DNA of 55,624 nt from Kribbia dieselivorans NBRC 106261 (GTDB lineage: Bacteria; Actinomycetota; Actinomycetes; Actinomycetales; Dermatophilaceae): assembly GCF_001552435.1 (NCBI RefSeq), contig NZ_BCRE01000051.1:1-55624 (forward strand). The letters run 5' to 3'. How positions within the stretch are numbered: position 1 is the first letter of the stretch; each line of letters begins with the position of its first letter. The notes below the pieces were generated by a model. That model had not been told where the DNA came from. It saw nothing but the letters and a program-made list of their open reading frames with translations, and made no database searches. Position numbers and translations under genes: made by a program. Shown here one piece after another: positions 1 to 55,624 of this stretch.

Positions 1-49
1 CGGTGGGGCCGACGGGGTCGGTGCCGGGGTCCTCGGTGCTGGTCGTCAC
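1..49 (-). CDS. 5' end of a divergent gene, product unknown (partial)
   Basis: Reading leftwards from a GTG at 49 there is an open frame of 16 codons (MTTSTEDPGTDPVGPT) that runs off the window edge. The Thr/Pro/acid-rich start looks like the disordered N-terminus of an actinobacterial protein, and it is placed divergently from the helicase at 128, leaving 78 bases for two promoters. Too little is present to name a function, and it could be a chance open frame. Confidence 0.35.
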   Translation of the reverse strand, partial: MTTSTEDPGTDPVGPT

Positions 50-127
50 CCGGACACGATAGTCCGGGGCGTTTCCCTGTGGATGACCGCACTGCGGTGT
101 CGGGGCTGTCGCCTAGCGTGGAGGACC

Positions 128-2260
128 ATGACGACACCCCACGCCGACGCCGGGCCCTCCGCCGACCTCGAGCAGGCCGCGGTCGCGACCCTGCGGCAGC
201 TCGTCGGCCGTGACGACGCGCAGTTCCGCGACGGTCAGCTCGAGGCCATCACCGCGCTCGTGCAGCACCACCGTCGGGTGTTGGTCGTGCAGCGCACCGG
301 GTGGGGCAAGTCGGCCGTCTACTTCGTCGCGGCGGCGCTGCAGCGGGCGGCCGGTTACGGTCCGGCGCTGATCGTCTCGCCATTGCTCGCCCTGATGCGT
401 GACCAGATCGCCGCCGCGCAGCGCGCCGGGGTGCGGGCGGTGTCGATCAACTCGGCGAATGCCACCGAATGGGGCGAGGTGCGCGATCGTCTGGCCGCCG
501 ACGATGTCGATGTCCTGCTCGTCTCCCCCGAACGCCTGTCCAATCCGGTCTTCCGCGCCGAGCAATTGCCCGACCTCGCCGCGCGCGCCGGCCTGGTGGT
601 CGTCGATGAGGCCCACTGCATCAGCGATTGGGGGCATGACTTCCGGCCCGACTACCGGCGGATCCGCGAATTGCTCTCCGACCTGTCCTCCGACACGCCG
701 GTCCTGGCGACGACCGCGACGGCCAACCAACGCGTCGTCGACGACGTGGTCGAGCAGTTGGGCGTCGGTGGACGTGAGGTCCTGACCATTCGCGGCCCCC
801 TGGCTCGCGCGTCGCTGCGGTTGGGGGTGCTGCCCCCGACCAACGCCGAGCGCCGCCTGGCCTGGCTGCTGGCCCACCTGAACGACCTGCCCGGCAGCGG
901 CATCATCTACGCCCTGACCGTGTCGGCGGCGGAGGACGTCGCGACCGCGCTGCGCTCCGCCGGCCATGAGGTGCGCAGTTACACCGGCCGCACCGACACC
1001 GAGGATCGCGCGCGGCTCGAGGAGGACCTTCGACACAACCGGGTCAAGGCCCTCGTGGCCACCTCCGCGCTCGGTATGGGCTTCGACAAGCCGGATCTCG
1101 GTTTCGTCGTCCACCTGGGTGCGCCCGCCTCGCCCGTGGCGTACTACCAGCAGGTCGGCCGCGCCGGTCGAGCGACCGACAACGCCGATGTCCTGCTCCT
1201 GCCCGGCACCGACGACCGCGAGATCTGGGCCTACTTCGCCTCCGCCGCCATGCCGGACCCGGCCCAGGCCGCCGCCGTGATCGACACGCTGGCGACGGCG
1301 TCCGGCCCGCTCTCGGTGCCGGCCCTCGAGTCGCGCGTCGACATCCGCCGCACCCGTCTCGACCTGCTGCTCAAGGTGCTCGACGTCGAGGGGGCGGTGA
1401 CCCGGGTCAAGGGCGGCTGGATCGCGACGGGGCAGCCCTGGCACTACGACGCTCCGCGCTACGAGCGGGTCGCGCAGGCGCGGCGCGCCGAGCAGGAGCA
1501 CATGCTCGACTACGAGCGCTCCACTGAATGCCGCATGGCGATGCTCCAACGCTTTCTCGACGATCCCTCGGCCACGCCGTGCGGCCGGTGTGACACCTGC
1601 GCCGGAGCGTGGTTCCCCACCGATCTGCCTGACGCCGCTCTGCGCACCGCCACCGCCGGCCTGGCCCGCGTCGGCACGCCGATCGAACCGCGTTCGCAGT
1701 GGCCCTCCGGCATGGCTGCGCTCGGCGTCGAGGTCAAGGGGCGCCTCGCCCCCGGCGAGCTCCTCGCCGAAGGTCAAGCCCTCTCCCGGCTCACCGACCT
1801 CGGTTGGGGCCCGCGCCTGCGTGCCCTGCTCAGCGAGCCGGACGCCCCGGTGCCCCCGGACGTCGTCAGGGCCTGCGTGCAGGTGCTCGCCCAGTGGGGG
1901 TGGTCGACCCGACCGACCGGGGTCGTGGCCATGCCCAGCCGCGGCCGGCCCGTCCTCGTCGGGAGCCTGGCGGCCCAGTTGGCACAGATCGGGCGGCTGC
2001 CCCTGCTCGGCACGCTCGATCTCGTCGACGGTGGCCCCACCGCGGGCCCGGGCGGGAACAGCGCCTTCCGGCTCGCCTCGACGTGGCAGCGTTTTGCGGT
2101 CGGCGCCGACCTCGGCGCTGCCCTAGCCGCCCATCCCGGCCCGGTCCTGCTCGTCGACGACCTCGTCTCCTCCAGGTGGTCGCTCACCGTGGCGGGGCGG
2201 GAGCTGCGTCGGGCCAGCGCCGAAGCGGTATTGCCCTTCGCCCTTGCCATCGACGGGTAG
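128..2260 (+). CDS. RecQ-family ATP-dependent DNA helicase with PRTase-like C-terminus
   Basis: A 710-residue superfamily 2 helicase, expected to unwind DNA 3'-5' in repair. Visible are a divergent Walker A (QRTGWGKS, near residue 62), the Walker B plus RecQ aromatic loop (VVDEAHCISDWGHDFRPDYR), the motif VI region QQVGRAGRA, and a RecQ zinc module with four cysteines (STEC...PCGRCDTC). The last ~40 residues (PVLLVDDLVSSRWSLTVAG) resemble the PRPP-binding loop of phosphoribosyltransferases, replacing an HRDC domain. I chose the ATG at 128, preceded by GGAGG-like TGGAGGACC, over the upstream ATG at 83, whose extension looks like non-coding DNA. Family assignment is secure; the role of the C-terminus is inference. 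Confidence 0.9.
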   Translation: MTTPHADAGPSADLEQAAVATLRQLVGRDDAQFRDGQLEAITALVQHHRRVLVVQRTGWGKSAVYFVAAALQRAAGYGPALIVSPLLALMRDQIAAAQRAGVRAVSINSANATEWGEVRDRLAADDVDVLLVSPERLSNPVFRAEQLPDLAARAGLVVVDEAHCISDWGHDFRPDYRRIRELLSDLSSDTPVLATTATANQRVVDDVVEQLGVGGREVLTIRGPLARASLRLGVLPPTNAERRLAWLLAHLNDLPGSGIIYALTVSAAEDVATALRSAGHEVRSYTGRTDTEDRARLEEDLRHNRVKALVATSALGMGFDKPDLGFVVHLGAPASPVAYYQQVGRAGRATDNADVLLLPGTDDREIWAYFASAAMPDPAQAAAVIDTLATASGPLSVPALESRVDIRRTRLDLLLKVLDVEGAVTRVKGGWIATGQPWHYDAPRYERVAQARRAEQEHMLDYERSTECRMAMLQRFLDDPSATPCGRCDTCAGAWFPTDLPDAALRTATAGLARVGTPIEPRSQWPSGMAALGVEVKGRLAPGELLAEGQALSRLTDLGWGPRLRALLSEPDAPVPPDVVRACVQVLAQWGWSTRPTGVVAMPSRGRPVLVGSLAAQLAQIGRLPLLGTLDLVDGGPTAGPGGNSAFRLASTWQRFAVGADLGAALAAHPGPVLLVDDLVSSRWSLTVAGRELRRASAEAVLPFALAIDG

Positions 2261-2319
2261 CGGCCGTCAAGGGAGGGGTGCCCGCCACCGCGAAACTGCG
2301 CGTCGCTATCGTCAGCACC

Positions 2320-3303
2320 ATGACCGGGGACAACACCGACACCTCGCTCGAGCCGACCGACCTCGACCTCCAGGAGGCACTGGCCGACCTGCTGGCCGTG
2401 CTCGATCTGACCCGAGTGGGTGAGACCCGCAGCAAGGTGGCGATGCACGAGGGCGGTGACGCCCTCGCCGACATCGGCGCCGAGGTCTTCATCGCCCGCA
2501 GCCTGCGCACGAGCCACCACCGGGTGTTCGGCGGACAGGTGCTGGCGCAGTCGATCATGGCCGCCGGCCAGACCGTTCGCAGCATCCACCCCGACCGGCC
2601 GATCCACTCGCTGCACGCCTACTTCCTGCGCACCGGTGACGATTCGCAGCCGATTCGCTTCGCGGTCGAGCACCTGCGTGACGGCCACTCGTTCTCCGCG
2701 CGGCGGGTCTACGCCCTGCAGGACGGCGAGACGATTCTGACGATGACCGCCTCGTTCCAGGACCCGGCTCCGGGTATCGAGCACCAGCGGCCGATGCCGG
2801 TGGTCCCCCGGCCCGAGGAGCTCGATTCGCTGGGCGAGTACTACACGGGCATGGACCTGCCGGGGACGAAGCAGATCATTCCCCGGCCGATCGAGCACCG
2901 TCACGTCCAGGGCAACCTCTACAACGCCCAGGCCACGCACCGCTCCTACAAGCAGAGCGTGTGGTTGCGCGCCGTCGGTGCCCTGCCCGACGACCCACTG
3001 CTGCATGCCGCGGTGCTCGCGTTCGCCTCCGACTACACGATCCTCGAGACGATCATCCGCGAGCACCAGCTCGTGTGGTCCGAACCACGTCTGCGCGCGG
3101 CCAGCCTTGACCACTCGATGTGGTTCCATCGACCCGTGAAGTTCGACGACTGGGTGCTTTACGACCAGCACTCGCCGTCCGCACAGGGTGGTCGCGGTCT
3201 GGGCATCGGACACATCTACTCCCCCGACGGGCTCCTGCTCGCCTCCGTGGCGCAGGAGGGGATGCTCCGGATCAAGGAGTCACTTCGCGCCGAGGCCGAA
3301 TGA
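2320..3303 (+). CDS. tesB: Acyl-CoA thioesterase II (TesB family)
   Basis: A 327-residue double-hotdog thioesterase that would hydrolyse acyl-CoA to free fatty acid and CoA in the cytoplasm. The N-terminal half has the typical stretch HHRVFGGQVLAQSIMAAGQT and SLHAYFLRTGD. The C-terminal half carries FASDYTILET, LDHSMWFHRP and VAQEGMLR, which hold the Asp, Ser/Thr and Gln expected for the TesB catalytic triad. The ATG at 2320 was chosen because conserved sequence starts soon after it; the frame stays open far upstream inside the helicase gene but codes for nothing there. Its stop overlaps the ATG of the next gene (ATGA at 3300), so the two are probably translationally coupled. The length is slightly above the ~290 residues of E. 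coli TesB because of a short N-terminal extension. Confidence 0.9.
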   Translation: MTGDNTDTSLEPTDLDLQEALADLLAVLDLTRVGETRSKVAMHEGGDALADIGAEVFIARSLRTSHHRVFGGQVLAQSIMAAGQTVRSIHPDRPIHSLHAYFLRTGDDSQPIRFAVEHLRDGHSFSARRVYALQDGETILTMTASFQDPAPGIEHQRPMPVVPRPEELDSLGEYYTGMDLPGTKQIIPRPIEHRHVQGNLYNAQATHRSYKQSVWLRAVGALPDDPLLHAAVLAFASDYTILETIIREHQLVWSEPRLRAASLDHSMWFHRPVKFDDWVLYDQHSPSAQGGRGLGIGHIYSPDGLLLASVAQEGMLRIKESLRAEAE

Positions 3304-5246
3304 CCTCGACCGGGCGCCGCGACACGATCCTGCTCGCGGTCCTGGCCATCACCGGCGCCATCGTCTCGCTCCAGCAGACGCTGGTCATCCCCCTGCTTCT
3401 CGAGATCCAGGTCTCCCTGGGCACGAGCACCGAGGACACCTCTTGGTTGGTGACCGCCACGCTGCTCAGCGGGGCGGTCTCGACGCCGATCGTCTCGCGC
3501 GCGGCGGACATGTACGGCAAACGGCGCATGATTCTGCTGTCGCTGGCCGTCCTCACCGTCGGATCGGTGATCGGGGCCCTGGGCACAACGCTGCCGGTCA
3601 TCGTTCTCGGGCGCGTGCTGCAGGGATTCGCCGCGGCCCTCATCCCGGTCGGGATCAGCGTGTTGCGCGACGAGCTGCCCCGCGAGCGGGTCACCGGCGC
3701 CGTGGCACTCATGAGTTCGTCGATGGGTGTCGGAGCCGCGATCGGCCCGGTCGTCGCCGGCCTGATCGCCGGCAACTTCAGCTGGCACTGGGTGTTCTGG
3801 TTCTCGGCCATCTTCGGGCTGATCATGTTCGTGGCCGTCTTCATCGTCGTGCCGGAGTCGACGGTGCGAACCCCCGGCCGATTCGACATCGTCGGAGCCC
3901 TGCTGCTCAGCCTCGCCCTCGTCGCCCTGCTGCTCGTCATCACCAAGGGCGGACACTGGGGGTGGACGCATGAACGCACGCTGCTGCTGGCCCTGCTCGC
4001 GGTGGTCCTGATCGCCGCGTGGGTGCCCTGGGAACTGCGCGCCACCCACCCGATGGTCGACCTGCGCACCGCCGCACGCCGCCCCATCCTGCTGACCAAC
4101 ATCGCCGCGCTGCTCGCCGGGTTTGCCCTGCTGGGCAACAACCTCTCGACCAGCCAGCTGCTGCAGTTGCCGTCGGGCACCGGGTACGGCTTCGGCCTCA
4201 CCGCCCTGATCGCCGGCCTGTGGATGCTCCCCGGCGGCCTGGCGATGATCGCCGCCGCGCCGCTGGCCGCCCGTTGGATCCGCCGCTTCGGCGGCCGAGT
4301 CACGCTGATGATCGGTCTCCTCACCCTCGCCGTCGGGTACGTCTCGCGCGTCTTCCTCAGTCACGAGGCGTGGATGGTCGCCGTCGGGGCGATGGTCGTG
4401 GCCGGCGGCGCGGGCATCGCCTACGCCGCCATGCCGAACCTCATCATGACCGCGACGCCGATCACCGAGACCGCCGCCGCGAACGGCCTCAACGTCCTGT
4501 TCCGCTCGGTCGGCACGTCCGTGGCGAGCGCGGTCGTCGCGTCCCTGCTGTCGACGACCACGGTGGTCGTCGACGGCGAGAGCCTGCCGGCGTTCGCGGC
4601 CTTCCAGCACGTGTTCTGGATCGCGGCCGGAGGAGCCCTGCTCGGTGCCGTCGTCACCGCGCTCATCCCGCGCCTCGAACCGGTTCCCGCGGCCGGCCCG
4701 GAGGTCGCCAAGTCGGCCGAGCTCGTGGTCACCGGCACGGTGCACAACGACGCCGGCCGGCCCCTGCGCACCGCCGTCGTGACGGTGTTCACCGAAGCCG
4801 GCTCGCAGGTCGACTGGTCACGGGTCGAGAGCGACGGCACGTGGTCGCTGGTCGTCCCCTCCCCCGGACGCTACCTGCGGGTCGTCGCCGCCGACGGCTA
4901 CGACCCGGCCGGGGCGTTGCTCGACCTGGCGCCGGGCAGTCACGACGACATCGACCTGGGTCACCGCCTCGACCTGTCCGGGCGTGTGGTCAGCGGTGGT
5001 CGGCCCGTCGGCGGGGCGCTGGTCGCGGTGACCCAATTGACCGGTCAGTCCGCGGGCACGACCCGCACGGACGTGACCGGTCACTGGTCCTTGCCGCTCC
5101 CCCGCCACGGTCGCCACGTCGTCACGGTGGTCGACCCGGTCACGGGGGCGACGTCGACGACGACGCTGACGACCATCGGCGTGTCCCGCGAGGTCGACAC
5201 CGACTTGGCGGCGCCGCCCCCGCCGTCCCCCGCCGGTTCGAGGTGA
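3300..5246 (+). CDS. MFS drug-exporter family transporter with two C-terminal carboxypeptidase-regulatory-like repeats
   Basis: A 648-residue protein. Residues ~1-465 form a 14-helix DHA2-type major facilitator: the N-terminal helix ILLAVLAITGAIVSLQQTL, the loop motif ADMYGKRRMILLSL, and motif C-like GVGAAIGPVVAGLI. Residues ~470-640 are soluble and contain two beta-sandwich repeats (GTVHNDAGRPLRTAVVTVF and SGRVVSGGRPVGGALVAVT) of the carboxypeptidase regulatory-like/CnaB-like type. With 14 helices the tail should be cytoplasmic, an unusual place for such folds. The start overlaps the tesB stop. The last codons (Gly-Ser-Arg-stop) lie inside a large palindrome. The substrate cannot be read from the sequence. 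Confidence 0.88.
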   Translation: MTSTGRRDTILLAVLAITGAIVSLQQTLVIPLLLEIQVSLGTSTEDTSWLVTATLLSGAVSTPIVSRAADMYGKRRMILLSLAVLTVGSVIGALGTTLPVIVLGRVLQGFAAALIPVGISVLRDELPRERVTGAVALMSSSMGVGAAIGPVVAGLIAGNFSWHWVFWFSAIFGLIMFVAVFIVVPESTVRTPGRFDIVGALLLSLALVALLLVITKGGHWGWTHERTLLLALLAVVLIAAWVPWELRATHPMVDLRTAARRPILLTNIAALLAGFALLGNNLSTSQLLQLPSGTGYGFGLTALIAGLWMLPGGLAMIAAAPLAARWIRRFGGRVTLMIGLLTLAVGYVSRVFLSHEAWMVAVGAMVVAGGAGIAYAAMPNLIMTATPITETAAANGLNVLFRSVGTSVASAVVASLLSTTTVVVDGESLPAFAAFQHVFWIAAGGALLGAVVTALIPRLEPVPAAGPEVAKSAELVVTGTVHNDAGRPLRTAVVTVFTEAGSQVDWSRVESDGTWSLVVPSPGRYLRVVAADGYDPAGALLDLAPGSHDDIDLGHRLDLSGRVVSGGRPVGGALVAVTQLTGQSAGTTRTDVTGHWSLPLPRHGRHVVTVVDPVTGATSTTTLTTIGVSREVDTDLAAPPPPSPAGSR

Positions 5247-5283
5247 TAGCGACCGCTCCAGCGGTCGCTATCACCTCGAACCG
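5234..5283. terminator. 50-bp perfect palindrome between convergent genes
   Basis: Two 24-base arms are perfectly complementary around a 2-base loop (CC). The outer arm begins CGGTTCGAGGTGATAGCGAC. It contains the stop codons of both the MFS gene and treZ, so both proteins end in the same Gly-Ser-Arg. It probably acts as a bidirectional, U-tract-less terminator. A sibling with the same outer 11 bases and the same dimensions lies at 49382-49431. Confidence 0.75.
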
Positions 5284-7094
5284 TGGAGGACGATCACGCC
5301 AGGACCGGAGAACCGTACGGTCGCCTCATCGATCGTTCCACCCTCGGGCTGCACGTCCCCGTCGGCATACGTACCGTCCATCGCGAACAGCACCTCCGCA
5401 CCCGCCGGCGCCGGGACCGACACCGCGGTCTCACCGAACGCCGCGATGACGTGCACGTCACCGCGCCGCATCGACACCCATCGCCCACTCTCGTCGAAGT
5501 CCGTGGCGATCTCATCGATCCGGCCCGAAGCCAGATCCGGCACGGTCCGGCGCAGGGCGATCAGGGTCCGGTAGGCCTCCCAGACGCGCGCGTGATCGGC
5601 GCTCCCGCGTTCCTCCCAGCGCAGCACGCTGGCATCGCGAGTGGATTCGGCCTGCGGGTCGGGGATGTCGGCCTCGCGCCATCCGTGGGTGGCGAACTCA
5701 CGGCGGCGGCCCTGCCGCACCGACTCGGCCAGCGCCACATCGTCGAACGACGTGAAGTATGCGAACGGGGTCGAGGCAGCCCACTCCTCGCCCATGAACA
5801 CCATGGCCGTGTACGGCGAGAGCAGGTAGAGCGCCGCGGCGGCGACCTGCCGCGTCGGACCGGCCGTCACGCCGATCCGATCACCGGTGGCCCGGTTGCC
5901 GACCTGGTCGTGGGTCTGGAGGTAGGCGACGAATCGGTCGGCCCGGCCGGCCGGCTCCACCGGGTGACCCCAGACCTTGCCGCGGAACGTCGACATCCGC
6001 CCGTTGTGGAGGAACACCTCCTGCAGCACCGTCGCCAGCACCGCCACGGGCCCGCCGTCGGGGAACGCCGCAGTGCCCCCGCCGAAGTCGGCGTAGTACC
6101 CCTGGTTCTCCCCCGTCGCGGTGACGTGGAGGGCGTGGTGGATGTCGTCGTCCCACTGCGCGTCCATCCCGCGACCACCGCGATCGGTCGGGGTGACCAT
6201 GATCTCGTCGTTGAGGTCGGATTCGGCGATGAGGTGCACCGGTCGGCCCAGGTCGGCGGCCAACGCGTGAACGGTGTCGGCCAACTCGGCGAGCAGGTGC
6301 CGAGGCGAGTCGTCCTGAAGGGCGTGGACCGCGTCGAGCCGGAAGGCGTCGACGTGGAAGTCGCGCACCCACTGCACGGCGTGGTCGAGCACCCACTGCC
6401 GCACCTCGGCGTTGTCGTGACCGTCGAGGTTGAGGCCCTTGCCCCAGGGAGTCTGGTGGTCGTCGGTGAAGTACGGACCGAAGGCCCACAGGTGGTTGCC
6501 GGAGGGACCGAGGTGGTTGTACACGAGGTCCAGACAGACCCCGAGTCCTCGCGCGTGGGCCGCGTCGACGAAGCGCTGCAGCGCCTCCGGCCCGCCGTAC
6601 CCGTCGTGCACCGCGTACGTCGCCACGCCGTCGTAACCCCACCCCCACCGGCCCGGGAACGGCGCCAGCGGCATGAGTTCGACGACGTCGATGCCGAGGT
6701 CGACGAGATGGTCCAGTCGATCGATCGCCGCGTCGAGGGTGCCGGCCCGGGTGAACGTCCCGACGTGCAGTTCGTAGAGCACTCCCCCCAGGGCGCCGAC
6801 GCCGTCGCGGGGCCCGCGCCAGGCGGCGTCGGTCCAGCCGAACCGGGACGGGTCGAACCACCGGCTGGGCCCGTCCACGCCGTGCGGCAACGCCAGACCG
6901 CGCGGGTCGGGGTGGGCCTGCCCGTCGATGACGAAGGCATAGTCGAACGGGATCTGGGCGCTCGGATCTCCGTCCCACCGCCACCACCCCCCGCCGACCG
7001 GGGTGAGGGGTTCGCGTCGCTGCGCCGGGTACCCGATCTCGATCTCGACGGCGGGCGCGGTCGGCGCCCAGACCCGGACGTCTCCAGACGCCAT
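5271..7094 (-). CDS. treZ: Malto-oligosyltrehalose trehalohydrolase
   Basis: A 607-residue GH13 enzyme that releases trehalose from maltooligosyl-trehalose, the last step of the TreX-TreY-TreZ route. Order: N-terminal E-set domain (DVRVWAPTAPAVEIEI), then the (beta/alpha)8 barrel with LDLVYNHLGPSGNHLW, the nucleophile motif VDAFRLDAVHAL and the acid motif LIAESDLND, then a C-terminal beta domain. Its ATG lies one base after the treY stop (CATGTCA on the plus strand), so the genes are one operon. The protein's final Gly-Ser-Arg is encoded inside the palindrome that ends the operon. Length is normal for the family. Confidence 0.95.
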   Translation of the reverse strand: MASGDVRVWAPTAPAVEIEIGYPAQRREPLTPVGGGWWRWDGDPSAQIPFDYAFVIDGQAHPDPRGLALPHGVDGPSRWFDPSRFGWTDAAWRGPRDGVGALGGVLYELHVGTFTRAGTLDAAIDRLDHLVDLGIDVVELMPLAPFPGRWGWGYDGVATYAVHDGYGGPEALQRFVDAAHARGLGVCLDLVYNHLGPSGNHLWAFGPYFTDDHQTPWGKGLNLDGHDNAEVRQWVLDHAVQWVRDFHVDAFRLDAVHALQDDSPRHLLAELADTVHALAADLGRPVHLIAESDLNDEIMVTPTDRGGRGMDAQWDDDIHHALHVTATGENQGYYADFGGGTAAFPDGGPVAVLATVLQEVFLHNGRMSTFRGKVWGHPVEPAGRADRFVAYLQTHDQVGNRATGDRIGVTAGPTRQVAAAALYLLSPYTAMVFMGEEWAASTPFAYFTSFDDVALAESVRQGRRREFATHGWREADIPDPQAESTRDASVLRWEERGSADHARVWEAYRTLIALRRTVPDLASGRIDEIATDFDESGRWVSMRRGDVHVIAAFGETAVSVPAPAGAEVLFAMDGTYADGDVQPEGGTIDEATVRFSGPGVIVLHGSR

Positions 7095-7095
7095 G

Positions 7096-9539
7096 TCAGG
7101 CCTCCATCCGCACGAGCAGCGCGACCGGCCCGGCCTCGAGCAGGTGGCCCACCGGTTGGGTGCCGCCGGCGGTTTCGCGCCCGGTCAGGGTGTCGCGCCA
7201 CGCCCCCGGCGGCAGGGTGATCGTCGCGTCGCCCCACCCACCGGCAGCCGCGACCGACTCGGTCAGGCGAGCGGCGAGCGCGACGACGTGCACGCCGGAG
7301 TGGTCCCCGCGCCCCACGGCGAACACGTGCTCGGTGCTCGCCTCGAGCGGGACCCACGTCGCGGCCTCGCCGATGAACCACTCGGGGTGGTCTCGGCGGA
7401 CCCGCAGCGCCTGGGCGGTCACGGCCAACTTCTCGTCGTCGAGGTCTCGCGGGGACGCGCCGGAGTCGAGTTCAGCCAGCCGAGCGGCGATCCGCGAGTG
7501 ATCGACCGGTGCGCGGTTGTCGGGGTCCACGAGCACGAGCGAGGTGACTTGAGTGCCTTGGTAGATGTCCGGCACGCCCGGGTGGATGAGCTGAACGAGC
7601 TTCTGCCCGAGGATGTTCGCCCGCGTCGCGGCGGCCGTGCGAGCCAGCCACGCCGCGACGTGATCGGTGACCGCCGCGTCGCCGAGAACCGTGTCGACGA
7701 ACGCGTGCACCTGCTCCTCGTAATCGGCGTCGACCTCGGTCCACGTCGTCTGTTCCTTCGCCTCGCGCATCGACTTCTCGACGTAGGTGTGCAGGCGATC
7801 GGCGGCCACGGTGCCGTCATCGGCGGCGATCCCGACGAGGGTCTGCCAGATGAGGTACTCGACGCGCCCGTCGACCCGGGCCCCACGGCGCTCCGCCACG
7901 CTGGCGCGCGCGGACTCGAGCCATCGGCCCCACTCATCGGGCAGTTCGCTCAGCACCGCCAGCCGGGCGCGCACGTCCTCGCTGCGCTTGGTGTCATGCG
8001 TCGAGAGGGTCGTCATCGTCGTCGGCCAGTCGGTCAGGCGCCGGGCGGCGAAGGCGTGCAGGTCGGTCGGCGACACCCCGAAGCGCGCGAGGTCACCGCC
8101 GACCTCGTTGAGCGCGGCCAGCCGCAGATGCCGGTAGAAGGCGGTGTCCTCGACGCCCTTGGCCATGACCGGTCCGCAGGTCTGCTGGAATCGGGTGACG
8201 AAATCTGCGGTCGCGCGCTCGTTCTGACCGCCGTCGCCGACCGCGAGCGCGGCGATCGCGTCCAGGGTGTCGTGGACCTGCGGCGGCAGCACGCCCCGCG
8301 ATCCGGCGACGGCCTCGTCGAGGGCTTCCCGGGCACCGACGGTCATCTCACGCCCGGGGTGGGCGTAGGCGCGATACCGCGGCATCGCCACGAGCAGGGC
8401 CTCGAGAACATCGGTGACGGCCTGGCCCTCGAGGTCGGGGCGGGCCCGCGCCACGAGGCGTTCGAGACGCGCCACTTCGGCGGCCTGCCCGGTCCGCACG
8501 ATGAGGGCCTTCGACTCGGCCACGACCTCATTGACGGAGCGCGGATCGGCCGAGATCTCGTGCCACAGCGCGGTGAGCGATGCCTCACCGGCCGGATCGA
8601 CGAACAGCCCGCCGATACGCAGGAGTGCGTCGTAACCGGTCGTGCCGGCACAGCGCCACGCCTCCTCCACCTCCTCCTCGCCCTCAAGGATCTTCTCGAC
8701 GACGACCCACGCGTCGCCGGTGGCCTCGGCGAGGCGGTCGAGGTAGCCCTGCGGGTCGGCCAGGCCGTCGGGGTGGTCGATCCGCAGTCCATCGACCGTC
8801 CCGGTGTGGATCAAGTCGCGGAAGAGGGCGTGTGTGGCCCGGAAGACGGACGGATCCTCGACCCGCACGGCCACGAGCGAGGAGACGTCGAAGAATCGCC
8901 GGTAGTTCAGCCGGCCGGCGCCGGCGCGCCAGAAGGCCAGCCGATAGTGCTGGGCCTCGAGAAGTTCGGGCAGCGGGAGGCCGGCCGTCCCGCGGCGCAC
9001 CGGGAACTCGTGGTCGAAGTACCGCACGACGGTTTCGTTGCCGTGTTCGCCGCCGTCGGGGGCGAGGACCAGGTCACCGGCGGCCAACACGGACTCGAGT
9101 CGGTCGCCGAGCACCGGAACCAGGATGTCGCCCTGCTCGGAGACCCAGTCGACGTCGAACCACGACGCGTACGGGGAATCCGGTCCCTCACGCAACAGGG
9201 ACCACCACTGGGTGTTGAGCCACGCCGGGGTGGGCGTGGTCATGTGGTTGGGCACCACGTCGACGATCAGCCCCAGACCGTGGGCCTTCGCCTCGCGGGC
9301 GAGTTCCTCGAGACCGTCACGCCCACCGATCTCCTGGTTGACCTCGCCGTGTTCGACGACGTCATAGCCGTGCGTCGAACCGGGCGAGGCCTGGAGGATC
9401 GGGCTCAGGTATAGGTGGCTGACGCCGAGCGCGGCCAGGTGGGGCAGGACCTGCTGCGCGTCACGAAAGGTGAACTCCGGCTGCAACTGCACCCGGTACG
9501 TGCTCAGCGGGGTCGTGCGGCCCTGGCCGGCTCGGTGCG

Positions 9540-9543
<4 letters not shown>
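7096..9543 (-). CDS. treY: Malto-oligosyltrehalose synthase
   Basis: An 815-residue GH13 enzyme converting the terminal alpha-1,4 bond of maltodextrin to alpha,alpha-1,1, giving maltooligosyl-trehalose. It starts with the family signature STYRVQLQPEFTFRDA followed by LPHLAALGVSHLYLSPIL and GSTHGYDV, then GLIVDVVPNHM and the catalytic VDGLRIDHPDGLADP with a following E (VVVEKIL). C-terminally it has YQGTQVTSLVLVDPDNR. Its ATG overlaps the treX stop by four bases (ATGA at 9540-9543). It lies between treX and treZ, in pathway order. Confidence 0.95.
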
Positions 9544-11840
<2,297 letters not shown>

Positions 11841-11923
11841 GTTTCCATCCGATCTGCGCCGACTGTCGGAGTCCCGGACGGACCCCTGCGGACCCGGAGG
11901 TCGGTGAACAGTCCAGCCCGTTC

Positions 11924-11952
11924 ATCCTTATGGATCGCTGCGCGCGTCGCAA
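11924..11952 (-). promoter_or_regulatory. Possible promoter of the treXYZ operon
   Basis: On the minus strand TTGCGA (11952-11947) is followed after 16-17 bases by TAAGGAT (11930-11924), about 85 bases upstream of the treX start. This fits a loose sigma-70-like promoter. It is a weak match in a GC-rich background and no other evidence supports it. Confidence 0.25.
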
Positions 11953-12057
11953 ACAGACCCGGAGTCACGGCGTGTCCGCCAGAAGTGCCCCAGACTCGGT
12001 TGGGTCTGCAATGATCCGGGCTATGCGTACCGTGTCTCGACTGCTCGTGGGCGGCTG

Positions 12058-12705
12058 ATGTCGACGACGCCGCGGGGGCCGGTGACCCACGACGCGCTCG
12101 TCCTGGCAGGCGGGCGCGGTCATCGCCTGGGCAGCGTCGACAAGGCCGCCCTGGTCGTCGGCGGGGTCCGCTTGCTCGACCGGGCGATGTCCGCCACCCT
12201 GGCCGCGCGGGCCACCGTCGTCGTCGGCCCACCCCGGCAATTGCCCCCGCGCGTGCTCCAGACCTGCGAGGAGCCACCCCACTCGGGGACCGTGGCCGCG
12301 GTGAGCGCCGGGCTGCGCCGTCTGGCGCTGGGTCGCACCCCCAGCCCGTGGACCCTGGTGCTGGCCTGCGACCTACCCCGGGCCGATCAGGCGGTGGTGC
12401 GACTGCTCAAGAAGTCACGCACACCGGAGCCGAGTGTGGACGCCTTCGCGTTGATCGGCACCGACGGTCGCCCCATGCCCCTTTTCGCCCTGTACCGGAC
12501 CCCCTCGCTCGCGGCGGCCATGGGTGCACTCGACGCCACGACCGCGACGTCCGCGGGCGACGCTCCGACGATGGAACAGGTGCTCGCCCACCTCGAGGTG
12601 ACCTCGATCAGGATCGACCCTGCCCTGGTCGAGGGCGTGGACACGTGGGAGCAGGCCCGGGACTGGGATCGACAACTCACGGCGCCGCAACCCGAGACCG
12701 ACTGA
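12058..12705 (+). CDS. MobA-like NTP transferase (molybdenum cofactor guanylyltransferase family)
   Basis: A 215-residue nucleotidyltransferase. The N-terminal LVLAGGRGHRLGSVDKAAL is the nucleotide-binding loop LAGGxxxRxGxxKA. DLPRAD (near residue 105) is the metal-binding Asp region, and the ending VDTWEQARDW resembles the N-T-P-E-D-L end of MobA proteins. By family it would link GMP to molybdopterin or act on a related sugar-phosphate. No other molybdenum cofactor gene is nearby, so the exact substrate is open. It stands alone, divergent from treX. Confidence 0.8.
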   Translation: MSTTPRGPVTHDALVLAGGRGHRLGSVDKAALVVGGVRLLDRAMSATLAARATVVVGPPRQLPPRVLQTCEEPPHSGTVAAVSAGLRRLALGRTPSPWTLVLACDLPRADQAVVRLLKKSRTPEPSVDAFALIGTDGRPMPLFALYRTPSLAAAMGALDATTATSAGDAPTMEQVLAHLEVTSIRIDPALVEGVDTWEQARDWDRQLTAPQPETD

Positions 12706-12722
12706 CGGGCTCCTCGCCCACG

Positions 12723-12754
12723 ACCGCGAGGTAAGCGATTGCTTACCTCGCGGT
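12723..12754. promoter_or_regulatory. Palindrome upstream of the TetR gene: candidate operator
   Basis: Fourteen-base perfect arms (ACCGCGAGGTAAGC and its complement) flank GATT. The core TAAGC-N4-GCTTA resembles TetR-family operators. Its centre is about 37 bases upstream of the ATG at 12776, where a promoter is expected, so autoregulation is likely. It also lies 18 bases after the MobA-like stop and could double as a terminator. Confidence 0.5.
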
Positions 12755-12775
12755 GATTGAGGCATCCTGACGGAC

Positions 12776-13420
12776 ATGACTCCCGACTCCGTGGGCGCGC
12801 CCGTCCGTCCGACCGCCTCGACCCACGCACAGGCGTTGGCCGAGGAGACGGTGCCTCCGGGGATCCTCCGGCTGTTCACCGCCGCCGCAGATGCCTTCTC
12901 ACAGAAGGGGTTCCACGCGACGACGACGCGGGACATCGCCTCACGCGCCGGTCTGAGCCCGGCCGGCGTGTACGTCCACTTCTCCTCGAAGGAGGACCTG
13001 CTCTATCGCCTGTCGCGCGAAGGTCACGTGGTCGCCCGCGACGCCCTGCGCGAGGCCGCCGCGGCCGCGTCGGATCCCGAGGACGCCCTGCGCGCCCTCG
13101 TCACGTCCTTCGCCCAGTGGCACGCCGAGAACTACCAACTGGCCCACATCGTGCAGTACGAGTTCCGCCACCTCTCCGACGAGCACCGCACCGAGGTGCT
13201 GCGGCTGCGCAAGGAGATCGACTCGACGTTCGCCACCGTGTTGCGCGACGGCGTCGAGCAGGGCGTCTTCGAGGTGACCGACCTGCGGCTGACGACGCTG
13301 GCGATCACGTCGATGATCGTCGACGTCGCCCGGTGGTACCACACGGGCGTCAGCGAGACGCCCGACCACATCGCGACGACGTACGCGGACCTCGCGCTGC
13401 GGCTGGTCAGTCGCGGGTGA
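12776..13420 (+). CDS. TetR/AcrR family transcriptional regulator
   Basis: A 214-residue regulator. Residues ~30-85 hold the TetR DNA-binding domain with the helix-turn-helix TTTRDIASRAGLSPAGVYVH followed by FSSKEDLLY. The C-terminal ligand-binding half is alpha-helical and of the length seen in regulators of acyl-CoA metabolism, but the ligand cannot be deduced. A perfect palindrome lies directly upstream. Its 3' end overlaps the convergent ettA gene by 14 bases, leaving no room for a terminator there. Confidence 0.88.
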   Translation: MTPDSVGAPVRPTASTHAQALAEETVPPGILRLFTAAADAFSQKGFHATTTRDIASRAGLSPAGVYVHFSSKEDLLYRLSREGHVVARDALREAAAAASDPEDALRALVTSFAQWHAENYQLAHIVQYEFRHLSDEHRTEVLRLRKEIDSTFATVLRDGVEQGVFEVTDLRLTTLAITSMIVDVARWYHTGVSETPDHIATTYADLALRLVSRG

Positions 13421-15089
13421 GCTTGCGGTAGGTGACCCGGTGGGGGCGGGCGGCCTCCTCGCCGAGCCGGTCGACCTTGTTCTTCTCGTAGGCCTCGAAG
13501 TTGCCCTCGAACCAGTACCACCGTGCCGGGTTCTCCTCGGTGCCCTCGTACGCGAGGATGTGCGTGGCCACCCGGTCGAGGAACCACCGGTCGTGGCTGA
13601 TGACCACGGCACAGCCGGGGAACTCCAGCAACGCGTTCTCCAGCGAGCCGAGGGTCTCGACGTCGAGGTCGTTGGTCGGCTCGTCGAGGAGCAGCAGGTT
13701 GCCGCCCTGTTTGAGGGTCAGCGCCAGGTTGAGGCGGTTGCGCTCACCACCGGAGAGCACGCCGGCCTTCTTCTGCTGGTCCGGACCCTTGAACCCGAAC
13801 TGGCTGACGTAGGCGCGCGAGGGGATCTCGACCTGACCGACCTGGATGTGGTCGAGCCCTTCGGAGACGACCTCCCAGAGCGTCTTCTCCGGGTCGATGC
13901 CGGCACGAGACTGGTCGACGTAGGAGATCTTCACCGTCTCACCGATGTCGACGGTGCCGGCGTCGGCCGGCTCGAGCCCGACGATGGTCTTGAACAGCGT
14001 CGTCTTGCCGACGCCGTTGGGGCCGATGACGCCGACGATGCCGTTGCGTGGGAGCGAGAACGACAGGCCGTCGATGAGCACGCGGTCGCCGAAGCCCTTG
14101 GTGAGGTTGGTGACCTCGATGACCTTCGATCCCAGGCGCGGGCCCGGCGGGATCTGGATCTCCTCGAAGTCGAGCTTGCGGGTGCGCTCGGCCTCGGCCG
14201 CCATCTCCTCGTAGCGGGCCAGGCGGGCCTTGGACTTGGTCTGGCGAGCCTTGGCGTTGGACCGGACCCACTCCAGCTCGGAGGCCAGCCGCTTGGCCAG
14301 CTTGGCGTCCTTCTTGCCCTGGATCTGCAGACGCTCCTGCTTCTTCTCCAGGTAGGTCGAGTAGTTGCCCTCGTAGGGGTAGAGGCGGCCGCGGTCGACC
14401 TCGGCGATCCACTGCGCGACGTTGTCCATGAAGTACCGGTCGTGCGTGACGGCGACGACGGCGCCGGGGTACTCGGCCAGGTGCTGCTCGAGCCAGAGGA
14501 CCGACTCGGCGTCGAGGTGGTTGGTCGGCTCGTCGAGGAGCAGCAGGTCGGGCTTCTGGAGCAGCAGCTTGCACAGCGCGACACGGCGACGCTCACCACC
14601 GGAGAGGACGGTGACGTCGGCGTCCGGCGGCGGGCACCGCAGCGCGTCCATGGCCTGCTCGAGCTGGTTGTCGAGATCCCACGCGTCGGCGTGGTCGATC
14701 TCCTCCTGAAGCTTGCCCATCTCTTCCATGAGGGCGTCGAAGTCGGCGTCCGGGTCGGCCATCTGCTCGGAGATCTCGTTGTACCGGTCGAGCTTGGCCT
14801 TGATCTCGCCGGCACCCTCCTGCACGTTCTCCAGGACGGTCTTGTCCTCGGTCAGCGGGGGCTCCTGCAGCAGGATGCCCACGGTGGCTCCCTTCGCCAA
14901 CTGGGCCTCGCCGTTGGACGGCTTGTCCAGGCCGGCCATGATCTTGAGGATCGTCGACTTGCCGGCGCCGTTGGGACCGACCATGCCGATCTTGGCGCCC
15001 GGGTAGAACGACATCGTCACGTCGTCGAGGATGACCTTCTCGTTGTGCGCCTTGCGCGCCTTGACCATGGTGTAGATGAACTCGGGCAT
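13407..15089 (-). CDS. ettA: Energy-dependent translational throttle protein EttA (ABC-F ATPase)
   Basis: A 560-residue ABC-F protein that binds the ribosomal E site and gates the first peptide bond according to ATP/ADP level. Two ABC cassettes are visible: GPNGAGKST, LSGGERRR and LLLDEPTNHLD in the first; GPNGVGKTT, LSGGERNR and LLLDEPTNDLD in the second. An arm insertion is in the first, and a charged linker (residues ~235-310) joins the two. The N-terminus EFIYTMVKARKAHNEKVIL is the EttA form. It has no membrane domain. No clear Shine-Dalgarno sequence precedes the ATG. Confidence 0.95.
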   Translation of the reverse strand: MPEFIYTMVKARKAHNEKVILDDVTMSFYPGAKIGMVGPNGAGKSTILKIMAGLDKPSNGEAQLAKGATVGILLQEPPLTEDKTVLENVQEGAGEIKAKLDRYNEISEQMADPDADFDALMEEMGKLQEEIDHADAWDLDNQLEQAMDALRCPPPDADVTVLSGGERRRVALCKLLLQKPDLLLLDEPTNHLDAESVLWLEQHLAEYPGAVVAVTHDRYFMDNVAQWIAEVDRGRLYPYEGNYSTYLEKKQERLQIQGKKDAKLAKRLASELEWVRSNAKARQTKSKARLARYEEMAAEAERTRKLDFEEIQIPPGPRLGSKVIEVTNLTKGFGDRVLIDGLSFSLPRNGIVGVIGPNGVGKTTLFKTIVGLEPADAGTVDIGETVKISYVDQSRAGIDPEKTLWEVVSEGLDHIQVGQVEIPSRAYVSQFGFKGPDQQKKAGVLSGGERNRLNLALTLKQGGNLLLLDEPTNDLDVETLGSLENALLEFPGCAVVISHDRWFLDRVATHILAYEGTEENPARWYWFEGNFEAYEKNKVDRLGEEAARPHRVTYRKLTRD

Positions 15090-15143
15090 GAGGGAAGGTT
15101 AGCCAGTCCGCTCCCCCAGCCCGAATCCACCGCTCGATCCGGG

Positions 15144-15665
15144 TCAGGGCACCGGGACCAACTCACCGTCGGGCACGACGTCGAAGTCACGTTCGGCGTG
15201 CTCCCGCTCCGCCTGCTCGCGCTCCGCCTGCTCCCGGGCCTCGTCGTCCATCGACTGGTGGGCGGCCGCGACGACCGGGTCGCGCTCGGCCTCCGGGCCG
15301 CGCCCCCGCACGCCCTTGGTGAACTCGGTGGTGCCGCGGCTGAGGTCGTGCCCGACCGCGGAGGCGTCGATCTCCAACCCGTACCAGGTGGTGCCGTCAC
15401 CGCGCTCGTAGCTCGTGGTCTTGAGTCGACCGCGCACCATCACCGCCTCCCCCTTCTTGATCGATCGGGCGCAGTTGCTCGCCAGTGAGCGCCAGGTCTT
15501 GACGTCGAACCAGTTCGTGTAGGCGTCCTCCCACAACCCATCCTTGTTCTGCCGCCGGACCGTCACGGCGAGACGGAAGAAGGTGAAGGCATCACCGGCC
15601 TGGCTGATGCCGGTCACCGGCTCCGTGCTGACATTGCCGCAGACGTTGACGTAGGTCTCGTTCAC
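15144..15665 (-). CDS. ssb: Single-stranded DNA-binding protein (SSB family)
   Basis: A 173-residue OB-fold protein. MNETYVNVCGNVSTEP, FFRLAVTVRR and NWFDVKTWRSLASN, then KKGEAVMVRGRLKT, follow the SSB pattern. The C-terminal 60 residues are Glu/Arg-rich and lack the acidic DDDIPF-type tip of the replicative SSB, so this is probably the accessory actinobacterial SSB-like protein rather than the main one. The start is GTG with a good AAGGAG seven bases upstream. A 16-base GC palindrome (15685-15700) lies in its leader. Confidence 0.88.
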   Translation of the reverse strand: MNETYVNVCGNVSTEPVTGISQAGDAFTFFRLAVTVRRQNKDGLWEDAYTNWFDVKTWRSLASNCARSIKKGEAVMVRGRLKTTSYERGDGTTWYGLEIDASAVGHDLSRGTTEFTKGVRGRGPEAERDPVVAAAHQSMDDEAREQAEREQAEREHAERDFDVVPDGELVPVP

Positions 15666-15798
15666 ACCGCACTCCTTGAAGTGTGCGCCCCGCGGGGCGC
15701 TCGATCGCTCCGGCGGGTCCGCCGGGCACGACCACTCTCAGGGCTGCGACTCGCCCCCGTCATGGGGCGAATCCGCGGCTGTGGATGACGAAGGCCGG

Positions 15799-17490
15799 TC
15801 AGGCCGACCTGTGGACAACTGGACGCGACGGTTGTCCCGCCGCCGCCTGCAGGTGCTCGCGGGTCTCCCGGTGACGGGCCAGCACGTCCGCCACCGGCGC
15901 GACGAGCTCGTTCTGGGCCACCCCGGAGATTCGTTCCCGCAGGTCCGCGGCAACCTGGGCGGTGCGACGACGCGCACCGGCCGAGGCGAGCGGCTTGGCG
16001 AGGAGGGCGAGGAGCCCGCCCAAAAGCAAACCGCCGGCCAGGAGCACGAACGGCGTGCCGAAGGGGCCGGTCTGCGGGGTCGGGATGTCGACCTGCAGCC
16101 ACGCGGCCACCCCGAGGACCGCCAGCCAGACGAACCCGACGATGGCGGTCAGGGCGAAGAGCACCTGCAGCGCACCCAAGATGCTCCACCACAGCGGCGC
16201 CCGGCCCCGCAGCGGAGCCGCGATCACGGCCTGATCGAGGGCATCGGCCAGATTGTCGTCGCCCGGGCTCGCCGCGTCGGTCACGGCCTCGCCCCACCGC
16301 ACCGGCAAACCGGTCGCGGCGCGATCGGCCATGCCCGCCGTGGCCAAATCGACCGCGGCTCGTGCGGCCGGGGTCGGCGGCGGGATCGACGAGCGGCCCA
16401 GCACCTGACGGACATCCGCCTCGGTGATCTTGCCGCTGCGACCGGAGCCGTTGACCCGCAACCGCTTGAGCGGATCCGGGCGCAGGGCCTGCACCCACCG
16501 GGTGAACGGCCACCCGGTGCGCGCCAGGGACTCCTGCCGGAAGTCCCGGCCCACCGCGTCGAGCACCGTCGGCACACCTGCGGCGCGCGAGAGCGCATCG
16601 ACCAACCCCGGCGTGGCGAGGGTGGTGGGGTCGGTTTCCGAGTCGGCGACATCGGAGCGCAGCGCGCGGGCGTTGGTCGTCAGGTCGGTCGCCAACCGGA
16701 CGCGAGCCGCGGTCGAACCGCTGACCGCCTGCTCCAACTCGGCGCGCAACTGGGGCAGACCATCACCGGTAGTGGCGGAGGTGGCGAAGACGTGCGGGGC
16801 GGTGATCCCGTCCCGCACGAGGATCTGGCGCAGGTCATCGAGGCACTGTTGCACCTGCGGCGGCGTCAGCCGGTCGGACTGGTTGAGCACGACGAGCATG
16901 AGCGTGTCGTAATCGGCCAAGGCCGCGACGAAGTCGTCGTGGAGCCTCGCATCGGCGTACTTCTGGGGGTCGGTGACCCACACGAAGACGTCGACGAGGG
17001 CCAGCAGTCGCTCGGTCTCGTCCCGGTGTGCGGTCTCGAACGAGTCGACGTCCGGCAGGTCGAGCAGCACCAGGCCGTCGAGCGAGGTGTCGTCGCCGCT
17101 GACGGTGTGCCGGGCTCCGACCTTGAGCCAGTCGAGCAGGTCCCCGGCCGGTTCGTCACCGAAGATGGCCGCGGTGGCCTTCGACGTCGTGGGGCGCAGC
17201 ACCCCGACACGGGAGACGTCCTCGCCGACGAGCGCGTTGAACAGGCTGGACTTGCCCGACCCCGTGGCCCCGGCGAGCGCGACGACGGTCCGGCCCCCGG
17301 TCAGCCGGATGCGTTCGTGCACCTTCGCGGTGACCTGCTCGGCCGCATCGACCTTGACCGGGTCGAGTTGGGAACCACCGCTGATGAGCGCCGATTCCAG
17401 GGACTGCAGACGGTCGGCGAGGGTGTCGGCGGAAATCTGCGGCGCGGCCTCCGCGCTCCGACGTCGTGTGGTGTTGAACACGGGCGTCAC
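15799..17490 (-). CDS. Membrane-anchored dynamin-like GTPase, second of a pair
   Basis: A 563-residue protein with a GTPase domain: P-loop GATGSGKSSLFNALVG, G3 region LLDLPDVDSFE and G4-like VLNQSD. After a helical middle there are two hydrophobic hairpins (WWSILGALQVLFALTAIVGF and PFVLLAGGLLLGGLLALLA) that would anchor it in the membrane. This layout is that of bacterial dynamin-like/YfjP-type GTPases thought to remodel or stabilise membranes. Its GTG overlaps the stop of the upstream partner (GTGA), so the two are co-translated, probably as a hetero-oligomer. Confidence 0.82.
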   Translation of the reverse strand: MTPVFNTTRRRSAEAAPQISADTLADRLQSLESALISGGSQLDPVKVDAAEQVTAKVHERIRLTGGRTVVALAGATGSGKSSLFNALVGEDVSRVGVLRPTTSKATAAIFGDEPAGDLLDWLKVGARHTVSGDDTSLDGLVLLDLPDVDSFETAHRDETERLLALVDVFVWVTDPQKYADARLHDDFVAALADYDTLMLVVLNQSDRLTPPQVQQCLDDLRQILVRDGITAPHVFATSATTGDGLPQLRAELEQAVSGSTAARVRLATDLTTNARALRSDVADSETDPTTLATPGLVDALSRAAGVPTVLDAVGRDFRQESLARTGWPFTRWVQALRPDPLKRLRVNGSGRSGKITEADVRQVLGRSSIPPPTPAARAAVDLATAGMADRAATGLPVRWGEAVTDAASPGDDNLADALDQAVIAAPLRGRAPLWWSILGALQVLFALTAIVGFVWLAVLGVAAWLQVDIPTPQTGPFGTPFVLLAGGLLLGGLLALLAKPLASAGARRRTAQVAADLRERISGVAQNELVAPVADVLARHRETREHLQAAAGQPSRPVVHRSA

Positions 17491-19196
17491 GATGCTGCCT
17501 CCACTTCGGCTGCGGCCAGTTCGAGTCGGGCCACCTGGCGATCGGTCACCGAGACCGCACCGACGGCGGTCTCGAAGCGGGCACGTTCGGTGTCGAGCAG
17601 GGCGGAGACGCGTGCCGACAGCAGGTCACGTGCCTTGGCGGCCATGGTGCGCACGGCCTGGTCGCCGAAGATCGCCTCGAGGATCTTCTGCGCGAGCACC
17701 GTGGTCCCGCCGGCGATGCCGATCTCGGCGCCGACGAGTCCGCCGGTGTGGGAGAAGGCCACGAGCATGAGGAGCAGGCCCACGCCGTTGACGCCGTAGG
17801 CGGCGATCCGGGCGCTGGTCCGCCGGTCGGCACCCTCGGCGCGCACGAGGTCGAGCACTTCGCCCTGCCAGTCGCGCACCATCCGGTCGACGGTGTCGTG
17901 AAAGCCGCGGCTACCGCGCTCCAGTTCGGGGTGGTCGGCCAGAAGCGCCCGGCCTGCCTCGGTGCCGCGCCAGGTGCGCACCACCCGTTGCGCGGCCGTG
18001 TTCGACTGGGCGACCACGAGATCGGCCACGCCGGTGTGCAGTGCCTCGCCGAGGTTCTGCTGCGGCGAGGGCTGGCCGCGCAGGGCGGCGGTCAGACGAT
18101 CGCGCCAACGCCCCACGGTGGACTCGACCTTCTTGAAGAACTCACCCGTCCCGACGAACTCCTGCCACCTGGCGAGGACCTCGCCGCGCAGCAACTGGCC
18201 GTCACTGACCCACTGGGCCACACCGTGCTCCGCCTCGGCGTAGGCGAGGTCGACCTCGGTCATCAGTGCCGCTGTCTGCGACTGCTGGGCCCGCGCGGCC
18301 TCGATCAGCGTGCCGGTGCGCGCGTCGATCGAGTGCAGCGCCCCCTCCAACGTCTGACGGATGACGACGCGCCGCGCATGCGGGTCGCCGCCGAGGGCCG
18401 TCAGCCAGGCCAGCAGACGCTCGGTCGTGGCCTGGGGCAGCAGCCCAGCGTCGTCGAGAGTCGACTCGGGGATGACGAAGACCGGCGAGGTGCCCAGACC
18501 GTGCTCCCGCAGGCGGCCGATGAGGTGGTCACGCACCTTCACCGCGTCTTCCTGACCGACCCGGTTGAGGACGATGGCCACCGCCGTGCCGCGTTGGGCG
18601 GCCTGCTCCAGCAACTCCCAGGGCACCGCGTCGGCGTACCGGGCGGCGGTCGTGACGAACAGCCACAGGTCCGCGGCGGCGAGCAATTGCCACGACAGAG
18701 CGCGGTTGGCCTGCACGACCGAGTCGATGTCGGGGGTGTCGAGCAGCGCGATCCCGGCCGGCAACAGCTCCGCGCCGACGAGGTGGACGCTGTTCGACTG
18801 ACCGGTACCGGGGCGGTCACCGGTCACGCGGGAGAGGCTGGGCAGGATGCGGTGCCCGTGGAACCAGCGAGCGTCTTCGGGGTGGTGGACGAGGACCGGT
18901 GAGGTCGTCGTCGGGCGGATCACGCCAGTGGCGCTGACCTTGCGGCCGAGGAGGGAGTTGACCAAGGTCGACTTGCCGGCGCCGGTCGACCCGCCGATGA
19001 CCGCGAGCAACGGAGCGTCGATCGACTGCAGACGCGGGATGACGTAGTCGTCGAGTTGGTGCAGCAGCGCGGCGCGCTCCTCCTCGGCGGCAGTGGTGCT
19101 CGGCAGATCCAAGGGCAAGCGGGTGCGTTCCACCTCGTCGCGGAGGGTCTGTACCGCGCCGAGCAGTCGGTCGGACTCATCGACGGCGGTGCTCAT
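17487..19196 (-). CDS. Dynamin-like GTPase, first of a pair
   Basis: A 569-residue protein with P-loop GGSTGAGKSTLVNSLLG, switch region ALLDTPDIDSV and G4-like VLNRVGQ, a long helical stalk, and a C-terminal hydrophobic segment (GVNGVGLLLMLVAFSHTGGL plus AEIGIAGGTTVLA). The ATG at 19196 was chosen; the frame stays open to 19331 but the extra residues overlap the tRNA-Arg promoter region and look non-coding. Such genes are often mislabelled ABC transporter ATPases. Tandem dynamin-like pairs of this type are known in actinobacteria, where some act at division or sporulation septa; the role here is inference. Confidence 0.82.
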   Translation of the reverse strand: MSTAVDESDRLLGAVQTLRDEVERTRLPLDLPSTTAAEEERAALLHQLDDYVIPRLQSIDAPLLAVIGGSTGAGKSTLVNSLLGRKVSATGVIRPTTTSPVLVHHPEDARWFHGHRILPSLSRVTGDRPGTGQSNSVHLVGAELLPAGIALLDTPDIDSVVQANRALSWQLLAAADLWLFVTTAARYADAVPWELLEQAAQRGTAVAIVLNRVGQEDAVKVRDHLIGRLREHGLGTSPVFVIPESTLDDAGLLPQATTERLLAWLTALGGDPHARRVVIRQTLEGALHSIDARTGTLIEAARAQQSQTAALMTEVDLAYAEAEHGVAQWVSDGQLLRGEVLARWQEFVGTGEFFKKVESTVGRWRDRLTAALRGQPSPQQNLGEALHTGVADLVVAQSNTAAQRVVRTWRGTEAGRALLADHPELERGSRGFHDTVDRMVRDWQGEVLDLVRAEGADRRTSARIAAYGVNGVGLLLMLVAFSHTGGLVGAEIGIAGGTTVLAQKILEAIFGDQAVRTMAAKARDLLSARVSALLDTERARFETAVGAVSVTDRQVARLELAAAEVEAAS

Positions 19197-19331
19197 GTGG
19201 CCAACCTTATCCAGTGGGGGCAGATCACGCGGGCCACCGCCACGGGCCGTGGTTCGCTCACCCCAAGGACGCTCTGGGTGCGCCGAACCGCTGCCCCTAC
19301 ACTGGTCGAGGTCCGCTGCGGCGGACCGCAT

Positions 19332-19405
<74 letters not shown>

Positions 19406-19427
19406 CATCGTGTCGCCGGCGCTGCGC

Positions 19428-20555
19428 TCAGCGGGCCGGCGCGAGCATCTGGGCCCGTGACCGCGACAGCGCGTCGAGGAGACGACGCTCCGTCTGTGGC
19501 GCCGTGCTGGTGGCGTGCCCGTTGGCCATGCGGGCGCGCAGCAGCGCCAGTTCGGAAGCGTTGTCCTGGAAGGCCCGCATCGCCGTGAACCGTTGACTGC
19601 CACCGGAGTGTCGTGCCCAGCCCAGCGCCTGACGTCGCCCACGCATGCTGGAGAGCATCTCGACCTCCCCGGGGCTCAGCCAGCCGTACGCGGCGTAGTC
19701 GGAGAGGTATCGGCCGATGAGACGGCCCTCGCGACGGCGCACCCAGATGACGAACACGGTGTAGGCGACAAACACCGGCACGCCGATGAACAGGTAGCCC
19801 GCGAGAATCCCCGAGCCGGAGAAGGCGAGCAGGTTCCACCCACCGTGCGCGATCACGGCCAGGACCCACCCGATGACCGGCGCGACGACCCGCACGAGCG
19901 AGGAACGAGACTCCGCTGCAATGCCGATGCCCAGGCCGGTCAACGACGTGAACATCGGGTGCGCGAACGGGCTGAGCAGACCGCGGCCGAAGAAGACACC
20001 GGTGAGCATCTGGGCTCCCCCATCGGTCCAGGCGACGGCCATGTACTGGATGTTCTCGGTGAACGCGAAACCCGCGGCGACGATGCCGGCGTACACCAGT
20101 CCGTCGACGATGCCGTCGAACTCCTGACGCCGGAACCACCACATGAGCAGGACGATGGAGCCCTTGAGCGACTCCTCCACGATCGGAGCGACGAAGATCG
20201 CCGTCGTCGCCTGCGCCGAGTTCTCGTCCGTGACGGCCAGGAACACCGCCATCGCCCCGGTGTTGGCCACCATCGCCAGCGCGGTCGCGACCAGGGCTCC
20301 GGCGAGGAACGCGAAGATGAGATACCGGGCGGGCTCGGCCTCGAACCGGTCCAGCCACAGGAACGAGGGCACGACGATCCCCACGGGGATCAGGGCTGCG
20401 AGGATGCCCACGACGATGGCCACGGTGCTGAAGGTCGCCCCGAAGTAGATGGTCAGGGCGGCCAGGCAGAGCAGCAGCCCGGCGCCGATCAGGCCGGCGA
20501 CGAGCCACCGGCGTAGCGTCGGCCGCGAGGTGGGGTTCATGACCGAACTCGACAT
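19428..20555 (-). CDS. PrsW family intramembrane metalloprotease
   Basis: A 375-residue polytopic protein with about eight hydrophobic segments (LVAGLIGAGLLLCLAALTIYF, YLIFAFLAGALVATALAMVA and so on). It has the PrsW motifs EESLKG (EExxK), FTENIQYM and the metal-ligand histidines in AHPMFTSLTG and AHGGWN. PrsW-type proteases cut membrane proteins such as anti-sigma factors; no anti-sigma gene is adjacent. The C-terminal ~90 residues are cytoplasmic, basic and without a known motif. It is divergent from orn. Confidence 0.88.
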   Translation of the reverse strand: MSSSVMNPTSRPTLRRWLVAGLIGAGLLLCLAALTIYFGATFSTVAIVVGILAALIPVGIVVPSFLWLDRFEAEPARYLIFAFLAGALVATALAMVANTGAMAVFLAVTDENSAQATTAIFVAPIVEESLKGSIVLLMWWFRRQEFDGIVDGLVYAGIVAAGFAFTENIQYMAVAWTDGGAQMLTGVFFGRGLLSPFAHPMFTSLTGLGIGIAAESRSSLVRVVAPVIGWVLAVIAHGGWNLLAFSGSGILAGYLFIGVPVFVAYTVFVIWVRRREGRLIGRYLSDYAAYGWLSPGEVEMLSSMRGRRQALGWARHSGGSQRFTAMRAFQDNASELALLRARMANGHATSTAPQTERRLLDALSRSRAQMLAPAR

Positions 20556-20607
20556 GGGCGAAACCCTAGTGCAGTGGGATGTCGCGGCCCCCGGCTAGAG
20601 TCGATGC

Positions 20608-21240
20608 GTGACAACGGAGCCCAACGACCGCGCACACACCGACCGAATCATCTGGATCGACTGTGAGATGACCGGTCTTTCGCTGACCTCCGACGCCCTG
20701 ATCGAGGTGGCCGCGCTGGTCACGGATTATGAGTTGACGGTGCTCGGCGAGGGTGTCGACGTCGTCATCCGCCCGCCCGAGGCAGCGCTGGCCCAGATGG
20801 GCGACTTCGTGCGGCAGATGCACACCGACTCCGGGCTGCTCGACGAACTGGCCGAGGGAGTCTCGGTGCGGGAGGCCGAGGAGATGGTCCTGGCGTACGT
20901 GCGGTCCCAGGCACCCGAGCCGGGGAAATCGCCGCTGGGTGGCAACACGGTCTCGACCGACCGGGCGTTCCTGGCCCGCGACATGGCCGAGCTCGACGCG
21001 CACATGCACTACCGGATCATCGACGTGTCCTCGATCAAGGAGCTCAGCCGCCGCTGGTACCCCCGGGCCTACTTCCAGGCTCCGGCCAAGAACGGTGGGC
21101 ACCGGGCGCTGGCCGACATCCAGGAGTCGATCGCGGAGCTGCGCTACTACCGGGAGGCGGTCTTCCTGCCCGCGCCCGGCCTCGACACGACCACGTTGAA
21201 GGCACTGTCGGCCAAGTACACGCTGGCGCCGAACGCCTGA
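20608..21240 (+). CDS. orn: Oligoribonuclease
   Basis: A 210-residue DEDDh 3'-5' exonuclease that degrades 2-5-mer RNA, including pGpG, to mononucleotides. Motifs: ExoI IIWIDCEMTGL, ExoII STDRAFLARDM, and ExoIII GGHRALADIQESI with the catalytic His and Asp. It starts with GTG at 20608; no ATG lies near. Length is slightly above E. coli Orn (181). It is followed by tRNA-Lys. Confidence 0.95.
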   Translation: MTTEPNDRAHTDRIIWIDCEMTGLSLTSDALIEVAALVTDYELTVLGEGVDVVIRPPEAALAQMGDFVRQMHTDSGLLDELAEGVSVREAEEMVLAYVRSQAPEPGKSPLGGNTVSTDRAFLARDMAELDAHMHYRIIDVSSIKELSRRWYPRAYFQAPAKNGGHRALADIQESIAELRYYREAVFLPAPGLDTTTLKALSAKYTLAPNA

Positions 21241-21291
21241 TCTGGGGCCGATTTGGTCCTGGGCGTGGAGTCCAGTAATGTTCTTCCTCGC

Positions 21292-21367
<76 letters not shown>

Positions 21368-21379
21368 GTGTGAATGGGT

Positions 21380-21423
21380 ATGACGAAGGCCGGCGGACCA
21401 TGTGGTCCGCCGGCCTTCGTCAT
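21380..21423. terminator. Hairpin between tRNA-Lys and the CopC-like gene
   Basis: Perfect 21-base arms (ATGACGAAGGCCGGCGGACC onwards) enclose a 2-base loop. It separates the convergent tRNA-Lys and CopC-like genes and is a likely bidirectional terminator without a U tract. Confidence 0.75.
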
Positions 21424-21442
21424 GGCCGGATCGCCGTGAGGC

Positions 21443-22288
21443 TCAGTTGCGGTAGCGCCCGCCCTGACCGTCGTCGCCGGGTTCGTCGGGCTGGCCGTAG
21501 CCGTCGGGGTCCTGGAACGACGAGTCGAACTCCGCGTCCGCCTGACGGTTGCGCAATGCGACGATGACACCGCCGATCAGCGCGAGGACGAGCACCCCGA
21601 GACCGGCCAGGAGCCACGGGTTCGGGCCGCCCGAGTCACCGGAACTCGGTTCGACGACGGCCGTGGTCGGCGACGTCGTGCTCGTCGTGGTGCTGGGCGT
21701 GGTGGTGCTGGTGGTCGTGGACGGGGTTGTCGTCGTGCTCGTGCTGCTCGACGTCGTCGTGGACGGAGTGGTCGAGGTCGTCGAGGTCGTCGTCGTGCTC
21801 GTCGTGGTCGTGGACGTCGAGGTCGACGACGATCCGCCCGTCGACGACGATCCGCCCGTCGACGACGAGGAGCGCGGTGAGGTCGAGGAGGAGGACCGCG
21901 CTCCGCCCGTGCTGCCGGGAGCCTTGTAGGTGAAGCCCAGGGTCCCGCTGATCGGGTGCCCGTCGGCGGAGATCACGCGGTAGTTGACGCGGTAGGTGCC
22001 CTCTTCGATGTTCGAGTCGATCTTCTGGATGACCCGGTCCCCGGACACCTCGGGCGCGCCGGATGTGGCGCTCGAGCCGTCCTCCCCGACGACGGTCACC
22101 GTGACGAACTGCGCGCCGATCTTCTCGCTGAACCGCAGCATGACCTCCGGCGGCACCGCGGAGAGGGTCGCGCCGTCACTCGGGCTCGACCCGATGAACT
22201 GCGCGTGCGCCGAGGCCGCCGGCGCACCGACCACCCCGCCGACGAACAGGGCGGACATCAGCCCGAGCACAGCCCACAGACGCGGCAT
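21443..22288 (-). CDS. CopC-domain secreted/membrane-anchored protein
   Basis: A precursor of about 281 residues: signal peptide (RLWAVLGLMSALFVGGVV, cleaved after ASA), then a CopC domain beginning HAQFIGSSPSDGATL with LRFSEKIG and ADGHPISGTL. The N-terminal His and the D-H pair are the expected Cu(II) ligands. Next come a ~65-residue Ser/Thr/Pro linker, one transmembrane helix (WLLAGLGVLVLALIGGVIVAL) and a polar cytoplasmic tail. It probably binds copper at the cell surface; unlike YcnJ there is no CopD domain. The start is uncertain: ATG 22288 gives a normal signal peptide, while GTG 22330 would add 14 residues; neither has a strong ribosome site. Confidence 0.82.
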   Translation of the reverse strand: MPRLWAVLGLMSALFVGGVVGAPAASAHAQFIGSSPSDGATLSAVPPEVMLRFSEKIGAQFVTVTVVGEDGSSATSGAPEVSGDRVIQKIDSNIEEGTYRVNYRVISADGHPISGTLGFTYKAPGSTGGARSSSSTSPRSSSSTGGSSSTGGSSSTSTSTTTTSTTTTSTTSTTPSTTTSSSTSTTTTPSTTTSTTTPSTTTSTTSPTTAVVEPSSGDSGGPNPWLLAGLGVLVLALIGGVIVALRNRQADAEFDSSFQDPDGYGQPDEPGDDGQGGRYRN

Positions 22289-22483
22289 GGACGAGGCGGA
22301 CACGGACCGGGAGCGCAGTAGGGACAGCACCCCACCATGGTGCCCCACCTGGCCTGAACGCCGGCTGGGACCCGCCGCGGCCCGTACTGCGGCCACCCTG
22401 GTCACGGCCGCTCCAAAGTCGTTGTACTATTGACGACGCGCGTTCACGCGGCCGGCTTCGCCCGGTCGCGTTCGTACGCCATG

Positions 22484-22559
22484 GTGGGTGTAGCTCAGCT
22501 GGTAGAGCACCGCGTTGTGGTCGCGGTGGTCGCGGGTTCAAGTCCCGTCACTCACCCCA
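22484..22559 (+). tRNA. tRNA-His (anticodon GTG)
   Basis: Acceptor GTGGGTG/CACTCAC with one G-T pair, anticodon loop TTGTGGT, T arm GCGGG-TTCAAGT-CCCGT, discriminator C and encoded CCA (22557-22559). The base before it (22483) is G and supplies the histidine-specific G-1 opposite C73. Confidence 0.95.
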
Positions 22560-22562
22560 CTG

Positions 22563-22596
22563 GTCAAGGGGGCTCACTGCGGTGGGCCCCCTTGAC
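22563..22596 (+). terminator. Hairpin after tRNA-His
   Basis: Eleven perfect pairs (GTCAAGGGGGC with its complement) continue with four inner pairs, one of them a wobble, around a TGCG loop. It starts four bases after the encoded CCA and is a probable tRNA terminator. Confidence 0.65.
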
Positions 22597-22628
22597 GTGA
22601 CCCCGGTCACTCCCCTTTGCTGGATGGC

Positions 22629-23042
22629 ATGACTTCTGTCGCGACGTACATCGCCTTCCCCGGCAACGCCAAGGAGGCCTTCGAGCACTACAAGGACGTC
22701 CTGGGTGGAGAACTCCACCTGATGACCTACGGCACGACCCAGATGGAGGGCATGCCCTTCACCCCGCCCGCTGACGCCGTCGCCCATGCCGAACTGCACA
22801 CCCCCGGCGGCATCATCGCCGGGGCCGACGCCATGGAGGAGGTGCCCGTCAAGGACACCGCCTATTCGATGCTCCTCACCGTCGACACGGTCGAGGAGGG
22901 CCGCGCGCTGATCGAGAAGTTCCTCGCCGGCGGCGGCTCGATGAACCTGCCGTTCGAGCTGGCCCCGTGGGGTCAGTACTACGGCCAGGTCTTCGACCGC
23001 TTCGGCGTCATGTGGTCGCTGTCGGTGCCGCCGACCGCCTGA
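22629..23042 (+). CDS. VOC family (glyoxalase/PhnB-like) protein
   Basis: A 137-residue protein of the vicinal-oxygen-chelate fold. ATYIAFPGNAKEAFEHYKDV and the ending YGQVFDRFGVMWSLSV are typical of PhnB-like proteins, with two beta-alpha-beta-beta-beta modules. The substrate is unknown. The ATG at 22629 was chosen over an ATG four codons upstream because the family begins at this point. A hairpin at 23072 ends the gene. Confidence 0.85.
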   Translation: MTSVATYIAFPGNAKEAFEHYKDVLGGELHLMTYGTTQMEGMPFTPPADAVAHAELHTPGGIIAGADAMEEVPVKDTAYSMLLTVDTVEEGRALIEKFLAGGGSMNLPFELAPWGQYYGQVFDRFGVMWSLSVPPTA

Positions 23043-23071
23043 GCGGCCCCACCGCGCTCCGAGGGGCAGCG

Positions 23072-23110
23072 CAGAGCCCCACTGCCGAACCGTTCGGCAG
23101 TGGGGCTCTG
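23072..23110. terminator. Hairpin between the VOC gene and the DUF3618 gene
   Basis: Nineteen-base perfect arms (CAGAGCCCCACTGCCGAAC and its complement) with a one-base centre, so about a 3-base loop in RNA. It lies between convergent genes and probably ends both transcripts. Confidence 0.75.
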
Positions 23111-23131
23111 TGCTGTGCAGCCGCGGACCGG

Positions 23132-23425
23132 TCAGCGCCGGCGCCGCACCGCCAGCCCAATGACGAGCAGACCCACGCCGGCGGCCGCCAGTTGGATGAT
23201 GCGGTCCTGGCGGTACTCACCGCGCTCGTCGGTCAGGAAGGCGTTGACCTGAGCCTTGGTGGAGGTCGCGCGCTCGACGAACGCGGCCTTGGCCGAGGCC
23301 TTCTGCCGATCCATGATCGCCTTCGGCGTCGCCCGCTGCGACAGTTCGTCGATCGTGCCGGCCAATCGGGTGCGACTGGCCTCGATCTCGGCCTGCAACT
23401 GGTCGATGGATGGGGTGCCGCTCAT
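23132..23425 (-). CDS. DUF3618 domain-containing small membrane protein
   Basis: A 97-residue protein: N-terminal helix IDQLQAEIEASRTRLAGTID followed by ELSQRATPKAIMDR, the DUF3618 signature, and a single C-terminal transmembrane helix (IIQLAAAGVGLLVIGLAVRRRR region). It is predicted to be a tail-anchored inner-membrane protein of unknown function. The ATG at 23425 sits 22 bases after the bcp stop with AGAGGACC upstream, so it is probably co-transcribed with bcp. Confidence 0.85.
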   Translation of the reverse strand: MSGTPSIDQLQAEIEASRTRLAGTIDELSQRATPKAIMDRQKASAKAAFVERATSTKAQVNAFLTDERGEYRQDRIIQLAAAGVGLLVIGLAVRRRR

Positions 23426-23447
23426 GTCGGTCCTCTCAGGTCTGGGG

Positions 23448-23918
23448 TCAGTCGATGCCGAGATCGCGCCGGAGCTTGGCCACGTGGCCGCTCGCCCGCA
23501 CGTTGTACCACGCGTGGGTGACCACACCGGACTCATCGAGCACGATGGTGGATCGAATCACGCCGGTGACCGTCTTGCCGTAGAGCTTCTTCTCTCCGAA
23601 GGCACCCCACTGGCTCAAGGTCTCCTTCTCCGGGTCGGACAGGAGCGTGATGGTCAGGTTCTCCTTGGCCCGGAAGCGGGCGAGCTTCTCCGGTTTGTCC
23701 GGGGAGATGCCGACAACCTCGTAGCCCAGGCCCTGCAGATCCTCGAGGTTGTCGGAGAAGTCGCAGGCCTGCTTGGTGCACCCCGGCGTCATCGCGGCCG
23801 GGTAGAAGTAGACGATCACCTTGCGGCCCCGTAGGTCACTGAGGGAGCGCGGTGTGCCCGCGTCGTCGGGGAGGGCGAACTCGGGCGCCACGTCACCCGG
23901 CTGCAACCTGCCGGTCAT
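23448..23918 (-). CDS. bcp: Thioredoxin-dependent thiol peroxidase (peroxiredoxin Q/Bcp)
   Basis: A 156-residue atypical two-cysteine peroxiredoxin that reduces hydroperoxides using thioredoxin. The sequence PAAMTPGCTKQACDF contains the peroxidatic Cys of TPGCT and the resolving Cys five residues later, the Bcp arrangement. GDVAPEFALPDDAG at the N-terminus and EKKLYGKTVTGVIRST near the C-terminus also fit. It is the first gene of a likely two-gene unit with DUF3618 and is divergent from cbiM. Confidence 0.95.
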   Translation of the reverse strand: MTGRLQPGDVAPEFALPDDAGTPRSLSDLRGRKVIVYFYPAAMTPGCTKQACDFSDNLEDLQGLGYEVVGISPDKPEKLARFRAKENLTITLLSDPEKETLSQWGAFGEKKLYGKTVTGVIRSTIVLDESGVVTHAWYNVRASGHVAKLRRDLGID

Positions 23919-23970
23919 CGGTTCGTCACCTTGCGTTTCCTCCTACTGCACTCAAGTAGCAATATGCTCC

Positions 23971-24057
23971 GGAGGGTTGTCCACTGGACAACGGACCGAA
24001 GGCGTCTTGCAGCAACCTATCCCGAAGGCGGCCCGGTCCACAGGTCAGGAGAGCAGA
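23971..24057 (+). promoter_or_regulatory. cbiM leader with hairpins and a partial B12-box-like motif
   Basis: The leader contains GTTGTCC-ACT-GGACAAC (23977-23993 region), CCGAAGGCGG (24022-24031) and GGTCAGGAGAGCAG (24043-24056), the last overlapping the Shine-Dalgarno sequence. CCACTG, GAAGGC and GTCAGGAGA occur in this order in cobalamin riboswitches, which often precede cobalt importers. The conserved 5' half (for example CCGCAACTGT) is not seen, so a regulator binding site or a degenerate element is equally possible. Confidence 0.3.
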
Positions 24058-24059
24058 AC

Positions 24060-24755
24060 ATGCACGTTCCAGATGGTTTTCTCGACGCCCCAACCTCTGT
24101 GGGTACCGCTGTGGTGGCGGCCGCGGGCGTGGCGATCGCCCTGCGTGGTTCGCGCCGCGAGCTCGACGACCGGACGGCGCCACTGGCCGGCCTCGTCGCG
24201 ATGTTCGTCTTCGCGGCCCAGATGCTCAACTTCCCCGTCGGGCTGGGCACCTCGGGGCATCTGCTCGGCGGTGCCCTCGCGGCCATCCTCGTCGGCCCGT
24301 ACACGGCGACCCTGATCCTGACGGTCGTGCTGCTGGTGCAGGCCCTCCTGTTCGCCGACGGCGGCATCACCGCGCTGGGCACCAACATCACGCTCATGGG
24401 CCTGGTGGGCGTGTGGGTGGCCTGGGCCGTCTTCGTCGGGGTGCGGGCGATCCTCCCGAAGCGACTGTCGTCGCTCACCCCGGCCTCCTTCGTCGCCGGT
24501 CTGGTCTCCGTACCGGCCGCGGCCCTGGCGTTCGTCGCGTTCTACGCCATCGGTGGCCAGGCCCCGATCGACCTGACCGCCCTCACCGGCGCGATGCTGG
24601 CATGGCACACCGTCATCGGAGTGGGTGAAGGTCTGATCACCGCGCTCGTCGTGGCCAGCGTGGTCGCCACGCGGCCCGACCTCGTGCACGGCGCCCAGCC
24701 GTTGCTCAAACAGCGCTCCCTCACCGTCCGCTCCCCCGAAGGGATCTCCGCATGA
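24060..24755 (+). CDS. cbiM: Cobalt ECF transporter substrate-binding permease CbiM
   Basis: A 231-residue membrane protein, the S component of the CbiMNQO cobalt importer. It starts MHVPDGFLDAP; in this family Met1, His2 and a later His (here in GTSGHLLGGALAA) coordinate the metal, which fixes the start at 24060 and rules out the longer frame. About six to seven transmembrane helices follow. AGGAG lies eight bases upstream. Its last four bases overlap the next ATG (ATGA). Confidence 0.93.
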   Translation: MHVPDGFLDAPTSVGTAVVAAAGVAIALRGSRRELDDRTAPLAGLVAMFVFAAQMLNFPVGLGTSGHLLGGALAAILVGPYTATLILTVVLLVQALLFADGGITALGTNITLMGLVGVWVAWAVFVGVRAILPKRLSSLTPASFVAGLVSVPAAALAFVAFYAIGGQAPIDLTALTGAMLAWHTVIGVGEGLITALVVASVVATRPDLVHGAQPLLKQRSLTVRSPEGISA

Positions 24756-25120
24756 GCACCGAGACCGCCACCGAGCCGAAGACTCGGCGTATCTCGACCC
24801 GAACCCTGATCATCAGCGGCGTCATCGTCGCGATCGTGCTCGCGGGGCTGATCTCCGGCTTCGCCTCGTCGCACCCGGACGGACTGGAGTACGTCGCCGA
24901 GCAACTCGGCTTCCACTCGACCGCTCAGGACAGTGCCGCGGCCACCGGCCCCCTGGCCGACTACGGCGTCAGCGGAGTCGAGAATGCCCGCCTTTCCGGT
25001 GGCCTCGCCGGGATCATCGGTGTGGCCGTCGTGGCCGTCGTCATGGGTGGGTTGGTTTGGCTGCTGCGTCGCTCGGGATCGCGTCAGACCGCCACCCGCG
25101 CCACCGACCCGGAGGCCTGA
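24752..25120 (+). CDS. cbiN: CbiN-like cobalt transport protein (PDGLE domain)
   Basis: A 122-residue protein with two transmembrane helices (LIISGVIVAIVLAGLISGF and GIIGVAVVAVVMGGLVWLL) flanking an extracytoplasmic loop that starts HPDGLEYVAEQLGF, the PDGLE motif. In CbiMNQO transporters this small subunit interacts with CbiM and aids metal loading. It overlaps cbiM by four bases and is three bases from cbiQ. Confidence 0.9.
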   Translation: MSTETATEPKTRRISTRTLIISGVIVAIVLAGLISGFASSHPDGLEYVAEQLGFHSTAQDSAAATGPLADYGVSGVENARLSGGLAGIIGVAVVAVVMGGLVWLLRRSGSRQTATRATDPEA

Positions 25121-25123
25121 GCT

Positions 25124-25888
25124 GTGGGCGGAGCCCACGGCCACAGCCTGCACTTCCACGGCCACTCGGTCGTCCATCGTCTCCCGGCCCACCTCAAGCT
25201 CGTCGCGCTGGTGGTCTACGTCATTGCCGTGGTGGCCACGCCGGCGGGCCAGTGGTGGGCCTTCGGACTGCACGCGGTGGTGCTCGTCGGCGTCATGGCG
25301 GCCACCCGGATCCCGGCCGGCTACATCGGCCGGCGGATGCTCATCGAGGTGCCGTTCGTCGTGTTCGCGCTGATCATGCCCTTTGTGGCGCAGGGTCCAC
25401 GCGTCCAGGTGGGCCCGTTCTCCCTGTCCGAGGCCGGGCTGCTGGCCGCGGCCACGCTCCTGCTCAAGGGCACTCTGGGTGTCGGCGCGTCGGTGGTGTT
25501 CGCCGCCACGACGGAGGCGGCCGACATCGTCACGGGGTTGCGACGGGTCGGTCTCCCCCGCCAACTCGTGGAGATCATCGCATTCATGGTCCGCTACCTG
25601 GACGTCGTCACCGGACAGCTCATCCGGATGAAGGTGGCGCGGGCGTCACGCGGGTTCAGCGCCCGCTCGGTGCGGCAGTGGCCGGTCCTCGGGTCGACGG
25701 CCGGCGCACTCTTCATCCGCTCCTACGAGCGCGGTGAACGGGTGCATCTGGCGATGCTCTCGCGGGGCTACTCTGGCGCCATGCCGGATCTCGCTCCCGT
25801 CTCCACCAGCACGGGCCCGTGGGTCGCTGCGTTGGTGGCCCCGGCCGTCTCGGTCGTCATCGCCGTCACCGCGCTGGTCCTGCGATGA
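25124..25888 (+). CDS. cbiQ: Cobalt ECF transporter T component CbiQ
   Basis: A 254-residue transmembrane coupling protein. The two coupling motifs ARASRGF (near 175) and AMLSRGY (near 212) contact the ATPase. It begins with GTG at 25124. The first 23 residues are strikingly histidine-rich (AHGHSLHFHGHSVVH), which may bind metal on the cytoplasmic side. Its stop overlaps the cbiO ATG (ATGA). Confidence 0.92.
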   Translation: MGGAHGHSLHFHGHSVVHRLPAHLKLVALVVYVIAVVATPAGQWWAFGLHAVVLVGVMAATRIPAGYIGRRMLIEVPFVVFALIMPFVAQGPRVQVGPFSLSEAGLLAAATLLLKGTLGVGASVVFAATTEAADIVTGLRRVGLPRQLVEIIAFMVRYLDVVTGQLIRMKVARASRGFSARSVRQWPVLGSTAGALFIRSYERGERVHLAMLSRGYSGAMPDLAPVSTSTGPWVAALVAPAVSVVIAVTALVLR

Positions 25889-26622
25889 CCCCGGTTCTCG
25901 AACTCAAGGGCGTCGCGCACGCGTATCCGGACGGCCACCAGGCCCTGTTCGGCGTCGACCTGCACGTCCACCGGGGCGAGCGCGTCGCGCTGCTCGGCCC
26001 GAACGGTGCCGGCAAGACGACGTTGGTCCTGCACCTCAACGGCATCCTCACCGCCGGGGCGGGCACGGTCACCGTCTCGGGTCTGCCGGTCGCTCCGGAG
26101 AATCTCCTGGAGATCCGCCGCCGGGTGGGCATCGTCTTCCAAGACCCGGACGACCAGTTGTTCATGCCGACGGTGCGTCAGGACGTCGCCTTCGGCCCGG
26201 CCAACATGGGTGTGCGCGGAGCGGAGCTCGACGCCGTGGTGGATTCGGCGCTGGCCCGCGTCGGCATGTCGGCGTTCGCGGACCGTCCTCCGCATCACCT
26301 CAGTTTCGGTCAGAAGCGGCGAGTGGCCGTGGCGACCGTGCTCGCGATGGAGCCGGAGATCCTCGTCCTGGACGAACCGAGCTCCAACCTCGACCCGGCC
26401 TCGCGGCGGGAGTTGGCCGACATCCTGCGTTCGCTGGACGTCACGTTGCTCATGGTCACCCACGACCTCCCCTACGCCCTCGAACTCTGTGAGCGATCGG
26501 TGCTCCTCTCGGACGGCGTCGTCGTCGGGGATGGCCCGACGGTGAGCATCCTGGGCGACGACGACCTCATGCGCGCCCACCGGCTGGAACTGCCCGCCGG
26601 CTTCGATCCCCACCGGGTCTGA
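25885..26622 (+). CDS. cbiO: Cobalt ECF transporter ATP-binding protein CbiO
   Basis: A 245-residue ABC ATPase that powers the importer. Walker A GPNGAGKTTLV, Q-loop VFQDPDDQLF (the ECF-type form), signature LSFGQKRRVAVA (an LSFGQ rather than LSGGQ), Walker B LVLDEPSSNLDP and H-loop VTHDLPYAL are present. The start at 25885 fits both the family and the four-base overlap with cbiQ. It is the last gene of the cbiMNQO operon; no cobalamin synthesis gene is in the window. Confidence 0.94.
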   Translation: MTPVLELKGVAHAYPDGHQALFGVDLHVHRGERVALLGPNGAGKTTLVLHLNGILTAGAGTVTVSGLPVAPENLLEIRRRVGIVFQDPDDQLFMPTVRQDVAFGPANMGVRGAELDAVVDSALARVGMSAFADRPPHHLSFGQKRRVAVATVLAMEPEILVLDEPSSNLDPASRRELADILRSLDVTLLMVTHDLPYALELCERSVLLSDGVVVGDGPTVSILGDDDLMRAHRLELPAGFDPHRV

Positions 26623-26741
26623 GATCGATCTGGCGACTTTCTCCATAACCCCCCATCCGGGCCCAGATGGTGATGGGCTTGTGGGCACCGGTTACAGCCC
26701 TCGGGCGGCCGAGCCCAGGGCGGCAGGTGAAGGAGAGTCGA

Positions 26742-27161
26742 ATGACGATTTCAGGAGACACCCAGCTCGACCCACACGCCAACGCGGCGCCGGATGAGCA
26801 CGCCATCGAAGTGGTGCAGCACGTCCCGCGGCCGCTGAGCGAAGTGTGGGTGCGGCTGACCCAACCCGAGGGCATCCAGGCGTGGCTCGGCGAGGGCGCG
26901 ACGCTCGGCGGCAAGGGCGATCCGTGGAAGGCCAGCGACGGCACGTGCGGCGTGACGCGCAGCTACCACCCCGAGGAGCAGGTCCGGGTCTCGTGGCATG
27001 CCGAGGAGACCGCGCCCCCGACCGTCGTCGACCTGCAGATGACCACCGAGGGCGAGGGCACGCTGCTGACCCTGCGCCACGAGCACCTCCCCCAGGATGC
27101 CGACCGCGACGCGCTCAGCGCCCGGTGGGACGCGGCGATGCATCGCCTGACCCAGGTCTGA
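26742..27161 (+). CDS. SRPBCC (START/AHSA1-like) domain protein
   Basis: A 139-residue single-domain protein. The start HAIEVVQHVPRPLSEVWVRL and the middle GIQAWLGEG, with a late LLTLRHEHLP, follow the pattern of AHSA1-type START proteins, which bind hydrophobic ligands or the Hsp90 middle domain. Ligand unknown. The ATG at 26742 is preceded by AAGGAGAG at ideal distance. It stands alone between cbiO and tRNA-Leu. Confidence 0.82.
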   Translation: MTISGDTQLDPHANAAPDEHAIEVVQHVPRPLSEVWVRLTQPEGIQAWLGEGATLGGKGDPWKASDGTCGVTRSYHPEEQVRVSWHAEETAPPTVVDLQMTTEGEGTLLTLRHEHLPQDADRDALSARWDAAMHRLTQV

Positions 27162-27236
27162 GACCGGACTCCCCCGCGGCGGGGGCGGTGGGCCCAACGG
27201 GGATCCGCCCCCGCCCGCGTACACTGGCGGTCGCTC

Positions 27237-27321
27237 GCCAGAGTGGTGGAATTGGCAGACACGCGAGATTTAGGTTCTCGTGCCTTCGGGTGTGCGGGTT
27301 CAAGTCCCGCCTCTGGCACCA
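27237..27321 (+). tRNA. tRNA-Leu (anticodon TAG)
   Basis: A class II tRNA: acceptor GCCAGAG/CTCTGGC, anticodon stem CGAGA/TCTCG with loop TTTAGGT, a variable arm around TGCCTTCGGGTGT, T arm GCGGG-TTCAAGT-CCCGC, discriminator A and encoded CCA (27319-27321). Confidence 0.95.
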
Positions 27322-27351
27322 GAGGTCAACCTCGCCATGTGGTCAACAGCG

Positions 27352-27990
27352 CTACGGGGCCAGCAGGTCGCGCAGCTGTGGAGCCAGCGTGCGGAACGCC
27401 CGGCCACGGTGGCTGATGGCGTTCTTCTCCTCATCGGTCAGTTGCGCCGTGGTGACCTCGAGTCCGTCCGGGCGGAAGATCGGGTCGTAGCCGAAACCGT
27501 TCTCCCCCACCGGTTCTCGTGTGATGACACCATCGAGGCTGCCGTGGGCAGCCACCACGCGGCCGTCGGGGAGCGCCAGCACGGCAGCGCACTGGAACGC
27601 GGCGCGGCGGTGCCGATCGGGCACGTCGGCGATCTGGTCGAGCACCAGTTGCAGATTGCGACGGTCGATCTCGTGGCGGGTCAGGTCGGCGCCGTCGTGG
27701 CGGCCGGACCAGCGGGCGGAGAACACCCCGGGGCACCCGCCGAGCACGTCGATCGCGAGCCCGGAGTCGTCGGCGAGGGCCGGCAGACCGGTGGCGTACG
27801 CGAGCGCGACAGCCTTGAGGCGGGCGTTGCCCTCGAACGTCACCTCGGTCTCGGCGACGTCGGGCACGTCGGGGTACTCGCGGGCGGAGACCAGTTCGAG
27901 GTCGAGGTCGGCCACGACGTCGGCGAGGATCTGGCGCAGTTCGTGGACCTTGTGCTCGTTGCGCGTGGCGAGCACCACCCGGCGGGTCAT
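27352..27990 (-). CDS. rdgB: RdgB/HAM1 non-canonical purine NTP pyrophosphatase
   Basis: A 212-residue enzyme that hydrolyses dITP, ITP and XTP to the monophosphate, keeping them out of nucleic acids. [38 protein letters not shown] and NGFGYDPIF are the family motifs. Its ATG overlaps the rph stop by four bases, the usual rph-rdgB pair. Confidence 0.95.
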
Positions 27991-28739
27991 CCGCGCACCC
28001 GCTCACGGGCGGGATCTGCGAGCGCCGCCTGCTGCAGTTCGGTCAGGGTGGCGCAGCCGGTCTCGGCCAGGTCGAGGAGGGTGCTCAGTTCGGCCCGGTC
28101 GAACGGGACTCCCTCGGCCGTGCCCTGCACCTCGACGAACTCGCCGGTGCCGGTCATAACGACGTTCATGTCGGTGCCGGCCGTCGAATCCTCGACATAG
28201 TCGAGGTCGCAGACGGGGCGGCCATCGACGATGCCCACGGAGACCGCCGCCACGGAGCCGGTCAGGGGCTGCGCGTCGCGCGCGATCAGGCCGCGGTCGC
28301 GGGCGTCGTCGATGGCGTCCTGAAGCGCAACCCAAGCACCGGTGATCGCGGCCGTGCGAGTGCCCCCGTCGGCCTGCAGGACGTCACAGTCGAGGACGAT
28401 CGTGTTCTCCCCCAACGCCTGGGTGTCGATGACCGCGCGCAGGGCGCGGCCGATCAGGCGGGAGATCTCGTGGGTGCGACCACCGACGCGGCCCTTGCGC
28501 GCTTCGCGGTCCGATCGGGTGTTGGTCGAACGCGGAAGCATCTCGTACTCGGCGGTGACCCAACCGGTGCCCTGACCCTTGAGCCAGCGCGGCACCCCTT
28601 CGGTGAACGAGGCGGCGCACAGCACGCGGGTGCGGCCGAACTCGACGAGCACCGAACCCTCGGCGTGGTCGAGCCAGTTGCGGGTGATCTTCACATCGCG
28701 CAGTTGGTCAGGGGCGCGTCCGTCGTGGCGAGCAGTCAT
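27987..28739 (-). CDS. rph: Ribonuclease PH
   Basis: A 250-residue phosphorolytic 3'-5' exoribonuclease that trims tRNA 3' ends. [31 protein letters not shown], the phosphate-site basic residues in [19 protein letters not shown] and [16 protein letters not shown] are visible. The ATG at 28739 begins the conserved RxDGRxPxQLR segment; the longer frame upstream is not conserved-looking. It is followed by rdgB. Confidence 0.95.
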
Positions 28740-28830
28740 GGCGGCAAGGCTAGTCGGCCACGAGCCTGTGGATGACGGAGCACGGGGTACGGGGGAGCTT
28801 TGCCACAGTGTGAGCTGTGGGGCGGGAACG

Positions 28831-29715
28831 GTGAAGGGCAGCGCGAGCGGCGAGGTCGACGTCGCTGCGCTGGTCGCGCAACTTGGCGGTACCGCTGCGT
28901 ACTCCGACCTGTCTGGGGTGACCCAACGCCAGGTACGCAAAGCGGTCGAAAACGGCACGCTCTGCCGGGTCGGCCGTGGCGCGTACGCCTTGCCTGGTCT
29001 GACGACCGCGGAGTTGGCCGCTGCGGGGCTAACCGGCACCGTCTCGGGCTTGAGCGCCGCTCTCTCCTACGGCTGGCCGGTGCTCCATGAACCGCGACTG
29101 CCGGAGGTCACTGTTCCGCGTGGGCGCAACCTTCCGGCGGGGACAGCGCGCGCGGTCAGGGTGCACTACAGCGCGTTGGGAAATGACCGCGACGGGAACC
29201 GAACCTCGCCCCTGCGCACGGTCATCGACTGTGCTCGTTGGCACCCGTTCGAAGAGGCGTTGGCCGTCGCCGACTCGGCCCTACGCTCCGGTCTCCTCTC
29301 CATCGGGGAGTTTCGGGGTGCGCACCTGCGCGGGGCTGGTGCCGGGCGGGTGCGAATGGTGTTGGAAGCGGCCGATGGGCTTGCCGCGAACCCGTTCGAG
29401 TCAGGTCTACGGGCGATGGCGCTCAACGCCCACCCCGGATTCCTCGCCCAGCCAGAAGCGCGGCTCGGGTCGGGGCGCGTGCTGCACCCCGACGTGGGCC
29501 TCCCCCAGCAACGGCTGGCTCTCGAGGCCGACAGCTTCGAGTTCCACGGGAACCGCAAGCAACTCGTCGCCGACTGCTGGCGCTACAACGAACTGGTCGT
29601 GGCGGGGTGGACGGTACTGCGCTTCAGTTGGGAGCACGTGATGAAGCACCAGAAGTGGGTGGTGGCCACCATCAGTTCCGCGGTCACGCGTATAGACCAG
29701 GTACCACAACTCTGA
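28831..29715 (+). CDS. AbiEi-type winged-helix plus DUF559 (PD-(D/E)XK-like) protein
   Basis: A 294-residue protein. Residues ~8-55 ([19 protein letters not shown], then [20 protein letters not shown]) match the AbiEi antitoxin winged helix. The C-terminal third ([20 protein letters not shown], then [19 protein letters not shown]) matches DUF559, a Vsr-like nuclease fold with D...E-x-D. No AbiEii nucleotidyltransferase toxin is next to it, so it is an orphan; such proteins are frequent in actinobacteria. The start is GTG 28831, since upstream sequence is antisense to rph. It sits in opposite orientation between genes that are contiguous in relatives, suggesting insertion. Confidence 0.78.
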
Positions 29716-29795
29716 GTTGCGAGCCCGGACCCGCACTCTGGCGCGGTTGCCAAGGGAACCCCATCAACTTGTGGCACCTCGTGTATACGCTGCGC

Positions 29796-30563
29796 TCACA
29801 CCTGATAGGTCGCGTCGGGCTGGGCCAGCTCCACCTCGCCCGGCCAAACCGCTGCTGCCTGCGCGCGGCACACCTCGGGGTCGTTCCACGCCGGGATGTG
29901 CGTCAGCATCAGCCGCCTGACCCCGCCGGCGTCCACGGCTGCCTGCGCCGCCCGCGACCCAGACATGTGGATCCCGGCGGTCTCGTCGCGCCCGTCGACG
30001 AACGCCGAATCTGCCAGCACGAGATCAGCTCCCTGAAACAGTGGTGCGAGGGCGGCGCACGCATCGGTGTCGCCGCTGTAGGCGATGACCCGATCACCGC
30101 ACTCCACCCGGAAGCCGTAGGCCTCCACCGGGTGCCACACGAGCAGGGGCGTCACGCGGAACGGACCGGCTTCGAAGCTGACCCGGTCCTCGATGGTCCG
30201 GAAGTCGAACTCGTTGGTCATCCCCTCCGGTCCGATCCCCTCGTACGCCGCCGCCATCCGCTCCGCGGTGCCTGCCGGGCCGTACACCGGCAGCTTCTCG
30301 CTCTGCGCCCCGGACGGGTCATATTTCCTCGTGACGTAGAGCCCGGTGACGTCCAGACAGTGATCCGGGTGCAGGTGGCTCAGCGCCACCGCATCCAGCT
30401 CACCCAACTCGAGGTGTCGCTGCAGCGCGCCCAACGAGCCGTTGCCGAGATCGAGCACGAGGCTGAACTCACGCCCCTGCCACGGCGCACGCAGCAGGTA
30501 GCACGACGCCGGTGATGCGGGTCCGGCAAAACTGCCCGAACATCCCACGATGGTCAGCCTCAT
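29796..30563 (-). CDS. MBL-fold metallohydrolase (Rv1339-like, possible cAMP phosphodiesterase)
   Basis: A 255-residue metallo-beta-lactamase-fold protein. The metal motif [10 protein letters not shown] (HxHxDH) lies near residue 60; further ligands are in [11 protein letters not shown] and the final LTHIPAWND. It begins [10 protein letters not shown] like RNase Z-type proteins. Position next to murI and near rph matches mycobacterial Rv1339, shown to be an atypical class II cAMP phosphodiesterase; the same role here is inference from family and synteny. Its ATG overlaps the murI stop by four bases. Confidence 0.85.
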
Positions 30564-31402
30564 CGGTGTGTCTCCTGTGCAGGCAGTCCGCTCGCGCGGA
30601 AGGTCATGTTGCCGAACACCGGCCCGGTGAGGGGGCCGAGGAATCGCGTGGCCAGGCGCCGGAACTCGTCCGCGTCGCCGGTGGTGGTGAAGGAATGCGA
30701 CGGTGGCCCCTCGCTGTCGGGCCGCAGCGTCGCATCATCGGCCAGCACCCGGTAGATGTCCTTGGCGGTCTCCTCCGCCGAGGACACCAGCGTGACCATG
30801 CTGCCCATGACGTACGAGATGACGCCGGTCAGCAGCGGGTAGTGCGTGCACCCGAGGATGAGGGTGTCGACGTCCGCCTCCTGCAGCGGCGCCAGGTACT
30901 CCCGTGCCGTCCCCAGCAGTTCCGGCCCCGACGTGATCCCGGCCTCGACGAACTCGACGAACCGCGGGCACGGTTGACTGACCACCGACATCCCCGGCGC
31001 CGCGGCGAACGCGTCCGGGTAGGCCTTCGAGTTGTGGGTACCGACCGTCGAGATGACCCCGATCCGGTGGTTGCGCGTCGCCGCGGCAGCCCGCCGCACC
31101 GCCGGCCGAATCACCTCGACCACCGGCACGTCGTAGCGCTCCCGCGCATCGTGCAGCACCGCGGCCGAGGCAGTGTTGCAGGCGATCACGAGGACCTTGA
31201 CCCCGTGGTCATAGAGCCGGTCGAGGCACTGGAGTGCGAACTCGCGGGTCTGCGCAATGGGCCGCGGCCCGTACGGCGCGCGAGCAGTGTCCCCGAGGTA
31301 GGCGATCGACTCATGCGGCAACTGGTCGAGCACGGCGCGCGCGACGGTCAGACCTCCGTAGCCGGAGTCGAAGATCCCGATGGGCGCGTCCACCCCGGTC
31401 AC
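30560..31402 (-). CDS. murI: Glutamate racemase
   Basis: Converts L- to D-glutamate for peptidoglycan. [18 protein letters not shown], the catalytic cysteines in VIACNTASA and LGCTHYPLL, and [13 protein letters not shown] are diagnostic. No ATG exists at the N-terminus: GTG at 31402 or 31393 would give a start just before the conserved DAPIG, while GTG at 31471 overlaps the DUF2017 stop (GTGA) and would add 23 residues. I give 31402; the coupled start at 31471 is a real alternative. It overlaps the MBL gene downstream. Confidence 0.92.
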
Positions 31403-31467
31403 GATAGGCGCGCGGACGCCGCCGGGCGAGAACCCCGCGACGTCGCCTCCGTCACAACCTGCCGGGT

Positions 31468-32115
31468 TCACCGCGGCAACAGGGCCTCAGCCAGGCCTTC
31501 CTGCAGCCACGTGAGGAAGTCGTACACGGTGAGCGCGAACGTCGCCGGATGGGTCTGTGGCAGCACGTCGGCGAGGGCATGCACCTGCTCGGCATCCTCG
31601 TCGGTGCGCATCCCCAGGCGTTCGCCGATGACGAGGCGCACATCGGTCAGGGCGACCATGAACGCCACGGCCTGCCCGTGGTCGAGACGCAACTCCCCCG
31701 AGCCCGTCGCCAGCACGCTGAGTGCCGTCTCGATGTTGGCGGCCTTGCGCGCCCGCAGCCCCGGCTCGGTCAGCCGGCGAAACTCCGACGCCGCCTGCTC
31801 GTCCTCGCGGTGCCCGGCCGGGAACAGTCGATCGATGGCCGGATCGCGGTTCTCCTCGTCGGCATCTCGACCGAACCCCCGCTCCCCCGCGGCCTCCGAG
31901 CGCTGCTCCGCACCGGCCACCGGATGTCCGAAGCCGGGACCCAGACCAGCCACGATCGCGGAGAACTCGTCCCCCGGTCCGTGCGTCGGGCCGCCGGCAT
32001 CGTCCGGCCGCACCAACTCGAGCACCTGCTCCAACAACTCCGACACCAGCGCCCGCTCATCGGCGTCAAGCTCGCCGCGCACGCCATCCCCGTCGCGCTG
32101 GAACGCCCGCGCCAT
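31468..32115 (-). CDS. DUF2017 family protein
   Basis: A 215-residue protein of a conserved actinobacterial family that sits beside clpS (mycobacterial Rv1332). The start [20 protein letters not shown] is characteristic. The middle is low-complexity (Gly/Ala/Glu rich), and the rest is helical without catalytic motifs. The ATG shares one base with the clpS stop (TGATG), so they are coupled; a ClpS/ClpP-related role is only inferred from location. Confidence 0.88.
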
Positions 32116-32405
32116 CAGATGTCCTTCTGGAAGGTCGCCCACAGCCCGTACCCCTGCAGGGCCTCAGTGTCGATCTCCATCTTCTCGCGTGGCCCGGTCG
32201 ACACCACGGCACGTCCCTTGTGGTGCACGTCGAGCATGAGCGACTCCGCCTTCTCGCGGTCGTAGCCGAAGTACGTCTGGAACACGTACGTCACGTACGA
32301 CATGAGGTTCACCGGGTCGTTCCACACCAGCGTGATCCACGGGACGTCGGGGTCGAGGGTCTCGTCGGGGGCCTCCACGGCCTCCAAGGTGGGGGCAAGC
32401 GACAC
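32115..32405 (-). CDS. clpS: ATP-dependent Clp protease adaptor ClpS
   Basis: A 96-residue adaptor that binds N-degron substrates and hands them to the ClpC/ClpP machine. [20 protein letters not shown] holds the Asn-Asp pair that recognises the N-terminal residue; [17 protein letters not shown] follows the family pattern. The start is GTG 32405; an ATG at 32416 is out of frame. It is divergent from pncB with 42 bases between, the same arrangement as in mycobacteria. Confidence 0.94.
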
Positions 32406-32447
32406 CCGACAACCATACGGCCCACGAGTCTGTGCGAAGGTGCCTGT

Positions 32448-33752
32448 GTGACCGTCGCGCTCCTGACCGACCACTACGAACTGACCATGCTGCAGGCTGC
32501 CCTGGCCTCCGGAGCGGCCCACCGCCGCTGCGTCTTCGAGGTCTTCACCCGCCGCCTCGGCAACGGCCGGCGCTACGGCGTGGTCGCCGGGACCGGGCGG
32601 GTCCTGGACGCGTTGGAGGACTTCCGGTTCGGGGAGGCCGACCTCGAGTTCCTGCGCTCCGCCAAGGTCGTCGACGAACGCACGCTGGAGTTTCTCGCCA
32701 GCTACCGGTTCGACGGAGACATCCACGGATACGCCGAGGGCGACTGCTACTTCCCCGGCTCGCCGGTGATGGTCGTCGAGGCCGATTTCGCGCACGGGGT
32801 GCTGCTCGAGACGGTGATCCTGTCGATCCTCAACCACGACAGCGCGGTGGCCAGCGCCGCGAGCCGGATGACCGGCGCGGCCGGCTCCCGCCCGTGCATC
32901 GAGATGGGCTCCCGCCGGGCGCATGAGGAGGCCGCCGTCGCCGCGGCTCGCGCCGCCTACATCGCCGGGTTCGCCTCCACCTCGAACCTCGAGGCCGGCC
33001 GGCGCCACGGTGTGCCCACGGCCGGCACCGCGGCCCACGCGTTCACCCTGCTGCACGACTCCGAGCAGGCGGCCTTCGAGGCCCAGGTCGCCTCGCTCGG
33101 GCCGGACACGACGCTGCTCGTCGACACCTACGACGTGGCCGAGGGCGTGAACACCGCCATCTCGGTCGCCGGAGCCCAGCTCGGGGCCGTACGACTCGAC
33201 TCCGGCGATCTCGTGGTCCAGGCCCGCGAGGTGCGCGAGCAACTTGACTCCCTCGGCGCCACCGACACCCGGATCATCGTCACCAGCGACCTCGACGAAT
33301 ATGCGATCGCCGCTCTGGCCGCAGCCCCCGTCGACGGCTACGGCGTCGGTACCAAGGTCGTCACCGGTTCGGGCACACCGACCTCGAGCATGGTCTACAA
33401 ACTCGTCGCCCGCGAGGATGGCAACGGTGCCATGGTGTCGGTGGCCAAGGCCTCGAAGGACAAGGCCAGCGTCGGCGGGCGCAAGTACGCGCTGCGCCGC
33501 CGCAACGCCAACGGCACCGCCGAGGCCGAGATCATCGGCATCGGGCAGGTGCCGAGCGATGACGGTGACGACCGGCCGTTGCTGGTCCCCCTGGTCCGTG
33601 ACGGAGAGGTCGTCGGGCGTGACCTGTGCACCCTGGCCGCAGCTCGCGCTCGGCACGAGGCGTCGGTCGCCGAGCTACCGCGCTCCGCCCACCAGCTCTC
33701 GGCCGGTGAGGTCGCGATTCCGACAGTGTTCGTCGGTGATTCCCACCCCTGA
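32448..33752 (+). CDS. pncB: Nicotinate phosphoribosyltransferase
   Basis: A 434-residue enzyme of NAD salvage that joins nicotinate to PRPP with ATP hydrolysis. [16 protein letters not shown] at the N-terminus, [31 protein letters not shown] (substrate/PRPP region) and [20 protein letters not shown] are the family signatures. The start GTG at 32448 opens [11 protein letters not shown]; no ATG is available. Upstream in-frame sequence belongs to the antisense of clpS. Confidence 0.93.
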
Positions 33753-33782
33753 GTCGCCACGGGGCCTGCCACCATGGGCCCC

Positions 33783-34811
33783 ATGAGACTCGGATTGTTC
33801 GTCCCGCAGGGCTGGCGTCTGGACCTGGTCGGCATCGACCCGGAGCAGCACTGGCAGGTCATGCACGAGGTTGCCGCGCACGCCGACCGAGGCGAGGTCT
33901 GGGAGTCGGTCTGGGTCTACGACCACTTCCACACCGTGCCGCGCCCCACCGACGAGGCCACCCATGAGGCGTGGGCGCTCATGGCCGCGCTGGCCGCCAC
34001 GACGCAGCGCGTGCGGCTCGGTCAGATGTGCACCTGCGTCGCCTACCGCAACCCTGCGTACCTGGCGAAGGTCGCCGCCACCGTCGACGTCATCTCCGGA
34101 GGTCGTCTCGAGATGGGGATCGGTGCCGGCTGGTACGAGAAGGAGTGGCGCGCCTACGGCTATGGGTTCCCCGACGCGCCGGCGCGGCTGCGCCACCTGA
34201 AGGAGGCCCTGCCGGTGCTGCAATCGCTGTGGACGACCGGACGCTCGGGCACGTTCGACGGCGAGTTCGTCCAGGTCGACGACGCGATCTGCGCGCCACG
34301 CCCGCTGCAGGGCACCTCGCGACCCGGATCGCCGCGCAACGGGATCCCCACGTGGGTCGCCGGCGGCGGCGAGAAGGTGACGCTCAAACTGGTCGCGCAG
34401 TACGCCGACTACGCCAACTTCGATGGCACGCGCGCGACCTTCGAGCACAAGAGCGAGGTCCTACGCGGTCACTGCGAGCGCCTCGGTCGCGACTTCGACG
34501 ACATCACCCGAACGGCCGATTACAACGTCGTCATCGGGCGCGATGCCGCCGAGGTCGAGGAGCGACTGGCCGCGTTCAAGGCTCGCCTGATCGCCGGCGG
34601 AATCTGGGAGGAACGGGCCGAGCGCGAGACCGAGTCCCTGCGCCGCCAACCGGTCACCGGTACGCCGGAGCAGGTGCTGGAGTACCTGACCGGGATGGGC
34701 GAGGTCGGCCTGAGGTACGCGATCCTCTACTTCCCCGAGGCAGCGTTCGATCGCTCCGGCATCGAACTCTTCGAACGACACGTCGCGCCGGAACTGGCGC
34801 GTCTGCGCTGA
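33783..34811 (+). CDS. LLM class F420-dependent oxidoreductase
   Basis: A 342-residue luciferase-like (beta/alpha)8 protein. MRLGLFVPQGWRLDLVGI, GEVWESVWVYDHFHTVP, the coenzyme-binding region TTQRVRLGQMCTCVAYR, and EMGIGAGWYEKEWRAYGY are typical of actinobacterial F420-dependent members. Substrate unknown. Two starts are possible (ATG 33774 or 33783); the second begins exactly at the family's first strand. Confidence 0.88.
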   Translation: MRLGLFVPQGWRLDLVGIDPEQHWQVMHEVAAHADRGEVWESVWVYDHFHTVPRPTDEATHEAWALMAALAATTQRVRLGQMCTCVAYRNPAYLAKVAATVDVISGGRLEMGIGAGWYEKEWRAYGYGFPDAPARLRHLKEALPVLQSLWTTGRSGTFDGEFVQVDDAICAPRPLQGTSRPGSPRNGIPTWVAGGGEKVTLKLVAQYADYANFDGTRATFEHKSEVLRGHCERLGRDFDDITRTADYNVVIGRDAAEVEERLAAFKARLIAGGIWEERAERETESLRRQPVTGTPEQVLEYLTGMGEVGLRYAILYFPEAAFDRSGIELFERHVAPELARLR

Positions 34812-34839
34812 GCTCCACCGACTCGTTAGGCTGGGATTC

Positions 34840-35724
34840 ATGGCCCCCTTCACCACGGAATCCGCTGCCGATCGAGCACGTCGGGTGTTGTTCACCGGAC
34901 TGATCGACGATGCGTCGGCCTACCCACCGCGGGCGTTGCCGCTCCGCGATTCCGTTGCCGCACACCGGGAGTTGACGTCGGGTCGGTGGGCGACGCTCAT
35001 CGGGCCGCTGTACGTCCCGGCGTTGCAGACCGCGGACCTCAAGGATCTGCTCCGCCCCGACGAGGAACTCGACATCTCGGTCGTCGTCCGCCCCGACGCC
35101 GACCTCGAGTTGGTGCACAACGCGATCGCGAGCACGCTGGACACCCCCGGTGTGCACGTGGAGCGGATCGAAGCCTGGTGGAACCCGACCTGGAGCACGA
35201 TGGAGCTGCGCGGGCTCACCCTCGTGCTTCAGGTCCCCCGAACCCCGCATGCCGCCCTCGCCGACATTGCCGCCGGGCGCGTGGCCCTGCAACGCGAGGT
35301 CGTCGCGCGATTCCACACCGGCGTCACCCGGATCTGGCACTGGCCGAACGAGGCCGAACTGGCCCACTTCATCGCCGAGGCCGTCGCGGCCGGAGTCCCG
35401 TTCATCCTGACCGGCGGGTTGAAGCCCGCCGTGCGGTCCACGCGGGCCGATGCCGCAGACGGCCAGTCCGAGCAGCATGGCCTGCTCAATGTCCTCCTCG
35501 CGGTCGACACGGCGGTGCGCGGTGGCGCGCCCGGCGCGGTCGAGGCGGTGCTGGCGGACCGCGATGGTGAGGACCTGGCTGCCCGTGTCGCGGGAATGGG
35601 TGAGCAGCGTGCCTGGGCGACGCGGGCCTTCCTCCGGTCGATCGGGAGCACCGATCCGGCGAGTCTGATCGACAACCTGCTCGCGTACGGGCTCGCGTCA
35701 GAGCCGCTTGACCCCGTTGAGTGA
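34840..35724 (+). CDS. Conserved protein of unknown function
   Basis: A 294-residue soluble protein with no domain I can name. It starts with LFTGLIDDASAYPPRALPL; its second half has FHTGVTRIWHWPNEAELAH, then GVPFILTGGLKPAVRST and HGLLNVLLAVDTAV. I recall a family of uncharacterised bacterial proteins with the pattern phenylalanine-rich TGG...FP...ELA, G-x-P-F-x-x-T-x-G-L-x-x-x-V-R and GFLN, and this looks like a divergent member, probably with a TIM-barrel-like alternation. It follows the LLM gene by 28 bases and may be co-transcribed. The stop codon lies within a long hairpin. Confidence 0.7.
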   Translation: MAPFTTESAADRARRVLFTGLIDDASAYPPRALPLRDSVAAHRELTSGRWATLIGPLYVPALQTADLKDLLRPDEELDISVVVRPDADLELVHNAIASTLDTPGVHVERIEAWWNPTWSTMELRGLTLVLQVPRTPHAALADIAAGRVALQREVVARFHTGVTRIWHWPNEAELAHFIAEAVAAGVPFILTGGLKPAVRSTRADAADGQSEQHGLLNVLLAVDTAVRGGAPGAVEAVLADRDGEDLAARVAGMGEQRAWATRAFLRSIGSTDPASLIDNLLAYGLASEPLDPVE

Positions 35725-35773
35725 TGGTTTCGGGTCGCCTCCCGGCGTGGGAGGCGACCCGAAACCATCACTC
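35719..35773. terminator. Long perfect hairpin between convergent genes
   Basis: Twenty-five-base perfect arms (GAGTGATGGTTTCGGGTCGC onwards) surround a five-base loop (GGCGT). The left arm contains the stop codon of the upstream plus-strand gene, and the RDD gene on the other strand ends 12 bases beyond. It is a probable bidirectional terminator, similar in style to those at 5234 and 49382. Confidence 0.75.
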
Positions 35774-35784
35774 GGCGGGGACGG

Positions 35785-36765
<981 letters not shown>

Positions 36766-36799
36766 GATTTCACCCTCTCATGGCGCCCTGAGACGCATC

Positions 36800-38563
36800 T
36801 CAGCGGCGCCCGACGAACCACTTCCGGATCTTCTCGATCCGGTCCTTGACCTGCTCCGATGACGCCGCGGCCACCTCCGGACCGCCGCACGAACGCCGCA
36901 GGTCCATGTGGATGTTGGCATGCGGCAGGCCGGTCTTCTTCGCGTATGCCGCGACGAGCGAGTTGAGCTCCTTGCGCTGGGCGGCCAGGGCGCGGTGCGC
37001 CGCCTGCGGCACCTCTTCGGCGTCCTTCTTCGCCCGGCTCGAACTCTTGCGCGTCTGCTCGGCCTGCCGCTCGCGCAGCAGCGTCGAGACCTGCTCCGGC
37101 TCGAGCAGGCCGGGCAGCCCGAGGTAGTCCTGCTCCTCCTCGCTGCCCACCTCGGCGTGCAGACCGAACGATTGGGCATCGAAGAGCACGTGGTCGAAGT
37201 GCGCCTCGGACTCGAGCGCCTCGAACGACCCGGTCAGCTCCCCCGACGCGCTTTCCTCACGGTTCGCCTGCGCGATCAGCCCCTCCTCGGGCGACCACAT
37301 GTCCGCCGGGTCGTCCGACGGCGAGCGGTCCAGGGCGTGGTCGCGCTGCAGTTCCATCGATGCGGCCAGATCGAGGATGAACGGCACCGACGGCAGGAAC
37401 ACCGACGCCGTCTCACCCCGCCGCCGAGCGCGCACGAATCGGCCGACGGCCTGCGCAAAGTACAGCGGCGTCGAGGTCGAGGTTGCGTACACGCCGACGC
37501 ACAGCCGAGGTACGTCCACGCCCTCGGAGACCATCCGCACGGCGACCATCCACCGAGACGTCCGGGCGGCGAAATCCTCGATCCGGCCGGAGGCACCGGC
37601 GTCGTCGGAGAGCACGACCGTCGGCTTCTCGCCCGTGATCTCGCCCAGGATCCGCGCGTAACTGCGCGCCTGCGTCTGGTTCGAGGCGATGACCAGGCCG
37701 CCGGCGTCCTCGACGTGCCGGCGTACCTCGCTCAGGCGGGTGTCCGCGGCGGCCAGCACCGACGGGATCCACTCCCCCTTCGGGTCGAGCGCCGTGCGCC
37801 AGGCCTGGGCCGCGAGGTCCTTGGTCATCGGTTCGCCGAGGGCGGCCGCGATCTCGTCGCCGGCCCGGGTGCGCCACCGCATCGCCCCGCCGTAGGCCAT
37901 GAACAGCACCGGCCGCACGACCCCGTCACGCAACGCGTCGGCGTACCCGTACTCGTAGTCACTGGCCGATCGCAGGATCCCCGTCTCGTCGAGCTCGTAG
38001 CGCACGAACGGGATGGGGTTGGTGTCCGACCGGAACGGCGTACCGGTCAGCGAGAGCCGCCGCACCGCCGCCGTGAACGCCTGCCGGATCCCATCTCCCC
38101 ACGACCGGGAATCACCGCCGTGGTGGATCTCGTCGAGGATGACCAGCGTCGGCACGGACTCGGTGCGGCGCTGATGCAGCTCGGGGTTGGCCGAGACCTG
38201 GGCGTACGTCACGGCGACGCCGTGGTACTCCTTCGAGGTCACCCCGACGGTGTTGGAGAAGCGCGGGTCGAGTTGGATCCCGACGCGGCCCGCGGCGTCG
38301 GCCCACTGGGTCTTGAGATGCTCGGTGGGCGCGACGACCGTGACGGCCCGCACGATCCCCGCTCCGAGAAGTTCGGCGGCGACCCGCAGCGCATACGTGG
38401 TCTTGCCGGCCCCGGGCGTCGCGACCGTGAGGAAGTCGGTGGCCCCGCTGGCCAGGTATTTCTCGAGCGCCTCCGCCTGCCACGCCCGCAACTTCGGGGC
38501 GGTTCCCCACGCGGCCCGCTCGGGGAAGGCGGGTGAAAGGTGGGAGGCCGCAGACATGCTCAT
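36800..38563 (-). CDS. DEAD/DEAH-type SF2 helicase (type III restriction-like ATPase fold)
   Basis: A 587-residue SF2 ATPase. Q-like segment KLRAWQAEALEKYL, Walker A VATPGAGKTT, Walker B LVILDEIHHGGD, motif III-like SLTGTPFRSD, and motif VI QAVGRFVRARRRGE are visible. The C-terminal ~130 residues (acidic plus a basic KSSSRAKKD segment) are specific to the actinobacterial group. The ATG at 38563 is preceded by GGGAGG; upstream GTG 38575 and downstream ATG 38557 are less likely. The DUF3039 gene lies immediately upstream on the same strand. Confidence 0.87.
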   Translation of the reverse strand: MSMSAASHLSPAFPERAAWGTAPKLRAWQAEALEKYLASGATDFLTVATPGAGKTTYALRVAAELLGAGIVRAVTVVAPTEHLKTQWADAAGRVGIQLDPRFSNTVGVTSKEYHGVAVTYAQVSANPELHQRRTESVPTLVILDEIHHGGDSRSWGDGIRQAFTAAVRRLSLTGTPFRSDTNPIPFVRYELDETGILRSASDYEYGYADALRDGVVRPVLFMAYGGAMRWRTRAGDEIAAALGEPMTKDLAAQAWRTALDPKGEWIPSVLAAADTRLSEVRRHVEDAGGLVIASNQTQARSYARILGEITGEKPTVVLSDDAGASGRIEDFAARTSRWMVAVRMVSEGVDVPRLCVGVYATSTSTPLYFAQAVGRFVRARRRGETASVFLPSVPFILDLAASMELQRDHALDRSPSDDPADMWSPEEGLIAQANREESASGELTGSFEALESEAHFDHVLFDAQSFGLHAEVGSEEEQDYLGLPGLLEPEQVSTLLRERQAEQTRKSSSRAKKDAEEVPQAAHRALAAQRKELNSLVAAYAKKTGLPHANIHMDLRRSCGGPEVAAASSEQVKDRIEKIRKWFVGRR

Positions 38564-38606
38564 GAGGCCTCCCACGATAACGCCTGTGCGGAGCTTCGCC
38601 GACCGT

Positions 38607-38927
38607 TCAGTTGTCGTCGTCGCCGTCGTCGCCCTTGGGCATCTCCTCGTAGATGCGCTTGCAGTCCGGGCAGACCGGGAACCGATCCGGAGTGCGCCCG
38701 GGCACCCAGACCTTGCCGCACAACGCCGTCACGGGCGCGCCGGTGACCGCCGATTCGACGATCTTCTCCTTGCGCACGTAGTGGGAGAAGCGCTCGTGGT
38801 CACCGGGCTCGTGGATCTGCTCCTCGACCTCGGGGCGCTCGATGACCCCGATGGCCGTCGTCGTGGACGGTTCGCTCAGCGGCTCCAGGCCGGTGCGGTT
38901 CGGGTCGTCGGGAAACTGCGTGCTCAT
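38607..38927 (-). CDS. DUF3039 domain-containing protein
   Basis: A 106-residue acidic protein. Residues 35-95 hold the DUF3039 core, HYVRKEKIVESAVTGAPVTA followed by LCGKVWVPGRTPDRFPVCPD, where one His and three Cys (HY, LCGK, VCPDCK) look like a zinc site. Function unknown. It precedes the SF2 helicase by 43 bases on the same strand, a pairing common in actinobacteria. The ATG at 38927 was chosen because upstream codons are non-conserved. Confidence 0.87.
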   Translation of the reverse strand: MSTQFPDDPNRTGLEPLSEPSTTTAIGVIERPEVEEQIHEPGDHERFSHYVRKEKIVESAVTGAPVTALCGKVWVPGRTPDRFPVCPDCKRIYEEMPKGDDGDDDN

Positions 38928-38968
38928 GCCCGTCAGTCTAGACGCGCGCCGGCCGAGGGCCCTCGGCC

Positions 38969-39556
38969 TCAGTTCTCGCTGGGGTCGGCCGGGTACGTCG
39001 AGAGCCACCCGATGCGCCCGTGTTGCCGACGGAGCACCGTTCGCCAGAGGTGATCGGGTTCCGTCGCCGTGATGTCACCGGCCTCGGCTCCGACGACGAC
39101 CCACCCGCCCTTGGCGAGCTCGTCCTCCAACTGACCCGGACTCCACCCGGAGTACCCGGCGAAGATGCGCAGGCCCGAGATCTCGGTGGCGATGACCGGC
39201 GGGGGCGCGTCGAGGTCGACCAGTCCGACGGCCCCGTTGAGCCGCTGCAGCCCCAGGCGTTCATGGTGGTCACCGGGGATGATGACCAGCCCGATCGCCG
39301 TGTCCAACCCGACCGGCCCGCCCTGATACACCCGGGCCGGCGCGGAGGCATAGTCCTGCCAGCCCGGGAGGATGTCATCGATGGCGGCGTCGACCGGCTT
39401 GTTGAGGACAACGCCTTGAGCCCCGTCCTCCCCATGGTGCAGCAGGTAGACGACGCTGCGTTCGAAGACGCCGCCAACCATGTCGGGCAGGGCCACGAGC
39501 AGCTTGCCCGACAGGCTCTCCTCCCGCCCCGAGTGACCGGCCGACGACGCGCTCAT
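38969..39556 (-). CDS. YqgE/AlgH family protein
   Basis: A 195-residue protein of the UPF0301/AlgH family. GKLLVALPDMVGGVFERSVV, YLLHHGEDGAQGVVLNKPVD and GLRIFAGYSGWSPGQLEDEL are characteristic, the last followed by GGWVVV. AlgH was first linked to alginate regulation in Pseudomonas but its molecular function is unknown. The ATG at 39556 lies five bases after the RNA helicase stop, so they may be co-transcribed. Confidence 0.9.
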   Translation of the reverse strand: MSASSAGHSGREESLSGKLLVALPDMVGGVFERSVVYLLHHGEDGAQGVVLNKPVDAAIDDILPGWQDYASAPARVYQGGPVGLDTAIGLVIIPGDHHERLGLQRLNGAVGLVDLDAPPPVIATEISGLRIFAGYSGWSPGQLEDELAKGGWVVVGAEAGDITATEPDHLWRTVLRRQHGRIGWLSTYPADPSEN

Positions 39557-39560
39557 ACGA

Positions 39561-41627
39561 TCATTCTGCCCCGAAGGAGCGCCGTGGGCGGTATCCACCG
39601 TCGCGCGAGCCCGACTCTCGGTGCCCGCCGTCGCGGTAACCGCCACGACCACCCTCGCGTCGAGCGCCCTCACGTCCCTGGCCACCACGGCCGTAACCGC
39701 CGCGGCCTGCGCCGGGCCGACCACCGCGGCGCGGCGGGTCGACCAACCGGCGGAACGACTCCTCCGAAATGGGCTCACCGCTGGTCGGGGTGGCACCGGC
39801 CGCCTCGAGCACCGGGTCGCCGGGGGCAACCTTGACGGGCTCGACCTCCACGCCGGCCTCGCGCGCGATGCGCTGCATCTGGCGCTTCTGGTGCGGCAGG
39901 GCGAGGGTGAACACCGCGCCCTCCTCACCGGCGCGCGCCGTACGACCCGCGCGGTGCAGGTAATCCTTGTGGTCGGCCGGCGGGTCCGCCTGCAGCACGA
40001 CGGAGACATCGTCGACGTGGATGCCGCGCGCGGCGACATCCGTGGCGACGAGCACCGGCAGGGTGCCGTCGCGGAAGGCGCCCAGCACGCGGTTGCGCGC
40101 CCCCTGGGTCAGTCCGCCGTGCAGGGCCGCGGCCATGACGCCTTCCTCGCGCAACTGCCGCGCGACCCGGTCGGCGCCGAGCTTGGTGCGGCAGAAGACG
40201 ACGGTGCGGCCGGACCGGTTGGCGACGTGGGCGGTGATGACCTTCTTGTCCTGCGGGTCGATGAGCAGGATGTGGTGCTCCATCGTCTCCACGGATGCGG
40301 TGGCGTCGTCGGTCGAGTGGACCACCGGGTCGACGAGGTAGCGCGTGACGAGCTCGTCGATGCCGCTGTCGAGGGTGGCGGAGAAGAGGAGCTTCTGGGC
40401 CGTCTCGGGGATCGCGTCAAGGATGTCGGTCACGGTCGGCAGGAAGCCCATGTCGGCCATGTGGTCGGCCTCGTCCAGGACGACGACCTCGACCTCGTCG
40501 AGTTCGACGACACCGCGTTCACGCAGATCCTGAAGGCGCCCCGGCGTGGCGATGAGCACCTCGACGCCACGCTCGAGGGCGTTGATCTGGTTGGTGTAGC
40601 TCAGACCGCCGGCCACGAGGCGGTGTCGCAGCCCGAGCACGTGCACGAGCGGCTCGAGCGCATCGGAGATCTGCATGGCCAGTTCGCGGGTCGGGCTCAG
40701 GATGAGGGCACGCGGGCGATGCCGATGGGCGCGCTGCCCGTCGTCGAGGCGGGTCAGCAGCGGCAGGCCGAAGGCGAGGGTCTTGCCCGAGCCGGTCTGG
40801 CCGCGGCCCAGGACGTCCTTGCCGTTCAGCGCGTCGGGGACGGTCGCAGCCTGGATCGGGAAGGGGCTGGTGATGCCGTCGCGGGCCAGTCGCTCGACGA
40901 GCTTGGGCGGCAGGCCGAGGGCGGCGAAGCCGTTGTCCTCGCTGACCTCGACCGGGCCGGTGGCGGAGGTGCGGGTCGCCTTGGTCCAGGTGTCCGCCTC
41001 CATCCGCTCGGACTCGGCATCGTGCTCGTCGTGGCGTGCCGGTGCGCGGTCGTCGAAGCGGCGGCGCTGTCGGTCGTCACGGTCACCGAAGGTGCGACGC
41101 GGACGGTCATCCCGATCCTCGAAACGACGGGGACGGTCATCGCGGTCACCGAAGTTACGACGCGGACGGTCATCCCGATCCTCGAAACGACGGGGACGGT
41201 CATCGCGGTCACCGAAGGTGCGACGCGGACGGTCATCGCGGTCACCGAAGGTGCGACGCGGACGGTCATCGCGGTCCCAGCGGTTGGCCTGGGTCGGACG
41301 CCCCTGGCGGTCCACACGCTTGGGCCGGTCGTCGCGGTTCTCGAAACGACGGGGACGGTCGTCACGCTCGCCGAAGGTGCGGCGAGGCCGGTCGTCCCGG
41401 TCCTCGAACCGACGCGGACGCTCGTCGTCGAACCGGCGTGGCCGCTCACCGCGCTCCTCGAACCGACGCGGACGGCGAGGCTCCACCTCACCGTGGCCAC
41501 GGCGCTCCTCGCGGGCCTGGCGGAAGGGCTGGTTCGCGCCCGGCCCACCGGTGGGCTTACGGCGCTCCGCCTTTTTCGCGGTCGACCAACGGGCCTTCTT
41601 GTTGGGGTTGCTCGATTGTTTGGGCAT
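39561..41627 (-). CDS. DEAD-box RNA helicase with Arg/Asp-rich N-terminal repeats
   Basis: A 688-residue protein. Residues 1-~215 are disordered and consist of about a dozen 10-11-residue repeats of the form DDRPRRTFGDR/DDRPRRFEDR. The helicase core has Q motif FAALGLPPKLVERLARDGI, Walker A GRGQTGSGKT, DEAD in VVLDEADHMADMGF, LLFSATLDSGI (SAT), VLVATDVAARGIHV and HRAGRTAR. The tail is Gly/Arg-rich (GRGGYGRGG). It probably remodels structured RNA or ribosome precursors, as RhlE/CsdA proteins do. The charged repeats suggest RNA binding or condensate formation (inference). Confidence 0.92.
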   Translation of the reverse strand: MPKQSSNPNKKARWSTAKKAERRKPTGGPGANQPFRQAREERRGHGEVEPRRPRRFEERGERPRRFDDERPRRFEDRDDRPRRTFGERDDRPRRFENRDDRPKRVDRQGRPTQANRWDRDDRPRRTFGDRDDRPRRTFGDRDDRPRRFEDRDDRPRRNFGDRDDRPRRFEDRDDRPRRTFGDRDDRQRRRFDDRAPARHDEHDAESERMEADTWTKATRTSATGPVEVSEDNGFAALGLPPKLVERLARDGITSPFPIQAATVPDALNGKDVLGRGQTGSGKTLAFGLPLLTRLDDGQRAHRHRPRALILSPTRELAMQISDALEPLVHVLGLRHRLVAGGLSYTNQINALERGVEVLIATPGRLQDLRERGVVELDEVEVVVLDEADHMADMGFLPTVTDILDAIPETAQKLLFSATLDSGIDELVTRYLVDPVVHSTDDATASVETMEHHILLIDPQDKKVITAHVANRSGRTVVFCRTKLGADRVARQLREEGVMAAALHGGLTQGARNRVLGAFRDGTLPVLVATDVAARGIHVDDVSVVLQADPPADHKDYLHRAGRTARAGEEGAVFTLALPHQKRQMQRIAREAGVEVEPVKVAPGDPVLEAAGATPTSGEPISEESFRRLVDPPRRGGRPGAGRGGYGRGGQGREGARREGGRGGYRDGGHRESGSRDGGYRPRRSFGAE
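41081..41480 (-). repeat. Degenerate 30-33-base coding repeats
   Basis: Within the RNA helicase gene, units of 33 or 30 bases (for example ACGGTCATCGCGGTCACCGA onwards) repeat about a dozen times with two alternating types, ending TFGDR or FEDR. Some neighbouring copies are identical (41212-41277), a sign of recent duplication. Confidence 0.85.
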
Positions 41628-41757
41628 GCCTCATCACTGCTTTCGTGACTCGAGTCAGGATCGTCTCGAGCCACGCCGCGCGTGACCTGTTCAGACGAGC
41701 CTCAGGCGCGCAGAGCGCCAGCGGGCCGGGACGACGGTCGTCGATCCGGCATGGTTT

Positions 41758-41786
41758 CGGGGCGGCCCAGGTCATGGGCCGCCCCG
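41758..41786 (-). terminator. Hairpin downstream of tmRNA
   Basis: Twelve-base perfect arms (CGGGGCGGCCCA and its complement) with a five-base loop lie 24 bases beyond the tmRNA 3' end on the minus strand. No U tract follows. It also falls between tmRNA and the RNA helicase promoter region. Confidence 0.6.
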
Positions 41787-41809
41787 ATCAACATGTGCGA
41801 CGTGTGCGC

Positions 41810-42175
41810 TGGTGGAGGTGGCGGGAATTGAACCCGCGTCCACTGACAGCCGAACAGGGCTTCTCCGGGCGCAGTGCGCTATGGATTTTCTCGGCTCCGG
41901 GGCTCGCACGCACACGTTCCCCGACAAGCCCAGTCGAGTAGGAGTCCCGCGCCGTCCCTCGACATGACGACGCAGCAAGATCTCTAGCTGACGCTGGTTA
42001 CTGAGACGAGATCAGGCTCAGGCCAACGGACTTCGGGCTCGCTCAGGCGGCGAGGGCGAAGTCGGTGCGCTTGGAATTGGCACCTATTGGTTTGCAGAGA
42101 GCGTTTACGAGATAACTCTGCATCCTCGACCCGCTTCCCCTGGAGGACCGACCAATGTCGAAACCGATCACCCCC
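41810..42175 (-). ncRNA. ssrA: Transfer-messenger RNA (tmRNA)
   Basis: A 366-base RNA that rescues stalled ribosomes together with SmpB. The 5' end GGGGGTG pairs with 3' CACCTCC, followed by A and encoded CCA (41812-41810). The 5' half has GGTTTCGACA, the 3' half the T arm GCGGG-TTCAATT-CCCGC. After AATAGGT the tag reading frame runs 42081-42043 and encodes ANSKRTDFALAA-stop, ending in the ALAA degron seen in most bacteria. In other actinobacteria it usually lies near smpB; here smpB is 5 kb away. Confidence 0.95.
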
Positions 42176-42324
42176 AAGGTGGGGCACACGTCACACTGTT
42201 GAGTTGTCACCCGGCACGAGGAGTGTCGCACCGAGAAGAATCAGTATCTCAGCCAACGCACTCCCACGCAAAGTCATTCCCGCCACCTCTCCCCGTGGGC
42301 GACGCGCTGTGGTGGGGTGGGTCC

Positions 42325-43347
<1,023 letters not shown>

Positions 43348-43352
43348 CCGAT

Positions 43353-43389
43353 GGGTGGTCGGTGGGTTCCCACGCCGCGCCGACCACCC
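43353..43389 (+). terminator. Hairpin downstream of the MDR oxidoreductase
   Basis: Ten-base arms GGGTGGTCGG/CCGACCACCC flank a 17-base loop that itself contains TGGG-TTC-CCA. It begins six bases after the stop and separates the gene from pyc. Confidence 0.6.
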
Positions 43390-43464
43390 TAGGGTTCGCG
43401 GAAAACCGCACTGGCCCACCGGCTGGGGCGGCGGCAGGCAGACCTCCACCCACCGTCGGGAGTC

Positions 43465-46400
43465 ATGATGTTCCAGAAGATCCTTGTTGCCAACCGCGGC
43501 GAGATCGCCGTCCGCGCGTTCCGCGCGGCCACCGAGCTAGGGGCCCACACCGTCGCTGTGTTCCCCGCCGAGGATCGGCGCTCCGAGCACCGGGTCAAGG
43601 CCGATGAGGCCTACGAGATCGGCGAGCCCGGCCACCCCGTGCGGGCCTACCTCGACCCCGAGGGCATTGTCGCGGTCGCCGTCGAGTCCCGCGCCGACGC
43701 GATCTACCCGGGGTACGGCTTCCTCTCCGAGAACCCCGACCTTGCCGAGGCCTGCGACCGAGCCGGAGTCACGTTCATCGGCCCCTCGTCGGACGTGCTC
43801 CACCTCACCGGGAACAAGGCCCACGCCATCGCCGCCGCCCGTGCGGCGGGCCTGCCCACACTGCGCTCCGCCGAGCCGACCACCGACGTCGAGGCCCTGA
43901 TCGGCGAGGCCGAGGAGATCGGCTTCCCGGTTTTCGTCAAGGCCGTCGCGGGCGGTGGTGGCCGAGGGATGCGTCGGGTCGAGCGTCGCGAGGACCTGCG
44001 TGAGGCCATCACGGCGGCGATGCGCGAGGCGGAGTCGGCGTTCGGCGATGCGACCGTCTTCCTCGAGGAGGCCGTCGTCGAGCCGCGGCACATCGAGGTC
44101 CAGATCCTCGCCGACGGCCACGGCAATGTCGTGCACCTCTTCGAGCGCGACTGTTCCGTGCAGCGCCGCCACCAGAAGGTCGTCGAGATCGCCCCGGCCC
44201 CGAATCTCGACCCGCAGCTGCGTGACCAGATCTGCGCCCACGCCGTCGCCTTCGCGAAGCACATCGGGTACGTCAACGCCGGCACGGTCGAGTTCCTCCT
44301 CGCCCCGAACGGGCGCTACGTCTTCATCGAGATGAACCCGCGCATCCAGGTCGAGCACACGGTGACCGAGGAGGTCACCGACGTCGACCTCGTCCAGGCC
44401 CAGATGCGGATCGCCGCCGGCGAGAGCCTGAACGACCTCGGGCTGGTGCAGGAGAACATCACCCTGCGCGGTGCGGCGCTGCAGTGCCGCATCACCACCG
44501 AGGACCCGACGAACGGGTTCCGCCCCGACACCGGTGAGATCACCGCCTACCGCTCCGCCGGTGGCGCGGGCGTGCGTCTGGATGGCGGCACGATCTTCGT
44601 CGGCGCGCAGATCGGCGCCCATTTCGACTCGATGCTCGTCAAGCTGACCTGCCGCGGCGCCGACTTCCCCTCGGCCGTGCGCCGGGCGCGGCGCGCGTTG
44701 GCGGAGTTCCGGATCCGTGGCGTCGCGACGAACATGCCGTTCCTGCAGGCGTTGCTCGACGAGCCGGACTTCCTCGCCGGGCGGCTGAACACGGCGTTCA
44801 TCGAGCAGCACCCCTCGCTGATGACCGCCCGCGTGCCGGCCGACCGGGCCACCAAGGTGATCTCCTACCTCGCGCACATGACGGTCAACCAGCCGCACGG
44901 CCCCAGCCGCGGCCGATTCGCGCCGCGCACCAAACTGCCGGCGCTGGACACCTCGACCCCGGTGCCCCCGGGCTCGCGCGACCTGCTGCTGCGCGAAGGC
45001 CCGCAGAAGTGGGCTCAGGCGCTGCGCGAGCAGACCCACGTCGGAGTCACCGAGACGACGTTCCGAGACGCGCACCAGTCACTCCTCGCCACCCGCGTGC
45101 GCACCCGTGACCTGCTGCACGTCGCTCCGCATGTGGCTCGCCGCACCCCACAACTGCTCTCGGTCGAATGCTGGGGCGGAGCGACGTACGACGTGGCCCT
45201 GCGCTTCCTCTCGGAGGACCCGTGGGAGCGGCTGGCCGCGCTGCGCGAGGCCATGCCGAACCTGCCGTTGCAGATGCTGCTGCGCGGGCGCAACACGGTG
45301 GGCTACACCGCCTACCCGACCGCCGTCACCGACGCGTTCGTCCACGAGGCGGCGCGCACCGGAGTCGACGTGTTCCGGATCTTCGACGCGCTCAACGACG
45401 TCGACCAGATGCGCCCGGCCATCGAGGCGGTGCGCGACACCGGCACCGCCGTCGCGGAGGTGGCCCTGTGCTACACCTCCGACCTCACCGACCCGGGCGA
45501 GAGGCTCTACACCCTCGACTACTACCTCCGCCTGGCCGAGCAGATCGTGCAGTCCGGCGCGCACGTGCTGGCGATCAAGGACATGGCCGGGCTGCTGAGG
45601 GTGCCGGCCGCGACAACGCTCGTCACGGCGCTCCGCGAACGATTCGACCTGCCGGTGCACCTGCACACGCACGACACCGCCGGCGGCCAGTTGGCCACGC
45701 TCATCGCCGCGATCAACGCCGGCGTCGACGCCGTCGACGTCGCGTCGGGGCCGATGGCCGGCGGCACCTCGCAGGTCTCCATGGCCGCCTTGGTGGCCGC
45801 AACGCAGGGCACCGCCCGCGAGACCGGGCTCGACCTCGCCGCAGTCTGCGACCTCGAGCCGTACTGGGAGTCGGCGCGCGAGATGTACTTCCCCTTCGAG
45901 TCGGGTCTCAGGGCCCCGACCGGGCGCGTGTACACCCACGAGATCCCCGGTGGTCAGCTGTCGAACCTGCGCCAGCAGGCCATCGCCCTGGGGCTCGGCG
46001 AGCGTTTCGAGGCGATCGAGGACATGTACGCCGCGGCCAACGACATCCTCGGCAACATCGTCAAGGTCACGCCCAGTTCGAAGGTCGTCGGTGACCTCGC
46101 CCTGGCCCTTGTCGGCGCCAACGCGGATCCGAAGGACTTCGAGGCCAACCCCACGGCCTACGACATTCCCGGATCGGTGATCGGCTTCCTCGCCGGTGAC
46201 CTTGGCGACCCACCCGGTGGCTGGCCCGAGCCGTTCCGGACCAAGGCCCTCGCGGGACGCGAGGTCACCCCGCCGCAGGTCACGCTCGCCGACGAGGATG
46301 CGCAGTCGCTGGCCGTCGAGCCGCGGGGCACGCTCAACCGGCTGCTGTTCCCCGGCCCGACCCGGGACTTCCTGGAGTCACGGGCGGCGTACTCGGACCT

Positions 46401-46845
46401 GTCGGTGCTCGGGACCCGCGAGTTTCTGCACGGCATGGACCTCGGCGTCGAACATGAGGTCGACTTGGAGAAGGGCAAGAAGCTCTTCCTGACGCTCGAG
46501 TCGATCAGCGCACCGGACGAGCGTGGCATGCGGACGGTGATGTGCACCGTCAACGGCCAGATGCGCCCGGTGCAGGTGCGCGATGAGTCGGTCACGGTCG
46601 ACGTCCACGTCGCCGAACGGGCCGACCCGGGCGACAAGGGGCAGGTGCCCGCGCCGTTCGCCGGGGTCGTCAGCCTCAAGGTCGACCAGGGCCAGCAGGT
46701 CGAGGCCGGCGCGGTGGTGGCGACCATCGAGGCGATGAAGATGGAGGCCAACATCACCACGCCGGTGGCCGGTACGGTGCAGCGGTTGGCGATCGGCTCA
46801 CCACAGGCCGTCGAGGGCGGTGACCTGCTCGTCGTCATCGCCTGA
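43465..46845 (+). CDS. pyc: Pyruvate carboxylase
   Basis: A 1126-residue biotin enzyme that makes oxaloacetate from pyruvate and bicarbonate (anaplerosis). Biotin carboxylase domain (1-~450): FQKILVANRGEIAVRAFRAA, ATP-grasp loop KAVAGGGGRGMR, and FIEMNPRIQVEHTVTEEVTD. Carboxyltransferase domain (~515-800): ETTFRDAHQSLLATR, and LHTHDTAGGQLATLIAA with metal-binding histidines. Biotinyl domain at the end: IEAMKMEANI with the biotinylated Lys. Length is normal. Start ATG 43465 or the next codon, 43468. Confidence 0.97.
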   Translation: MMFQKILVANRGEIAVRAFRAATELGAHTVAVFPAEDRRSEHRVKADEAYEIGEPGHPVRAYLDPEGIVAVAVESRADAIYPGYGFLSENPDLAEACDRAGVTFIGPSSDVLHLTGNKAHAIAAARAAGLPTLRSAEPTTDVEALIGEAEEIGFPVFVKAVAGGGGRGMRRVERREDLREAITAAMREAESAFGDATVFLEEAVVEPRHIEVQILADGHGNVVHLFERDCSVQRRHQKVVEIAPAPNLDPQLRDQICAHAVAFAKHIGYVNAGTVEFLLAPNGRYVFIEMNPRIQVEHTVTEEVTDVDLVQAQMRIAAGESLNDLGLVQENITLRGAALQCRITTEDPTNGFRPDTGEITAYRSAGGAGVRLDGGTIFVGAQIGAHFDSMLVKLTCRGADFPSAVRRARRALAEFRIRGVATNMPFLQALLDEPDFLAGRLNTAFIEQHPSLMTARVPADRATKVISYLAHMTVNQPHGPSRGRFAPRTKLPALDTSTPVPPGSRDLLLREGPQKWAQALREQTHVGVTETTFRDAHQSLLATRVRTRDLLHVAPHVARRTPQLLSVECWGGATYDVALRFLSEDPWERLAALREAMPNLPLQMLLRGRNTVGYTAYPTAVTDAFVHEAARTGVDVFRIFDALNDVDQMRPAIEAVRDTGTAVAEVALCYTSDLTDPGERLYTLDYYLRLAEQIVQSGAHVLAIKDMAGLLRVPAATTLVTALRERFDLPVHLHTHDTAGGQLATLIAAINAGVDAVDVASGPMAGGTSQVSMAALVAATQGTARETGLDLAAVCDLEPYWESAREMYFPFESGLRAPTGRVYTHEIPGGQLSNLRQQAIALGLGERFEAIEDMYAAANDILGNIVKVTPSSKVVGDLALALVGANADPKDFEANPTAYDIPGSVIGFLAGDLGDPPGGWPEPFRTKALAGREVTPPQVTLADEDAQSLAVEPRGTLNRLLFPGPTRDFLESRAAYSDLSVLGTREFLHGMDLGVEHEVDLEKGKKLFLTLESISAPDERGMRTVMCTVNGQMRPVQVRDESVTVDVHVAERADPGDKGQVPAPFAGVVSLKVDQGQQVEAGAVVATIEAMKMEANITTPVAGTVQRLAIGSPQAVEGGDLLVVIA

Positions 46846-46979
46846 GCGGGTCGCTCGCCGCGGCCGGGGCGACCGGCCGATCCGGATTGGTCGACCGCCA
46901 GACCCTCACCACGGCGATCCGATGTGCTTATGGTGGGTGCGCAACTGACCGACACATCGATCAACCCCAGGAGGGCCAC

Positions 46980-47150
46980 ATGGGTATTTCGGACAAGTTC
47001 GAGGACGCCAAGGACCAGGCCGTCGGCGAGGCCAAGCAGAAGATCGGCGAAGCGACCGACGACAACCAGCTCCAGGCCGAGGGCCACGTGCAGGAGGCCA
47101 AGGGCAAGCTCGGCGAGACCGTCGAGAACATCAAGGACAAGTTGAGCTGA
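46980..47150 (+). CDS. CsbD family stress protein
   Basis: A 56-residue, highly charged protein of the CsbD family: FEDAKDQAVGEAKQKIGEAT and EAKGKLGETVENIKDKLS. Members are small, induced by general stress in several bacteria, and predicted to be intrinsically helical/disordered; molecular function unknown. The ATG at 46980 is preceded by AGGAGGGCC, a strong ribosome site, which decides the start against the longer frame from 46887. Confidence 0.9.
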   Translation: MGISDKFEDAKDQAVGEAKQKIGEATDDNQLQAEGHVQEAKGKLGETVENIKDKLS

Positions 47151-47168
47151 CGCTCTCCACCACGGTCA

Positions 47169-47202
47169 CAGGCCCGGTCGTCACCCCCGACGACCGGGCC
47201 TG
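47169..47202. terminator. Hairpin between csbD-family gene and smpB
   Basis: Fourteen-base perfect arms (CAGGCCCGGTCGTC and complement) enclose a six-base loop ACCCCC. It lies between convergent genes and probably ends both transcripts. Confidence 0.7.
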
Positions 47203-47231
47203 ACCGCATCTACGGCCGGGATCGACACCCG

Positions 47232-47714
47232 TCAGCGGCGGCGGAAGATCGCGCGCTCCGCTTCTCGCTGGTCCTGACGTTCGCGCAGGGCATGGCGTTT
47301 GTCGTACATCTTCTTACCGGTGGCCAAGGCGATCTCGACCTTGACCCGCCCCTCCTTGAAGTACAGCTTGAGCGGCACGATCGTGCGGCCCGACTCCTTG
47401 GTCTTGGCGGCCAACTTGTCCAGTTCGGCGCGGTGCAACAACAGTTTGCGGCGTCGGCGCGGGGTGTGGTTGGTCCAGGTGCCCTGCACGTACTCGGGGA
47501 TGTGCACGCCCTCGAGGTACAGCTCATCGCCGTAGAACACGCAGAAACCGTCGACCAGCGAGGCGCGCCCCTCGCGCAGGGACTTGACCTCGGTGCCCAT
47601 CAAGGCGACACCGGCCTCGAAGGTGTCCTCGATGTGGTAGTCGTGCCGCGCCTTGCGGTTGGAGGCGATGACCTTGTTGCGCGGGTCATCCTTCGCCTTC
47701 GCCACCCGGTTCAC
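47232..47714 (-). CDS. smpB: SsrA-binding protein SmpB
   Basis: A 160-residue protein that binds tmRNA and places it in the A site of stalled ribosomes. [39 protein letters not shown] and [13 protein letters not shown] match the family; the basic C-terminus ([15 protein letters not shown]) enters the mRNA channel. Starts are GTG 47714 or GTG 47705; GAGAGG directly precedes the first and is nine bases from the second, so the shorter form is quite possible. Confidence 0.95.
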
Positions 47715-47825
47715 CCTCTCGTCGTCGTCATGCCGGCACCGTGCCAGACGGTCTAGATTACCGGAGCGTCGTGCCGTGGCCGAACGGGTTTGCGCCCGTT
47801 GACGTTCGGCCGGGTCGGGGACGGG

Positions 47826-49310
47826 TCAGAGCCACTTGCGCGGGTCGACGGGCACACCGTTCTCGCGCGTCTCGAAGTGCAGGTGACAGCCCGTGGACAT
47901 GCCGGTGGTGCCCTCGCGGGCGATGAGCTCACCGCGCTGGACCCGCCCGCTCGTGCGGACGAACGAGGACAGGTGGTTGTACGTCGTCGCCAGCCCCACG
48001 CCCCGCTTGACGCCATGGTCGATGACGAGTTGGTTGCCGTAACCGCCGGCCACCCCGGCCGAGACGATCGTGCCGCTGGCCGCCGCGTAGACCGGCGCAC
48101 CACAACCGGCGGAGTAGTCGCGGCCGCTGTGCAGGCGCCAGAAGTTCAGGATCGGGTGCAGCCGCGGCCCGAACTCGCTCGTCACGACGCCGTTGGACGG
48201 GGCGGAGATGACGCCGTTGCCCGAGGGCGCCGATTGGGTGGCTCCCCCGCCGCCACTGGAGCCCGAGTTGCTGCTGGCACCGGCCTTCGCCGCCGCCAAC
48301 GCCGCCGCCTGCTCGGCGCGGCGTGCTGCCTTCTCCGACGCGATCCGCTCGGCCCGCAGCCGGGCTCGAAGTGCGCGCGCCTCAAGGATGCCCTGCAACC
48401 GGTTCGACCATGCCTCGGTCTTGGCCAGGGACGCCTCCTCAGCCTTCTTCTGCCGGTCGAACCGAGCCGCCTGGTTGCGCTGCGAGTTCTCGATCCCCCG
48501 CAGCACCGCCTGCGCCGACTCCGCGTCGCGACGGGCCACACCGGCCTGCGCCAACGCGTCCTGCGCCGCCACCTGAGCGTCCTCGGCAGCGCGCTCGGCG
48601 GTGTCGGCGTTGGTCTTGGCGACCTCGCTCTCGCCGCGGAGGGCCTTGAGGTTGTCCTGCTTGGCAACGAGGTTCGCGCGAGTGGTGGCCAGGTCACCGA
48701 TGGCGCTGTTCTGCACCTCCATGACGGTGTCGGCCATGGCCAGACGCGTGGCGAGGTCATCGGGCGACTCGGCGCTCATGGCCACGGACAGCTGGCCGAG
48801 CCCCTGCTCCTGGTACATCTGCGCGGCGAAGCCGGCCACCCGGTCGCGGGTGTCGCTGATCTTGGTGTTCGTCGAGGCGATGTCGTCACGGGCCCGCTGT
48901 TCGTTGGCCTGGGCGACCTTGAGGGCGGCTGCCGCCTCGGCGGCCTTCTCGGCGGCGGCGGCTTCCCGGGCCATGGCCTCGGTGTGCCGCTTGGCCGCGG
49001 CCGTCTCGGCGGAGCGGGCGCTGGTGACCTTCGCGCGGGCCGCGGGCAACTTCGCGCGGGTGCGGTTCAACGCCGCCTGGCTGCGCTGGAGCGCGGCGGA
49101 GGTCTCGTGGATGTCACCGCGCAGCGACTCGGCGCGCTGGTCGGCGCGTTTCTTCTGCTGGCTCGGGTCGTCCGCCGCCACCGCCGGAGCCGACGAGAGC
49201 GTGTCGGTGGCGACCAGCGTGCCACCGGTGAGCACAGCAACGGCCGCCAGCGCGGCAACGGCGGCGCGGGCGGTCGAGTGAGTCTTCTGGGGCTCGTGTG
49301 ACGACGGCAT
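47826..49310 (-). CDS. M23 (LytM-type) peptidoglycan peptidase with long coiled coil
   Basis: A 494-residue secreted protein. Signal peptide (AAVAALAAVAVLTGGTLVAT), then ~300 residues of Ala/Arg/Glu-rich coiled coil, a Gly/Ser linker, and a C-terminal M23 domain: FGPRLHP, HSGRDYS (HxxxD zinc ligands), YNHLSS and HLHFE. All active-site residues are present, so it should be an active endopeptidase rather than an EnvC-type activator. It lies directly downstream of ftsE-ftsX, and coiled-coil hydrolases in this position are typically activated by FtsEX. The ATG at 49310 gives the signal peptide its normal N-terminus. Confidence 0.9.
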   Translation of the reverse strand: MPSSHEPQKTHSTARAAVAALAAVAVLTGGTLVATDTLSSAPAVAADDPSQQKKRADQRAESLRGDIHETSAALQRSQAALNRTRAKLPAARAKVTSARSAETAAAKRHTEAMAREAAAAEKAAEAAAALKVAQANEQRARDDIASTNTKISDTRDRVAGFAAQMYQEQGLGQLSVAMSAESPDDLATRLAMADTVMEVQNSAIGDLATTRANLVAKQDNLKALRGESEVAKTNADTAERAAEDAQVAAQDALAQAGVARRDAESAQAVLRGIENSQRNQAARFDRQKKAEEASLAKTEAWSNRLQGILEARALRARLRAERIASEKAARRAEQAAALAAAKAGASSNSGSSGGGGATQSAPSGNGVISAPSNGVVTSEFGPRLHPILNFWRLHSGRDYSAGCGAPVYAAASGTIVSAGVAGGYGNQLVIDHGVKRGVGLATTYNHLSSFVRTSGRVQRGELIAREGTTGMSTGCHLHFETRENGVPVDPRKWL

Positions 49311-49381
49311 CGCGATCGAGGATAGCCCGATGACCCCCGATCGGGCCAAGGACGCGCCCAACCCTTGTGATGCACCCTCCC

Positions 49382-49431
49382 CGGTTCGAGGTATTACGCG
49401 GCGGGTTCCCGCCGCGTAATACCTCGAACCG
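49382..49431. terminator. 50-bp perfect palindrome downstream of ftsX
   Basis: Two 24-base complementary arms (starting CGGTTCGAGGTATTACGCGG) around a TT loop. Dimensions and outer 11 bases are the same as in the palindrome at 5234-5283. It separates ftsX from the M23 gene on the minus strand, so it would end or attenuate the prfB-ftsEX transcript. Confidence 0.72.
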
Positions 49432-49460
49432 CGAGGGGGCGGACCGTGAGGGGGCGTCGG

Positions 49461-50368
49461 TCAGACGCGCAGGTACCGCCACAGGGTCGTTGCCCCGGTG
49501 ACAACCGCCAGCACGACGACTCCGCCGAGCAGCCACGGTGCGATGACCCACACGTCGGCGGCCCCGATCATCGCCTGGTCGAGCAGGATCGTGTTCAGGT
49601 ACCGGTTGAAGATGAAGTGCACCGTGGCCCACAGCAGCCCGATGGCGCCGAGGGTGCCGATGACGCCGGCGATGATGACCTCGAGAAGGAACGGAGTACG
49701 AATCGTCCAGTTCGACGCTCCGACCAATTTCATGATGGAGATCTCGCGGCGTCGGGTGAACGCGGCCTGCCGGATCGTCGTGCCCATGAGCAGCACGGCA
49801 CACAGCGCCATCAGCGCCGCCAGCAGGACCGAGAACCCGGTGATGTAGTTGATCACCTTGAAGAAGCGGTTGAGGACCTTTTCCTGGTCCTGCACGCTGG
49901 CCACGCCCGGGGCGCCCTGGAATGACGAGACGACGACGTCGTACCGGCTGGGGTCGGACAACTGGACGCGGTAGGACTGCGGGATGTCACCGACGCGGAC
50001 GTTCTCCGAGATCGGGCTGTTCTTGAACTGCTCCCGGAACCGGTCGAACGCCTCCTGCTCGGACTCGTAGTAGACGTTCTCGACCAGCGGGCGCAACTCG
50101 TCGAGTTGAGACTCGATCGTGCTCTTCTGCGCGTCGGTGACCGCACCGCCGTCACAGTTCGGTTGGGCCGAGGTGTCGGTGCACAGGTAGATCGACACCT
50201 GGACCCGGTCGTACCAGTACCCCTTCATCTGGTCGGCCTGGCGCTGCGCCAACAGCCCGAGACCGAGCAGGTAGACCGAGACCAGCGTGACCAGGACGAC
50301 GGCCAGGGCCGTGGACAGGTTGCGGCGAATGCCGTTCCACGCATCCGCCATGATCGTGCCCAGCCCCA

Positions 50369-50369
<1 letters not shown>
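49461..50369 (-). CDS. ftsX: Cell division protein FtsX
   Basis: A 302-residue membrane protein that with FtsE transmits ATP hydrolysis to cell-wall hydrolases. An N-terminal helix (LSTALAVVLVTLVSVYLLGL) is followed by an extracytoplasmic domain of ~150 residues (YWYDRVQVSIYLCTDTSAQP onwards), then three helices near the C-terminus including VLLAALMALCAVLLMGTTI. FTRRREISIMKLVGASNWTI is the conserved cytoplasmic coupling loop. The ATG at 50369 shares one base with the ftsE stop (TGATG). Confidence 0.94.
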
Positions 50370-51229
<860 letters not shown>

Positions 51230-51388
51230 GCGGAGGTGGGGTCCTTGCCGGTCGGGAGCGTGTGACCACCGTCCACCTTAGGGCGCTGAGCCCGACACGC
51301 ACGTCGGGGCCACATCGTGGCGTGTCGCGCGGGGACGACGCTCCGTCAGGTGTGGTGGCCGGCGGATGAGCGATGGCCCCGACTCGCC

Positions 51389-51940
51389 CTAGGCCAGGTG
51401 CAACTCGGCGTCGCCCGGTCCGAGGGCCATTCGGGTGAACGTCACGACCAGGCCGGCGCGCTCCGGGGCAGCGGCGTAGAGGCCGGCGAAGGCAGTCGCG
51501 TCGGGCGGGAACGGGGCGAGCCGGACCAATTGCCACGACTGGCCCGCGCTTCTGGCGCGAAAGATGAGCGCGTCGCCGATGCGGGACACGCGCAACGTGA
51601 CCACACGGCCGGCCCACTGGGGAACGGGCGCGCACGACCAGTCCGAGCGGGGCAGCGTGGCGACCGCCCCGATCTGGGGCAGACCGTCGCTGATCTCGAC
51701 GCCGGCCTTGACCCACGTCTCCTCATCGGCCCGTACCAGCACGCCCGCCTGATCGTAAAGATCGTCGTAGTCGACGAGGAAGTCCACTTCCATCGACTCG
51801 CCCGCTTGAAACGGGACCAGCAGAGCGTGGCCGGAGTGACGCCGAAATCCGTAGTGCGTATCGGCCCAGAAGTCGCTGCCCTCGGCGCACTCCACCAGGA
51901 GGTGTCCGTTCTCCTCACATGACCGCGGGGGCGGGTTCAA
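51389..51940 (-). CDS. DUF1349 domain-containing protein, start codon unclear
   Basis: A ~183-residue beta-sandwich (concanavalin-like) protein of the DUF1349 family: DFWADTHYGFRRHSGHALL, MEVDFLVDYDDLYDQAGVLV and DEETWVKAGVEISDG are diagnostic. The family normally begins W-L-N-x-P-P-R. Here the codons for PWSGTWLNPPPR are present and in the same frame as prfB, but between the prfB stop (51983) and TTG 51940 there is no ATG, GTG or TTG. TTG 51940 would start inside the conserved motif; CTG at 51973, with CGGAG four bases upstream, would keep it intact. Function unknown, probably carbohydrate binding or hydrolysis (inference). Confidence 0.8.
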   Translation of the reverse strand: MNPPPRSCEENGHLLVECAEGSDFWADTHYGFRRHSGHALLVPFQAGESMEVDFLVDYDDLYDQAGVLVRADEETWVKAGVEISDGLPQIGAVATLPRSDWSCAPVPQWAGRVVTLRVSRIGDALIFRARSAGQSWQLVRLAPFPPDATAFAGLYAAAPERAGLVVTFTRMALGPGDAELHLA

Positions 51941-51982
51941 CCATGTTCCCGACCACGGCGCCGGCGACGTCAGGACGCTCCG

Positions 51983-53101
51983 TCAGGCGTTGGCATTTTC
52001 CTTGGCCTGCTCGATGCGCCAGCGGATGCCGGCCTCGATGAACTCGTCGATGTCGCCGTCGAAGACCGCGGTCGGGTTTCCGGTCTCGTGGTTGGTGCGC
52101 AGGTCCTTGACCATCTGGTACGGGTTGAGCACGTAGGAGCGCATCTGGTCACCCCACGAGGCCTTGATGTCGCCGGCGAGTTCCTTCTTCGCGGCGGCCT
52201 CCTCGGCCTTCTTCTGCAGCAGCAGGCGCGACTGCAGCACGCGCAGCGCGGCGGCGCGGTTCTGGATCTGCGACTTCTCGTTCTGCATCGAGACGACGAT
52301 GCCCGTGGGGATGTGCGTCATGCGCACCGCCGAGTCGGTGGTGTTGACGCTTTGACCGCCGGGGCCGGACGAGCGGAAGACGTCGACCTTGATCTCGTTC
52401 TCGGGGATGTCCACGTGGTCGGTGCTCTCGATGAGCGGGATGACCTCGACGGCGGCGAACGACGTCTGGCGGCGGCCCTGGTTGTCGAACGGGCTGATGC
52501 GCACGAGACGGTGGGTGCCCCCCTCGACCGAGAGGTTGCCGTAGGCGTAGGGCACGTTGACCTCGAAGGTCACCGACTTCAGGCCGGCCTCCTCGGCGTA
52601 GGAGGTGTCCATGACCTTGACCGGGTAGTGGTGGCGCTCGGCCCAGCGCAGGTACATGCGCAGGAGCATCTCGGCGAAGTCGGCGGCGTCGACCCCGCCG
52701 GCGCCGGCGCGGATCGTCACGACTGCGGCTCGCTCGTCGTACTCCCCCGACAGCAGGGTGCGTACCTCGAGTTCACCGACGGCCTTGGTGATCTTGCCCA
52801 GTTCGGCCTCGGCCTCGGCGAGGGTGTCGGCGTCGTTCTCCTCACGGCCCATCTCGACGAGGACCTCGAGGTCCTCGATGCGCTGGTCCATGTCGGTGAC
52901 ACGGGTGAACTCGGCCTTGGCCCGGCTCAGCGCGGAGGTGACCTGCTGGGCCTTCTCCTGGTCGTCCCACAGGTCGGGCGCGGCGGACTGCTGCTCAAGG
53001 TCGTGGATCTGCGCCTCCAACGCGGCGAGGTCCGTCACCTCCCGCACGGAACTCATCGTCGTGCGGAGGTCCTGGATCTCTTGGTCGAAGTCAACAGCCA
53101 C
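51983..53101 (-). CDS. prfB: Peptide chain release factor 2
   Basis: A 372-residue class I release factor for [22 protein letters not shown] includes the SPF stop-codon-reading tripeptide, and [20 protein letters not shown] includes the catalytic GGQ. The gene is read in one frame without the programmed +1 frameshift found in many bacteria. The start is GTG 53101 ([15 protein letters not shown]), giving normal length; the frame stays open to 53191 only as antisense-like sequence overlapping the AI-2E gene. Its own stop is UGA. Confidence 0.95.
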
Positions 53102-53112
53102 GAGGAGCGAGT

Positions 53113-54315
53113 CTACCGCCCCGGTTCGGGCTCGACGTTTCGCTCGAACTTGTCGTCCTTGTCGCCGGCCTTGAGGAACTGGTTGACCCACTGGGCCGAC
53201 GGGTCGCGATCGAGGAGCAGGGACTTGACGAGCAGGGTCAGCGGGATGGCCAGCAGCGCGCCGAGCGGGCCGAAGATGAACGACCAGAACACCAACGACA
53301 GGAACGCGGTGGTCGGGTTGATGCCGACGGCGTCACCGGTGAACTTCGGCTGCAGGATGGACTGGATCGAGAAGTTGAGCACCGAGTACGCGATGATGAC
53401 GATCACCGCGTCGACCCAGCCGCCGTGGAGCAGCGCCATCAGCGCCGGCGGGATCAGCCCGAGCACGAACCCGATGTTGGGGATGTAGTTGGTCACGAAC
53501 GCCCAGAGCCCGAAGGTGACCGCCAGCGGGACTCCGATGATCCACAGGGCGACGACGTCGAGTGCGGCGACGATGAGACCGAAGACGGTCGAGACGACCC
53601 AGTAGGTGCGCACGCGGGAGCCGAAGTCGACGAGGGCGTCGGCGACGTCGGGCTTGTCCTTGTGCACGTTCTTGAGCCGGTCGCTGAACCCGACGGTGTC
53701 CATCGTCAGGAAGACCATGACGGTGAGCAGGAAGAGGACCTGACTGGTCGTGCTGCTCAGGGTGTTCGCCAACGTCTGGACCAGACCGGTGAGCTGCTTG
53801 TAGTCGAAGTTCTTGACCTGCGACTCGATCTGGTCCTTGCTCAGACCCAGCCGCTCGGCCAGCGCGATGCCGTCCTGGAGGAGGGCGTTGAACTTGCCGG
53901 AGTACTGGGGCATCGTCTCGGCGAGTCGAGCCACGGCCAGACCCATGCTGCCGACGAACAGGACGAGGATGCCGTAGAGCAGGAAGAGCAGGAGCGTCGC
54001 GGCCGCCCACTTCGGCAGGAAGCGAGCGGTGCGCTTGTAGATCGGGTACACCGCGATGACGAGCGTGATTGCCAGGAACGTCGGCGCGAGGATGCTGCTG
54101 ACGGTGCGCAGACCGGCCATCGCGACGACGGCGGCGGCCAGGCCGATGAGCAGCGTCAGGGTCGGGCTCAAGCGGGCGATGGTCGGCGACGCCTGGGGGT
54201 GCTCGTGCTGGTGGCTCGGATCCGGGGTGTCGTCGACGATCTGTCGGACGGTGACCGCGCTGGAGCCGGAGGGCGCGGGGGCGGGCGTGGAGGTGTCCTG
54301 CTCCGGGTCGGTCAC
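53113..54315 (-). CDS. AI-2E family transporter (TqsA/PerM-like permease)
   Basis: A 400-residue membrane protein with about eight helices, for example [40 protein letters not shown] and [20 protein letters not shown], and the family region [20 protein letters not shown]. Members include exporters and sodium/proton antiporters; the substrate is unknown. GTG 54315 was chosen because AAGGAG lies seven bases upstream, against GTG 54360 without a site. It ends 11 bases before the prfB start. Confidence 0.9.
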
Positions 54316-54438
54316 CGGTGGCTCCTTGGGTGCGGCAGTCGGGTGGGCACAGTCTGTCACCGGTAGGGACAGAACGGCGGATCGACTCCCCGGAACTGCA
54401 CGCGCGGGTGGCGCGTCGGCGGCCGGGCCGCGCGCCGG

Positions 54439-55011
54439 TCAGGCGATGCGACGCTCCGGCTGGTCCTGGCCCGGGTCGATCGATCCCGTTGTGGTGTCGA
54501 GATGAATGGGGGCGGTCTGCGGCTCCGGCTTGCCGTTGGCGAAAACGAACCACCGCATCGCGGTGTACATGAACACGGCCTCGCACGCACCGGCGAGGAG
54601 GCGCGCGCCCCAGTAGGGCACGCCGACGGTGGTCAGGCCCGAGCCGATGCCGAGGATGATGGCCGTGTAGTTGATCGCCACGGTGAGCACGTACCGGGCG
54701 GACTGCCGCCCGACATGGCCCTCTGCGCGGAAGTTGAGCCACTTGTTGAGCACGAACGCGGCGCACAGCGCGATGACGTAGCCGAGCGTCACGGCCACCG
54801 GGTTGGGCAGGTGCAGTTGCGTGTAGAAGAAGGAGAGCAGCGCCAAGTCAAGGGCGAAGGTCGTCGAGTTCACCATCGCGAACCCGATCGCGGTGTGCGG
54901 GATGTAACGCTGCAGCCACGCGGGCAGCAGGCTGCGCAGCCAGACCGTCAGGTCATGGAACCGATCGGCCGCGCTGCGGCGGGCCGGTGTGGCGTGTGCG
55001 CTCTCCCCCAT
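54439..55011 (-). CDS. GtrA family membrane protein
   Basis: A 190-residue protein with four transmembrane helices: AMVNSTTFALDLALLSFFY, VAVTLGYVIALCAAFVLNKW, YVLTVAINYTAIILGIGSGL and ARLLAGACEAVFMYTAMRWF. GtrA-type proteins help flip polyprenyl-linked sugars, often for cell-surface glycan decoration. No glycosyltransferase partner is adjacent. It begins MGESAHATPARRSAAD, with a positively charged N-terminus. Confidence 0.9.
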   Translation of the reverse strand: MGESAHATPARRSAADRFHDLTVWLRSLLPAWLQRYIPHTAIGFAMVNSTTFALDLALLSFFYTQLHLPNPVAVTLGYVIALCAAFVLNKWLNFRAEGHVGRQSARYVLTVAINYTAIILGIGSGLTTVGVPYWGARLLAGACEAVFMYTAMRWFVFANGKPEPQTAPIHLDTTTGSIDPGQDQPERRIA

Positions 55012-55079
55012 GCGCCGACCCTTTCAGCGAAGTCTGAACACAGTCTGACTTTACTCTCGCCGGCCGGAGCGTCGTGTGG

Positions 55080-55499
55080 TCACCTCGCGCCTGAGCTGGC
55101 TACAGCCCGTTTCCCGCCAGCGCGGAGGGGTCGCTTCAACCGCGCGCGCCTGCTCTGCACGCGGCGATTGATCGTGCGCTTCGAGGCTGGGCTGGCCGTC
55201 GTGCCCTTCTCATTCACGACGATCGTCACGATGCCGTGACGGGCCAGTCGTTGCAGAGTTTCCAATGCCGGCACGTGGTCACCGCGTTCGAGGCGGGCCA
55301 CGTGGGGCTGCTTCCACCCCAACAGGCGGCCGAGCTCAGACTGCGTGAGTCGATGCTTGGCCCTGAAATCCACCACGATCGCGCTCACGGCACTGGCCAG
55401 CGCCAGCCGATCCACCTCGGCGGCGTATTCAGGGTCGTGATCCCTTCGCTGGGCGCTGATCTCATCGTGGGTGGCAAGGTGCGAGAGCTTCATGGCCAT
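55080..55499 (-). CDS. XRE-family helix-turn-helix protein, probable antitoxin
   Basis: A 139-residue protein. Residues ~45-85 hold the helix-turn-helix (RLTQSELGRLLGWKQPHVAR followed by LERGDHVPAL), typical of HigA-type antitoxins. The C-terminal 40 residues are very basic (NRRVQSRRARLKRP), unusual for the family. The ATG at 55499 shares its A with the TAA of the upstream frame (TAATG), which is the toxin-first order of HigBA-type modules. It probably represses its own promoter, outside the window. Confidence 0.82.
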   Translation of the reverse strand: MAMKLSHLATHDEISAQRRDHDPEYAAEVDRLALASAVSAIVVDFRAKHRLTQSELGRLLGWKQPHVARLERGDHVPALETLQRLARHGIVTIVVNEKGTTASPASKRTINRRVQSRRARLKRPLRAGGKRAVASSGAR

Positions 55500-55624
55500 T
55501 ACTCCTGATCCAGTTCTGCAAGGCGCCGTTCTGCCGCCTCACAGGATTTCGCGAAGCCGCGCGGGTCAGACTCCGCTTCCGGCGCATAAGCACCGATGAC
55601 GAATGTGTTGCCAAACTGTCGATA
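55499..55624 (-). CDS. C-terminal part of a probable RelE/HigB-type toxin (runs off the window)
   Basis: Forty-one codons before a TAA at 55501-55499 encode a frame entering from the window edge, with FVIGAYAPEAESDP then SCEAAERRLAELDQE. The ending helix of alternating Ala/Glu/Arg is typical of phage-derived Gp49-like/HigB toxins, where it reads A-x-x-R-x-x-x. The one-base overlap with the antitoxin supports a TA operon. Family assignment rests on context as much as on sequence. Confidence 0.6.
   Translation of the reverse strand, partial: YRQFGNTFVIGAYAPEAESDPRGFAKSCEAAERRLAELDQE

Follow-up and report, generated by a model that had tools for sequence, protein, structure and literature searches.

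Short palindromes that recur in tens to hundreds of copies per genome include the GTAG-tagged REPs and REPINs with their RAYT transposases (PMC3733652; PMC3116915). As described there, they occupy convergent and tandem gaps, have stems of 5-13 bp, occasionally fall within ORFs, and are uneven among related species (PMC3733652). The CGTC-tagged REPs (dRS3, RPE-4, and RPE-6), with stems of 8-9 bp, have no dedicated transposase in that account, are patchy, and occur also in coding regions, and untagged REP-like families of M. tuberculosis, D. radiodurans, and others are named as awaiting study (PMC3733652). As for transcript ends, structured 3' ends with a GC stem-loop and no U-tract (HS-U-lack, I-shaped or Rho-type) have been described as a class in Streptomyces clavuligerus, a high-GC actinobacterium (PMC8269248), and actinobacterial Rho is reported to be unusually large (PMC4167861). 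In the terminators of Bacillus cereus, G-U was described as the most frequent intermediate (PMC5381666). Template-switch correction of quasipalindromes brings imperfect inverted repeats closer to perfection in one event (PMC7202029).

The palindrome considered here belongs to F1, a family of elements of about 50 bp with dozens of copies in its genome. F1 is a true repeat family, of the REP-like kind without a REP transposase. Among the open-licence papers listed for palindromic repeats in Actinobacteria no description of F1 was found, and its outer 11-mer together with the word "palindromic" gave no match in the open-licence literature.

The palindrome behind ftsX and its family

The window, that is, the whole stretch of 55,624 nt that was analyzed, contains two copies of F1 and one of a second family, F2. 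The features are as follows.

49382-49431, no strand assigned: F1 palindrome (24+2+24), 29 bp 3' of the ftsX stop and 71 bp ahead of the next gene
49374-49439, no strand assigned: the same element with its 8-nt flanks, of the kind compared over 132 flanks (5' C-rich, 3' G-rich)
49461-50432, minus strand: ftsX (PF18075, PF02687), whose 3' end bears F1
47826-49310, minus strand: M23 peptidase gene (PF01551, scanned as 47826-49361) downstream of F1, its start taken from a custom gene caller
5234-5283, no strand assigned: second F1 palindrome, in which both convergent genes stop at TGA (arm positions 11-13)
3300-5246, plus strand: MFS transporter gene by domain scan, stop codon within the F1 copy at 5234-5283
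5271-7094, minus strand: alpha-amylase-family gene by domain scan, stop codon within the opposite arm of that copy
35719-35773, no strand assigned: F2 palindrome of the same build with GAGTGATGG outer arms, between convergent genes

The palindrome behind ftsX is perfect, as originally predicted, with 24 of 24 pairs around a TT loop, and the predicted sharing of 11 outer bases with the copy at 5234-5283, which has the same 24+2+24 build and likewise matches at 24 of 24 pairs, is an identity over exactly the first 11 bases. Because the window holds five long palindromes (arms of at least 15, score of at least 14, and loop of at most 8) and each of 20 dinucleotide shuffles held none, they are not due to chance. 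Minus-strand RNA of 49362-49451 is predicted to fold at -65.9 kcal/mol (z -8.95). No terminator-like site was called at 49382-49431, and a known Rfam family was rejected, as the Rfam matches in the window were tmRNA and tRNAs only. GGTTCGA may resemble the T-arm of tRNA.

The 3.29-Mb genome contains 58 forward matches to the pattern CGGTTCGAGGT N24-30 ACCTCGAACCG and 0 to a control pattern. The original prediction of a family whose members share an outer sequence but differ in their cores is thereby borne out, and the concern that the outer sequence might have no further genomic copies is removed. By itself, the outer 11-mer occurs 179 times (93 + 86) in the genome, 116 of which are the 58 pairs, and it is nearly confined to palindromes. 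Among 21 matches to it at 15 further loci, four lie in two exact pairs, nine in palindromes with one altered arm, and four are cut by a contig end; the other four are free-standing, three of them within called genes. In a DUS-type terminator made of uptake sequences the motif is abundant singly as well; with four free-standing 11-mers among these 21 matches, this class was rejected.

Of 140 pattern candidates, 66 were kept on stem and length, and 57 of these were aligned; six coding copies at one locus (L085), L108 (53 bp), one tandem duplicate, and, inadvertently, L102:8807 were omitted. The alignment has 16 invariant columns, all in the outer arms except one inner pair. Flanks and gene context were studied in a 68-copy set obtained with another filter (two mismatches per arm, stem of at least 0.7, L085 omitted). 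The eight bases on each side are C-rich toward the element (C 0.42-0.83), symmetrically so whichever way transcription runs; their composition is kept among copies, whereas the two sides are nearly independent and covary only slightly. No conserved U-tract was found, the 3' flank being G-rich over 132 flanks, and a canonical intrinsic terminator was rejected for this GC hairpin without a U-tract.

At least eight contigs of the assembly (C5, C13, C21, C65, C73, C76, C80, and C161) end in an F1 copy or at most 60 bp from one, so that the palindromes probably break assembly. At another locus (L077, 5001-5485), two identical F1 copies stand 385 bp apart, and the inner flank of the one repeats that of the other in inverted orientation, an arrangement that an inversion or inverted duplication between copies would leave. 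The L085 locus of the same genome (G000, C49:3000-10709) carries seven imperfect F1 copies at 4991-7467, all in a single orientation and within one long Pro/Ser/Thr/Ala-rich ORF that comes after phage-type tail sheath and tube genes; the copy spacings are multiples of three and yield a repeated peptide like VRGIEGPNSAAPHLESG. In integrons, attC sites have separate gene cassettes between them. An attC identity, which the L085 array had suggested, was rejected, since this sole array-like set seen sits in one ORF with spacings divisible by three.

The longer outer arm of F2 occurs 21 times in exact form in the genome; besides the window, the family is found at L086, L098, L103, L107, and others, and it possesses two alternative matched inner arms. 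Of 17 F2 copies read, seven were tandem, six convergent, three divergent, and one at an edge. As F2 shares the build, the build is not peculiar to F1. A possible third family with CGAGGG[G/A]AC[A/G]ATTGTGG outer arms is represented by two copies (L077 4679-4745 and L087 4583-4639). In a related genome, G022, three segments of L174 (8753-8829, 2419-2460, and 12728-12777) match many other places on both strands, and further dispersed palindrome families besides F1 therefore seem to be present there.

Gene context and matching of the arms

With genes called by a custom codon-score caller, the 68 F1 copies divide into 38 in convergent gaps, 23 in tandem gaps, four in divergent gaps, and three at a contig edge. 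Copies in convergent gaps lie a median of 24 nt from a stop codon, whereas those in tandem gaps follow the upstream stop by a median of 30 nt and precede the downstream start by a median of 99 nt. The original prediction had looked to gene ends for an enrichment, and a strong one is present in convergent gaps: for the 65 placed copies, 217 F1-free gaps of at least 50 bp, drawn from the same loci (which were picked for holding F1), gave expectations by gap number of 8.4 convergent, 35.0 tandem, and 21.6 divergent (p ~2e-27), and the copies sit a median 24-30 nt past the stop. Hairpins scoring at least 12 also occur in gaps free of F1, namely in 17 of 46 convergent, 20 of 265 tandem, and two of 75 divergent ones.

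At five gene ends, bases 11-13 of the element are the stop codon itself. Two of these are the genes that converge on 5234-5283, and the other three have weak coding scores. At one junction between related genomes (K1), F1 supplies the stop and the F1-free sister has its own (frame read by eye). A covariance-model search for F1 alone found it in none of 29 ftsX loci of relatives. Several of these loci (L118, L120, L123, L130, and others) have a TGTTACCAATGG-like motif between ftsX and the next gene, with the reading frame misplaced in about half of the 29; TTACCAATG is absent from 49201-49460 of the window.

The arms of F1 remain matched in spite of their differing cores, as had been claimed. 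With eight weakly paired flank columns per side included, 85.1% of the alignment cells are paired, compared with 74.7 +/- 0.7 in shuffles, and sliding the partner by 1-3 columns lowers pairing to 38-43%. The covariation score is 0.296 against 0.124 in shuffles, and 228 cells are changed on both sides against 100 +/- 9.6, although these double changes are not independent events because the copies are paralogues. Judged by eye, some copies, such as L096 and L088:17440, resemble mosaics whose left and right arms belong to different core classes. The outer arms, too, vary among genomes in matched fashion, GATTCG occurring with CGAATC and GGTTCGATGT with ACATCGAACC. No orthologous pair of F1 copies was found among the genomes compared.

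Selection on RNA predicts G-U intermediates, whereas template-switch correction predicts matching in one step that is able to enter the local flanks. On the sense strand of tandem copies, we counted 15 GT, 12 AC, and 28 other mismatches, which is no G-U excess (15 v 12, p 0.70). Matched flank runs of at least six bases numbered 15 against 4.3 expected (Poisson p 5e-5, as the sum of five slightly overlapping sets with copies assumed independent); this excess is seen over several genomes, and none of the runs was among the 12 copies of one genome (G119). Together, the missing G-U excess and the long flank runs lead us to lean toward re-templating or copying over slow selection on RNA, a preference that is suggestive only. 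In the source genome, flank pairing exceeded permutations at two of eight positions (5 and 17 of 300 as high). The flanks were rejected as part of the stem, their matches being near what composition predicts.

Occurrence among relatives

The reach of the family beyond the source genome was confirmed. In GTDB contigs, 61 stretches carry the exact outer pair, from Phycicoccus, Terrabacter, Knoellia, Intrasporangium, Humibacillus, Terracoccus, and related bins, and also from Desertihabitans (Propionibacteriaceae), Pseudactinotalea (Cellulomonadaceae by NCBI), and Occultella. Covariance-model matches were obtained in at least 37 of 99 family genomes, the source genome included. Within a single genus the matches ranged from 0 through at least 9 to at least 44, which are rough numbers, as at most 52 candidates were scored per genome with strict filters and both strands were counted.

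Copies were not found to be common to sister genomes. For seven F1 sites of G119, the corresponding places in two congeneric genomes, G093 and G032, were examined by alignment (about 75-86% identity, with neighboring genes differing at some places) and model search, and F1 was present at none of these 14 orthologous places. In another genus, at eight junctions with F1 in G022 or G116, three of them aligned on both sides (K1, K2, and K7) and the others on one, the other genome lacked F1, which makes 0 of 22 sister places sharing it. Because the sister genomes are only about 73-91% identical, gain and loss look alike in these comparisons and the insertion points are unclean.

Hairpin scores were obtained for 14 sister places, of which five come from the G119 comparison, eight from the junctions of G022 and G116, and one from G089. 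An unrelated palindrome above all shuffles was present at five (site 4 in G032, site 5 in G093 and in G032, and K2 and K8 in G022), and no notable hairpin at the other nine. Hairpins at these places are therefore replaceable and dispensable, and the junctions do not require one. At a further junction without F1 (J1), the hairpins of G022, G089, and G116 are unrelated to one another, that of G116 being barely above shuffles (9.8 against 8.8).

Origin, role, and relation to known systems

For a family with established covariation, location, patchy presence, and absence from sister sites, we consider it reasonably probable that F1 is a REP-like repeat, with no tag and no RAYT, that spreads and acts as a 3'-end hairpin in both directions, its arms being matched by whole-palindrome copying and template-switch correction. 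F1 would spread inside genomes and from one genome to another, in Intrasporangiaceae and some other Actinomycetes, and settle just 3' of stop codons, mainly in convergent gaps, where its very stable hairpin may form a U-less 3'-end element on both strands, ending or protecting the transcripts of both neighbors. With a 24-bp hairpin past the stop, transcripts would have a defined 3' end that resists nucleases, and the hairpin may halt polymerase by itself or together with Rho. From the sequences, a 3'-end role is likely. That the copies move, as opposed to having been lost from all other places, is our inference, as are an action of the hairpin in transcription and the upkeep of matching arms by copying of whole palindromes together with template-switch correction inside one palindrome. 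The family raises the questions of whether mobile repeats supply transcript ends and of what keeps long palindromes perfect.

A position after genes is, against this reading, also where neutral insertions would survive. F1 could thus be a selfish or neutral repeat, a miniature element mobilized in trans by a transposase, its bias owed to purging elsewhere. We regard this as a tentative possibility that agrees with the patchy presence, the absence at sister sites, the copies within an ORF, tandem copies only 63-66 bp apart (L088, L096, L057, and L064), and the nine of 14 sister places that manage without a hairpin. The marks of transposition point the other way. No direct repeat of 3-9 bases was found at any of 67 flank pairs (offsets 0-2), so that F1 lacks the target-site duplication of a MITE. 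The REP transposase domain Y1 (PF01797), in a search whose controls were positive in five of 14 known genomes, was detected in none of the 37 family genomes with F1 matches; the three of 99 that have it (G076, G106, and G112) are without an F1 match. Nor did any of the 10 proteins scanned, of 26 called between neighboring copies, contain a transposase domain above cut-off. The unrelated palindromes at some of the same sister junctions suggest, moreover, a useful hairpin.

More doubtful is a reading in which 3'-end palindromes here need no transposase to replicate. Stalled replication or repair would copy them into other 3' ends through strand and template switching, which would also re-match the arms and sometimes extend them into local flanks. 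If true, transcript ends would be a self-copying, self-correcting sequence class with several competing families per genome. What was observed, namely interchangeable palindromes that vary by sister species at the same junctions and sometimes give the stop codon, all without a known REP transposase, bears on the origin of hairpins between convergent genes.

It is very unlikely that F1 copies are bidirectional terminators passed down vertically, with stems that drift by compensatory mutation and an outer sequence that binds a termination or RNA-end factor: location, distances to genes, and strong covariation would suit such terminators, but sisters have no copy in common, the ftsX loci of relatives are devoid of F1, and the G-U excess expected from the B. 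cereus terminators as described (PMC5381666) is missing. Equally improbable is a DNA-level site, for instance for a protein, in the form of an inverted pair, for although the C-rich flanks are symmetric and the outer arms nearly invariant, the 11-mer is not dispersed singly and a binding site has no need of complementary cores.

In the wide sense F1 is a REP-like repeat, being a dispersed short palindrome in many copies that are mostly extragenic. With the GTAG REPs and REPINs it shares short palindromes in tens to hundreds of copies, convergent and tandem gaps, occasional copies within ORFs, and unevenness among related species, but its stem of 24 bp with a 2-nt loop exceeds the 5-13 bp given for GTAG REPs (PMC3733652). 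As the 57 aligned copies and their 8-nt flanks have no conserved GTAG at either end and no Y1 was detected in F1-bearing genomes, a GTAG REP with RAYT was rejected. F1 resembles the CGTC-tagged REPs in being palindromic, patchy, present also in coding regions, and without a dedicated transposase; by Table 1 of PMC3733652 it was rejected as one of them, for it has no CGTC tag and its stem is about three times longer than their 8-9 bp. Its predicted transcript ends would be like the U-less ends of S. clavuligerus, GC stem-loops without a U-tract in a high-GC actinobacterium, except that the accessible part of that paper does not describe those as a dispersed repeat family (PMC8269248). F1 departs from the B. 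cereus terminators in its mismatches, G-U intermediates prevailing in the latter (PMC5381666). The correction proposed for F1 resembles that of quasipalindromes, in which one event brings an imperfect inverted repeat closer to perfection; what is a single-site mutation in the account of PMC7202029 would, in F1, be the upkeep of a repeat family.
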